From NCBI GenBank assembly GCA_009692485.1, contig SHZB01000001.1, positions 1 through 48,959 of the forward strand: 48,959 nucleotides of DNA, read 5' to 3'. The stretch comes from Myxococcales bacterium. Lineage in GTDB: Bacteria; Myxococcota_A; Polyangia; Polyangiales; Polyangiaceae. Made by a program: the position numbers and the translations under genes. The notes under the pieces are model-generated. The model ran no database searches. It saw nothing but the letters and a program-made list of their open reading frames with translations, and was not told the origin of the DNA. Below are positions 1 through 48,959 of the stretch, in pieces. Position 1 is the first letter of the stretch, and each line of letters starts with the position of its first letter.

Positions 1-1047
1 AAGCTCGAGCAGGCGCGTGAGCGATGAGGTCCGAAGCCGAGCCGATAAATCGAGGAAGATGAAGCTTCCGCCGCGCGGAAGGTGGTGCTCGACACCGATG
101 CGGGCGAGCTCGGCCGATGCGGCGTCGCGAGCCCTTCGATACTCGGCGCGGGCCCGATCGAGCCACTCGTCTCCGGTTCGCAGCGCGGCCACCGCGACAC
201 GCTGCATCGCCACGGGCACGTTGTAGATGGTGTGATTGGACATCCGCAATGCCGCCTCGATGACGCGCGTCGGGCCCGCGATCGAGCCAATTCGAGCACC
301 CGCGAGCGCGTGGCTCTTCGAGAGCGAGTGGCAGGTGATCGTGCGCTCGGACATCCCGGGAAGGTTGCCGATCGAAGGGGCCTCGCCCTCGTACACGAAA
401 TCGCAATAGACCTCGTCTGCGAGCACCCAGAGGTCGTACTCGCATGCAAAGTTCGCGAGCGCCTGAAGCTCGCGTGGGCCAAAGACGTAGCCATCCGGGT
501 TGTTCGGCGACGCGATGTAGATGGCCCGCGTTCGCGCGGTGACCAACGGCTCGAAGACCCGACGGAGCTCGAGCCCGGGTTCTCGATCGAGGCGGGACCT
601 GAGCGGCGCTTCGATCGGCGTGAGTCCAGCGGTGCGCAATACGCCCGGAATGAGCGGCCAATAGGGACTGAGGACGAGCACATCGTCGCCGGGATCGAGC
701 GTGGCGCGGGCAGCACAAAATAGCGCGTGCGTGCAGCCCGAGCCGACGAAGACGTTGCCGCGGCCAGCCACGACGGCGATCCCTTTGCGCTGCAGACGCT
801 CGGCGACAGCCTCCCCTAGCTCGGGCATGCCGCCGACGGCTCCATAGCGTCCGAGCTCGGCGGCTTCGACCTCGGCCGCGGCTCGCAGCGCAAGGTCGGG
901 AGGCATCAAGTGCGTGTCACCGATCTGCAGTGGAATCAGCGTGCCACCGCGCGCACGATGCGCCTCGATGCGCCCATGAAGGGTCGCGAACACGCTGGCG
1001 CGAACCTCGGACGCCGAAGCCGACAGGCGTGGCTTGTGGGCGCTCAC
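1..1047 (-). CDS. PLP-dependent aminotransferase class I/II (C-terminus truncated by window edge)
   Basis: Minus-strand reading gives ...RAIYIASPNNPDGYVFGPRELQALANFACEYDLWVLADEVYCDFVYEGE... and CHSLSKSHALAGARIGS (SPNNPxG, DEVY, SxSK motifs); GTG start near 1047; not in the ORF track because it is open at the left end. Confidence 0.88.
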   Translation of the reverse strand, partial: MSAHKPRLSASASEVRASVFATLHGRIEAHRARGGTLIPLQIGDTHLMPPDLALRAAAEVEAAELGRYGAVGGMPELGEAVAERLQRKGIAVVAGRGNVFVGSGCTHALFCAARATLDPGDDVLVLSPYWPLIPGVLRTAGLTPIEAPLRSRLDREPGLELRRVFEPLVTARTRAIYIASPNNPDGYVFGPRELQALANFACEYDLWVLADEVYCDFVYEGEAPSIGNLPGMSERTITCHSLSKSHALAGARIGSIAGPTRVIEAALRMSNHTIYNVPVAMQRVAVAALRTGDEWLDRARAEYRRARDAASAELARIGVEHHLPRGGSFIFLDLSARLRTSSLTRLLEL

Positions 1048-1053
1048 CCCTCG

Positions 1054-2115
1054 TCAGAGCCCGAGCCACGGGACCGGATCGAGCAGGTTGTGCCCGAAGC
1101 GAAGCTCGAAATGCAGCGTCGCGGGCTGGTCGGCGCGGCGCTCGATGCGACCGATGCGCCCTCGCTCGGGCAGCACGTCGCCGACCTTTGCGTCGAGCCT
1201 TTGAAGCGCACCGTAAACGGAGAAATAGCGGTCGCCATGATCGACGACGGCCGTGAGCGCGCCATCGTTCTCTCCGGCGAACACGACCGTGCCACCGTGC
1301 ACCGCGCGCACGATCGTGTCGCGGGCAGCGCGAAGGGAAATGCTGCGAGCCTCACGGGTGACGCCGGGCGTGACTTCGGCGCGGCCAGCGAGCGGAAACG
1401 AGAGCCGTCCGCGCATCGAGGTGAAGCTCGCCAGCGGGTCGCCGGTCAGGGGCCCCGTGTCCGCGCCATAGACGGCGAGATGCCCGACAGCGCGATCGCC
1501 AAACGCTCGGGTAAACGCGTCGCGCCGTTCGTCGGCCTCTTGCATCGCCGCACGCGCCCGCCTCATCGCCTCGCGCTGAATGAGCAGCGGGGCCTTTTCA
1601 ACGCGCACCCGACGCAGCTCTTTCGTGAGCGTGGCTTGTCGCTCACGGATCTCGCGCGCCTCGGTGATGTCAGAGATGAGAGCCGTCCGTGTTCGCTCGA
1701 CCGTGTTTGCGTGGTCGACGAGCGCGTCGAAGCCGCCGCCGACCGGAAGCATGCCCGCGCGCACCAGCCTGAAATACTGCCGGCCGCGAGCCGTCATTCG
1801 CTTCTTCAACAGGATCAGCTTGTCCGCCATCGGAGCAAGCTCCGCGTCGAGGACGCGCTCGTGCTCGTCGGCCCGCGCCAACAAGCGATCGAAATCTGCG
1901 CTCGAGTCGAGCACGAAGCGCGGGTCGGCATCACGGGTCTCACTGGCGTGCCGCGAACGCGCCGCGTTTGATGGAAGTGGCACGTAGGCGCCCGCCGTGC
2001 CCGCGACGAGTAACGCTAAAAAGAGCGGCAACGCCTGGCGCTTCTTCACCGGCAGCCGACGGGACTCGGCCGAAAGTAGCCGTCGCGCACGTGGCTCTGA
2101 GGACTCGGCGGCCAT
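1054..2115 (-). CDS. EnvC-like coiled-coil protein with degenerate LytM/M23 domain
   Basis: N-terminal TM, coiled-coil region, C-terminal VRAVHGGTVVFAGENDGALTAVVDHGDRYFSVYGALQRLDAKVGDVL...LHFELRFGHNLLDPVPWL; directly downstream of ftsEX. Confidence 0.8.
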   Translation of the reverse strand: MAAESSEPRARRLLSAESRRLPVKKRQALPLFLALLVAGTAGAYVPLPSNAARSRHASETRDADPRFVLDSSADFDRLLARADEHERVLDAELAPMADKLILLKKRMTARGRQYFRLVRAGMLPVGGGFDALVDHANTVERTRTALISDITEAREIRERQATLTKELRRVRVEKAPLLIQREAMRRARAAMQEADERRDAFTRAFGDRAVGHLAVYGADTGPLTGDPLASFTSMRGRLSFPLAGRAEVTPGVTREARSISLRAARDTIVRAVHGGTVVFAGENDGALTAVVDHGDRYFSVYGALQRLDAKVGDVLPERGRIGRIERRADQPATLHFELRFGHNLLDPVPWLGL

Positions 2116-2116
2116 C

Positions 2117-3061
2117 TCAGAGCTGCACCGCTTTGCGGAGGCTGAGCCAAGACGCCGAGGCTCCGAGGATTCCGCCGACGGCGATCATGAGGGCCATCGC
2201 GCTGAGCGGCAAGAAGACCGGGCTCACCCCGACCAGGGTCGCGAGCTGATCGTCGAAGCGACCGCGCACGACGCTGTAGAGCAGGCCGCTGAGGACGATC
2301 CCGCCGACCGCGCCGGCTATACCCTGGACCGCGCCCTCGACGATGAAGGGGCGGCTCACGAAGCGTGCCGTCGCACCGACGAGCTTGAGCACTTCGATCT
2401 CGACCTTCCGCTTCTCGAGCAAGAGGCGCATGGTCGAGCCGACGACGCTCGCGACGGCCGCGAACACGACCAGGGCGAGCATCACGCTGGCGGTCACTCC
2501 GCCGGTCAGCAAGGCCGAGAGCTTTTCGGTCCACCTTTGGTAGGTCTCGACGGTGTCGACGCTGCGCAGCGCGCGGAGCTTGAGCGCGATAGCTCCGGTC
2601 TCGCGGTCATCGACGGCGTTCGCGAACGCGAGCTCGACCGTGCTCGGAAAGGCGTTGGCGGGGAGGGCCGCGAGCTGCTCGTCACCGCTGCCATTCACGA
2701 TCTCGTGGCGCGCGTCCTCGCTCGATACGTAGCGGACGCGCGTGATGCCGGCAGTCGATTCGAGCGCCTTTACGAGGGCGCTGACGTCCTCCGGAGAGAC
2801 GTCGTCCTTGAGGTACACCGTCGCGCGGCCAGCCCGCGACCAGCGATCGCGAACCGCGGCTAAATTGGTGACGACCAGCAGCGCGGAGGCGAGGCACACG
2901 AACGCGACCGCGAGGGAAAACACGCTGAGCACCTGGAGCCTCCAGTTGCTGCGCCCTGCGCGCCATGTGCCGAGGAAGCGGTAGCTCGGATCGTCGCCCA
3001 ACATCGGTTCTCCGCGACTAGACGGCGACGCGAAGGCCGCTGTCTTGTTCATGCCAATCAA
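2117..3061 (-). CDS. ftsX: cell division permease FtsX (start may be internal, MLGDDPSYRF)
   Basis: FtsX-like topology and sequence (VYLKDDVSPEDVSALVKALE..., EVLKLVGATARFVSRPFIVEGAVQGIAGA); adjacent to ftsE. Confidence 0.9.
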   Translation of the reverse strand: MIGMNKTAAFASPSSRGEPMLGDDPSYRFLGTWRAGRSNWRLQVLSVFSLAVAFVCLASALLVVTNLAAVRDRWSRAGRATVYLKDDVSPEDVSALVKALESTAGITRVRYVSSEDARHEIVNGSGDEQLAALPANAFPSTVELAFANAVDDRETGAIALKLRALRSVDTVETYQRWTEKLSALLTGGVTASVMLALVVFAAVASVVGSTMRLLLEKRKVEIEVLKLVGATARFVSRPFIVEGAVQGIAGAVGGIVLSGLLYSVVRGRFDDQLATLVGVSPVFLPLSAMALMIAVGGILGASASWLSLRKAVQL

Positions 3062-3806
3062 ACGAAGGCAGCCCGTGCGTTACGTCGGTGGCCTTGCCGT
3101 CATCGAGGACGACGACGCGCCGATCGCGAATGTCGAGCAGCGATCGATCGTGGGTAGCGAACAACACCGTCGTCCCGAGGGAGTGGAGATCCTCGAAGAG
3201 CCCGAGAATGTCGATCGCGAGCTGTGGATCCAGGTTGCCGGTCGGCTCGTCTGCGAGCAAGAGCGCGGGCTCCCCGACGATCGCGCGGGCGACGCTCACA
3301 CGCTGCTGCTCGCCACCCGACAAAAACTTGGCTTTCGTGCCGCCTCGGCCGCTGAGCCCAACCTTCTCGAGCGTCTCGCCGACCCGGGTACGAATCACGC
3401 GCGAAGGCAGACCGACGACCTCGAGCGCGATCGCCACGTTCTCGAACGCCGACCATTCCGGTACGAGCTTGAAGTCCTGGAAGACGACACCGATGTTCCG
3501 CCGTAGCGCCGGCACCGAGTCGTCCCGCAAGCGCACGATGTCGCGCCCCATGAATCGGATCACGCCATCGTCGGGCAGCTCCGCGCGAAAGAGGAGCCGC
3601 AAGAAGGTGCTCTTGCCGGAGCCCGAGGGGCCCGTGACGAAAATGAACTCGCCGCGTTCGATGCTGAGCGAGAGCGAGCGCAAGACCGGCTGGTCTGCCT
3701 GGTAAGACTTGGACACGTCTTCGCAAACGATGATCGGCTTTTCGGCCGCGGCGGATTCGAAGCGGCGCCCGAGGCCCGACCGTTGCCTGATTGGGGCCGT
3801 CAACAT
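3018..3806 (-). CDS. ftsE: cell division ATP-binding protein FtsE
   Basis: Walker A GPSGSGKST, signature LSGGEQQR, Walker B LLLADEPTGNLD, ATHD; overlaps ftsX by ~44 bp; ORF track start (4016) is probably too far upstream. Confidence 0.92.
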   Translation of the reverse strand: MLTAPIRQRSGLGRRFESAAAEKPIIVCEDVSKSYQADQPVLRSLSLSIERGEFIFVTGPSGSGKSTFLRLLFRAELPDDGVIRFMGRDIVRLRDDSVPALRRNIGVVFQDFKLVPEWSAFENVAIALEVVGLPSRVIRTRVGETLEKVGLSGRGGTKAKFLSGGEQQRVSVARAIVGEPALLLADEPTGNLDPQLAIDILGLFEDLHSLGTTVLFATHDRSLLDIRDRRVVVLDDGKATDVTHGLPSFDWHEQDSGLRVAV

Positions 3807-3900
3807 TGGGCAAGCAAGTACCAGGCGCTTTGGCATTGGGAAACTTTTCGGGTGTCGTTTCGAAGCTTGCGGCGCGATTGTTTTGGTAGGCTCGCGCGCG

Positions 3901-4971
3901 ATGGCGGACTCCAAAGAACTGGCGAAAAGTGCGCGCATGACCCTGTCGCAGGGCCTGAGCGCTTTACAAAGCGATGAGCATGGCCCGGCGAGCCTCGGCG
4001 AGGTGATCGAGCACATCGCCGCGACGATGGGGATCCTTCACCGTATCGAGAAGGCCGGCACCGGAGCACCGGACCAGGTGGAAACGGCGCTCGCCAACGT
4101 TCGCACGGTCCTCGACAAGCTTCAGTCGCTCACGGACGCGCACACGTCCGTGGAGCCCGCGATGGAAGCGGTGGCCGGCTCGCTGAGCAAGATCTTTCTG
4201 CTCGCAAAGGCGCTCAAGGCCGAGGCGTCCGTGCCTTCCGCGGCAGCATCGAAACTAGCGACGCCGGCCGCGGGCGCATCGAGTTCAGAAGAGGCCGCGA
4301 CGATGGCGTTCCGTGCGATTCCGCGCTCGGCCGTCCAGCCGCCAACCGCTCAGACTGCGGCTCAGCCATCCGCTCAGCCATCCGCTCAGCCTGCGGCTCA
4401 GCCATCCGCTCAGCCTGCGGCTGCGGCCCCGCGCGCAAAGGATACGGCCTCGCCGCGAAGCACGCGCTCCGGAAAGTCAAACACGGGGCGGATGGCAGCT
4501 ACGCCACAACCCGCTGCTGCCGCGCATGCCGCTGCTCCACAACCCGCTGCTGCCGTGCAGCCTGCTGCGCCACAACCCGCTGCTGCTGCGCAGCCTGCTG
4601 CGAAGGGCGCTGCGAATGTGGGATCGACCGGCGAGAAGAAGGGCACGCGAACCTTCGATGTCGAGCTGGGCGCACACTCCGGCTCGAATTTCTACAAGGG
4701 TCTGAGCGGCAACGACGTCATCGATCACGGCGGGCTCTTCGTCGCCACGTACACGATCCCCACCGTCGGAACCGCCGTAACACTTCACATCATGATGCCT
4801 GGCGATCTCGAGTTCGACGCGGATGGCGTGGTGCAGTGGACGCGCGACACCCGCGGTGGAGAGTCAGAGCCCGGGTTCGGGGCGCGCATCACCCGCATCG
4901 CGTCCGAGGGAAAACAGCTCGTCTACCGTTACGTTCGCAATCGCGAGCCGATCTTCTACGACGACATGTGA
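3901..4971 (+). CDS. PilZ-domain protein (TIGR02266-like) with Ala/Pro/Gln repeat linker
   Basis: C-terminus VELGAHSGSNFYKGLSGNDVIDHGGLFVATY...PGDLEFDADGVVQWTRD; ATG at 3901 preferred over 3709. Confidence 0.8.
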   Translation: MADSKELAKSARMTLSQGLSALQSDEHGPASLGEVIEHIAATMGILHRIEKAGTGAPDQVETALANVRTVLDKLQSLTDAHTSVEPAMEAVAGSLSKIFLLAKALKAEASVPSAAASKLATPAAGASSSEEAATMAFRAIPRSAVQPPTAQTAAQPSAQPSAQPAAQPSAQPAAAAPRAKDTASPRSTRSGKSNTGRMAATPQPAAAAHAAAPQPAAAVQPAAPQPAAAAQPAAKGAANVGSTGEKKGTRTFDVELGAHSGSNFYKGLSGNDVIDHGGLFVATYTIPTVGTAVTLHIMMPGDLEFDADGVVQWTRDTRGGESEPGFGARITRIASEGKQLVYRYVRNREPIFYDDM

Positions 4972-7900
4972 GCCCTCTTCGCGGCCACCTGCGCCTCGCT
5001 GCCCTTGGACTCATCCTATTCGCGGCGCTCCTGTTCGCACCTCGGGCGCTGGCGGGCGGCGATCCAACGCTCTCTTGGTGGACGCTCGAAACAGCGCATT
5101 TCCGGGTCCATTACGACAAGAAGCTCGAGCCTATCGCCGAGCGGGTCGCGCGCCTGTGTGAGTCGATCCACGAGACGCTGGTCGAGCCGCTTGGCCACGC
5201 GCCGCGTGCACGGACCGAGGTCGCGCTCAGCGACGTGACCGACAGCGCGAACGGCTCAGCCACGCCCGTGCCGTTCAACGCGGTGCGCCTTTTCGTGACG
5301 GCGCCGTCGGATCTCTCGCCGCTCCACGACTACGACGATTGGTACCTGGGCTTGATGACCCACGAGTACGCCCACATCCTGCACACCGACAACATCTCTG
5401 GCGTGCCCGCGCTGCTCAACACCATTATCGGCAAGACCGTCGCGCCAAATCAGGCGCAGCCACGGTGGTTTCTCGAGGGTCTCGCCGTCGTTGTCGAGAG
5501 CGACTTCACGAGCGCCGGGCGCATTCGGTCCACGCTCTTCGATGCCTACCTGCGCGCGGACGTCCTCGCCGACAACGTCGCCCGACTCGATCAGTTTTCG
5601 AACAACGCGCAGCGCTGGCCGCAAGGCAGTCTCTGGTACCTGTACGGCGCACGCTTCCTTCATTTCATCAGCGAGCTCTACGGGCGCGATGCGCTCCGAG
5701 CCGTCCTCGCGGATTACGGCTCGACGGTGATTCCGTGGGGGATCAACCGCGCGATTCGGCGCCAGACCGGCCACACCTACGAAGAACTCTACCGCGGGTT
5801 CGTGAGCGAGCTGAAGAGCAGTTACGCACGGCAACTGGCCAGCGTACATCGCCGCGGCTTACGCGAAGGGACACGCCTCACCGCGCGTGGCCGCCTCGCC
5901 TTCTACCCATCGTTCGTGCCGCAAATTGCGGGAAAGTACGTGGCTGGTGGCGCAGCGCTCATCTACCATCGCGACGATTTCGATTCGCGCGCCGGGCTCT
6001 ATCAGCTCGATCTCGACGCGAGCGGTACGGTGACAAACGAGCGGCTGGTCGCCCGCACGGTCGGAGACGCTCCGGTGGCGCACGACCCGCAGGGCAATCT
6101 CTGGTTCTCGAGCACGGTTCCGTTTCGGCAAATCTATCGCCGAACGGACCTGTTTCAGCTCACGCGCGGTCACGATGCGCCCGAGGGAGACGAGCCCAGC
6201 CGCCGCCGACTCTCGATTGGCATGCGCGCGACGGCGCCAAGCATCAGCCCGGACGGGAGACTCGTCGTGTTCACCGTCAATCATCAAGGCACGACGACGC
6301 TCTCGGTGGCACCCATTCTCGAGACGGGCAGCCGCGAGACTGGCAGTTCCGAAACCGGCAGTCCCGAGACTGGCAGTCCCGCAATTGGCATTCTCAAGAC
6401 TGGCAGTCCCGCAATTGGCATTCTCAAGACTGGCAGTCTCAGCAGTGCCATTCTCGGCGACGTCCGTCCGCTCGTGCGCCCTGCCCATGCCTTCGACCAG
6501 GCGTACACGCCGCGGTTTTCGCCGGACGGGCGTTTCGTTGCGTACAGTGCCTGGAAACAGGGCGGATTTCGCGATGTGCAGCTCGTCGACGTGAGCACGG
6601 GGCGGGTCCGCGAGCTCACCCATGACCGTGCGCTCGACCTCGAGCCCTGCTGGTCGCCCGACGGCGCGCGAATCTACTTTGCATCGGATCGAACCGGGAT
6701 CTTCAACATCTACGAGCTCGAGCTCGAGACCGGAAGACTCGCCCAAGTCACGAACGTGCGGACCGCCGCCGTGATGCCCGCGATCAGCCCCGACGGAAGG
6801 CGACTCGTCTACGTCGGGTATACCTCCCGAGGCTATGACCTCTTCACGATGCCGCTCGAGCGAGACCGCTTCCTCGCGGCCCTGCCGGCGCTCGTCGATC
6901 GTCCGCGTCGCGCCGCTCCGATACCGCCCACCGCGTTCAAGAAACACCGCTACGACCCGCTCGGTACGCTGACGCCGCGCGCCTACACCTTCAGCTCAGC
7001 TCCCGGAAGCTTCGGCTCGAACGCCTACACGTTTCGCGCGTCAGGCGCCGACATGGCCGGCCTTCACGCCTTCGCCTTCGCCATCGTGGCCGACCCAGCC
7101 GCGCCCCTTCCGCAAGCCTCGCTCGATTACGACTACGGGCGACTTCCCGTCGATCTCGGCGTCAGCATTGCCAATCGCGTCGTGCCGCGCACGGACTACC
7201 GAATAGCGGACCAGAACCCCGAATATATCGAGAAGAGCTTCAGCGTTCGCACGACGGCCGGCTACCGCATTCCGAGCGAGTTTGCCTCGCAGTCCTTGAG
7301 TCTCAGCTACTCAGCGAGCGTGCTTGACCGGGCATTGCCAGTCGCCAGCGTGACGCCCGACCCGTATGCCGCGCTGACGCTGCAGCCGCTGGGGGGATTC
7401 CTCGGCACCGTTCGGCTCGGCTATTCGCTGTCTCGCACCGAGAGCGGGCATTCGGCGGCCGGATCGCGGCGGGGCTACGCTCTCTCGTTGTCGGTCGACG
7501 CCGCAGATCGCTTCACCGGCTCGAGCGAGTCGTTTTATTCGGCGAGCTACAACGCGGTTGGCTATTTGCCAATGCCGTGGCGCGGCAATCACGTCTTGGC
7601 GTTGCGTAGCGCCGGCGGCATGTCGACGGGCAGCTACGCGCGGCGTGGAACCTTCTACGTCGGTGGTTACGACCTCGAGCGGAACGACCTTCTCGACACG
7701 CTGCTTTCAGGCGGCGGAGGCAGCGGCGGATTCGTCTTGCGCGGGTATCCGCCGAGCGCCTTCAAGGGCTCCACGTTTCTGTTGGAGACAGCCGAATACC
7801 GCCTTCCCATCGCGACCCCCGACCGTGGCCCATCGACCTTGCCCGCTTACCTGAGGCGCATCGATGCGAGCCTGTTCATCGACTACGGCGGGGCCTTCGA

Positions 7901-8111
7901 CGAATTCGATTTTCGCGCCGTGCACGCGGCCTCGAATGGCGCCTTGATCGACAGCCCCGCGTTGCATACCGGCGCCGGCGCGGAGCTGTGGTTCGGCGCG
8001 ACGCTTGGCTACGTCTTCGATTTCACCATGCGGCTCGGCTACGCCTTCGGTTTCAGCAGCGGACGCGTCGACGGTGGACAGCCCTACTTCCTCGCCGCGA
8101 GCGCATTCTGA
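4968..8111 (+). CDS. secreted/outer-membrane protein: gluzincin-like HEYAH motif, TolB/PD40 propeller, C-terminal beta-barrel-like region
   Basis: GTG start overlaps upstream stop; signal peptide; MTHEYAHILHTD; PD40 repeats (ISPDGRLVVF, FSPDGRFVAYSAW, WSPDGARIYFASD, ISPDGRRLVYVGY); aromatic-rich C-terminus. Confidence 0.82.
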   Translation: MSPLRGHLRLAALGLILFAALLFAPRALAGGDPTLSWWTLETAHFRVHYDKKLEPIAERVARLCESIHETLVEPLGHAPRARTEVALSDVTDSANGSATPVPFNAVRLFVTAPSDLSPLHDYDDWYLGLMTHEYAHILHTDNISGVPALLNTIIGKTVAPNQAQPRWFLEGLAVVVESDFTSAGRIRSTLFDAYLRADVLADNVARLDQFSNNAQRWPQGSLWYLYGARFLHFISELYGRDALRAVLADYGSTVIPWGINRAIRRQTGHTYEELYRGFVSELKSSYARQLASVHRRGLREGTRLTARGRLAFYPSFVPQIAGKYVAGGAALIYHRDDFDSRAGLYQLDLDASGTVTNERLVARTVGDAPVAHDPQGNLWFSSTVPFRQIYRRTDLFQLTRGHDAPEGDEPSRRRLSIGMRATAPSISPDGRLVVFTVNHQGTTTLSVAPILETGSRETGSSETGSPETGSPAIGILKTGSPAIGILKTGSLSSAILGDVRPLVRPAHAFDQAYTPRFSPDGRFVAYSAWKQGGFRDVQLVDVSTGRVRELTHDRALDLEPCWSPDGARIYFASDRTGIFNIYELELETGRLAQVTNVRTAAVMPAISPDGRRLVYVGYTSRGYDLFTMPLERDRFLAALPALVDRPRRAAPIPPTAFKKHRYDPLGTLTPRAYTFSSAPGSFGSNAYTFRASGADMAGLHAFAFAIVADPAAPLPQASLDYDYGRLPVDLGVSIANRVVPRTDYRIADQNPEYIEKSFSVRTTAGYRIPSEFASQSLSLSYSASVLDRALPVASVTPDPYAALTLQPLGGFLGTVRLGYSLSRTESGHSAAGSRRGYALSLSVDAADRFTGSSESFYSASYNAVGYLPMPWRGNHVLALRSAGGMSTGSYARRGTFYVGGYDLERNDLLDTLLSGGGGSGGFVLRGYPPSAFKGSTFLLETAEYRLPIATPDRGPSTLPAYLRRIDASLFIDYGGAFDEFDFRAVHAASNGALIDSPALHTGAGAELWFGATLGYVFDFTMRLGYAFGFSSGRVDGGQPYFLAASAF

Positions 8112-8178
8112 CGGGCACCATGAGCGCCTTGTTCCAAAAAACTTGGCCCGCGCTCGCCTTCCGCCATACCGCGGCCGC

Positions 8179-8673
8179 ATGCGTTGGTGGACCTTTGCGT
8201 GTTTGTTTTCAGCGGCGTGCATTGCGCCTCCGAGCTCCGCCGAGCGACTTGCTCATTCGGCCTACGAGCTGAACATGGCCACGCGCTTCGGGCGCATGGA
8301 CATCGCCGTCGCGAACGTCGCCGCTGACGCGCAGGCGGAGTTTTCGCGCCGGCACCGCGGCTGGGGACGCGACATGCGCATCGTCGATGTCGAGCTGCTC
8401 GGAATGCAGCTCGCGCGCCAGGACGAAGCCGAAGTCGAGCTGAGCGTGAGCTGGCATCGCCCCGACGAGACGACCCTCCGCACGACCACGGTGGCGCAGC
8501 GCTGGCGCAACCAGAAAGGCGACTGGAAGCTCATGACAGAAACGCCAACGAGCGGCTCGTCCGAACTCTTCCCACCGCCCAAAGCAGACGCGCCGCCCAA
8601 AGCTGACGCGCCTTCCAACGCAGACGCGCCGCCCCAAGCAGACGCGCCGCTCAAAGCAGACGCGCCTTCCTAA
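8179..8673 (+). CDS. hypothetical secreted protein with C-terminal KADAPx repeats
   Basis: N-terminal signal (MRWWTFACLFSAACIAPPSSA); six-residue tail repeats. Confidence 0.7.
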   Translation: MRWWTFACLFSAACIAPPSSAERLAHSAYELNMATRFGRMDIAVANVAADAQAEFSRRHRGWGRDMRIVDVELLGMQLARQDEAEVELSVSWHRPDETTLRTTTVAQRWRNQKGDWKLMTETPTSGSSELFPPPKADAPPKADAPSNADAPPQADAPLKADAPS

Positions 8674-8738
8674 GCAGACTCGCCGCCGCTAGCGGACGCA
8701 CCGACGCCAGCAGCTCAGCCCTGATGACACCGCTTCGA

Positions 8739-9002
8739 TCAGGTGTTCGATGAGCCGCCCATCACGTCGTCGAGCGCGAGCTCGCGGGTGTGGACCTCGA
8801 GGCGATAGCGGGAGTTCATCGTCTCGATGTAGAAGATCTCGCCTGGCGCAAGCTTGAGCACGCGGCGCACCGGAGTTGTCACGTACTCGTGCATGCCGTC
8901 ACTGAACTCGATGACGATGACCGAGCCCTTGCGTGGCGCTCGCACGAGCCGCCCGGAGATCGTCCGTCCGCCGCGTCCGAGCTTTCGCAACACGACCTGC
9001 AC
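8739..9002 (-). CDS. small conserved-looking hypothetical protein (87 aa)
   Basis: Good coding composition, no recognised family. Confidence 0.55.
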   Translation of the reverse strand: MQVVLRKLGRGGRTISGRLVRAPRKGSVIVIEFSDGMHEYVTTPVRRVLKLAPGEIFYIETMNSRYRLEVHTRELALDDVMGGSSNT

Positions 9003-9046
9003 GTCCCAAAGCTAGCACGCGACCCGGGCCAGGCACACCTTCCGTC

Positions 9047-10645
9047 CTAACGCGTGCCGGGCGACGCGGGAGGCTCCGAGGCCGTCGCGTGATGCAGCCC
9101 CTCGCGCAGGGCCGCGACTTCCCAGTCATCTGGATAGATTCTGAGAAACGGTTCGCAAGCACGCGCGGCGCGGCCCGACTGCGCGGTCGCTCGAAAGATT
9201 TTGACTGCATCGAGCAGAACGTCGCGGTCGCCGGGAAATGAATCCAGCGTTGCCGAGATGGCGCGGACTGCCTCAGCCTCGTTGCCGAGCTGCCAGTGAA
9301 TGCCTGCGAACTGTCTCCGCGCGGACGCGTGATGGGGGTGAGTCTGGCAAATACCCCAAAACATCAGCAATGCCTTCCGCGCGTTGCCGGTCGCAAGCTC
9401 GCGCTCGGCCTCGCGCAGTTGCTCCGCCAGCCCCGGCGCGGCCTCGGTCCTCGCATCGACGCGCACGTGAGCGTGAAGCGCGTCGGTGAAGTGCGACGCG
9501 GAGAACTTCAGGCCGGGATCCGTGAGCGCTCCCAAGAGCCGGGAGGCTTCGGGCGCGATTTCCGGATGCACCACGAGCGCTTGGTGGGCGAGTCTCGCCG
9601 CGGACCCACGCTGACCGAGGGCGGCCAAACAGAGCGCCAGCGCGAAATCCAGCCCGCTGATGGGCGTGTGCAATTCGATGCCCTGCGTTGCAGCTCCTTC
9701 GAAGAGGGTCAGCGCGGTGCCGAAGTCACCGTCGTCGAACGCGCGCACCCCGGTCGTGAGCAAAGCCTGAATCGTCTCTCGGTTGACCATGTCCGAACGA
9801 GGCTCGGCGTTGCCCCGGGTGGCTGGAAACAGCGCTTCGAATCGCACCCGCGGAAAGACGTCCAGGGCACCACCGTTGGTCGCGTTGACGATGGCTCGCC
9901 CGCCCGCCCGCGCATATCTCTGAAATGCGTTGTATTGGTGGCGCTGAATTTCGATCGACGCGGTTTCTTCTGCAAACGTTCGCCTCTTCAAGTTCGACGT
10001 GACGTCGTCGGGCCGCGAGAAAAAATGCTGAACTTGCCGGCTGGCGTACTCGTCTTCGGTCCACGTCCACCAGTCGTGGTCACACCCGACGAGGTAGATC
10101 GGGTTGAGCCCGAGGTGGAGCGCGAGCATCAGCGCGATGCACACCACGTTTTGCCCGAATGGCGGTACCAGCCCCGCCAGGTCGAGGTCGTCTCCGATCT
10201 CGGTGATCGCCGAGTCGAATCCGCAGAAGTGAGGCTCGATCGTCAGCCCGTAGCGCGTCCTCGCCATCGGCATGATCGCAGCGGCCGGCAACATCAGCTT
10301 CGTCACGATGCCGGTATCGACGATCGCTTGCAGGACGCCGTGAAGTCGCTCTGGCTCTTCCCAAAACATCGGGTCGGCCAGCACGTAATAAGGAGGCGCT
10401 ATGACCGGGAATTTGGGGTGGCGATGAAACGAGTTGACGACGAGCGATACCTCGCCCCTCAAGAGCGAGAGGTTCTGCCCATGGAGCGATGGCCCGTTGC
10501 CGACGATGAACCCACGCTTGCCGGCGTGAAGGTTCTTCAGCGCGCGGTTCTTACGAAGGATGTCATGCAGGATCATGCTGATATTCGCGAGTATGGCCTT
10601 CGCCATGCGTTGCCCATAATACCGGGCCAGGTATAGCCAGCTCAA
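9047..10645 (-). CDS. DUF115 / 6-hydroxymethylpterin diphosphokinase MptE-like protein with C-terminal TPR-like region
   Basis: KRGFIVGNGPSLHGQNLSLLRGEVSLVVNSFHRHPKF... and IYLVGCDHDW resemble DUF115; helical repeats at C-terminus. Confidence 0.65.
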   Translation of the reverse strand: MSWLYLARYYGQRMAKAILANISMILHDILRKNRALKNLHAGKRGFIVGNGPSLHGQNLSLLRGEVSLVVNSFHRHPKFPVIAPPYYVLADPMFWEEPERLHGVLQAIVDTGIVTKLMLPAAAIMPMARTRYGLTIEPHFCGFDSAITEIGDDLDLAGLVPPFGQNVVCIALMLALHLGLNPIYLVGCDHDWWTWTEDEYASRQVQHFFSRPDDVTSNLKRRTFAEETASIEIQRHQYNAFQRYARAGGRAIVNATNGGALDVFPRVRFEALFPATRGNAEPRSDMVNRETIQALLTTGVRAFDDGDFGTALTLFEGAATQGIELHTPISGLDFALALCLAALGQRGSAARLAHQALVVHPEIAPEASRLLGALTDPGLKFSASHFTDALHAHVRVDARTEAAPGLAEQLREAERELATGNARKALLMFWGICQTHPHHASARRQFAGIHWQLGNEAEAVRAISATLDSFPGDRDVLLDAVKIFRATAQSGRAARACEPFLRIYPDDWEVAALREGLHHATASEPPASPGTR

Positions 10646-10702
10646 GCGCGCGCGTCAAAAACGGCGGCAGCGCTGGCGCTCTCGTCCCGCGCTTTTCTTG
10701 CC

Positions 10703-10772
10703 GCTTCCTTGCGGCTTCCTTGCGGCTTCCTTGCCGCTTCCTTGCGGCTTCCTTGCCGCTTCCTTGCCCCTT
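10703..10772. repeat. 11-bp tandem repeat (GCTTCCTTGCS, ~6-7 copies), intergenic
   Basis: gcttccttgcg starts at 10703, 10714, 10725, 10736, 10747, 10758. Confidence 0.92.
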
Positions 10773-10814
10773 CCTCGACTTGTCAACCGCACCCCTACGG
10801 CGTATGGGCGTCGC

Positions 10815-11447
10815 GTGACCGAGCGTGATCGAGAGTCCATTCACGAAGCGCAGCTCGGGGCGGCCCTGCCCATTACGCGCCGCTCGCGGTCCGGTCAGGT
10901 CGAGATCGTCTGTGGCTCGATGTTCAGCGGCAAGACCGAGGAGCTCATCCGGCGCGTCAAGCGTGCCGTCCTTGCGCGCCAGACAGTGCAGGCCTTCAAG
11001 CCGCGCATCGACGATCGTTACGCGAAGACACGGATCGTGAGCCACGGCGCCATCGCGATCGATGCCATCGCCGTGAGCGGCAGCGCCAGCCTCGCGGAAC
11101 GTGTCGAGCCCGACACCGACGTCGTCGCGATCGACGAAGCGCAATTCTTCGACCGCGGCATCGTCGAGGTCGTGGACAGCTTGGCGGACTCGGGCGTGCG
11201 CGTGATCCTCGCCGGACTCGATCAGGACTATCTGGGGCGCCCATTTCCGCCGATGCCGGATTTGATGGCGATCGCGGAAGAAGTCACGAAGGTCCGAGCG
11301 GTCTGCACGGTCTGTGGCGCGTCGGCCAGCCGCTCGCAGCGCATCATTCAAGCCGGTGCAACCGTGCTGGTCGGCGGCAGCGAGTCCTACGAAGCGCGGT
11401 GCCGTGCGTGCTTTCGTCCGCGCGACGTGGCGGCGGGCACGCGCTGA
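10815..11447 (+). CDS. tdk: thymidine kinase
   Basis: CGSMFSGKTEELIRRVKRA, DEAQFFD, GLDQDYLGRPFPPM, CTVCG...; GTG at 10815 excludes the repeat-encoded N-terminus of the 10698 ORF. Confidence 0.93.
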   Translation: MTERDRESIHEAQLGAALPITRRSRSGQVEIVCGSMFSGKTEELIRRVKRAVLARQTVQAFKPRIDDRYAKTRIVSHGAIAIDAIAVSGSASLAERVEPDTDVVAIDEAQFFDRGIVEVVDSLADSGVRVILAGLDQDYLGRPFPPMPDLMAIAEEVTKVRAVCTVCGASASRSQRIIQAGATVLVGGSESYEARCRACFRPRDVAAGTR

Positions 11448-11470
11448 GCGTTGCGTCGCCGAGGCACGTC

Positions 11471-11534
11471 GTCGCGTGATCCCGTGGTCGCGTGATCCCG
11501 TGGTCGCGTGATCCCGTGATCGCGTGATCACGTA
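11471..11534. repeat. 16-bp tandem repeat (GTCGCGTGATCCCGTG, 4 copies)
   Basis: Copies at 11471, 11487, 11503, 11519 (last diverged, contains CGTGATCACG palindrome). Confidence 0.92.
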
Positions 11535-11561
11535 CTCGCGCGGTCGCCGAGTCGTCGTGCG

Positions 11562-12902
11562 CTACCCGCCGGCTGCTGGTGCCGTCTCCGCTTTTTCGTT
11601 GCCGGTCGCATGCGTGTCGCTCGTGTTCGCGCGCGGACGTGTCCGCAATCCGGGGGGTGCTCTCACGCCCTCGCGGCCGCGGTCGGCGAAGTAGACGCGC
11701 AGCATGTCGGCGGCGACGTGCGTGGCCTTCGCGTGCCACGTTCCACGATTTGCAACCAAGACGCTCAGCGCGACCTCGGGACTCTGCGCGGGCGCGAATC
11801 CGACCCACCACGTATAGAGCGTGTCGGTCTTCTTTTCGTTGAGCGTGCCTGTCTTTCCGGCGACGCGAGTGTCCGGCAAGAATGGGCGGCCGGAGCGATC
11901 GTGGAAGGATTGAAAGCTCGTGCCGTCACGCACGGTGTGCTCCATCATTCGCGCCACCGCCGACGCCGTCCGCTCATCGATGGCGCGCTTCAGCACTTGC
12001 CGTTCTTTGGGCCGCTCGTAGATCGCCTCGCCGGACTCTTCGAGCACGCGCTCGACGATGTGCTGGCGGATCATCTGGCCGCCGCTGGCGACCGTGAGCG
12101 CGAGATTCGCCCCCTGAAATGGCGACATGGTCGAGTGCCAAAACCCGGCCGCGGTGCGAGCATATTCGAGCTCGTCCTCGGGGAGCTCGAGCGTGCTCGG
12201 CGCGACCTCGACGTCGAAGGGCACCTCGGTCCCCCAACCTAGCCGCTGCGCCGTGGTCTTGAGAACCTCGGGCACGACGTGCTTCTTAGCGAGTCGCGCG
12301 AACACCGTGTTGAGGCTGCGACCCATCGCCATACCCAGGCTCGCGCAGTATTTGTCGCGACCTTCGTCGGGCTCGAGCTCGCGCAGCCCGATGCCGTGTT
12401 CGCCACCGTGGTAGCAGTGCTTCGCGCTGAGTGGCACGCCCTGCTCCACGAGCGCGGTGCCCGTCACGATCTTGAAGACGCTCGCCGACGGAGCCTTCGC
12501 CTCGACGCACACGTCACGCCGCCGCCCAGCGTTGACGCTCGCCCACGCGAGCACACGCCCCGTGGCGACCTCGGTCATGACGACCGCCGCCTCGTGCGGA
12601 GACGCCGCTCTGAGCAACGCGCCGGCCGCCTCTTGGTAGAGCGGATCGAGCGTGAGTTCCGCGGTCCGCTTGCCATGCGCCGACGCGCGAAGGACCGTGC
12701 CACGCTCATCGACGTTGGCCAGATCGATGCCCGTCAACGGCGGCACCTGAGGCTCACTGCCGTGCTCCGGTAGCGCGACCTTGGACGCGGCGATCTTGAG
12801 GTCGCCGAACACTGCCACGAGCTTCTCGTCGTGCTTGCGCAAGAACGGAAGTGTGGCCGCCACCAAAGCGACCGCGGCGAACATGGCGAACCCTTGACGC
12901 AT
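11562..12902 (-). CDS. penicillin-binding protein transpeptidase domain protein
   Basis: SASVFK (SxxK), SLN, KTGT motifs; N-terminal TM. Confidence 0.87.
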   Translation of the reverse strand: MRQGFAMFAAVALVAATLPFLRKHDEKLVAVFGDLKIAASKVALPEHGSEPQVPPLTGIDLANVDERGTVLRASAHGKRTAELTLDPLYQEAAGALLRAASPHEAAVVMTEVATGRVLAWASVNAGRRRDVCVEAKAPSASVFKIVTGTALVEQGVPLSAKHCYHGGEHGIGLRELEPDEGRDKYCASLGMAMGRSLNTVFARLAKKHVVPEVLKTTAQRLGWGTEVPFDVEVAPSTLELPEDELEYARTAAGFWHSTMSPFQGANLALTVASGGQMIRQHIVERVLEESGEAIYERPKERQVLKRAIDERTASAVARMMEHTVRDGTSFQSFHDRSGRPFLPDTRVAGKTGTLNEKKTDTLYTWWVGFAPAQSPEVALSVLVANRGTWHAKATHVAADMLRVYFADRGREGVRAPPGLRTRPRANTSDTHATGNEKAETAPAAGG

Positions 12903-12954
12903 GCCTTGGCGGTAGAACGCAGCCGATCGGGGGGCCAAGTTTGGCGGGCCAAGT

Positions 12955-13059
12955 CGGAGCGTTCGAGCCGAGGTCACAGCGCGACGCGTCGGAGCGTTCG
13001 AGCCTGCGTCACAGCGCGACGCGTTGGAGCGTTCGAGCCTAGGTCACAGCGCGAAGCCG
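12955..13059. repeat. 35-bp tandem repeat (3 copies) overlapping the 3' end of the HD-GYP gene
   Basis: Copies at 12955, 12990, 13025, each with TCACAGCGCG = rc of CGCGCTGTGA (A-L-stop of the gene). Confidence 0.92.
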
Positions 13060-15055
13060 TCGAGTCGACTCCAGCCCGTCGATTCGATGAACACGCGAAC
13101 GAGCTCGGCGTCGATGTGCCCGCTCGTCACCTCGAGCTCGAGGATCTCGAGCGCGCGGCTGAGAGGCACGGCCTTTTTGTAGGGGCGATCCGACGCCGTG
13201 AGCGCATCGAAAATGTCGCTCACGCTCATGATCTTCGACTGCAGCGGAATCTCGGAAGCGCGCAGGGCATTCGGGTAGCCGGTGCCATCGAGCCGCTCGT
13301 GATGAGCACCCGCGATCTGCACCACGCGCCGGAATTTGCGGCCCCACGGGATGGCGGAGAGAAAGCCGATGGTGTGGGTGACGTGGCTGCGGATCTCGTC
13401 GAACTCTGCCGCGGTCAACGAGCCGCGCGGCACGCTGAGCGCATGGACCTCGGCGAGCGCGAGCAAGGGTCTCTCGATGCCGAGAGGATCGCGATACGTC
13501 TCGCGGAGCATCGCCTCGATCGCCGCAAAATCGCCGCCGCTCATGAGCTTTGGCTCGTTCGCTTCGACCACCAGCGCGAGGCCGCGACCAAGCTCGGCAC
13601 GCCGCGTTTCGAGCTCGCGGTCGAAGCGCTCGAGCGACTCTTTCGGCGCGCCACGACTGACGGCATCGAGCTTCGCTTGCATGAGCGCCACCTCGACGGC
13701 GCGGACGGCGAGCGCGAACCGGGCGCCGATGAGCTCGAGCTCGTGCGGAAAGAGCTTCTTGGCCTTGAGGAGCACCTCCTCGCGAACGCCGATCTTGCCA
13801 AAATCGTGGAGCAACGAGGCGTACTCGAGCTCGCGTAAATCATCGGGCGAAAAGGTCACGTCGCGGTATGGGCCCGTGGTGCATCGCTCGACCGCGGAAG
13901 CGAGCGCCACCGTGAGGGACGCGACTCGAATCGAGTGACCGCTCGTCGTCGGATCGCGCTGCTCGATCGCCTCGACGCTCGCCCGCACGAAGCCTTCCAG
14001 CATTCTCTCGTTGTCGGCGTGGAGCAGCGCGTTCTCGAGCGACACACCGGCCAGCGAGGCGAGCGTCTCGAGGGTGGCGAGAGCGCGATCATCGAAGGCA
14101 ACGACTTGGTCAAGATTGCCTTCGCAATTTAGGAGTTTTGCGTTCTGTTCGCGCTTCTTGTTGATGAGCTGCAGGACCCCCAATACCTCGCCGGAGCGTG
14201 ACAAGAGCGGCGTGCAAAGCATCGATTTGGTGCGGTAACCGCCGCTCGCGTCGAAGCTTCGATCGAAGCCGAAGGGAGACTCGTGCGGCAGCTCGTAGAC
14301 GTCGGCGATATTGAGTGTGCGCCGGTGCAGCGCCACGTAGCCGGCCATCGAACGCTCGCTCACCGGCAGCGAGAACTCACGCGCGTCGAACGCGACCGAA
14401 TCGTTTTGCGTGAGCTTGAAGTGGAGCGTTTGGAGGCATGGATTCCGCGTATCGCACTCGACGACATAGACGCTGCCGGCGTCCGCGCTCGTGATGAAGC
14501 GCGCCTTCGTGAGGATGAGCGCGAGCAGTTTGTCGAGGTCTCGCTCCGTCGTGAGAGCGCGCGCGATTTCGACGAACTCGCCCATTTCGTAGCGGTAGCG
14601 GTTGACCCAATGACCGCGAAGTTCCGATCTCTGGCGCGCGGCGATGAGCGCGAACGCGCCAGAAATTGCGACGAAGAGCGCATCGGCGGTGGGCGCCACG
14701 GGGAGCATCGCCGAGAGGCCACGCCGCAGGGCTTCATCGAGGCCGCGGGCACCTGGCTGCCCGATGAGGATCAACACGGCCTTGGCGTCACCGAAAGCAT
14801 CCGCGAGCGGCGCGAAGACTTCACGGGCGTCGTCCCACGCGCACGCTGGGGCGATCACCACGAGCAGCCCCGCGTCGTCGCGTACCGTCACGAGCAGCGG
14901 GTGCACGAGCGCGATGCGTTTGTCGGCGAGGCGCGGCTCGGAGCGGAGGGCATCCATGAGGGGCGCGAGTGGTGAGTGCTCGGCAAGCTCAGCGGCGAGC
15001 TGCATGCCGAGAGCCGTGAACACGGGTTCGGCCGTCATCGCGGCGCGCTCGGCGG

Positions 15056-15059
<4 letters not shown>
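13044..15059 (-). CDS. GAF-domain HD-GYP cyclic-di-GMP phosphodiesterase-like protein
   Basis: LLHDFGKIGVREEVLLK and HHERLDGTGYP...SKIMSVSDIFDALTASDRPYK; GAF-like region upstream; GTG start overlaps phoH stop. Confidence 0.87.
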
Positions 15060-16132
<1,073 letters not shown>

Positions 16133-16271
16133 GAAGAAGGCTCTACTGGGACAGCTGGCTCGCGTCGCGTTTCGTTTCGCGCGCGTGGGATGCGCGGGTA
16201 TAAGCGTGCGGCTCGCCTCGAGCTTGCAGGATGGGAGTCGGAGCGTCGGGCCGCGCCGGATGATACACGCC

Positions 16272-17957
16272 ATGCGAACCCACCCATCGCGCCTTGCCGC
16301 GCTCCTCGTCACGATCACGGCTGCGACCACGCTGGCGCAGACCGCTCCGCCGGCGATGCTGCCCAGTGATGTGACCACGCCACCGACCGACGCAGCGCCG
16401 CCGCCGACTGTCACCGGCGAGGCCACGACCGCAGCCATTGAGCCTTCCGCGACCGCGACCGCCGCGGCTGAGGTCACCCCCCCAGAGCCGCCGCCAGTAA
16501 CGGGTCCACTGCCACAACCATTCGCGCCGCCGCCCGCGATGTTCATGGCGCAGCGGCAGCTCGATGAGGGTCGCATGCGCGCGGGCGTGTACGGCGGATT
16601 GCCGTACTTCATCGATGAACACGATCGCTTGCGCCTGTATCCGGGCGGAAGATTGCGCACGGATTTTCAGGTTTCGCCGGCGTCACCAGATTTGCCAGGG
16701 ACGGGGGCGGGGCTCGGGCCTCGGTTCTTCGTGCGCCGGGTTCGGCTCGATTTGAGCGGCGAGTTGTATGGTCGGCTCGCATTTTCGCTGGGCGCAGAGC
16801 TTGGCAACGAGCGCATCGGCGACGCGGGCTCGAGCTCGACCGGGACGCCGCGGCTCACCACGGTCAGCGCCCATGCGGCCGCGTTGCGACCTGTCGACGT
16901 GTCGGTCAGCTATCGGCTGAGGCGCTGGCTCTCGTTCACGATTGGCCAGCAAAACACGCCATTTTCGATGTCCAACCGCACGGCTGAGCCCGCGCTCTCG
17001 GGGATGGAGCGTCCGCTCGCGATCCGTGGATTTGCGGTGCCCGATGAGTCCGCGCTCGGCCTAGGGATTTGGGGCGATGTGACGGAGTTTGCGAGCTATG
17101 AGCTTGGCGTCTTCGATGGCGACGGCGGCCACGGCCCCTTCGCCGATAGGACCCCCGACTTCATCGGTCGTGCCACCGTGCGACCTCTGCGGAGACTCGG
17201 AAAGAGCAAGCTCGTCCGCGAGCTCGAGCTTGGGATGAGCGGGCGGATCGGCGGGCGCGACATGGTGCACTACGGGTACCCAACGCTCGCGACCGCGGCG
17301 GGATTCGTGATGTGGCAGCCCGGATACGTCGACAGCCTCGGGCGGAGCACACAGATTTTGCCGTCGGGCAAGCAGCGCGCGGTCGGTGGTGAAGTGCGAG
17401 TACCGGTCGAGCTGCCGGGCGGACGCGGGCTCGATGCGCGGGCGGAGGCGTATTTCGTGGACAATGGCACGCGCGAGGGCGTCGATGGTTTCATCGCAAC
17501 GCACAGCGAGCGCTTCGGACGCGTGCAGGGGATCGGCTGGTCCGCGCAGGTGTCTCTCTGGGCGCTCGGCGACGCGTTCGTGAGCGGCACGCCCGGAGTA
17601 TGGCGACCGAAACACGTCCAGCTCGACGACGACGAGCCGCTGCGGCGCGGGCTCGAGGTGGCGGTCTTCGCGTCGGGCGTAAACGCGAGCTACAGCGGCG
17701 CCACGCGCGAGGGCTCGGTCGAGGACGCGCTCACGCCTCGCTCGAACATCACGGTCTATGAGCTTGGCGCTGGGCTCACGTATTGGCGCGGGACACTCTT
17801 TCGCGCCGGCGCGCAGTATCTCGCATACGTGGCCCCCGCGAGCGGCACCGACGCCAACTTCATCGCGCTGCCCGGCGATCTGCCAGACTCTGGCGGCAAG
17901 GTCGCGGGCGGCGACGTTCACCACGAGCTTGCCGCGCGGGTCGGCGTGAGCTTCTAG
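16272..17957 (+). CDS. OprO/OprP-type phosphate-selective porin-like protein
   Basis: Signal peptide; LYPGGRLRTDFQVS...GPRFFVRRVRLDLSGELYGRLAFSLGAELG; C-terminal GVSF. Confidence 0.72.
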   Translation: MRTHPSRLAALLVTITAATTLAQTAPPAMLPSDVTTPPTDAAPPPTVTGEATTAAIEPSATATAAAEVTPPEPPPVTGPLPQPFAPPPAMFMAQRQLDEGRMRAGVYGGLPYFIDEHDRLRLYPGGRLRTDFQVSPASPDLPGTGAGLGPRFFVRRVRLDLSGELYGRLAFSLGAELGNERIGDAGSSSTGTPRLTTVSAHAAALRPVDVSVSYRLRRWLSFTIGQQNTPFSMSNRTAEPALSGMERPLAIRGFAVPDESALGLGIWGDVTEFASYELGVFDGDGGHGPFADRTPDFIGRATVRPLRRLGKSKLVRELELGMSGRIGGRDMVHYGYPTLATAAGFVMWQPGYVDSLGRSTQILPSGKQRAVGGEVRVPVELPGGRGLDARAEAYFVDNGTREGVDGFIATHSERFGRVQGIGWSAQVSLWALGDAFVSGTPGVWRPKHVQLDDDEPLRRGLEVAVFASGVNASYSGATREGSVEDALTPRSNITVYELGAGLTYWRGTLFRAGAQYLAYVAPASGTDANFIALPGDLPDSGGKVAGGDVHHELAARVGVSF

Positions 17958-18033
17958 GGCGTGAGCTTCTAGGGCGTGAGCTTCAAGGGCGTGAGCTTCA
18001 AGGGCGTGAGCTTCAAGGGCGTGAGCTTCTAGG
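17944..18033. repeat. 15-bp tandem repeat (GCGTGAGCTTCNAGG, 6 copies) beginning in the last codons of the porin
   Basis: Copies at 17944, 17959, 17974, 17989, 18004, 18019; copy 1 encodes GVSF-stop. Confidence 0.95.
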
Positions 18034-18070
18034 GCTTCGGGCGCATGCGCGGCGTGCTACCACCGCGGCC

Positions 18071-19348
18071 ATGAATCACGACCGCAGCAGGGCTCTCTTC
18101 GAGCGGGCCGAGCGCGTCATCGTCGCCGGCGTGAACAGTCCCGTGCGCGCATTTCGCGCCGTGGGTGGCCAGCCGCCGTTCATCGCAAGCGGCAAGGGCG
18201 CACGCATCACGGACGTCGATGGCAACGAGTATGTCGACTATGTCGGCAGCTGGGGACCGGCGATCCTCGGGCACGCCCATCCGGATGTGATTTCTGCAGT
18301 GCAAGCGGCGGCGAGCGAGGGGCTCAGCTTCGGCGCGCCGACCGAGCGCGAGGTCGTGTTCGCCGAGCTGGTGACGAAGTTGGTGCCAAGCCTCGAGCTC
18401 ATCCGCTGCGTGTCGAGCGGCACCGAGGCGACGATGAGCGCGATCCGTGTGGCGCGCGGCTTCACCGGTCGCGAGCTGATCGTGAAGTTCGCAGGCTGCT
18501 ATCACGGACACGCCGATCATCTGCTGGTGAAGGCCGGAAGCGGTGCTGCCACCTTTGGAGAGCCCGACTCGGCGGGGGTCACGAGCGCCGTCGCGCGCAC
18601 CACGCTGACCTTGGCTTTCAACGACGTCGCTGCCCTGCGAGCGCTGTTCACCGCGCGCGGTAGCGAGATCGCGGCCGTGATCGTCGAGCCGGTCGTTGGC
18701 AACATGGGCTGCGTGCCTCCGGTCGCGGGGTTCCTTGAGGCGATCGTGCAAGAATGCCGCAATTACGGGGCGATTTCCATTTTCGACGAAGTGATGACGG
18801 GGTTTCGACTTGGGCTCTCTGGCGCGCAGGGGCGATACGGACTTGTCCCGGATTTGACGACGCTCGGTAAGATCGCGGGAGGCGGACTGCCGCTCGCCGT
18901 CTACGGAGGCCGTCGCGACATCATGAGCTGTGTGGCGCCGCTCGGCCCGGTCTATCAAGCGGGGACGCTGAGCGGAAACCCGGTGGCCGTAAGCGCCGGC
19001 ATCGCCACCCTCGAGCGGCTCGACGCTGCGCTGTATGAGAGGTTAGAGACGCTTGGAGCGCGCCTCGAAGCGGGGCTCGCGGGCGCCGCTGCACAAACCG
19101 GGGTCAGCGCCTGCGTGCAGCGTGTCGGTGCGATGATCACGCTGTTTTTCACGCGCGGGCCGGTGCTTAACTTCGACGACGCCGCGCGCCAGGACGCTGG
19201 TCTCTTCGCCAAATTTCACCGCGGCCTCCTCGCCCGCGGGATCTACTGGCCCGCCTCCATGTACGAAGCGGCGTTCTTTGGCGCTTGCCACACCGCGGAC
19301 GATATCGACCGCACGATCACCGCCGCCACCGATGCGCTCGCCAGCTGA
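18071..19348 (+). CDS. hemL: glutamate-1-semialdehyde 2,1-aminomutase
   Basis: SGTEATMSAIRVARGFTGRELIVKFAGCYHGHAD, FDEVMTGFRL, TTLGKIAGGGLPLAVYGGRRDIM. Confidence 0.95.
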   Translation: MNHDRSRALFERAERVIVAGVNSPVRAFRAVGGQPPFIASGKGARITDVDGNEYVDYVGSWGPAILGHAHPDVISAVQAAASEGLSFGAPTEREVVFAELVTKLVPSLELIRCVSSGTEATMSAIRVARGFTGRELIVKFAGCYHGHADHLLVKAGSGAATFGEPDSAGVTSAVARTTLTLAFNDVAALRALFTARGSEIAAVIVEPVVGNMGCVPPVAGFLEAIVQECRNYGAISIFDEVMTGFRLGLSGAQGRYGLVPDLTTLGKIAGGGLPLAVYGGRRDIMSCVAPLGPVYQAGTLSGNPVAVSAGIATLERLDAALYERLETLGARLEAGLAGAAAQTGVSACVQRVGAMITLFFTRGPVLNFDDAARQDAGLFAKFHRGLLARGIYWPASMYEAAFFGACHTADDIDRTITAATDALAS

Positions 19349-19470
19349 CTCGCTCAGCGAGCGTGGAATTTCAAGCGTCGGAACGAGTTTGCCGCGGCCC
19401 TCACCGGGCTGTGCGCTGCCGCTGCCGCCGCCGCCGCCGAAGCCGTGCGCAGATTTGCTCCACCCACGAC

Positions 19471-19555
19471 GCTGTCGCTACACTCCACCTATGGCGCTGT
19501 CGCTACACTCCACCTATGGCGCTGTCGCTACACTCCACCTATTGCGCTGTCGCTA
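19471..19555. repeat. 25-bp tandem repeat (GCTGTCGCTACACTCCACCTATGGC, ~3.4 copies)
   Basis: gctgtcgcta at 19471, 19496, 19521, 19546; followed by CGCTAGCTAGCG. Confidence 0.92.
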
Positions 19556-19578
19556 GCTAGCGGGAGCGAGTTGCGACC

Positions 19579-21141
19579 ATGAGCTGGGACGAGGACGCCA
19601 CACAGGTTTTCAGCGGTGCGGAGGCACTCCTCGGCGCGACCTGGCAGGTGAACTTGTCGGAGCGCGAGACCCGCTCGATGACGGCCGTCGAGATCGGTGT
19701 CGAGTACGGCCGCGGCCTGCTCGGGCTCCGCGAGGTCTTCGTGTGGCGCGATGGCATGCCGGATTGGATCGCGCTTGGAGATTGCGCCGAGTTGAAGGCG
19801 ATTCTGGAAGAGTACGCGACGCGGCGCGCTTCGGCTCCCGCGGCGGGCGAGCGCGCACCGTTCAGCAGCTCGACCGCCGTCCTGCAAGCCCAGCACCCAG
19901 CCGCCGCGGTGATGGCGCTCGCGGGCCGTAGCTCGAAGGCGACGCTCGTCGGGCTTGGAATTCCGGCGATGGCCGCACCCTACGCTGCCGCGGCGTCGAG
20001 ACCCGGCGGCTTCGCGGAGTCCAGCGGAGCTTCGCCGCCGCGACGACCGCCAGCACCGATAACTGCGGCATTTCCTGATCAGAATGCGTTCGGAGGCGGC
20101 CCCGGTCATGGGTCGCAACCGGCCGGCGCTGGCTATTCAGCGCAGCCGGCGGGTTTCAATTACGGGTCGCAACTGGGCGGCGCGGGCTACGCAGTGCCGC
20201 CGGCGGGTTTCAATTACGGGTCGCAATCTGGGGCGTTCGGAGCGCAGGCCCAAGGTCCGTCTTTGCCACCGCATGCACCGCTCACGAGCTACGTTCCGCC
20301 TTCACGTGCAGCTGAGATGGCGATCGCGGCGGCGCGGCTTCCGCAGTCGCGCGACGGTGGCGCGAACGTCGGACTCGTCGTCGGCTTCGTCGCCGTAGTG
20401 CTGTTGCTCGGCTCGGCGGCCGCATACTTCATGATGCGCGCGCCTGCGTCGGGCGACTCGACGGATTCGGAGAGCGTGGTGGTGGCAAGTGACGCGGACC
20501 CGACCGGCATCGCGCCCATCGATGCAGCGGCGAGCGCGCCCGCAACAGGGATCTCCGCAACGGCGCCCGCGACGGACAGCGACACGCGCGCTCGGCCGCC
20601 CGATGACGCCGGCAGCAAGGGCGACGACAAGAAAGACGAAGCGACGAGCAAGGGCGACGACAAGAAGGACGAAGCGACGAGCAAGGGCGACGACAAGAAG
20701 GACGTCGCCAGCGGCAAGGGCGACGACAAGAAGGATTCAGCGAGCGGCAAGGGCGACGACAAGAAAGACGTCGCGAGCGGCAAGGGCGACGACAAGAAAG
20801 TTTCAGCGAGCGGCAAGGGCGACGACAAGAAGGATTCAGCGAGCAGCAAGGGCGACGACAAAAAGGATGCGAACGCGGATTTCAACGTCGATGCGGCCAA
20901 GAGCGCGCTGGAGAAGGCAGCCGGCGCAGCGTCGGGCTGCGGCAAATCGGGTGGACCCACGGGTCGCGGCAAGGCGACCGTGACCTTCGCTGCGAGCGGC
21001 GCCGCGTCGAGTGCCTCGGTCAATGCCCCATTTGCCGGCACGCCGACGGGCAGCTGCGCGGTCGCGGCATTCCGTCGTGCGCGGGTGCCGCCATTCAGCG
21101 GCAGCTCGACGACGGTGACGAAGTCCTTCATCGTGAAGTGA
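19579..21141 (+). CDS. GYF_2-like N-terminus, TM segment, KGDDKKD repeats, AgmX/PglI-like C-terminal domain
   Basis: VFVWRDGMPDWIALGDCAELK; TM GLVVGFVAVVLLLGSAAAYFM; C-terminus GKATVTFAASGAASSASVNAPFAGTPTGSCAVAAFRRARVPPFSGSSTTVTKSF. Confidence 0.75.
   Translation: MSWDEDATQVFSGAEALLGATWQVNLSERETRSMTAVEIGVEYGRGLLGLREVFVWRDGMPDWIALGDCAELKAILEEYATRRASAPAAGERAPFSSSTAVLQAQHPAAAVMALAGRSSKATLVGLGIPAMAAPYAAAASRPGGFAESSGASPPRRPPAPITAAFPDQNAFGGGPGHGSQPAGAGYSAQPAGFNYGSQLGGAGYAVPPAGFNYGSQSGAFGAQAQGPSLPPHAPLTSYVPPSRAAEMAIAAARLPQSRDGGANVGLVVGFVAVVLLLGSAAAYFMMRAPASGDSTDSESVVVASDADPTGIAPIDAAASAPATGISATAPATDSDTRARPPDDAGSKGDDKKDEATSKGDDKKDEATSKGDDKKDVASGKGDDKKDSASGKGDDKKDVASGKGDDKKVSASGKGDDKKDSASSKGDDKKDANADFNVDAAKSALEKAAGAASGCGKSGGPTGRGKATVTFAASGAASSASVNAPFAGTPTGSCAVAAFRRARVPPFSGSSTTVTKSFIVK
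20613..20876. repeat. 33-bp in-frame repeat (KGDDKKDxAxx, 8 copies)
   Basis: Eight KGDDKK units in the translation. Confidence 0.95.
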
Positions 21142-21223
21142 CCGGGCCGCGCTCGCGGATCGCATGCACAACGATCGCATCGAAGCCCGGAACGGAGTTT
21201 GGTCGCACGCGGTCGTGCGCGAG

Positions 21224-23116
21224 CTAGCCGCCTAACTCGACGACTCGCGTCACGGAGTCGCCGAAAATCGTGGTGACTGCCACGCATGCGCGAGTGCCAT
21301 AGCGCCCGCGCCGCTGAAGTGGAGTCGTCAGCTCGATGGGCTCGCCGCGGCGTTGGCCGAATCGAACACCCGGTCGAAAGAGCCGTCCGTCGTAGCGAAA
21401 ATCGACCATCCAGGTTGTGACGAGCGCCGTGATCGGGAGCCCCTGGACGCCCGTCGCGCCGCGTGGTTTTCGCTCAGGACACGTCAGTCGCGCCAGCTCG
21501 ATCGCGACCTCGTCACCCACCCGGCGGAGTGACACTTCGAGCTCGACCGGCGGAAGAAAAAGGCCCGAGCGTGCACCGCGCGCAAGCTCGATCGGAATCG
21601 TCCGCAGCTCGACCGCGAGCCCTTGTGCATGGCCGCACGCGCGGAGCTCGGCCATGTCTTCGCCCCAACTCCAGCCGAGCAGGTGCACGGACGTCAGTCC
21701 TCGGCGACACGCCTCTTGGCATGCGGCCTCCGCTTCGCCGCTTGTCACGCGCGCACCCTCGGCGACCGCGACCACGCACTGCTCGCGCACTCCGAGTCGC
21801 ACTCCAAAGGCCTTGGCGCCGTAAGCCGCGAGGATGGCTGCGGCTCCCCCGCTCGCAAGGAATGTCGCTTGTTCTGCGCGCGCGGTCGTCACGACGTCGA
21901 ACGGCGAGATCGCCGCCAGCCTCTTGCGCGTGACGTCGATGGCCACAAGCCCCGCGTCGCATCCGATCCATCTGCGTCCGAGCCGCGCCGCGACCGCCAG
22001 CGTCGTGCCCGAGCCGCAGTAGAAATCTGCCACGAGATCCCCTGGCTTCGACGCCCAGCTCAGGATGCGCTCGAGCAACCCCTCGGGCTTCTGCGTGTCG
22101 TAGCCCATGTCTTCGCTCTTCGCGCGGTGGCGCAGCGGGCGCACCTCGAAGTCGTCCCAGAGCGCGTCCACCGGCTGGTCCTTCACCCACGCGCCGCGCT
22201 CGTCCTCGCGAAGGAAATACTTGATGTAGACGGTGCCCGTGGCCGAGTCGTAGACACGCCCCTGTGCGCGAAGCTCCGTGATGCTCGCGTCGGTGTAATC
22301 GCCACGCGGCGCGGTCGTGAAGTAGGCCTTTCGGTCCGCGTCCCAGCGCGCGCCCTTGGGCTTTCCGTTGCCATCGAGCGCGACGACGTGCGTCTTGCGC
22401 GGAAGGACACCCGCGAACGCCGCCCCCGGCGTCTTCGAGTAAACCAAGATCGTGTCGAAGACCCGTCCAAGCTGGCGCGACGCCGCCTGCCTGCCGAGGT
22501 TCGGTGCGCGCCGCCACACGATCTCGTTGCGGAAACACGCGGGACCGAAGAGCTCGTCGAGGATGAGGCGAAGCATGCTGTTTGCACGCCAATCGCAGTG
22601 CAAAAACAACTTTCCATCCGCTTTCAGCAGACGATGCATGAGCGTCAAGCGGGCATACAGCGCATCGAGATAGTCGCCGAGGCCGCCCGTGCGCCCGTCG
22701 TGGTAGGCGGTGCGTTCGATCGCGACCTGCTCTTCACCGGCCTGCGTTTGGCTGTAATAACTGAGGCCCGTGGCGAAGGGCGGGTCGATGTAGACGACGT
22801 CGATCTGTCCCTCGAAGCGCGACGCCAGCGCCTCCATCGCGACGAGGTTGTCGCCGAACACGAGGAGATTGCCGGACGCGTCGGCTTGGTTGACGCCACC
22901 GTCACCGTTGCGGTTATCGCCGTCGTCGCCTGGATGCGCGCGGGTACTTCCGGTGGCACCGCCGCTGTCGCTTTCGCCCGCGTAAACGAGCCCGAGCTGC
23001 GCCGAAGTCGCTCCCGGCTGCTGTCGTTCGGCGAGCTCGAGATCGCCCCACTCGCCGGCTCGCGGCACTCGCTGACTCTTGCCGGACCACACGAGCTCGA
23101 TTCCGCCTTTTGCCAT
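21224..23116 (-). CDS. site-specific DNA methyltransferase, beta-class order, Mod-like, with C-terminal domain
   Basis: Motif IV DVVYIDPPFATG precedes motif I DFYCGSGTTLAVAARLGRRWIGCD; HCDWRANSMLRLILDELFG; FRNEIVWRR. Confidence 0.88.
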   Translation of the reverse strand: MAKGGIELVWSGKSQRVPRAGEWGDLELAERQQPGATSAQLGLVYAGESDSGGATGSTRAHPGDDGDNRNGDGGVNQADASGNLLVFGDNLVAMEALASRFEGQIDVVYIDPPFATGLSYYSQTQAGEEQVAIERTAYHDGRTGGLGDYLDALYARLTLMHRLLKADGKLFLHCDWRANSMLRLILDELFGPACFRNEIVWRRAPNLGRQAASRQLGRVFDTILVYSKTPGAAFAGVLPRKTHVVALDGNGKPKGARWDADRKAYFTTAPRGDYTDASITELRAQGRVYDSATGTVYIKYFLREDERGAWVKDQPVDALWDDFEVRPLRHRAKSEDMGYDTQKPEGLLERILSWASKPGDLVADFYCGSGTTLAVAARLGRRWIGCDAGLVAIDVTRKRLAAISPFDVVTTARAEQATFLASGGAAAILAAYGAKAFGVRLGVREQCVVAVAEGARVTSGEAEAACQEACRRGLTSVHLLGWSWGEDMAELRACGHAQGLAVELRTIPIELARGARSGLFLPPVELEVSLRRVGDEVAIELARLTCPERKPRGATGVQGLPITALVTTWMVDFRYDGRLFRPGVRFGQRRGEPIELTTPLQRRGRYGTRACVAVTTIFGDSVTRVVELGG

Positions 23117-23336
23117 CTCCGCCTCGTTGCCGTAAGCCGCAGCTCTCGGCAAGCTCCGCGCTCGCGATGCGACGAATGCCTTCGGCCGACTGCATCACGG
23201 TCGACGGCGCGCCCTGTGATCACGGGCGTTCGTGTGCTCGGGGCGTGCGTGTTGCCTATGGAATGCGACTCGATTAGGGTCCCGCCGCGCGCTCCGTTAG
23301 GACGCCCTTGATGCAGGCGTTTACGAGACCAAAACC

Positions 23337-23687
23337 ATGCCGAAGAGTTCGAACGATGGGACGGTGCTCGGTCACGGATTGCGCGTGCGGGGCCGCGTGC
23401 GTGGCGATGGCGATCTCTGCATCGAGGCGCAGATCGACGGCGACGTGAGCGTGACGGGGCTGCTTGAGCTTCGTGATGGCGCCCGCATCCGCGGCACCGT
23501 CTCGGCGGCGTCCGTCATCGTGGGCGGCGAGCTCGAAGGCAACCTCGACATTTCGGGCCCGGTCAGCGTCACGAGCACGGGCGTGCTTCGCGGCGATGTA
23601 TCCGCTGCCTCGCTCTCGCTCGACGAAGGCGGAACGTTCCAAGGGCTCGTGCAAGCCGACTTTGACTTGCCCGACGCGATCGCGTAG
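23337..23687 (+). CDS. bactofilin family protein (1)
   Basis: GHGLRVRGRVRGDGDLCIEAQIDGDVSVTGLLELRDGARIRGTVSAASVIVGGELEGN, beta-helix repeat. Confidence 0.87.
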   Translation: MPKSSNDGTVLGHGLRVRGRVRGDGDLCIEAQIDGDVSVTGLLELRDGARIRGTVSAASVIVGGELEGNLDISGPVSVTSTGVLRGDVSAASLSLDEGGTFQGLVQADFDLPDAIA

Positions 23688-23755
23688 GCACCGGGTCGCG
23701 CGACGACGAGAAGAGCGACTCACGACGACATCGGTGCGACAAGGAGCGAAGCGTG

Positions 23756-24067
23756 GCAGCAACTATCATCGGGGCAGGGATCACGATCGAGGGCGAAATT
23801 TCCTCGGACGACGAGGTCATCGTCGGCGGTGTCGTGCGCGGCAAGCTCTCTGTCGGTGGCAGCGTGACGGTAGAGTCTGGCGCTGTCGTTGAAGCCGACG
23901 TCGACGCGGCGAGCGTGTCCGTTGGCGGCAGCGTCACTGGAAACGTGACCGCGGCCGAGCGTGTTGATTTGCTTTCCGGCGGCAAGCTCATCGGCGACGT
24001 GAAGGCCGCGCGCCTCACGATCGCGGACGGTGCCGTGTTCAAGGGCAACGTCGACATGGAGGTGTGA
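23756..24067 (+). CDS. bactofilin family protein (2)
   Basis: ITIEGEISSDDEVIVGGVVRGKLSVGGSVTVESGAVVEADVDAASVSVGGSVTGNV; start uncertain (23753 in ORF track). Confidence 0.85.
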   Translation, partial: AATIIGAGITIEGEISSDDEVIVGGVVRGKLSVGGSVTVESGAVVEADVDAASVSVGGSVTGNVTAAERVDLLSGGKLIGDVKAARLTIADGAVFKGNVDMEV

Positions 24068-24903
24068 GCACCGTGGCAAACGGCAGCGCATCCATCATCG
24101 CCGCGGGCACCGTCATCCGCGGACGCGTTCGTGCAGACTCCGATCTCGAAGTGCATGGCCACGTCGAAGGCAGCATCGTTGCGACCGGCACCGTCGTTGT
24201 CGCCGAGGGCGGCCTCGTCAAGAGTGACATCGAGGCGAACACGGTGCGCGTCGCCGGCGCCGTAGCGGGCAATCTGCGAGCAGAGGCGCTCATCGTGCTC
24301 GAGGCCACGGCCCGCGTCGTCGGTGACGTGTCTGCTCCGACCATCGGCATTCGTCCGGGCGCGCTCGTCCGAGGTCGTGTCGCGACCGGCGAGCTCTCGG
24401 CGCCGCAACCCGCGCGCGCTGCGGCCACTCGCGGTGCTGTCCCCGCTCTGCGTGGCACGGCACCAGCTTTACGTGGCGCAGTCGCGGGTGCGCGTGGCTC
24501 TGCCCCTTTACTGCATGGAAATGCCCCTTTACTGCATGGAAATGCCCCAGGCTCAGGTGGGCGCGCCGGCGAAATTGCGCGGCAGGGTAGTAAGCCCGTG
24601 CAAGCTGATGCTCGGAATGCCGCGGTCGCTGCGCCGCCAAGCCGTCCACTGGCCACGGTCCCGGCGACACCCGCGGCACGCGTCCAGGCAGCCTCCGCCC
24701 CCGACCGAAAATCCTCCGCGAACGTGGCATCGGGCGTCGTCGCGTCGCCGAAGGTCGCCGAGCCGTCGAGGCCCACGGCGCAAGCACGCGCAACCGAAGC
24801 TGCTGCACCGCCAGCGAAGCCCGAGCGACGTGCCCCGCCACCGGTTGCACCCGCGCTCAGCAAGCATTCGAAGAAGACCGCGCGGCGCTCTGTACGCAGC
24901 TGA
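24064..24903 (+). CDS. bactofilin family protein (3) with long Ala/Pro-rich C-terminal extension
   Basis: SIIAAGTVIRGRVRADSDLEVHGHVEGSIVATGTVVVAEGGLVKSDIEANTVRVAGAVAGN; GTG start overlaps upstream stop. Confidence 0.83.
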   Translation: MSTVANGSASIIAAGTVIRGRVRADSDLEVHGHVEGSIVATGTVVVAEGGLVKSDIEANTVRVAGAVAGNLRAEALIVLEATARVVGDVSAPTIGIRPGALVRGRVATGELSAPQPARAAATRGAVPALRGTAPALRGAVAGARGSAPLLHGNAPLLHGNAPGSGGRAGEIARQGSKPVQADARNAAVAAPPSRPLATVPATPAARVQAASAPDRKSSANVASGVVASPKVAEPSRPTAQARATEAAAPPAKPERRAPPPVAPALSKHSKKTARRSVRS

Positions 24904-24917
24904 CGGGCACGCAGCAC

Positions 24918-25532
24918 GTGACCCAATCACGAAGAGACCGCACCGGGAAATCGTGGCCCGAGCTGCTCGCGCTGCTGAAGACGCACTCGTATCAAAGCGG
25001 CCGCGTCGTGCTCGCCTCGGGCATGGAGAGCGATTTCTTCATCGACTGCAAGCAGAGCGTCTTGAAGGCCCGCGGACACCAGCTCGTGGGGGAGCTGATG
25101 CTCGATGCGTTTCGTCACGTTCGCGTCGACGCCGTCGCCGGGGTCGAGCTCGGTGGCTGTCCGCTTGCGAGCGCGGTCTCGTTCATGAGCGCTCAGCGTG
25201 GTCGCCCGCTCGACGCGCTCTACGTGCGGAAAGAGGTCAAAGATCACGGCAGCCGCCGCAAGGTCGAAGGGCTCGTCCACCCCGGCATGCGCGTCATGCT
25301 GCTCGAGGACGTGATCACGACCGGCGGCTCGACGCTTCGCGCGCTTGATGCTCTGCGAAGCGTCGGCGCCGAGGTCTTGGGCGTCGTGGCGCTCGTCGAT
25401 CGACTCGAGGGCGGCGTCGAGGCCATCTCCGCGCAGGGCGTCGAGGTGGTCGCGCTCTTTACGCGGCTCGATTTCCTCGCTGAAGACGACTTAGACGCCA
25501 CGCTCAACGAGCCTACGGTCGCGGACGAGTAG
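24918..25532 (+). CDS. pyrE: orotate phosphoribosyltransferase
   Basis: SGMESDFFIDCKQ, VAGVELGGCPLASAVS, PRTase motif VMLLEDVITTGGSTL. Confidence 0.92.
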   Translation: MTQSRRDRTGKSWPELLALLKTHSYQSGRVVLASGMESDFFIDCKQSVLKARGHQLVGELMLDAFRHVRVDAVAGVELGGCPLASAVSFMSAQRGRPLDALYVRKEVKDHGSRRKVEGLVHPGMRVMLLEDVITTGGSTLRALDALRSVGAEVLGVVALVDRLEGGVEAISAQGVEVVALFTRLDFLAEDDLDATLNEPTVADE

Positions 25533-25584
25533 CCCGAATCGATCGCAAAGACGGGGAACTCGATGTCTCCGAATTGGCGAGCGT

Positions 25585-26835
25585 TTAGTGGGCGACGCGC
25601 GTCTGTGCGAGGTGGCGCGCGAGTCGTTGGTAGAGCTGGGCCGCGAGCGCGTGATCATGGGCATGGGCGCGCACGAAATCCTCGTGGCGTATTCGCAAAA
25701 GCCGTCCTCGTTCGAGCGCGCGAGGGGTGACGTCACGGCAGGCGACGTCCACGAGTGACTCGGCCATGAGCAGAGCGGAGGGCCCCATCGTACGGCCGTC
25801 GGCGACTGCGAATTTGCCGTCGAGGACGATATAGGCGAAGCGATCGCCGCCAAGCTCGCTCGGGAGAGCTTCATCGCAGTCGACCTCGATCTCGAGCGCC
25901 GCGGCCAGCGTCGCCAAGGTCGCGCTCGTCCCTACGCCGCTCAGAAGCGGACACGCCTCGACGATGGCGAGGTCGCGCGCCCGCGGGGCGGCGTCGGTGG
26001 CGCGGGAGACGAACCGCTCGCGCACGCCGATCGCGAGCACCGATGCGTCGTCCGTGCGGTCGATCGCTTGGGCCGCGTCGAGCAAGCCCGCGGCGATGAC
26101 GTCGATCTCGCCAAACCGCGCTGAGGCCCAGATTTCCGGCGATCCGTTGAATGGCGCGAAGGCTCCGTCAGTACACAGGAGCAGTCGGTCATCGCTCGCG
26201 AGATCGACTGAGAGCGTATCGGGCACCAGCTCGGCAGCATGGCCCACCGATCGCGAAAGAGCCCCGCGTGCATGGTGCGACGTCACCTGTCGGCCGGACT
26301 TGCGAATGGAGAAGTCCGCACTCCTGTGGTCGCTCGTGAGCCTGAGCTCCTGTGGTCCACGAAGGAGGTAAATTCGGGAATCGCCCACGTGGGCCACGAA
26401 GGCGCGATCACGGGCGAGCAACACCGCATCGAGCGTCGTTCCCATCCCGCGTTGTCCGCTCGAGCTTTCCCCTTGCCGGCGCACGGCACGGTTCGCCTCG
26501 CCGACCGATGCTCGGAGCAGCGCGAAGACGTCCGCGCGTCGCTCGACGGTTGGCTCACGGCCATAGCGCCTCACCACGCGCTTCGCAGCATCGCGCGCCA
26601 ATTCGGCCTCGAGCACCGAGAGCGCGAGAGCCGCCGCCACCTCGCCCGCCGCGTGTCCGCCCATGCCGTCGGCGATCGCAAACAGCCCCAGATCGGGCCG
26701 GCAAAGCAGGGCATCCTGGTTCGTGGGATTTCGGCTGCCCGCCGCAGTGCGCGCCGCAAACTCGACGCGAAAATCGAAGCTCTGGACGACCACACCTCGC
26801 TCCGCGGCCAACAGTTGCGGGCTCGGGCGGTCCAT
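25585..26835 (-). CDS. PP2C-type phosphatase fused to a cNMP-binding-like C-terminal domain
   Basis: NQDALLCRPDLGLFAIADGMGGHAAGE, MGTTLDAVLL, AHVGDSRIYLLR, LLLCTDG; C-terminus DRFAYIVLDGKFAVADGRTMGPSALLMAESLV. Confidence 0.83.
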   Translation of the reverse strand: MDRPSPQLLAAERGVVVQSFDFRVEFAARTAAGSRNPTNQDALLCRPDLGLFAIADGMGGHAAGEVAAALALSVLEAELARDAAKRVVRRYGREPTVERRADVFALLRASVGEANRAVRRQGESSSGQRGMGTTLDAVLLARDRAFVAHVGDSRIYLLRGPQELRLTSDHRSADFSIRKSGRQVTSHHARGALSRSVGHAAELVPDTLSVDLASDDRLLLCTDGAFAPFNGSPEIWASARFGEIDVIAAGLLDAAQAIDRTDDASVLAIGVRERFVSRATDAAPRARDLAIVEACPLLSGVGTSATLATLAAALEIEVDCDEALPSELGGDRFAYIVLDGKFAVADGRTMGPSALLMAESLVDVACRDVTPRALERGRLLRIRHEDFVRAHAHDHALAAQLYQRLARHLAQTRVAH

Positions 26836-26980
26836 CGTCGGTAGCGGCGAGAATAACCCGATAGACCGGCGCGCCCCAACTACTCTCGATGCCGCATGGC
26901 CAAGCTTTGTCGTTCGGAGCCGGTCGAAATGTGCCAAGGTTCCGGGTTGCTGCGCTGAACCGATCGGCGGGCCGCCCGCG

Positions 26981-28102
26981 ATGACGAAGAAGCGCACTAT
27001 CGTTCTTGACCCGATCCGCACTGACGGGTGGTTCGAGCGGCTTGGTGAGAGTATCGGCAGCTTCCAGACGCTCTGCGAAGTTCTCGGCGAGCGGTTCTTC
27101 GCGTTTTCGCTGATCACCCAGGCGCGCGTCAGCTCGCTCATGATCGATCGCTTCGACTCGGACAACTCGATTGTCGAATTCAGCTTCGCCGGGCTCGGTG
27201 ACCCCGACGATGAAGAGCCCGAGCGCGTCGGGGTGCTCGAGCTACGCCGTCGCGTGACCGCACGCCTCCTCGCGAGCGAGCCTTCAGGACCTCCCGCAAG
27301 CGCGCTCGGTGACGACCTCAACCTCGTGCAGCGTCACATTGGACCGCGCCTGCTCCTGCTCGCGCCGCTCTACGGTTACGGATTGCGTCAACTCATCGTC
27401 GAGGGAGACACCTCGCGCGTCCTCATCGAGCATGAGAACGACACCGCCGAGGTCACGGTAGACGAGCTCCGCAAGCTCCTCTTTTCGCACGTCCACGACG
27501 ACCTCGAGCAGGGGACGCAGCGTTCGTCGGGCACGTCGATCGACCTGAATCATGTCGCCGAGGCCGAGCGACTCGCAGCTCTCGGGCAGTGGGAGAAACT
27601 CGTCGAGTTACTCGGCGCATGGACGATGCCACTCGCCATTTATTGGCGCACGCCCGAGGGGCAGGCGATGCCCGAAACGGCGCGCCAACGGATCGCCGAG
27701 GGACTGGGTCTGCTGGGCACCGCGTGCGCGAAGCTCGGCGACGCGAGCCAGGGCGAAGAGGTGATGCGCCTCGCCGTTCAGTATGCCCAGGACGGGTCGG
27801 CCGCTCCGGCGATCTTCCTCCAGCTCGGGCAGATGCTGCTCGAAGCCGCTCGTCCCGGCGAGGCCATCGGACCGCTGCGGCGCGCTGCCATGCTCGGAAC
27901 TTCGTCAAGCGAAAAACTCACCACGCACCTCGCCCTCGCCCAGGCGTATCGCGCGCGCGCATCACGCTTGCCGGCGCTCGCAGCGCTCGTGGTTGCCGAG
28001 CAGGCCGGAGCCTCGAAAGCGCAGCTCGCCGAGGTCTCGCAATGGCTGGAGCGCGAGCTTGGAGAGGCGCTCCTTCGCTGGCGCAAGCTCGTCATCGGCT
28101 GA
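26981..28102 (+). CDS. hypothetical TPR-containing protein
   Basis: ATG at 26981; C-terminal TPR-like helices; no N-terminal family recognised. Confidence 0.68.
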   Translation: MTKKRTIVLDPIRTDGWFERLGESIGSFQTLCEVLGERFFAFSLITQARVSSLMIDRFDSDNSIVEFSFAGLGDPDDEEPERVGVLELRRRVTARLLASEPSGPPASALGDDLNLVQRHIGPRLLLLAPLYGYGLRQLIVEGDTSRVLIEHENDTAEVTVDELRKLLFSHVHDDLEQGTQRSSGTSIDLNHVAEAERLAALGQWEKLVELLGAWTMPLAIYWRTPEGQAMPETARQRIAEGLGLLGTACAKLGDASQGEEVMRLAVQYAQDGSAAPAIFLQLGQMLLEAARPGEAIGPLRRAAMLGTSSSEKLTTHLALAQAYRARASRLPALAALVVAEQAGASKAQLAEVSQWLERELGEALLRWRKLVIG

Positions 28103-28193
28103 GCGTCTTCGGTGCCGCGCCCGCGGCCGATTCCTAGGGTTCGGACGCATTGACACGACGGTGTCGCCGTGTGAACACGGCGCCCGCATCTCC

Positions 28194-28553
28194 ATGACGT
28201 CGTACGTTCCGGTCCTTCTGCTCTTTGCGGCCGCGGCCGTCCTGACCGGCGGCATGTACGTGGCCACGACGTACCTCGGTCCCAAGGCGCCGAATGCGGT
28301 CAAGCCCCTCCCCTTCGAGTGCGGAAACGTCGTCGCCGACGGAACCAACAGGCTGCGTCCGAGCGTGAAGTTTTACCTCACCGCATTGCTCTTCGTCGTC
28401 TTCGACATCGAGGCCGTGATGCTCTACCCCTGGGCCGTCGTGTTTCGGTCGCTGGGCTGGCCCGGCTTCGTGACCATGAGCTCCTTCATCGCGCTCCTCG
28501 CCATCGTGCTCATCTACGTTTGGCGCAAGGGCGCACTGGAATGGGAAGCGTAA
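28194..28553 (+). CDS. nuoA: NADH-quinone oxidoreductase subunit A
   Basis: PFECGN, RLRPSVKFYLTALLFVVFDIEAVMLYPWAVVF. Confidence 0.95.
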   Translation: MTSYVPVLLLFAAAAVLTGGMYVATTYLGPKAPNAVKPLPFECGNVVADGTNRLRPSVKFYLTALLFVVFDIEAVMLYPWAVVFRSLGWPGFVTMSSFIALLAIVLIYVWRKGALEWEA

Positions 28554-28567
28554 GCGCGGTGACATCC

Positions 28568-29143
28568 ATGTCAGATAATTCCGCGCCCGATCTCGAACGG
28601 TCGCAGCTCGTACTAGAGGGCTCGCAGCAGGGATTTGCCACGACCCGCTTCGAAGATCTGCTGAACTGGGCTCGAAAATACTCGCTCTTCCAGTATCCCT
28701 TCGTGACCGCGTGTTGCGCGATGGAGTTCATGGCGCTCGCGGGCCCGCGCTTCGACATGGCTCGCTTCGGCGCTGAGGCCCCGCGCTTTTCGCCACGGCA
28801 GTCGGATCTCTTGTGGGTCGTCGGCACCATCAGCCAGCGGCAGGCGCCCGTGCTCAAGACGGTCTACGACCAAATGGCTGATCCGAAGTACGTGATCGCC
28901 TTCGGAACTTGCGCTTCGTCGGGTGGTTTCTACGACAACTACACGACGCTTCCCGGCATCGACAAGATCATCCCCGTAGACGTCTTCGTGCCCGGGTGCC
29001 CGCCGCGCCCCGAGACGGTCATCGATGGCCTGTTGCTCCTGCAAGACAAGATCACGCGTGGAGATCGCAGCGTAGGAATCGTCAAGCCGCGGGTCGATCC
29101 GGTGCAGCTCCGTAATCCCGTGCAGTTGCGTCGCAAGGCGTGA
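28568..29143 (+). CDS. nuoB: NADH-quinone oxidoreductase subunit B
   Basis: TACCAMEFMA, GPRFDMARFG, FGTCASSGGFYDNY, VPGCPPRPE. Confidence 0.95.
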   Translation: MSDNSAPDLERSQLVLEGSQQGFATTRFEDLLNWARKYSLFQYPFVTACCAMEFMALAGPRFDMARFGAEAPRFSPRQSDLLWVVGTISQRQAPVLKTVYDQMADPKYVIAFGTCASSGGFYDNYTTLPGIDKIIPVDVFVPGCPPRPETVIDGLLLLQDKITRGDRSVGIVKPRVDPVQLRNPVQLRRKA

Positions 29144-29203
29144 GCCGATGTGCACGCCTCAGCCGCTGACGAAGACCCAAGCCGATGAGCGCGTCGTGAG
29201 CCC

Positions 29204-29851
29204 ATGAGCAAGCAAGTCCTCGATCGAATCGCGCAGGTGTTCGGCGCTGCGATCCTCGAGACGCACTCCGCGTTCGGCGACGACACGGCTGTCGTCGAGC
29301 CGTCGCATTGGCTCGAAATCGCGCGCTTTCTTCGCGACGACCCGGCCTCTTCGATGGACCACTTCATCGATCTCACTGCGGTCGATTACCCGCAACGTTC
29401 GGGGACGCGCTTTGACGTCGTGCTGCATCTGCGCTCGTCCGAGCGGCTGCATCGCGTGCGCTTGAAGGCACGCATCGGCGCGCGCTGTGCCAACCCGGCA
29501 GCCGATGCCAACCCGGCAGCCGACGTGGCCGAGGCCGCCCTGCCGAAGATCGACTCGCTCACGAGCGTGTGGGTCGGCGCGAACTGGTTCGAGCGGGAGT
29601 GCTTCGACATGTTCGGGATCGCGTTTATCGGCCACCCCGATCTCCGCCGCATCTTGATGTACGAGCAGTTCGTCGGGTACCCGCTCCGCAAGGATTATCC
29701 CGCCGCCAAGACGCAGCCGCTCCTCGAGTATCGCCAAGCCGACAACGAAAAACTCCCGCCCTTCGATGAACACGAGGGCATGTCGTTCGGGAGAAAAACC
29801 CACGCGGATCGCCAACCGGGCCGCAATTTGCTGGGGTTCGAAGAGGACTGA
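29204..29851 (+). CDS. nuoC: NADH-quinone oxidoreductase subunit C
   Basis: [44 protein letters not shown]. Confidence 0.93.
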
Positions 29852-31066
29852 ATGGAGCCTTTGGACGTTGAGCTCGAGGACGGAGAGCTCGAGCTACCGA
29901 ACGACCCGATGCAGGTCCTCATGGGTCCGGCGCATCCGGCCATGCACGGCACGATCCGGATCGCCCTCGAGCTTAGCGGCGAGACGATTCGGAAGGCCGA
30001 TGTCCAGATCGGTTACTTGCATCGCGGCTTCGAGAAGATGTGCGAACGCGGCACGTGGACGCAGTGCTTCCCCTACGTCGATCGCCTCAACTACGCGTCG
30101 CCGCTCCTCAACAACGTTGGCTTCGCGCTCGCCGTGGAGAAGATGCTCTCCGTCACCGTCCCCGAGCGCTGCCAGCACTACCGCGTGGCGCTGGGCGAGC
30201 TTGCGCGGATCTGCGATCACCTCGTGTGCCTTGGCGCGATGGCGATGGAGCTCGGTGCCTTCACGCCATTTCTCTATTACGTCAAGGCGCGCGAGCTCAT
30301 CTGGGACGTTTTCGAAGAAGAGACGGGCGCTCGGGTGACCCACAGCTTCGGGCGCGTGGGCGGCATGGCCCTCCCGCCAACCCCGTTTTTCAAAGAGATG
30401 GTTCGCAGCGCCGTGCCCGCCGTCCTCGCCCTCGTAGATGACGGCGAGAAGCTCTTGCTCAAGAACCGCATCTTCCTCGATCGCATCGAGAACGTCGGCG
30501 TCATGGGCAAGGACATGGCGCTCGCGCTCGGATGGACGGGCGTCGTATTGCGTGCGACCGGAGTGCCCTACGACGTTCGCAAATCGCATCCGTACATGAC
30601 CTACGACCGCTACGAGTTCGAGGTGCCAGTTGGCACTCGCGGCGATTGCTACGACCGCTTCATGTGCCGCGCCGAAGAGATGCGACAAAGCGCGCGCATC
30701 ATCGAGCAGGCGCTCGACATGATGGCGGACGACGGCCCCGTGTCCATCGAAGATCCCCGCATCGTGCTCCCCGCGAAGGACGAGGTGTACTCCACCATCG
30801 AGGGCACCATTCAGCATTTCAAGATCGTGATGGAGGGGATCCAGGTCCCCGCCGGCGAGTGCTACTCGTACACCGAGGCCGGTAACGGCGAGCTCGGCTT
30901 CTACATCGTCTCGGACGGTAGCGGGACGCCCTACCGCGTGCGGATTCGACCTCCTTGTTTCGCCTCGACACAGGGACTCGAGCGCATGATCGTTGGGGCG
31001 ATGTTGCCCGACGTCGTCCCCACCTTCGGCTCGATCAACATGATCGGCGGCGAGTGCGACCACTGA
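29852..31066 (+). CDS. nuoD: NADH-quinone oxidoreductase subunit D
   Basis: MGPAHPAMHGTIRI, GYLHRGFEKMCE, YDRFMCRAEEMRQS, C-terminal GSINMIGGECDH. Confidence 0.95.
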   Translation: MEPLDVELEDGELELPNDPMQVLMGPAHPAMHGTIRIALELSGETIRKADVQIGYLHRGFEKMCERGTWTQCFPYVDRLNYASPLLNNVGFALAVEKMLSVTVPERCQHYRVALGELARICDHLVCLGAMAMELGAFTPFLYYVKARELIWDVFEEETGARVTHSFGRVGGMALPPTPFFKEMVRSAVPAVLALVDDGEKLLLKNRIFLDRIENVGVMGKDMALALGWTGVVLRATGVPYDVRKSHPYMTYDRYEFEVPVGTRGDCYDRFMCRAEEMRQSARIIEQALDMMADDGPVSIEDPRIVLPAKDEVYSTIEGTIQHFKIVMEGIQVPAGECYSYTEAGNGELGFYIVSDGSGTPYRVRIRPPCFASTQGLERMIVGAMLPDVVPTFGSINMIGGECDH

Positions 31067-31086
31067 CCGCTTCCTAGTTGAACCCC

Positions 31087-32673
31087 ATGTCTGACGGAAC
31101 CATCACGATCGACGGCCGCCCGGTCCCCTTCGACAAGGGCGATACGATTATCAAGGCCGCCTACGAAGCGGGCATCGAGATCCCGCATTATTGCTGGCAC
31201 CCCGGGCTCAGTGCGCCGGCCAACTGCCGCATGTGTCTGGTCGAGATCGAGCCGCCGCCCGGGCGAGACCCGCTCACGCTCGACATCCTGCGATGGGACG
31301 CCGAGAAGAACGATTACGTCCCGACGAAGAAGGTGAAGCTCCTGCCGGCGTGCCAACAGGCATGTTCGGAGGGCTTGTCCGTGAAGAGCGACACCAGCGC
31401 CGAGGTCGACACCGCGCGCCACGCCGTTCAAGAGTTCTTGCTCTTGAACCACCCGGTCGACTGTCCGATCTGTGATCAAGCCGGTGAGTGCAAGCTTCAG
31501 GACTACTGGCTCGAGCACCAGAGCAGCAAGAAGCGCATGTCCGAAGAGCCCGTGCACAAACCCAAGGGCGTCGTCTTCGGCGAGACGATCATCTACGACG
31601 CGGAGCGCTGCATCATGTGCACGCGCTGCATCCGAGTGTCCGACGAGGTCGCGAAGGATCCCGTCCTCGACATGCGCGAGCGTGGCAATCGCAATGAAAT
31701 CGTGTTGAGCCCGGGCCGCACGCTCGACCACAACTACTCGCTCATGACCGAGCACGTCTGTCCGGTCGGCGCGCTCACCTCCAGCCACTTCCGCTTCAAG
31801 GCGCGCGTGTGGTTTCTTCGGTCGGGCGACACGGTTTGCCAAGGTTGCGCGACGGGCTGCAGCGCGCACCTCGACTACGACCCGCGCGACAACACCGCGT
31901 ATCGCTATCGCCCGCGCGACAACAAGGCCGTCAACGGCTATTGGATGTGCGACGTCGGGATGCTCTCGTACCCCGAGGCGCACGAAGCACGCATCGAGAG
32001 GGCGCGCGTGCATGGCAAAGACGCCGAGCTCGTCGACGCGATCGCGCAGGCGAAGAAGCTGTTTTCGAGCCACGCGAGCGACCCGTCCCGCATCGCGATC
32101 GTGCTCGGTGCGCGCCACTCGAACGAGGACAACCAGGCGCTTGCCCGCGTCGCCAAGATCTATCTTGGGGCGACTCACTTCTACCTCTCGCGCCGAAAAG
32201 ATGGGCACGCCGACGACATCTTGATGGTCGCTGACCGCAACTCGAACGCGGCAGGCGTCCACGAAATCGCACGAAATTTGGGCCTCGGCGACGTGCGCTC
32301 CCTCGCTGACCTCGTCCGGGACATCGCCGCGCTTCGCATCGATTTCGTCATCAGTCTCGGCGCAGACATCGACGGTGACGAGAGCGAGGCGATGGATCAG
32401 CTCCGGCGCGTGAAGGGCTTCGTGGCCATCGCCGCACATGAAGGTCCGCTCGCGAAGGCCGCCCACGTGGTGCTCCCGGCGGCGTCTTGGGCCGAGAGTC
32501 CGGGGACCTACGTGAACCGCAACGGAATCGCGCAGATCACCGAGGGCGTGCTGAAACCACGTGGAGACGCGCACCCGGCATGGCAGCTCGTCATCGCACT
32601 CACGCGTGCGCTCGGCTACGAGGTTGGCTGGAAAAAGCGCGGAGATCTTCAGGCTGGGGAGGCCGCGCAATGA
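31087..32673 (+). CDS. nuoG: NADH-quinone oxidoreductase subunit G (short form, ~525 aa)
   Basis: HPVDCPICDQAGECKLQD, RCIMCTRCIRVSDEV, CQGCATGCS; reduced molybdopterin-type region. Confidence 0.92.
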   Translation: MSDGTITIDGRPVPFDKGDTIIKAAYEAGIEIPHYCWHPGLSAPANCRMCLVEIEPPPGRDPLTLDILRWDAEKNDYVPTKKVKLLPACQQACSEGLSVKSDTSAEVDTARHAVQEFLLLNHPVDCPICDQAGECKLQDYWLEHQSSKKRMSEEPVHKPKGVVFGETIIYDAERCIMCTRCIRVSDEVAKDPVLDMRERGNRNEIVLSPGRTLDHNYSLMTEHVCPVGALTSSHFRFKARVWFLRSGDTVCQGCATGCSAHLDYDPRDNTAYRYRPRDNKAVNGYWMCDVGMLSYPEAHEARIERARVHGKDAELVDAIAQAKKLFSSHASDPSRIAIVLGARHSNEDNQALARVAKIYLGATHFYLSRRKDGHADDILMVADRNSNAAGVHEIARNLGLGDVRSLADLVRDIAALRIDFVISLGADIDGDESEAMDQLRRVKGFVAIAAHEGPLAKAAHVVLPAASWAESPGTYVNRNGIAQITEGVLKPRGDAHPAWQLVIALTRALGYEVGWKKRGDLQAGEAAQ

Positions 32674-32712
32674 GCGGCGATCATCAACCTGGGGAGGCCG
32701 CGCCATGAGCGG
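32643..32712. repeat. 35-bp direct duplication spanning nuoG stop / nuoH start
   Basis: gatcttcaggctggggaggccgcgcaatgagcggc followed by gatcatcaacctggggaggccgcgccatgagcggc (4 mismatches). Confidence 0.95.
32670..32708 (+). other. putative 12-codon micro-ORF MSGDHQPGEAAP with ATGA overlaps to nuoG (stop) and nuoH (start)
   Basis: ATG 32670-32672, TGA 32706-32708; GGGGAGG upstream of its ATG and of the nuoH ATG. Confidence 0.5.
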
Positions 32713-34516
32713 CACGGAGCTCTTCGTCGCGGTCATCAAGATCGCCATCGTCCTCGGCTTTCTCCTCAACATGGCGGCGATCACGACCTGGGCCGACCGC
32801 CGTCAGAGCGCGATGATTCAAGATCGCGTCGGCCCGAACCGCGCCGTCATCTACCTGCCCGCGTGGCTCGTTCGTGCGGTCGTGCTCGGCGGCGGCGTCC
32901 TGGTTGCGGCGGCTATCGCGGTGCCTTTTTGGGCGAAGCATCCGGGCCTCGAGAGCGCGCGCATCACGACCGGCATCGAGATCGCGATCCTCGTGGTCTG
33001 GACGACCCTGCTGTTGATCAGCGCGCGGGTTCGCAAAGATAGCGATGGCGTTGCGCCCTACCGCGACGGAGCCGACAGCGCCTTCGAGGAGCGGGTCGCG
33101 CAGCTCGCGCCGCGCACGTATTTCTACGCGGGGCTCATTGCACAACTCGCGGCCTTGTTCTTCGCCCAGCTCGCGCCGGCCGGGTTCATCGTTCGCGGAA
33201 GCTCGTTCGGCCCCGGAGTCGCCGGCTCGCTCGCGGCTTTGGCCATCCTGCTCGCGGCCGGTTACTCCGCCGGCAGGGTAGGCGAAGACCCGGTCCCCCT
33301 TCGGCTCGCCGGAATGCTCCACGCGCTCGCCGATGCGGTGAAGCTCATCTGGAAAGAAGACCTGCGGCCACGCGGCGCCGACCGGCTCCTGTTCGCGCTC
33401 GCACCGATGCTCGCGATGTTTCCGGCGCTCGTGACGATGGCCGTAGTGCCCTTCGGAAGCACGCTGTGCTTCATCGACTTCGATCGCGACAAGGTCCTCA
33501 GCTTCGCAGATCTCGCGCACCTCGCACCGGTCGTTGGCCCCAGCGGAGCGTGCAGCGCGGGACAGCTCGCCGTGTCGCTCTCGATCGCCAATCTCGACGT
33601 CGGCCTGCTCTATGTCTTCGCGATCGCGGGCACCGGCGTCATCGGCGCGGCGATCGCCGGCTGGGCAAGCAACAACAAGTGGGCCTTGCTCGGCGGTCTT
33701 CGTGCCACGAGCCAGATGGTCAGCTACGAGGTCGCGCTCGGCCTCAGCATCGTCGGCATGTTCATGGTCGCCGGGACCGTGAATCTGCAAAAGCTCGTGG
33801 ACTGGCAGGGGCAGAACGCATGGGGCATCTTCGTCCAGCCGCTCGCGTTCGTGCTGTTTCTCGTGGCGCTCGTCGCCGAAACGAAGCGCGTCCCCTTCGA
33901 TCAACCCGAGGGTGAGAGCGAGATCATCGCTGGCTATTTCCTCGAGTACTCGGGGATGAAGTTCGGCATGTTTTACACCGGTGAGTACATCGAGTTCGTG
34001 TTCTCGAGCGTGCTGCTCGTGACGCTGTTTTTCGGCGGCTATCACCTGCCATTTCTCGACCCCGATGGACTTCGAATCACCCTCGGCAGCGATCTCATCT
34101 ACGAGCTGAAGCTCACGCACCTCGCGGTCAGCGCCATTCACATCGCCACGTTCTTCGGCAAGACCATCCTCATGGTGTGGCTGCAGCTCTTCATCCGCTG
34201 GACCTTGCCGCGCTTCCGATACGACCAGCTCATGCGACTCGGCTGGACGAGGCTCTTGCCGCTCGCGCTCTTGAACATCGTGCTCACCGGCGCAGCCGTG
34301 CTCGCGCTCGAAAGCGCCGGCGAACCGCTCGGAAATGCCGTGGCGATCGCGGCCGATATCAGCCAGAGCCTCGTGGCGCTCGCTGCGCTCGGCGGCTCCG
34401 TTCTCTTCGTCACCGGCTTGCTCGAGCCGTCGCGGACGAAGCGAATCACCGCCTCGAGCGCAGCGCAGATGGCCCTCGCAGAGGGTGGCATTCGCGCGGG
34501 CAAGATGCAGGCATGA
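32705..34516 (+). CDS. nuoH: NADH-quinone oxidoreductase subunit H, enlarged (603 aa)
   Basis: DRVGPNRA, LHALADAVKLIWKEDLRP, IAGWASNNKWALLGGLRATSQMVSYEV, ETKRVPFDQPEGESEIIAGYFLEYSGMKF. Confidence 0.93.
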   Translation: MSGTELFVAVIKIAIVLGFLLNMAAITTWADRRQSAMIQDRVGPNRAVIYLPAWLVRAVVLGGGVLVAAAIAVPFWAKHPGLESARITTGIEIAILVVWTTLLLISARVRKDSDGVAPYRDGADSAFEERVAQLAPRTYFYAGLIAQLAALFFAQLAPAGFIVRGSSFGPGVAGSLAALAILLAAGYSAGRVGEDPVPLRLAGMLHALADAVKLIWKEDLRPRGADRLLFALAPMLAMFPALVTMAVVPFGSTLCFIDFDRDKVLSFADLAHLAPVVGPSGACSAGQLAVSLSIANLDVGLLYVFAIAGTGVIGAAIAGWASNNKWALLGGLRATSQMVSYEVALGLSIVGMFMVAGTVNLQKLVDWQGQNAWGIFVQPLAFVLFLVALVAETKRVPFDQPEGESEIIAGYFLEYSGMKFGMFYTGEYIEFVFSSVLLVTLFFGGYHLPFLDPDGLRITLGSDLIYELKLTHLAVSAIHIATFFGKTILMVWLQLFIRWTLPRFRYDQLMRLGWTRLLPLALLNIVLTGAAVLALESAGEPLGNAVAIAADISQSLVALAALGGSVLFVTGLLEPSRTKRITASSAAQMALAEGGIRAGKMQA

Positions 34517-35202
34517 CTCCGAGGACGGCGATGGCAACCGACAACATGACCTGGACTAAAGCGGCTTCGAAGACGCCGGTGCCCACCCACACGATCGCGC
34601 GGCCGTCGCGCACGCTGGGTGTTCAGAGCTACGTGCCCGAGCTGCTGAAGGGCACGGCGCTGACGATGAGGCACTTCTTCACGAACGCGAAAGAGCGGCT
34701 CCTCGGACAGAAGCGCGATCCGGTGCTCGACAACTTCGAAGGCGGCATCACGACGATCGAGTATCCCGAAGAGCGCCGTATTTATCCCGAGCGCTTTCGC
34801 GGCTTGCATCGCCTCACCGTGCGCGCGGACGATTCGCCTCGCTGCGTCGCGTGTCTATGCTGCTCGACCGCGTGCCCCGCGCAGTGCATCCACATCGAGC
34901 CCGCCGAATATGCCGACGGAGATGAGCGCCGCGGATATGAGCGCTTTCCCGCCGCGTTCGTCATCGACGAGCTGCGCTGCGTGTTCTGCGGTTTCTGCGT
35001 CGAGGCCTGCCCCTGCGACGCAATCCGCATGGATACGGGCCTTCACCCCGTTCCCTACGACTCACGCGACCAGTTCATTTACGACAAGACGCAGTTGCTC
35101 GCGCTGACGGCACCGGACGGCACGCGGCGCACGGACAACGCCCGCCATGAGCCCGGCGACCCGACGCACCCCGGCCTCTCGCGCGACCACGACGCGCATT
35201 GA
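34513..35202 (+). CDS. nuoI: NADH-quinone oxidoreductase subunit I (2x[4Fe-4S] ferredoxin)
   Basis: CVACLCCSTACPAQCI and CVFCGFCVEACPCDAI; ATGA overlap with nuoH. Confidence 0.93.
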   Translation: MTPRTAMATDNMTWTKAASKTPVPTHTIARPSRTLGVQSYVPELLKGTALTMRHFFTNAKERLLGQKRDPVLDNFEGGITTIEYPEERRIYPERFRGLHRLTVRADDSPRCVACLCCSTACPAQCIHIEPAEYADGDERRGYERFPAAFVIDELRCVFCGFCVEACPCDAIRMDTGLHPVPYDSRDQFIYDKTQLLALTAPDGTRRTDNARHEPGDPTHPGLSRDHDAH

Positions 35203-35247
35203 CGCGCACGCCGCGACTGCGCTGAAGACGGAGACGGAGAGCACGCC

Positions 35248-36435
35248 TTGGCCGACGGAACGGAGAAGCGCAGCCTTCCGCTCCTGGGGACGGGCGTCGA
35301 TGCGACCCTCGCGCGGCTCGCGGTCGGCGACTCTGCTGCGATCATCGCCGAGCTGAAGCTTGCCACCGAACAGAGTCCCGACGATGCGACCCACTGGCTG
35401 CGGCTCGGCACGGCCTTCGCGGCCATCGCCCACCCCGCCGAAGCCGCGAGCGCATATGCCCGCGCGATCGCGCTCGACGACGAAGACGTGGAGCTCCGCA
35501 TCTTGTACGCAGACGCGCTGGGGCGGAACGGGCACCACGATCAAGCCGCGTTTCAGCTCGTGCAGGCTCGACGACTCGCGCCCGACGATGCCCGGGTTCA
35601 TCGCCAGCTCGGCGTCGCTTTCTTCGACAAGGGCCTCTTCGACAAGGCGATCCATTCGCTCGCGCTTGCATGCTCGCTCGACGGTGCGGATGCTCGTACG
35701 CACTTCGTGATCGGCCTCGTTCACGATGCGCGACGCGACCCTGCACAGGCGATCGTTGCCTACCGGCGGGCCGTCGCACTCGACGCGGCGATGCTCGATG
35801 CGCGCTGTACGCTCGCCGACGCCTTGGCCGCGGTGGGTGAGCTCCACGAGGCCCTTCGCGAGCTTGAAATCGCACAACGCCTCGAGCGCACCAACACGCG
35901 GATCGCGCGCAATCTCGAGGTGCTTCGGCATGCCCTCGCGGAGCTCTCGCTGCGGCGCTTGCTCGGCAAGTCCGAGAGCATCGTGGGCCGGTCGGCGCTC
36001 GTCGAAAAAGGCAAGCTCGCGCGCCGCGGGTTGATCGATACGGAGCTTGGCTCGTTCATCCGTTTCGAAGGCGCGGCGCTCGAGCTTTGGGCACATTTTG
36101 ACGATGACGCCAGCCACGTTCTCGACCGCGTGGTCTTGGTCTTGTGCGATCCAGAGCATGCGCTGCGAGTGCCCGACGATGTCTTCGGCGTCACCGTTCT
36201 GTCGCGCGACGGAGCGAGCGAGCGCGCCGATCTGGCCACGGGCGCATCCCTCGCATTTTTGCGCGAGGTGCTCGGATGCCCGCTCACGCAGGCGAGCGCG
36301 ATCTACGCGGAGCTCGTGGCTTCAGCCGCACCGATCGAGCGGTCCGGAGCAAGGCTTGGCTTCCAGCCGCTGAGCTTCGAGGGACGAAGCCACGTCGGAC
36401 TCTCAGCGACCGTCCTCGACGAAACGACGCGCTGA
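35248..36435 (+). CDS. TPR-repeat protein
   Basis: Consecutive TPR-like units (HWLRLGTAFAAIAHPAEAASAYARAIALDDEDVELRILYADALGRNG...). Confidence 0.8.
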   Translation: MADGTEKRSLPLLGTGVDATLARLAVGDSAAIIAELKLATEQSPDDATHWLRLGTAFAAIAHPAEAASAYARAIALDDEDVELRILYADALGRNGHHDQAAFQLVQARRLAPDDARVHRQLGVAFFDKGLFDKAIHSLALACSLDGADARTHFVIGLVHDARRDPAQAIVAYRRAVALDAAMLDARCTLADALAAVGELHEALRELEIAQRLERTNTRIARNLEVLRHALAELSLRRLLGKSESIVGRSALVEKGKLARRGLIDTELGSFIRFEGAALELWAHFDDDASHVLDRVVLVLCDPEHALRVPDDVFGVTVLSRDGASERADLATGASLAFLREVLGCPLTQASAIYAELVASAAPIERSGARLGFQPLSFEGRSHVGLSATVLDETTR

Positions 36436-36529
36436 GCGCCGCATCGTGCCCGATGAGATCGCGGCCCCCGCGGCGCTTCACGGCAAGGCGAACGCGCGAA
36501 CTTCGTCGCTCCCGGACGCGTGGCAACCT

Positions 36530-36589
36530 CGGATTGGCTCTCGCCCGTTCGGATTGGCTCTCGCCGCAGCCCCGGATTGGCTCTCGCCG
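36530..36589. repeat. CGGATTGGCTCTCGCC x3 (spacings 20 and 23 bp), intergenic
   Basis: ggattggctctcgcc at 36531, 36551, 36574. Confidence 0.85.
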
Positions 36590-36596
36590 CAGCGCT

Positions 36597-37397
36597 TCAT
36601 TTTTCCCGTGATTCGACTTTCGATCTCAGCTTCGGATTGAAGCGCATCGCGGCTGCGTACGCCACGACGGCGAGGAGGGGCACGAGCGCAAAATGCCCGA
36701 GGGTGTGGTGTGCGCGGCCGCCAAGTGGGCAATGCAACTCCAGCACGCCTTGTGCGAAAATTCCCGCCGCGGCACCGGCGATCAGCGGCACGGTCCACTC
36801 GGCATGAGCGTGCCGGCGTGTAGCGAGGACGAACAAGAGTCCGGGAAGAGCGAGCGCGGCACCGAGGCCTATGCAGCTCGCGCACTCACTCGCGAACGCC
36901 CCGCCGAACGACGGCTCGGAGCGGCGCACGAGCGCGATCGCAGCCGCGAGCATCACGCCGGCGAAGAGCAAGGAGGCGCTTGTCGAACGGCGTAGTTCAG
37001 GCTGATGGAGCGGGCGGCAACAGCGCACCACGAGGACGAAGCTCATCGTCGCGAGCGCCGCGCTCACTGCGATCGCGAGGAGCCTGTTTCTTGCCAGGTC
37101 CGCGCGCGGTAGGAAAAGAAATACGACGGCTGTGGCGACGCCCATGACGAGGACGGACACGACGAGCTGCGCGCGCACGGACAGCGCACGCAATGCCGCC
37201 ACGGTGCCGGTCTCCGCGAGGATGGCCTGATCGACGCGCTCGCGTAATGCGGCGAGCCGGGCGCTGGTCCGTTCCGCGTCGTGAAGCGGCTCCGCATGCT
37301 CGAGCACGCCCGCGGCCTGGCGCGCAGCTTCGAGCGCACGAGACAGCGGCTCGTCGTGGGGCACGCCTTCCACGTGGGGCTTAGGGTCTCGACTCAC
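36597..37397 (-). CDS. NrsF/DUF1109-like membrane anti-sigma factor candidate
   Basis: Six or more hydrophobic segments; CASCIGLGAALALPGLL and ELHCPLGGRAHHTLGHF resemble the DUF1109 Cys/His pattern; ATGA overlap with ECF sigma gene. Confidence 0.65.
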   Translation of the reverse strand: MSRDPKPHVEGVPHDEPLSRALEAARQAAGVLEHAEPLHDAERTSARLAALRERVDQAILAETGTVAALRALSVRAQLVVSVLVMGVATAVVFLFLPRADLARNRLLAIAVSAALATMSFVLVVRCCRPLHQPELRRSTSASLLFAGVMLAAAIALVRRSEPSFGGAFASECASCIGLGAALALPGLLFVLATRRHAHAEWTVPLIAGAAAGIFAQGVLELHCPLGGRAHHTLGHFALVPLLAVVAYAAAMRFNPKLRSKVESREK

Positions 37398-37999
37398 GGC
37401 TGGTTACCTCCGCGCGTCCGGTCGCGCTCGCGAATCGGCAGCTCCGTCACCGCTTCGACTTCGCGCGCTCGCTCGAGGTGTTCGCGCAGGGCCTTGTATC
37501 CCCGGTGCGCTCTCACCTTCACCGCGCTCAGTCCAAGGCCGAGGACTTGTGCGACCTCCGCGAAGCTCAGCTCTTCGAACCAGTGCAGCTCGATCACTTC
37601 GCGCTGGCCGCTTGGGATGCTCGCGACTGCCGCTCGAAGCTGCGCGGCGCGTTCGCTCCTCTCGAGTGGGGCGCGCTCACTCGACGGTGCCGCAGGCTCA
37701 AACTCGAGTGGTGCCTCGGGCCGTCGCTGTCGCCGTCGAAACAGCTCGCGCTGAAGATTGAAGGCAATGGTCATCAGCCAGGGCCGAAACGCGCGACTCG
37801 CATCAAAGTCGTTACGCGCGCGGTGAAGCTGCAAACACGTCTGCTGGACGAGCTCTTCGGCGTCTCCATCGCCCCGCACCCTGCGCTTCATGATGCGCAT
37901 CAGCATCGGCGCGTAGCGATCGAAGAGCTGGCCGAACGCGCGCGAATCGCCGCTCACGTAGGCGGTCATCAGCTCTTCGTCGCGAGTCACGTGTCGCAA
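37394..37999 (-). CDS. ECF RNA polymerase sigma factor
   Basis: Region 2 (FGQLFDRYAPMLMRIMKRR...AEELVQQTCLQLHRARNDFD...FRPWLMTIAFNLQRE) and region 4 (GQREVIELHWFEELSFAEVAQVLGLGLSAVKVRAHRGYKAL). Confidence 0.93.
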   Translation of the reverse strand: MRHVTRDEELMTAYVSGDSRAFGQLFDRYAPMLMRIMKRRVRGDGDAEELVQQTCLQLHRARNDFDASRAFRPWLMTIAFNLQRELFRRRQRRPEAPLEFEPAAPSSERAPLERSERAAQLRAAVASIPSGQREVIELHWFEELSFAEVAQVLGLGLSAVKVRAHRGYKALREHLERAREVEAVTELPIRERDRTRGGNQP

Positions 38000-38065
38000 G
38001 CCTCGGTCGGAGAGTCCGCCGGGTCAATCGGCAGGGGTCGATCGTATTCAAGCGAGCGACGCGCC

Positions 38066-38596
38066 GTGCCGTTCATCCCAAGTGGAGGCACGACGCCAAT
38101 TTTCCCATTTCCACAACGGACGTTGCGCGGCGGTACCTCTCCGGTCCGCGTCATGGTGGTCGATGACGATCTTGGGCGACGCTATGCGCTCGCGCAGCTC
38201 CTGCGACTCGAGGGCTACCAGGTCCACAGTGCGTCGGGCCACGAGAGCTGGCTCGCTCTGTTCAAGTCATGCCTGTCGGTGCCCGCGACATGGGTGTCTT
38301 TTGTCGCTGCGATCGATCCCGATGTGCTGCTGATGGCGGTCGATGCGCAGGCTGCGCTGCTGACCATCGGTGCGCTCCGGCATCATCCTCTCACCGACCA
38401 GGTCCCGGTCATCGCGCTCGGTGACCAACACCGGCCGGAGGACCTTGCGACCGCCATGGCGCTCGGCGCCGCCGGGTCGTTGGGCCGCCCGATCGCCCCC
38501 GATGAACTGTGCACGCAAGTGGCGAGAGTCCTCGCCGAGGCACCGCCGCGTCGTCCGAGAACCGGTGACGAGACCCGCGTGCACGACCTGAACTAG
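38066..38596 (+). CDS. response-regulator receiver-like protein (probable pseudo-receiver); start uncertain
   Basis: VMVVDDDLGRRYALAQLLRLEGYQVHSA ... PVIALGDQHRPEDLATAMALGAAGSLGRPIAPDEL. Confidence 0.72.
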   Translation: MPFIPSGGTTPIFPFPQRTLRGGTSPVRVMVVDDDLGRRYALAQLLRLEGYQVHSASGHESWLALFKSCLSVPATWVSFVAAIDPDVLLMAVDAQAALLTIGALRHHPLTDQVPVIALGDQHRPEDLATAMALGAAGSLGRPIAPDELCTQVARVLAEAPPRRPRTGDETRVHDLN

Positions 38597-38686
38597 CAGG
38601 CCTCAGCCGATGCGTTTGCGCTTCAACATCTGAACCAACAGGCCTCAGCCGATGCGATTGCGCTTCAACATCTGAACCAACAGGTC

Positions 38687-39703
<1,017 letters not shown>

Positions 39704-39864
39704 CCGAATCTTCTCAACTTTCTTGTCCAGAAGCTGCGTGGTGGGGCAAAGCGCACGACAAGCCAGGTTAAAGCCCTGCTCACGGTCGTGTCAAACAGTA
39801 CGAATTGGGAACGCTGAACTAGGAGGGGAAACGCTGCCTCGGTGCCGCGAGGCTCCCGAGTTCT

Positions 39865-39954
39865 GTTTCGTACGCGTCAGTTTCGTACGCGTCAGTTTCG
39901 TACGCGTCAGTTTCGTACGCGTCAGTTTCGTACGCGTCAGTTTCGTACGCGTCT
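39865..39954. repeat. 15-bp tandem repeat (GTTTCGTACGCGTCA, 6 copies)
   Basis: Copies at 39865, 39880, 39895, 39910, 39925, 39940. Confidence 0.95.
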
Positions 39955-40328
39955 CTTGAAGGCGCGTCTCTTGAACGAATGTGCCGAGCCGACCACGCGG
40001 CGTTTGGCGAGTCCAGGTTCACCATCAAGAGTGATGCCAAAGAGTTGCCGCTGGCCGTCACGTTGATGGCGGACGACAGCGACCGAGCGCTTGGCGCGCC
40101 GATGCCGTGAGCAAACAGCTGAGGATCCACGCGGATCGCGGCTATTTCGTTGGTATGCGCCGACGCGGCCAGGTCGAGGTGTGCGTACACTCAACGACAT
40201 GGTTCCACGGGCGTTTCCGCTCAGACAACATTTTTGCAGCGCCATGCCATTGACGGTGCTCGCGACCGGGCCGACGGCGAGCTGACGCTCGGGGCGTCAA
40301 TGCCTCGTCACAAGCGCTTCGATCGCTT

Positions 40329-41249
40329 GTGGACAACTCGCTCTTAGAACGCCGGACGTCACCCGTTTCCGCAACGGATCCCCAGCAATTCCCGGCTCAA
40401 ATCGTCGTCTCGCGAAAAAGTTTCTTTGACGGTCCGGTGCTTGCAATTGGCTCCGGCCGCGTGAGCACCGTCGGACCCATCGCGTCTCTTGTAGCGCGTC
40501 CCCAGCTAGCGTCGCACCAAGCTGCGGCCGCGGCAGGTGCGCGTTCCGGCGAGCTGCGCGCTACGGCGAGGGAGGTAGCGCCAACTCGCACACCGCTGGC
40601 GATGGGCGACATTCGCGGCGCGCTCGAGACCGCATATCGCCGACAGTCCGGCCGCGCGATGCCGGAGGGCATGGCGGAGGTGCTCAGTGCTCACGTCGCC
40701 CACGAAACCGCGCGCGGCGAGCGCATGTTCAATTTCAATTTCGGCGGCATCAAGGGCAAGAGCCCGAGCGGAACTACCGCGCGCTATCTCACGACCGAGG
40801 TGCTCGACGGCAAACACAAGAAGCTCGTCGACGGATTTCGCGCCTATCCGAACGCGACCGAAGGGGCCGAGGACTACCTCGCACTTCTCGGCGATCGGTA
40901 CCCGCAGGCATTGGCGCAAGCGCAGCGCGGGGACGTCACTGGATTTGCGGCTGCGCTCAAGCAACAGCGCTATTTCACCGCGGATCTCGCCGATTACACG
41001 CGCGCCCTTCACGCACACGCGAGTGAGGCCGCCGCGACCGGGACGCGTGGCCGCGCGCAAGGAACGAGCTACCTCTTTGGCCATGAGCTGGCCCGCGAAG
41101 GGCTTCGGCTGGACGGCGTACAGGACGCGGCATTGCCGACTTCGCTCGAGGTCGCGCGCGTCATGGGAGTGATGAGCTCCCTCGCCGCTCGCATCGGCGC
41201 GCCAATCGCCGACGACGGACCAACTCCGACAGCGAGGCGAACGGGATGA
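40329..41249 (+). CDS. glucosaminidase (GH73)/FlgJ-like peptidoglycan hydrolase; start uncertain
   Basis: LSAHVAHETARGERMFNFNFGGIKGKSPSG...YPNATEGAEDYLALLGDRYPQAL; next to fliD/fliS. Confidence 0.72.
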   Translation: MDNSLLERRTSPVSATDPQQFPAQIVVSRKSFFDGPVLAIGSGRVSTVGPIASLVARPQLASHQAAAAAGARSGELRATAREVAPTRTPLAMGDIRGALETAYRRQSGRAMPEGMAEVLSAHVAHETARGERMFNFNFGGIKGKSPSGTTARYLTTEVLDGKHKKLVDGFRAYPNATEGAEDYLALLGDRYPQALAQAQRGDVTGFAAALKQQRYFTADLADYTRALHAHASEAAATGTRGRAQGTSYLFGHELAREGLRLDGVQDAALPTSLEVARVMGVMSSLAARIGAPIADDGPTPTARRTG

Positions 41250-41296
41250 TGTGCGCGCGCGCTCAAGTTTTTCGCCCCCCGAGCCGTTCAGTCGCT

Positions 41297-41317
41297 TCGG
41301 AGGCCTCGCGCCTCCGA
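41297..41317. other. stem-loop TCGGAGGC-CTCGC-GCCTCCGA
   Basis: Perfect 8-bp inverted repeat upstream of fliD; no T-tract. Confidence 0.45.
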
Positions 41318-41371
41318 GCTGGCAGGTGGGTGCGCTACGCCGTCCCATCGGAATCAAAGGACTGAACCACC

Positions 41372-42745
41372 ATGGGCATCACGCTTGGCGGCCTCGCCAC
41401 CGGACTCGACACCAACGCGCTCATCGCCGGGCTGCGGCAAGCGGAGTCGGTTCCGCTCGCGCGTAATCAAGCTCAGCAGCGTGATCTCAAGAGCGCGCGC
41501 GACGCGCTCTCGTCGTTCTTGAGCAAACTGGTGGACATCAAGACGAAGGCGAAGGACCTCGACACCGCAGCCGAGTTCTCCGCGTACACGATCACCTCCA
41601 GCGACGACACCTCCGTCGTCGCCTCGTCCGCAGGCACGGCCGCGCCCGGCAGCTTCTCGGTTCAGGTGAACAAGCTCGCCTTCGCGACGCGTACGAAATC
41701 CAAGTCCGTAGCAAGCGCCACCAACGCCCTGACCCAAGCGGGGACGATCGGCATCACCATTGCGGGCACGACGACCGCGGTGGCCGTCACTTCGGAGGAT
41801 TCGCTGGTTGCGATCGCCACCAAGATCAACACCAGCGGCGCGAAGGTCAACGCCTCGATCGTGAACGAAGGCAGCACGAGCCGTCTCTTGATCAGCGGCA
41901 AGGACTCCGGAGTCGCCAATCAGGTCACCTACGCCGAGACCGGCACGGTGGATCTCGATCTCGACCTTGGCGCGAATACTTACCAAAACGCGCAGGACGC
42001 CGAGATCAAGATCGACAATCAATTCACGGTTACGCGCCCCACCAACAAATTCACCGACGTGGTGCAAGGCGTGACGATCACGCCGAAGAAGATAACCGGC
42101 AATCCGCCAGTGACCGAGGCGCCCGTGACGGTGACGGTCGCGGCCGACGCAGCTGCCCAGGAGAAGAAGATCCGCGCGTTCGTCGATGCGTACAACTCCG
42201 CCGTGTCGGGCGGTCACCTCGCCGCTGGCTACGGCTCCATCAAGGCCGCCAACAAGTACCTCTCTGGCGACAGCGCAGTACGCACCTCGCTAGATGCCAT
42301 GGCAAAGCTCGTTTCGAGCAAGCTCCCCGGCTTCACTGGCAAGTACGACATGCTGGCGTCCGTTGGCGTAAGCCTCACCCAGAAGGGAAGCCTCGGCATC
42401 GACTCCGCAAAGCTGAAGGCGGCACTCGACGCCGATCCAGGGAGTGTCGCCAAGGTCTTCGTCGGCGATCCGGACAACAGCGTGAAGGGTGCGATGCACC
42501 TCATGACCGAAGCGATCGACAAACTTGCGACCGGCAAGGAGGCCACGATGAACATCCGGATCGCGGCCTTCGGCGGCAACATCGAAAGGCTCGAGGGCCA
42601 GGAAATCGTGCTGAATCGGTCGCTCGACGCCTTCGAACAGCGGCTGCGAAAAAAGTTCACCGACCTCGAGTCCTCGGTCGCACGCATCAACCAGCAGGGC
42701 GGCGCCCTCTCCGGCCTCGCGAACCTCGGATTCTCTCGTAGGTAG
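41372..42745 (+). CDS. fliD: flagellar filament capping protein FliD
   Basis: GGLATGLDTNALIAGL, GSFSVQVNKLAFATRTKS, C-terminal LEGQEIVLNRSLDAFEQRLRKKFTDLESSVARINQQGGALSGL. Confidence 0.93.
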   Translation: MGITLGGLATGLDTNALIAGLRQAESVPLARNQAQQRDLKSARDALSSFLSKLVDIKTKAKDLDTAAEFSAYTITSSDDTSVVASSAGTAAPGSFSVQVNKLAFATRTKSKSVASATNALTQAGTIGITIAGTTTAVAVTSEDSLVAIATKINTSGAKVNASIVNEGSTSRLLISGKDSGVANQVTYAETGTVDLDLDLGANTYQNAQDAEIKIDNQFTVTRPTNKFTDVVQGVTITPKKITGNPPVTEAPVTVTVAADAAAQEKKIRAFVDAYNSAVSGGHLAAGYGSIKAANKYLSGDSAVRTSLDAMAKLVSSKLPGFTGKYDMLASVGVSLTQKGSLGIDSAKLKAALDADPGSVAKVFVGDPDNSVKGAMHLMTEAIDKLATGKEATMNIRIAAFGGNIERLEGQEIVLNRSLDAFEQRLRKKFTDLESSVARINQQGGALSGLANLGFSRR

Positions 42746-42809
42746 TTCTCATTTATCCTCTTCGGCTCCTCCCTCGAGCATCGGCCATCAACCCTCCCGC
42801 CATACGACC

Positions 42810-43229
42810 ATGATCAATCCAGGCCTCAATCGCTACAAGACCGTTCAAGTGCGTACCAGCTCGCCGAGTGAGCTGTTGACCATGCTCTACGATGGCAGTT
42901 TTCGCTTCTTGAACGAAGCGGTGGCGGCCATGGAAAAGGGAGATCGTGGGCGCGCTGGTGAGCGGCTCGACCGCGCATACGCGATTCTCAGCGAGTTCGC
43001 CGCGACGTTGAAACACGAAGTCTGGCCGGACCTTTGCCAGAACCTGAACGGCGTCTACATGTTCTGCATGGGGCATTTGGTTCAAGCCAACATCGACCAA
43101 GACCCAGAGAAGGTCCGCGAGGTCATTCGCATCCTCGAGCCCTTGCGCGAGGCGTTCAAGGAGGCCGCGCGCCAGGTTCTCTCCGGTGAGGCGAAGCTCG
43201 TTCCGCACGCGAGCGCTACCAAGCGATAG
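42810..43229 (+). CDS. fliS: flagellar export chaperone FliS
   Basis: YKTVQVRTSSPSELLTMLYDGSFRFLNEAVAAMEKGD. Confidence 0.9.
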   Translation: MINPGLNRYKTVQVRTSSPSELLTMLYDGSFRFLNEAVAAMEKGDRGRAGERLDRAYAILSEFAATLKHEVWPDLCQNLNGVYMFCMGHLVQANIDQDPEKVREVIRILEPLREAFKEAARQVLSGEAKLVPHASATKR

Positions 43230-43231
43230 CC

Positions 43232-43699
43232 GTGAATCGCGAACGCGAAGAAAGGCGCGAGGCCTCAGCGACGCCGACGAGAACACCCGAAAAGGCGCTC
43301 GTCGAAGCCATAGCGCTCACCGAAGCGATGCTCGCGAGCGGTGTCACGGCCGAGAGCGTGGAACTCCTCCTCGAGCAGCGAGAACCACTCTTGGCGTACG
43401 CGCCCGAGACAGCGCAGACCGATTGGAGCGCGAACCCGGCGGAACTTGCCAATAAGCTCCGCGAGCTCGATGCGCGACTCGCTCGAGCCATGCTTGGGCC
43501 TCACCTCGAAGAGTTCGCCTGGCTGAGGGGGCGTATCGCCGACATCGAGCTCAGCTTCCCTGAGCTTGCTGCGATCGCCACGCGCGTCGCGAATGATGGC
43601 AGCAGAGCGCCATCACCCGATGCGCCCACGACTCCGGTCTGGACGGCTCGCGTCAGGGGCGTTGCGGCCCGCTATCGGCGAGTCCGCGCCGCGCGCTGA
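43232..43699 (+). CDS. hypothetical protein directly after fliS (possible flagellar chaperone)
   Basis: Helical protein, 3 bp after the fliS stop; identity inferred from position only. Confidence 0.55.
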   Translation: MNREREERREASATPTRTPEKALVEAIALTEAMLASGVTAESVELLLEQREPLLAYAPETAQTDWSANPAELANKLRELDARLARAMLGPHLEEFAWLRGRIADIELSFPELAAIATRVANDGSRAPSPDAPTTPVWTARVRGVAARYRRVRAAR

Positions 43700-43720
43700 A
43701 GCCGCCGCGACCCGGAGGCG

Positions 43721-44800
43721 TCACGAGAGCGAGTGGCGCAGTGCGTGGTCGTGGGCCTTGTCGGCCATGGCCCGAACGGCATCGATGAGCCCGGAAAAGC
43801 GCGGATCGCTCGTTTTTCCTTGCCGGTAACGACCATAGATTTGCTGGCACACGACCGCAGTCTTGAAGAGTCCGAACACGTAATAAAAGACGATGTTCGA
43901 GACGTCGACGCCGGTAGCGCGCGCGTAGTTCTCCGCCAGCTCGCAGCGGGTCTGCATGCCATCGAGCATCGTCGGCCCAAAGCTCAGCGCCTTGAGCGGT
44001 TCCGGATCCCCGGCTTCAACCCAGTAGCCAAGCGCCGTGCCGAGATCCATCAGCGGATCACCGAGGGTCGCCATCTCCCAGTCGAGAATGCCGACGATGC
44101 GCTCGAGCTTTGCGGAGTCGTAGACGACGTTGTCGAACTTGAGGTCATTGTGAAGAATGCGCGCTGGGGGCGAGGTGGGAATGTGGCTCGCGAGCCATTC
44201 GGCGACGGCGTCCATGGCGGCGATGTCGTCCGTGCGCGCGCTGCCGTAGCGACGGGTCCAGCCCTCGATTTGCCGCGTGACGTAGCCATTCGGGCGGCCG
44301 AGCGAGCCGAGCCCGAGCGACTCGTAGTCGAGGGCGTGCAGCTCGACGAGGGTCGCGAGCAGTGTCTTGGAGAGATGGCGCGCCTTTGGCGGACCGATCA
44401 TGAGCCCGGTGGGAGGGGCCTTCCTCAGGATGACTCCGCGCACGCGTTCCATGAGGTAAAAGTCCGCGCCGAGGACACTGGCGTCATCGCAAAACAGCAA
44501 TGGCCGCGGTGCCCAGCCGACGTGGCGTGAGAGCGTGGTGAGGAGCTGATGTTCGCGGCGCATGTCGTGCGCGCTCTTCACGGTGGAGCCGAAGGGCGGT
44601 CGCCGCAGCACCAGCTCGCGCTCGCCGGCAACTACCAGGTACGTGAGATTCGAATACCCGCCCGGAAACTGCTGAACGACGAGTTCGGGCACAGGCACGC
44701 CGAGCGCGGCTTCGAGCAGCGGCACGAGACGCGCGACGTCGAGTTCTTCGCCGCTGCGAACCCTCCCAGGAACATCGAAGAAGCTCGAATTGGCATTCAC
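43721..44800 (-). CDS. APH-like phosphotransferase family protein (ACAD10/11 kinase-domain type)
   Basis: QFPGGYSNLTYLVVAGERELVLRRPPFGSTVKSAHDMRREHQLLTTL, RILHNDLKFDNVVYD, GILDWEMATLGDPLMDLGTALGYW. Confidence 0.88.
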   Translation of the reverse strand: MNANSSFFDVPGRVRSGEELDVARLVPLLEAALGVPVPELVVQQFPGGYSNLTYLVVAGERELVLRRPPFGSTVKSAHDMRREHQLLTTLSRHVGWAPRPLLFCDDASVLGADFYLMERVRGVILRKAPPTGLMIGPPKARHLSKTLLATLVELHALDYESLGLGSLGRPNGYVTRQIEGWTRRYGSARTDDIAAMDAVAEWLASHIPTSPPARILHNDLKFDNVVYDSAKLERIVGILDWEMATLGDPLMDLGTALGYWVEAGDPEPLKALSFGPTMLDGMQTRCELAENYARATGVDVSNIVFYYVFGLFKTAVVCQQIYGRYRQGKTSDPRFSGLIDAVRAMADKAHDHALRHSLS

Positions 44801-44899
44801 GCCGGCTGTGCCATTCGATTCAAGAGTCTATTCAAGAGTGCCCGTGCGGGCTGACGCGAGGTCCGCGATGCGGCGCTCGCATCGTCATGGCAATTGCGT

Positions 44900-46105
44900 T
44901 CATGCGTCACCGTCATTCGCGTAGCCATCGAGGATGCGCCGGCCGGCCGCCGCCTTGTGCACCTCGTCGGGCCCATCGTAGATGCGAGCCCCGCGCTCAT
45001 GGGCATAGTAGTGCGCGAGCACGGTGTCCGTCGTGAGCCCGAGCGCGCCGTGTACCTGAATGGCGCGGTCCACGACCTTCATCATCACGTTGGCGACGAA
45101 GAATTTGATGAGCGAAATGTCGACGCGCGCCGCCGCGAAGCCCGCGTGATCGATCTTCCACGCGGCCTCGAGCACCATGAGGCGCGCCGCGTTGATGGCC
45201 GCGCGCGACTCGGCCACATAGCCTTGGATGAACTGCTTGTGAGAGAGCGGTCGGCCCTGGTCGAGCCGTCGCGACGTGGCGCGTTTGCACATCAGCTCGA
45301 AGGCGCGCTCGCAGATGCCAATCCAGCGCATGCAGTGGTGAATGCGGCCTGGCCCGAGGCGCTCTTGGGCAAGGAGAAACCCAGCGCCCTCGGGTCCGAG
45401 GAGGTTCGCGATTGGCACTTTCACGTCGCGATAGGCGATCTCCGAGTGGCTCGCCCAGCCTTGGCCCGGGTGGCCCATGACCGGGATGTTGCGGACGATC
45501 TCGAAGCCCTCGGCGCTGGTGGGCACGATGAGCTGACTGGCGCGGGAGTGGCGCGTCGCGTCCGGATTCGTGACCGCCATGACGATTGCAAAGGCGGCAC
45601 CATCGGCGGCGGTCGTGAACCACTTTCGGCCCGTGATCGTGAAGCAATCGCCAGTGCGTACGGCGCGGCAGGCGAGCTCGGTCGGGTTCGACCCCGGCGT
45701 CTCGGGCTCGGTCATCGAGAAACAGCTGCGAAGCTCCCCGCGCGTGAGCGGCAATAGCCATTGGGCCTTCTGAGCGTCCGTGCCGAACTGGTGCAAAAGC
45801 TCCATATTTCCGGCGTCCGGCGCCTGGCAGCCGAAGAGATAATGGCCATACGGCGTGCGCCCGAGCACCTCGCTCATGAGGCCGTGTTCGAGGACGCTGA
45901 GGCCAAGACCGCCAAGGCTCTTCGGCGCTTGGGGAAGCCAGAGGCCGCGACGCTTCACCTCCGCGCGCAGCAGCGAAAGCTCGGGCTCGATCTCGTAGAA
46001 CTCGTGCGTGAGAAAATGATGCTCACGTGGCAATACCGCCTCATCGAGGAAGGCGCGTGCATGCGAGAGCGTCTCCGCGAGCGGGCCTGGGATCGAGAAG
46101 TCCAT
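44900..46105 (-). CDS. acyl-CoA dehydrogenase family protein
   Basis: CFSMTEPETPGSNPTELACRAVRTGDCFTITGRKWFTTAADGA; QVHGALGLTTDTVLAHYYAHERGARIYDGPDEVHK. Confidence 0.92.
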   Translation of the reverse strand: MDFSIPGPLAETLSHARAFLDEAVLPREHHFLTHEFYEIEPELSLLRAEVKRRGLWLPQAPKSLGGLGLSVLEHGLMSEVLGRTPYGHYLFGCQAPDAGNMELLHQFGTDAQKAQWLLPLTRGELRSCFSMTEPETPGSNPTELACRAVRTGDCFTITGRKWFTTAADGAAFAIVMAVTNPDATRHSRASQLIVPTSAEGFEIVRNIPVMGHPGQGWASHSEIAYRDVKVPIANLLGPEGAGFLLAQERLGPGRIHHCMRWIGICERAFELMCKRATSRRLDQGRPLSHKQFIQGYVAESRAAINAARLMVLEAAWKIDHAGFAAARVDISLIKFFVANVMMKVVDRAIQVHGALGLTTDTVLAHYYAHERGARIYDGPDEVHKAAAGRRILDGYANDGDA

Positions 46106-46124
46106 GGTCAAGCTCGTGGGCGGA

Positions 46125-46192
46125 GGCGCTCTTCTCCCTCTCCGCAAGGGTCGCCCTCTCCGCAAAGGGGCGAGGGCTGGGGAGAGGTCGCT
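46125..46192. repeat. G/C-rich inverted-repeat element (CCTCTCC...GGAGAGG), intergenic
   Basis: ctccctctccgcaagggtcgccctctccgcaaaggggcgagggctggggagagg. Confidence 0.6.
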
Positions 46193-46214
46193 CGCATTGC
46201 CGATCAACGCCTTA

Positions 46215-46934
46215 TTAGATGCGCGAGTAGAGGCCGCCTTCGAGGGTGTGGGAGTGGCGATTGAAGCTCTCGAGCGTGATCGCGTCTTCGGTATAGCGAA
46301 GCTCGGTCAGCGAGGCATTGGCTATGCTCGAGAGCAGCTCGATGGACCTTGGGGCGTCGAGCCCGAGGGCGAGCCGCAGGGCCACCGTGATCGGTCCGCC
46401 CGAGGTGACAATCAACACCCGCCGTCCGCGCCGCTCTGTCTTCATCACGGTGTGCAAGGCCGTGCGTACGCGGCTGGCGAATGGCTCATAGGGCTCGAGC
46501 CCAGCGACGGGTAGCTCGCCTCGCGCCCAGCGTTCGAGGAGCTTGCCGAGCACGCCGCCGACGTGGCGCATCGCTTCCTGACCCTGTTCCGTCAGCGTGC
46601 CAGTCTCGAGCTGAGTGCGGAGATCGGGGCAGCTTGGCAAGACGCGGCGCATGGCCTCGCTGACGAGCGCGGCGACTTCCATCTCGCGAAAGCCCTCGAG
46701 AATGCAGGTTTCTGGGAGCTCGAGCCCACCTTCGCTTGCGGCCGCGCGCATGTGCCGCAGCGTGTCGAGGTGCCGCGTGAGCGGGCCGGAGTAGACCGCG
46801 TCGATGGGCGTCTTCCAGCTTGCGAGCTTGGTGCCGAGGGCGCGGGACTGCTTTTCGCCGAGTGGCGACAGGACGTCGTAGTCGTCGCCGTGGAGCGTCG
46901 CTTGACCGTGCCGTACGAGAATGAGGGTGCTCAC
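46215..46934 (-). CDS. histidine phosphatase family protein
   Basis: N-terminal LILVRHGQATLHGDDYDVLSPLGEKQSRALG; LIVTSGGPI. Confidence 0.9.
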   Translation of the reverse strand: MSTLILVRHGQATLHGDDYDVLSPLGEKQSRALGTKLASWKTPIDAVYSGPLTRHLDTLRHMRAAASEGGLELPETCILEGFREMEVAALVSEAMRRVLPSCPDLRTQLETGTLTEQGQEAMRHVGGVLGKLLERWARGELPVAGLEPYEPFASRVRTALHTVMKTERRGRRVLIVTSGGPITVALRLALGLDAPRSIELLSSIANASLTELRYTEDAITLESFNRHSHTLEGGLYSRI

Positions 46935-48022
46935 GGAAGCAGGTCTTGGACGCGCCGGTCGCCGAGGGGTTGGAGCGGCCGATTGGTGCGTCCGCCGAAG
47001 AGCGCGCGGTAACGCTCAATCTCTTTCTCACCGATGGACAGCGTCTTTTTCTGAATGAAAAAGAGCACTCCCTCGGAGCACGGCGGCGTCGTGAGCGAGC
47101 CCGTGTAATGCCAAAAGCCTTCGGCGAGGGAGATCAAGGACGCCATGTCGACTGGCTTACTCTTCACCGCCGCGGGCTCGCTCGACACGGTCTTTGGCAG
47201 CTTGGCCCAGAGCTCGGTGAGGACCGGGTTCGGCTCGCCCTTGTCGAACATCACGCCGATGACTGCCAATTGCCCATCCGCGGACTTATGCACGAAATGA
47301 ATCTCGAGCTCCGAGTGCTTGCCCTGCACGGTGTGCTCGCTCGGGCTGTGCATGTGAAACTGAAGAAGCTCAAAGCGCTTGTCGCCGATGGTGATGTAGT
47401 TGTTGGCGCGGTTCTCGACCAAGACCGTGTGCCCGTTGTTCTGGATGACGAGCGCGATTGGCAAATAGTCGACCGAGACCTTCGTGCCCAGCATTGCAGG
47501 TTTGATGGGTTTGACCGCGGCTTCCGCGCCCTTGATGGGTTTGACCGCGGCTTCGGCGCCCTTGATGGGTTTGACCGCGGCTTCGGCGCCCTTCGGGGCT
47601 GGGGCCACAGCTGCCGCTGGCGCCGCCTTCTTCGCGGGGGCGCGGGTCGAAAAATCAACGGGAGACTGCTCTTTGCCAGTCTTGCAGGTAGCCCACGCCG
47701 GATCGAGATCGCCCCAAAACGACGGGCCTTCGCTGCCGCCATAGGTCCAGTGCGCATGTCCGGTCTTTGCGTGAGGCTCGCTGCTGCCAGCGGGACTGGC
47801 ACTGCCGTCGGGGCTAGCGCTGCCGTGTGGAGTGGCGCTGCCACTGGGATTGCCGCTGCCATGGGGCGCCGCGCTGCCACCGGGCTTGCCACTGCCATGT
47901 GGCGCTGCGCTGCCGGCCGCCGCGGACGCGCTTGCGGCTCCATCGGGGTGCTCGGCGCTCTTGCCGCAGCCGGTAGTCGCGAGAGCTGCTATCAACCACG
48001 CGCTTCGCACCGTGAGCCTCAT
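46931..48022 (-). CDS. alpha-type carbonic anhydrase, predicted lipoprotein, with two internal repeat arrays
   Basis: Lipobox ATTGC; WTYGGSEGPSFWGDL, KEQSPVDF, NNGHTVLVE, LLQFHMHSPSEHTVQGKHSELEIHFVHKSADGQLAVIGVMF, GSLTTPPCSEGV. Confidence 0.92.
   Translation of the reverse strand: MRLTVRSAWLIAALATTGCGKSAEHPDGAASASAAAGSAAPHGSGKPGGSAAPHGSGNPSGSATPHGSASPDGSASPAGSSEPHAKTGHAHWTYGGSEGPSFWGDLDPAWATCKTGKEQSPVDFSTRAPAKKAAPAAAVAPAPKGAEAAVKPIKGAEAAVKPIKGAEAAVKPIKPAMLGTKVSVDYLPIALVIQNNGHTVLVENRANNYITIGDKRFELLQFHMHSPSEHTVQGKHSELEIHFVHKSADGQLAVIGVMFDKGEPNPVLTELWAKLPKTVSSEPAAVKSKPVDMASLISLAEGFWHYTGSLTTPPCSEGVLFFIQKKTLSIGEKEIERYRALFGGRTNRPLQPLGDRRVQDLLP
47502..47591. repeat. 30-bp in-frame repeat (KGAEAAVKPI x3) inside carbonic anhydrase
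   Basis: Copies at 47502, 47532, 47562. Confidence 0.95.
47780..47915. repeat. 36-bp degenerate in-frame repeat (SAAPHGSGxPxG) after the lipobox
   Basis: GSAAPHGSGKPGGSAAPHGSGNPSGSATPHGSASPDG. Confidence 0.88.
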
Positions 48023-48048
48023 CGCGCCGCGGTATCGCACACAACCTC

Positions 48049-48959
48049 ATGGCCCACAACCCAATGGCCCACGATCCGGCGGCAAAATCCGAGCCCGTCG
48101 CGCCGGCGGATGCCGTCGCTAAAATGCCGACTTCGCGCTGGGCCTTCCCACGGACGCGCCGCGGCAAGCTCGCCATCGTGTTCGCTTCGTTGCCGGCGGT
48201 CGTCCTCGCGCTGTGGCTCGCGGTTCATCGCATTCCGGGCTTTGGGCCGATGCTCGCGGATGCGCTCCGCGGCGTGTTTGGCAAAGAGTTCGTCGCGTGG
48301 CTCGAGGACACGGCGTATGGCGTTCAAGACTTCGTCAATCGCAGACTGAAGGGCGAGCGAGCCCCGGAGGCGGCGTGGGACGTCGAAGCGGCACCGACCT
48401 CGCGCGGCGCGGCACCGCGGGCAAAATCGGCGGCGGGCGCGCTGCCAGCGGGCGGCCCTGATCGCGGACAAGCGACCGGCACTGAAGGTGGGCAAGCGAC
48501 TGGCACTGAAGGTGAGCAGGCCGGTGGCTCTGCGAATGGCGCAGCGTCGAAACCGCCATTTTCCCGGGCGAACGTGGCGCCGATGTTGCCGATGCTCGCC
48601 GCCAAGGGGGAGGGAATCTGGGTGGCCATGGTCGACATTCGCGAGCCCGACGACCGCACGCGGATGCTGAAGACGTTTCTGCATCCGGACACGAATCGCT
48701 CCTGGGCGATCGTCGCGATCGTCGCGGTCGATCTCGCGCACGCCGAGCTGCATCTGGTCGCTGGTCGCCACGAGCCCGAGAGCCGGACGCCCGAGAGCAA
48801 GAGCTACGCGCGCCCGGCAGTCGTGCCCGAGGCGCAGCGAGCGCGACTGCTCGCGGCTTTCAACGGCGGCTACAAGACGACGCACGGCGACTACGGCATG
48901 AAGCTCGACGGCGTCACGCTGATTGCGCCGCGGGGTCGGGCGTGCGCTGTCGCGCGCTT
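48049..48959 (+). CDS. phosphodiester glycosidase (NAGPA-like) family protein, N-terminal part, truncated by window edge
   Basis: ATG at 48049; N-terminal TM; ...AFNGGYKTTHGDYGMKLDGVTLIAPRGRACAVA; not in ORF track because open at right end. Confidence 0.7.
   Translation, partial: MAHNPMAHDPAAKSEPVAPADAVAKMPTSRWAFPRTRRGKLAIVFASLPAVVLALWLAVHRIPGFGPMLADALRGVFGKEFVAWLEDTAYGVQDFVNRRLKGERAPEAAWDVEAAPTSRGAAPRAKSAAGALPAGGPDRGQATGTEGGQATGTEGEQAGGSANGAASKPPFSRANVAPMLPMLAAKGEGIWVAMVDIREPDDRTRMLKTFLHPDTNRSWAIVAIVAVDLAHAELHLVAGRHEPESRTPESKSYARPAVVPEAQRARLLAAFNGGYKTTHGDYGMKLDGVTLIAPRGRACAVAR

Follow-up and report, generated by a model that had tools for sequence, protein, structure and literature searches.

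In the complex I (nuo) gene cluster of a Myxococcales bacterium, a 35-bp tandem duplication spanning the ancestral ATGA overlap between nuoG and nuoH has given rise to a second Shine-Dalgarno (SD)-ATGA unit, and a 12-codon micro-ORF now lies between the two genes. This micro-ORF probably, though with real reserve, serves as a passive relay that originated from the junction duplication and keeps nuoH coupled to nuoG, its peptide being a by-product. The nuoG/nuoH site alone is modest; the recurrence of such junctions and the length rule that they follow are the interesting part. The cluster lies in a stretch of 48,959 nt (the window) and was recognized by Pfam matches to Oxidored_q4, Oxidored_q6, Complex1_30kDa, Complex1_49kDa, NuoG-type Fe-S domains, NADHdh and Fer4. 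The features of the junction are as follows.

31078..32673, + strand: nuoG (short NuoG, 531 aa), an ORF with Pfam Fer4_Nqo3, NADH-G_4Fe-4S_3 and Molybdopterin; stop TGA at 32671-32673
32639..32673, + strand: repeat copy 1, the native 3′ end of nuoG, carrying SD and ATGA, from ungapped alignment with the nuoG end of relative G002
32658..32662, + strand: SD-like GGAGG of the micro-ORF, within the nuoG tail, 7-nt spacer (from the sequence)
32670..32708, + strand: micro-ORF MSGDHQPGEAAP, ATG to TGA, 12 codons, with 4-nt overlaps with the nuoG stop and the nuoH start
32674..32708, + strand: repeat copy 2, the extra unit between nuoG and nuoH, with 5 mismatches to copy 1 and missing from relatives
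32693..32697, + strand: SD-like GGAGG of nuoH, within the micro-ORF, 7-nt spacer (from the sequence)
32705..34516, + strand: nuoH (603 aa), Pfam NADHdh and NCBIfam NuoH, with homologs in relatives

The identity of NuoH is given by Pfam NADHdh (5e-101), and its start is backed by homology with G002 (MNLAELVVTVIKIAVVLGFL versus MSGTELFVAVIKIAIVLGFL). NuoH carries about 120 additional residues near positions 80-198, a segment absent from many family members, whose matches jump from 79 to 199. NuoG scores 345.9 against NCBIfam NuoG, below the cut-off of 470, and its molybdopterin-type region is reduced.

Tandem Repeats Finder reports the array at 32639-32713 (period 35, 2.1 copies, 87% matches, no indels), and a second repeat search returned the same pair in a different register; a few bases of a third unit follow copy 2 in the window sequence. 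The tandem duplication had been noticed in the first-pass annotation, which counted 4 mismatches, but comparison in register of copy 1 (GCGGAGATCTTCAGGCTGGGGAGGCCGCGCAATGA) with copy 2 (GCGGCGATCATCAACCTGGGGAGGCCGCGCCATGA) gives 5 mismatches in 35. A tandem match of 30/35 is far from what chance would produce in random DNA. The positions assigned there to the nuoG stop, the micro-ORF bounds and the nuoH ATG all agree with direct reading of the sequence, as does an SD-like motif in both copies, namely GGAGG separated by 7 nt from an ATG (at 32670 and 32705). The micro-ORF stops at TGA 32706-32708, overlapping the nuoH ATG, and the two stop/start overlaps of 4 nt (32670-32673 and 32705-32708), each with an SD motif inside the frame upstream of the ATG, give the junction the layout of an ATGA-type coupled pair twice over.

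Of 39 genomes covering the genus, the family and the order, 37 gave a NuoH homolog. A plain, direct 4-base overlap of nuoG and nuoH is seen in each of the four same-genus genomes (ATGA in G002 and GTGA in G001, G003 and G004) and in several other family members, others having short gaps; the 35-bp repeat was not found at the nuoG/nuoH junction in any relative examined. G002, the nearest relative with 79% NuoH identity, aligns without gaps to copy 1 through its NuoG tail KKRADLKPVEATP, and GGAGG or GAGG 7 nt ahead of nuoH, in the nuoG tail, is kept across the genus and among close members of the family. Relatives with a GTDB name are metagenome bins of Polyangia, reaching 56% NuoH identity at best. 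This comparison of orthologous junctions, proposed as a check in the first-pass annotation, bears out its view that an ancestral ATGA overlap became nuoG-ATGA-micro-ORF-ATGA-nuoH. Because the relatives lack the repeat, the duplication is specific to the lineage of this genome among those examined. The extra unit is confirmed as a real, correctly placed junction duplication.

The length of the unit sets what the micro-ORF encodes. The ATGA overlap sets the frame one base back, and 35 is 36 − 1; copy 2 is therefore read by the micro-ORF in the frame that nuoG uses in copy 1, and the micro-ORF product after the start, SGDHQPGEAAP, repeats the NuoG tail KRGDLQAGEAAQ in a variant form. With a unit of 3n − 1, the frame that begins at the first ATG thus re-reads the NuoG tail and closes exactly at the second ATGA. 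By direct reasoning, any stop-free 3n − 1 duplication across an RTGA overlap would likewise give a coupled micro-ORF, a 3n duplication would add an N-terminal extension to the downstream protein, and a 3n + 1 duplication would let a re-initiating ribosome enter the downstream gene out of frame. The frame is open and has a good ribosome-binding site, as a functional 12-residue peptide would require, but the peptide repeats the NuoG tail, no relative examined has it, and the five differences between the copies (three that alter a residue in the shared frame and two silent) are too few to show constraint. The peptide is therefore probably without function, and the reading in which it acts in its own right is barely credible.

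In the proposed relay, ribosomes finishing nuoG would re-initiate at ATG 32670, read 12 codons and stop at 32706, and the same ribosomes or freshly recruited 30S subunits would then begin nuoH at 32705. The relay would in this way bridge the extra 35 nt; with no micro-ORF, 31 nt separate the nuoG stop from nuoH. A gap of +38 nt lowered re-initiation by 80-100% in E. coli, and about 22 nt abolished it in Haloferax (PMC10666635). Because gaps of ~20-38 nt nearly abolish re-initiation, 31 nt with no micro-ORF should cost nuoH most of its coupling, and the comparison suggests that the micro-ORF, with 4-nt overlaps and SDs at both ends, would restore the coupling geometry. SDs aid re-initiation in most E. 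coli pairs tested (PMC6728339). Whether coupling relies on the same ribosome or on a new 30S subunit after local melting is disputed, and in E. coli coupling may run mainly by a path other than re-initiation (PMC7538156); the micro-ORF can serve both. Counting against the relay, the strong SD that nuoH keeps might allow it to be started on its own.

RNA structure was rejected as a cause. The stretch 32601-32780 folds no more stably than shuffled sequences (z −0.01), and the nuoH SD, scored over 7-nt intervals reaching one base past GGAGG on either side, is predicted to be 0.05-0.29 unpaired in naked RNA, that is, mostly closed, with likewise low accessibility at the G002 junction. For a regulatory leader peptide or attenuator, stable or alternative RNA structures over the small ORF would be expected; this shuffle-like fold is what a non-exhaustive look for them gave.

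The arrangement can be compared with several known systems, of which mycobacterial interspersed repetitive units (MIRUs) and synthetic bicistronic designs come nearest. In a synthetic bicistronic design, a short leader cistron with a second SD brings ribosomes to the target gene. The order of an SD, a short ORF with an embedded second SD (32693-32697 in 32670-32708), an overlapping stop/start and the gene is common to both, whereas the leader there is the ORF that opens the transcript and the nuo micro-ORF is natural, follows nuoG and was born by duplication. The work in which this design is mentioned describes the MIRU as a short intercistronic tandem unit whose small ORF is coupled by a 4-nt overlap (PMC12548453), and the MIRUs of senX3-regX3, of 77 and 53 bp (PMC4213456), are both 3n − 1. 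The nuoG/nuoH unit is likewise an intercistronic tandem whose ORF has a 4-nt overlap. MIRUs, however, form a dispersed and apparently mobile family, whereas the nuoG/nuoH unit copies its local junction and has no other occurrence across its own genome, on which ground a dispersed repeat family was rejected; it works like a MIRU but is not one. Each end of the micro-ORF has the 4-nt overlap and the SD in the upstream frame that are standard in ATGA termination-reinitiation (PMC6728339; PMC10666635), but here two overlaps 35 nt apart lie in series with a 12-codon cistron between them. Another operon-internal micro-ORF, mgtQ of Salmonella, encodes 8 aa in the mgtC-mgtB intergenic region, 51 nt beyond the mgtC stop within a 219-nt spacer, and affects translation of the downstream gene via ribosome destabilisation and a stem-loop (PMC8092293); no stem-loop is evident at the nuoG/nuoH junction.

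Samples of this genome (G000) and of its congener G004 were scanned for duplicated RTGA junctions flanked by long coding frames; none was found in the latter. Two further cases were found in this genome, and one clear case came from a search for two successive SD-ATGA units across 290 genomes of the class, with gene identities at all three junctions assigned by Pfam.

L114 12803-12939 (contig C143 of G000), − strand: hisIE/hisD junction; 71-bp tandem duplication, 24-codon micro-ORF VSSLKLIAIAKLERFVERREGDAK, GTGA overlaps at both ends
L118 14587-14665 (contig C4 of G000): junction of mnmA and the next ORF; 17- and 35-bp repeats, micro-ORF VSEAPP, GTGA overlaps
L158 1440-1600 (genome G170): sbcD/sbcC junction; 32 bp, copies 91% identical, micro-ORF MTVLADVEGAR

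The hisIE/hisD duplication lies on the same contig as nuoG/nuoH. Orthologous junctions of relatives are direct overlaps in most cases: for hisIE/hisD, a direct RTGA overlap is seen in G001-G004, and for mnmA and the next ORF in G001, G003 and G004, the congeners where that gene pair was located. The class-wide search gave 30 matches, mostly unrelated arrays or non-duplicated micro-ORFs, and sbcD/sbcC of G170, from another family, is the one clear junction duplication among them besides that of the window. There, MTVLADVEGAR is followed by a second micro-ORF, MTPDSEVRA, which overlaps the sbcC GTG, and four congeners have a direct overlap. At the same junction, G150 (L222) has a 5-codon relay, VTGAS, and G143 (L219) a 47-nt repeat with the relay MRILAIRGVDLVRSSS, which, lying at the end of a contig, counts as a weak case. 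Across one genus, sbcD/sbcC shows one or two coupled micro-ORFs of differing origins, all spaced 2 mod 3. Arrays at L168 7513, L182 729, L169 7427 and L179 4777 were set aside, as they look like intergenic or in-frame coding repeats. This genome has 17 strict SD-ATGA...ATGA matches, only a small number of which lie between two long frames; chance occurrence of that pattern was rejected as a full account, the duplicated unit being absent from the other strict matches. As a separate observation, a 17-aa micro-ORF (about M..AELYFGTG.EARR) leads by ATGA onto a 330-codon frame in four genomes of one genus (L145, L146, L148 and L159) and may, given its conserved peptide, be a real small gene.

The spacings at nuoG/nuoH, hisIE/hisD, mnmA and sbcD/sbcC are all 2 mod 3 (3n − 1); were the phases equally likely, three or four independent duplications would all agree in this with a probability of about 0.04 to 0.01, a post hoc figure. 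Phases were also counted in same-strand spaced gene pairs from about 2.6 Mb of sequence in six Polyangia samples. Where RTGA stands at the upstream stop and at the downstream start alike, 34 pairs fall at 2 mod 3 versus 13 at 1 mod 3 (binomial p=0.003). The corresponding ratio is 33:28 in the strictest control, with RTGA upstream only, the downstream RTG having no following A (Fisher versus 34:13, p=0.07), 32:44 with RTGA downstream only (p=0.0015) and 75:105 with RTGA at neither end (p=0.0003). The phase excess of double-RTGA pairs is strongest at spacings under 12 nt (12:1), compared with 22:12 (p=0.12) at 12 nt or more. An uninterrupted micro-ORF is present in 30 of the 34 pairs at 2 mod 3, which does not differ significantly from the 27.6 expected from the control stop rate. 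A Fisher value of 8e-7 for mod-2 versus not-2 was not used, mod-0 pairs being depleted by construction. These counts are suggestive, not conclusive, of selection on phase at RTGA junctions.

The main alternative to the relay is that the repeat is neutral, nuoH starting de novo from the SD of copy 2 and the micro-ORF being unused or inconsequential. Tandem arrays (period 14-160) occur at 4.36 per 10 kb in a 605-kb sample of this genome, about 5-fold more densely than in G004 (0.90 per 10 kb, 400-kb sample), the remaining Polyangia samples ranging from 1.4 to 4.35. At such a density, an occasional short duplication at a gene junction is expected, and the duplication event itself is ordinary in this array-rich genome. 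Among array periods not divisible by 3 in the window and the sample of this genome, 2 mod 3 outnumbers 1 mod 3 by 54 to 28. Neutrality would also fit with the intact GGAGG, 7-nt spacer and ATG of copy 2, the micro-ORF frame that a random unit length yields 1/3 of the time, the shuffle-like fold and the presence of this duplication in only one genome. It accounts poorly for clear junction duplications that are all 3n − 1, and the closed nuoH SD suggests reliance on upstream translation, though the G002 junction is the same in this respect. Neutrality is accordingly held to be unlikely, yet worth serious attention. Far less trouble comes from an error of assembly: the genome is a draft of 277 contigs, about 86% complete, but two copies with 5 differences in a 118-kb contig are hard to misassemble from one copy, and both reading frames are intact, which makes such an error very improbable.

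The first-pass annotation had also proposed that an added round of termination and re-initiation may tune the NuoG:NuoH ratio, taken here as a lowering or adjustment of NuoH. Such a step at 32670 would follow from the anatomy, and two imperfect re-initiation steps in series would be expected to cut the flow. Subunit ratios matter in complexes, which would favor tuning. Those of heteromeric complexes are treated in PMC10666635. Against this, the arrangement is not conserved in any relative examined, the sequence holds no hint of a regulated signal, and strong SDs at both starts would keep the loss minimal. The arrangement can be explained without such tuning, which is considered improbable.

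On the passive relay favored here, 3n − 1 duplications would persist because they are near-neutral for expression, with which the phase pattern is consistent, while other phases would lengthen the downstream protein or misframe re-initiated ribosomes. More broadly, and only tentatively, micro-ORF relays at operon junctions might be a recurrent, selected feature of Polyangia in which 3n − 1 duplications or insertions are preferentially kept, with MIRUs as the mobile version. If the interpretation is true, annotators should expect such frames of 2-30 codons from duplication and infer no functional peptide from them; natural pairs with one and two copies would be available for measuring whether ribosomes, once they have terminated, move on from gene to gene, a simple length rule (3n − 1) could be tested in any genome collection, and micro-ORFs between operon genes would be born in one step and at little cost.
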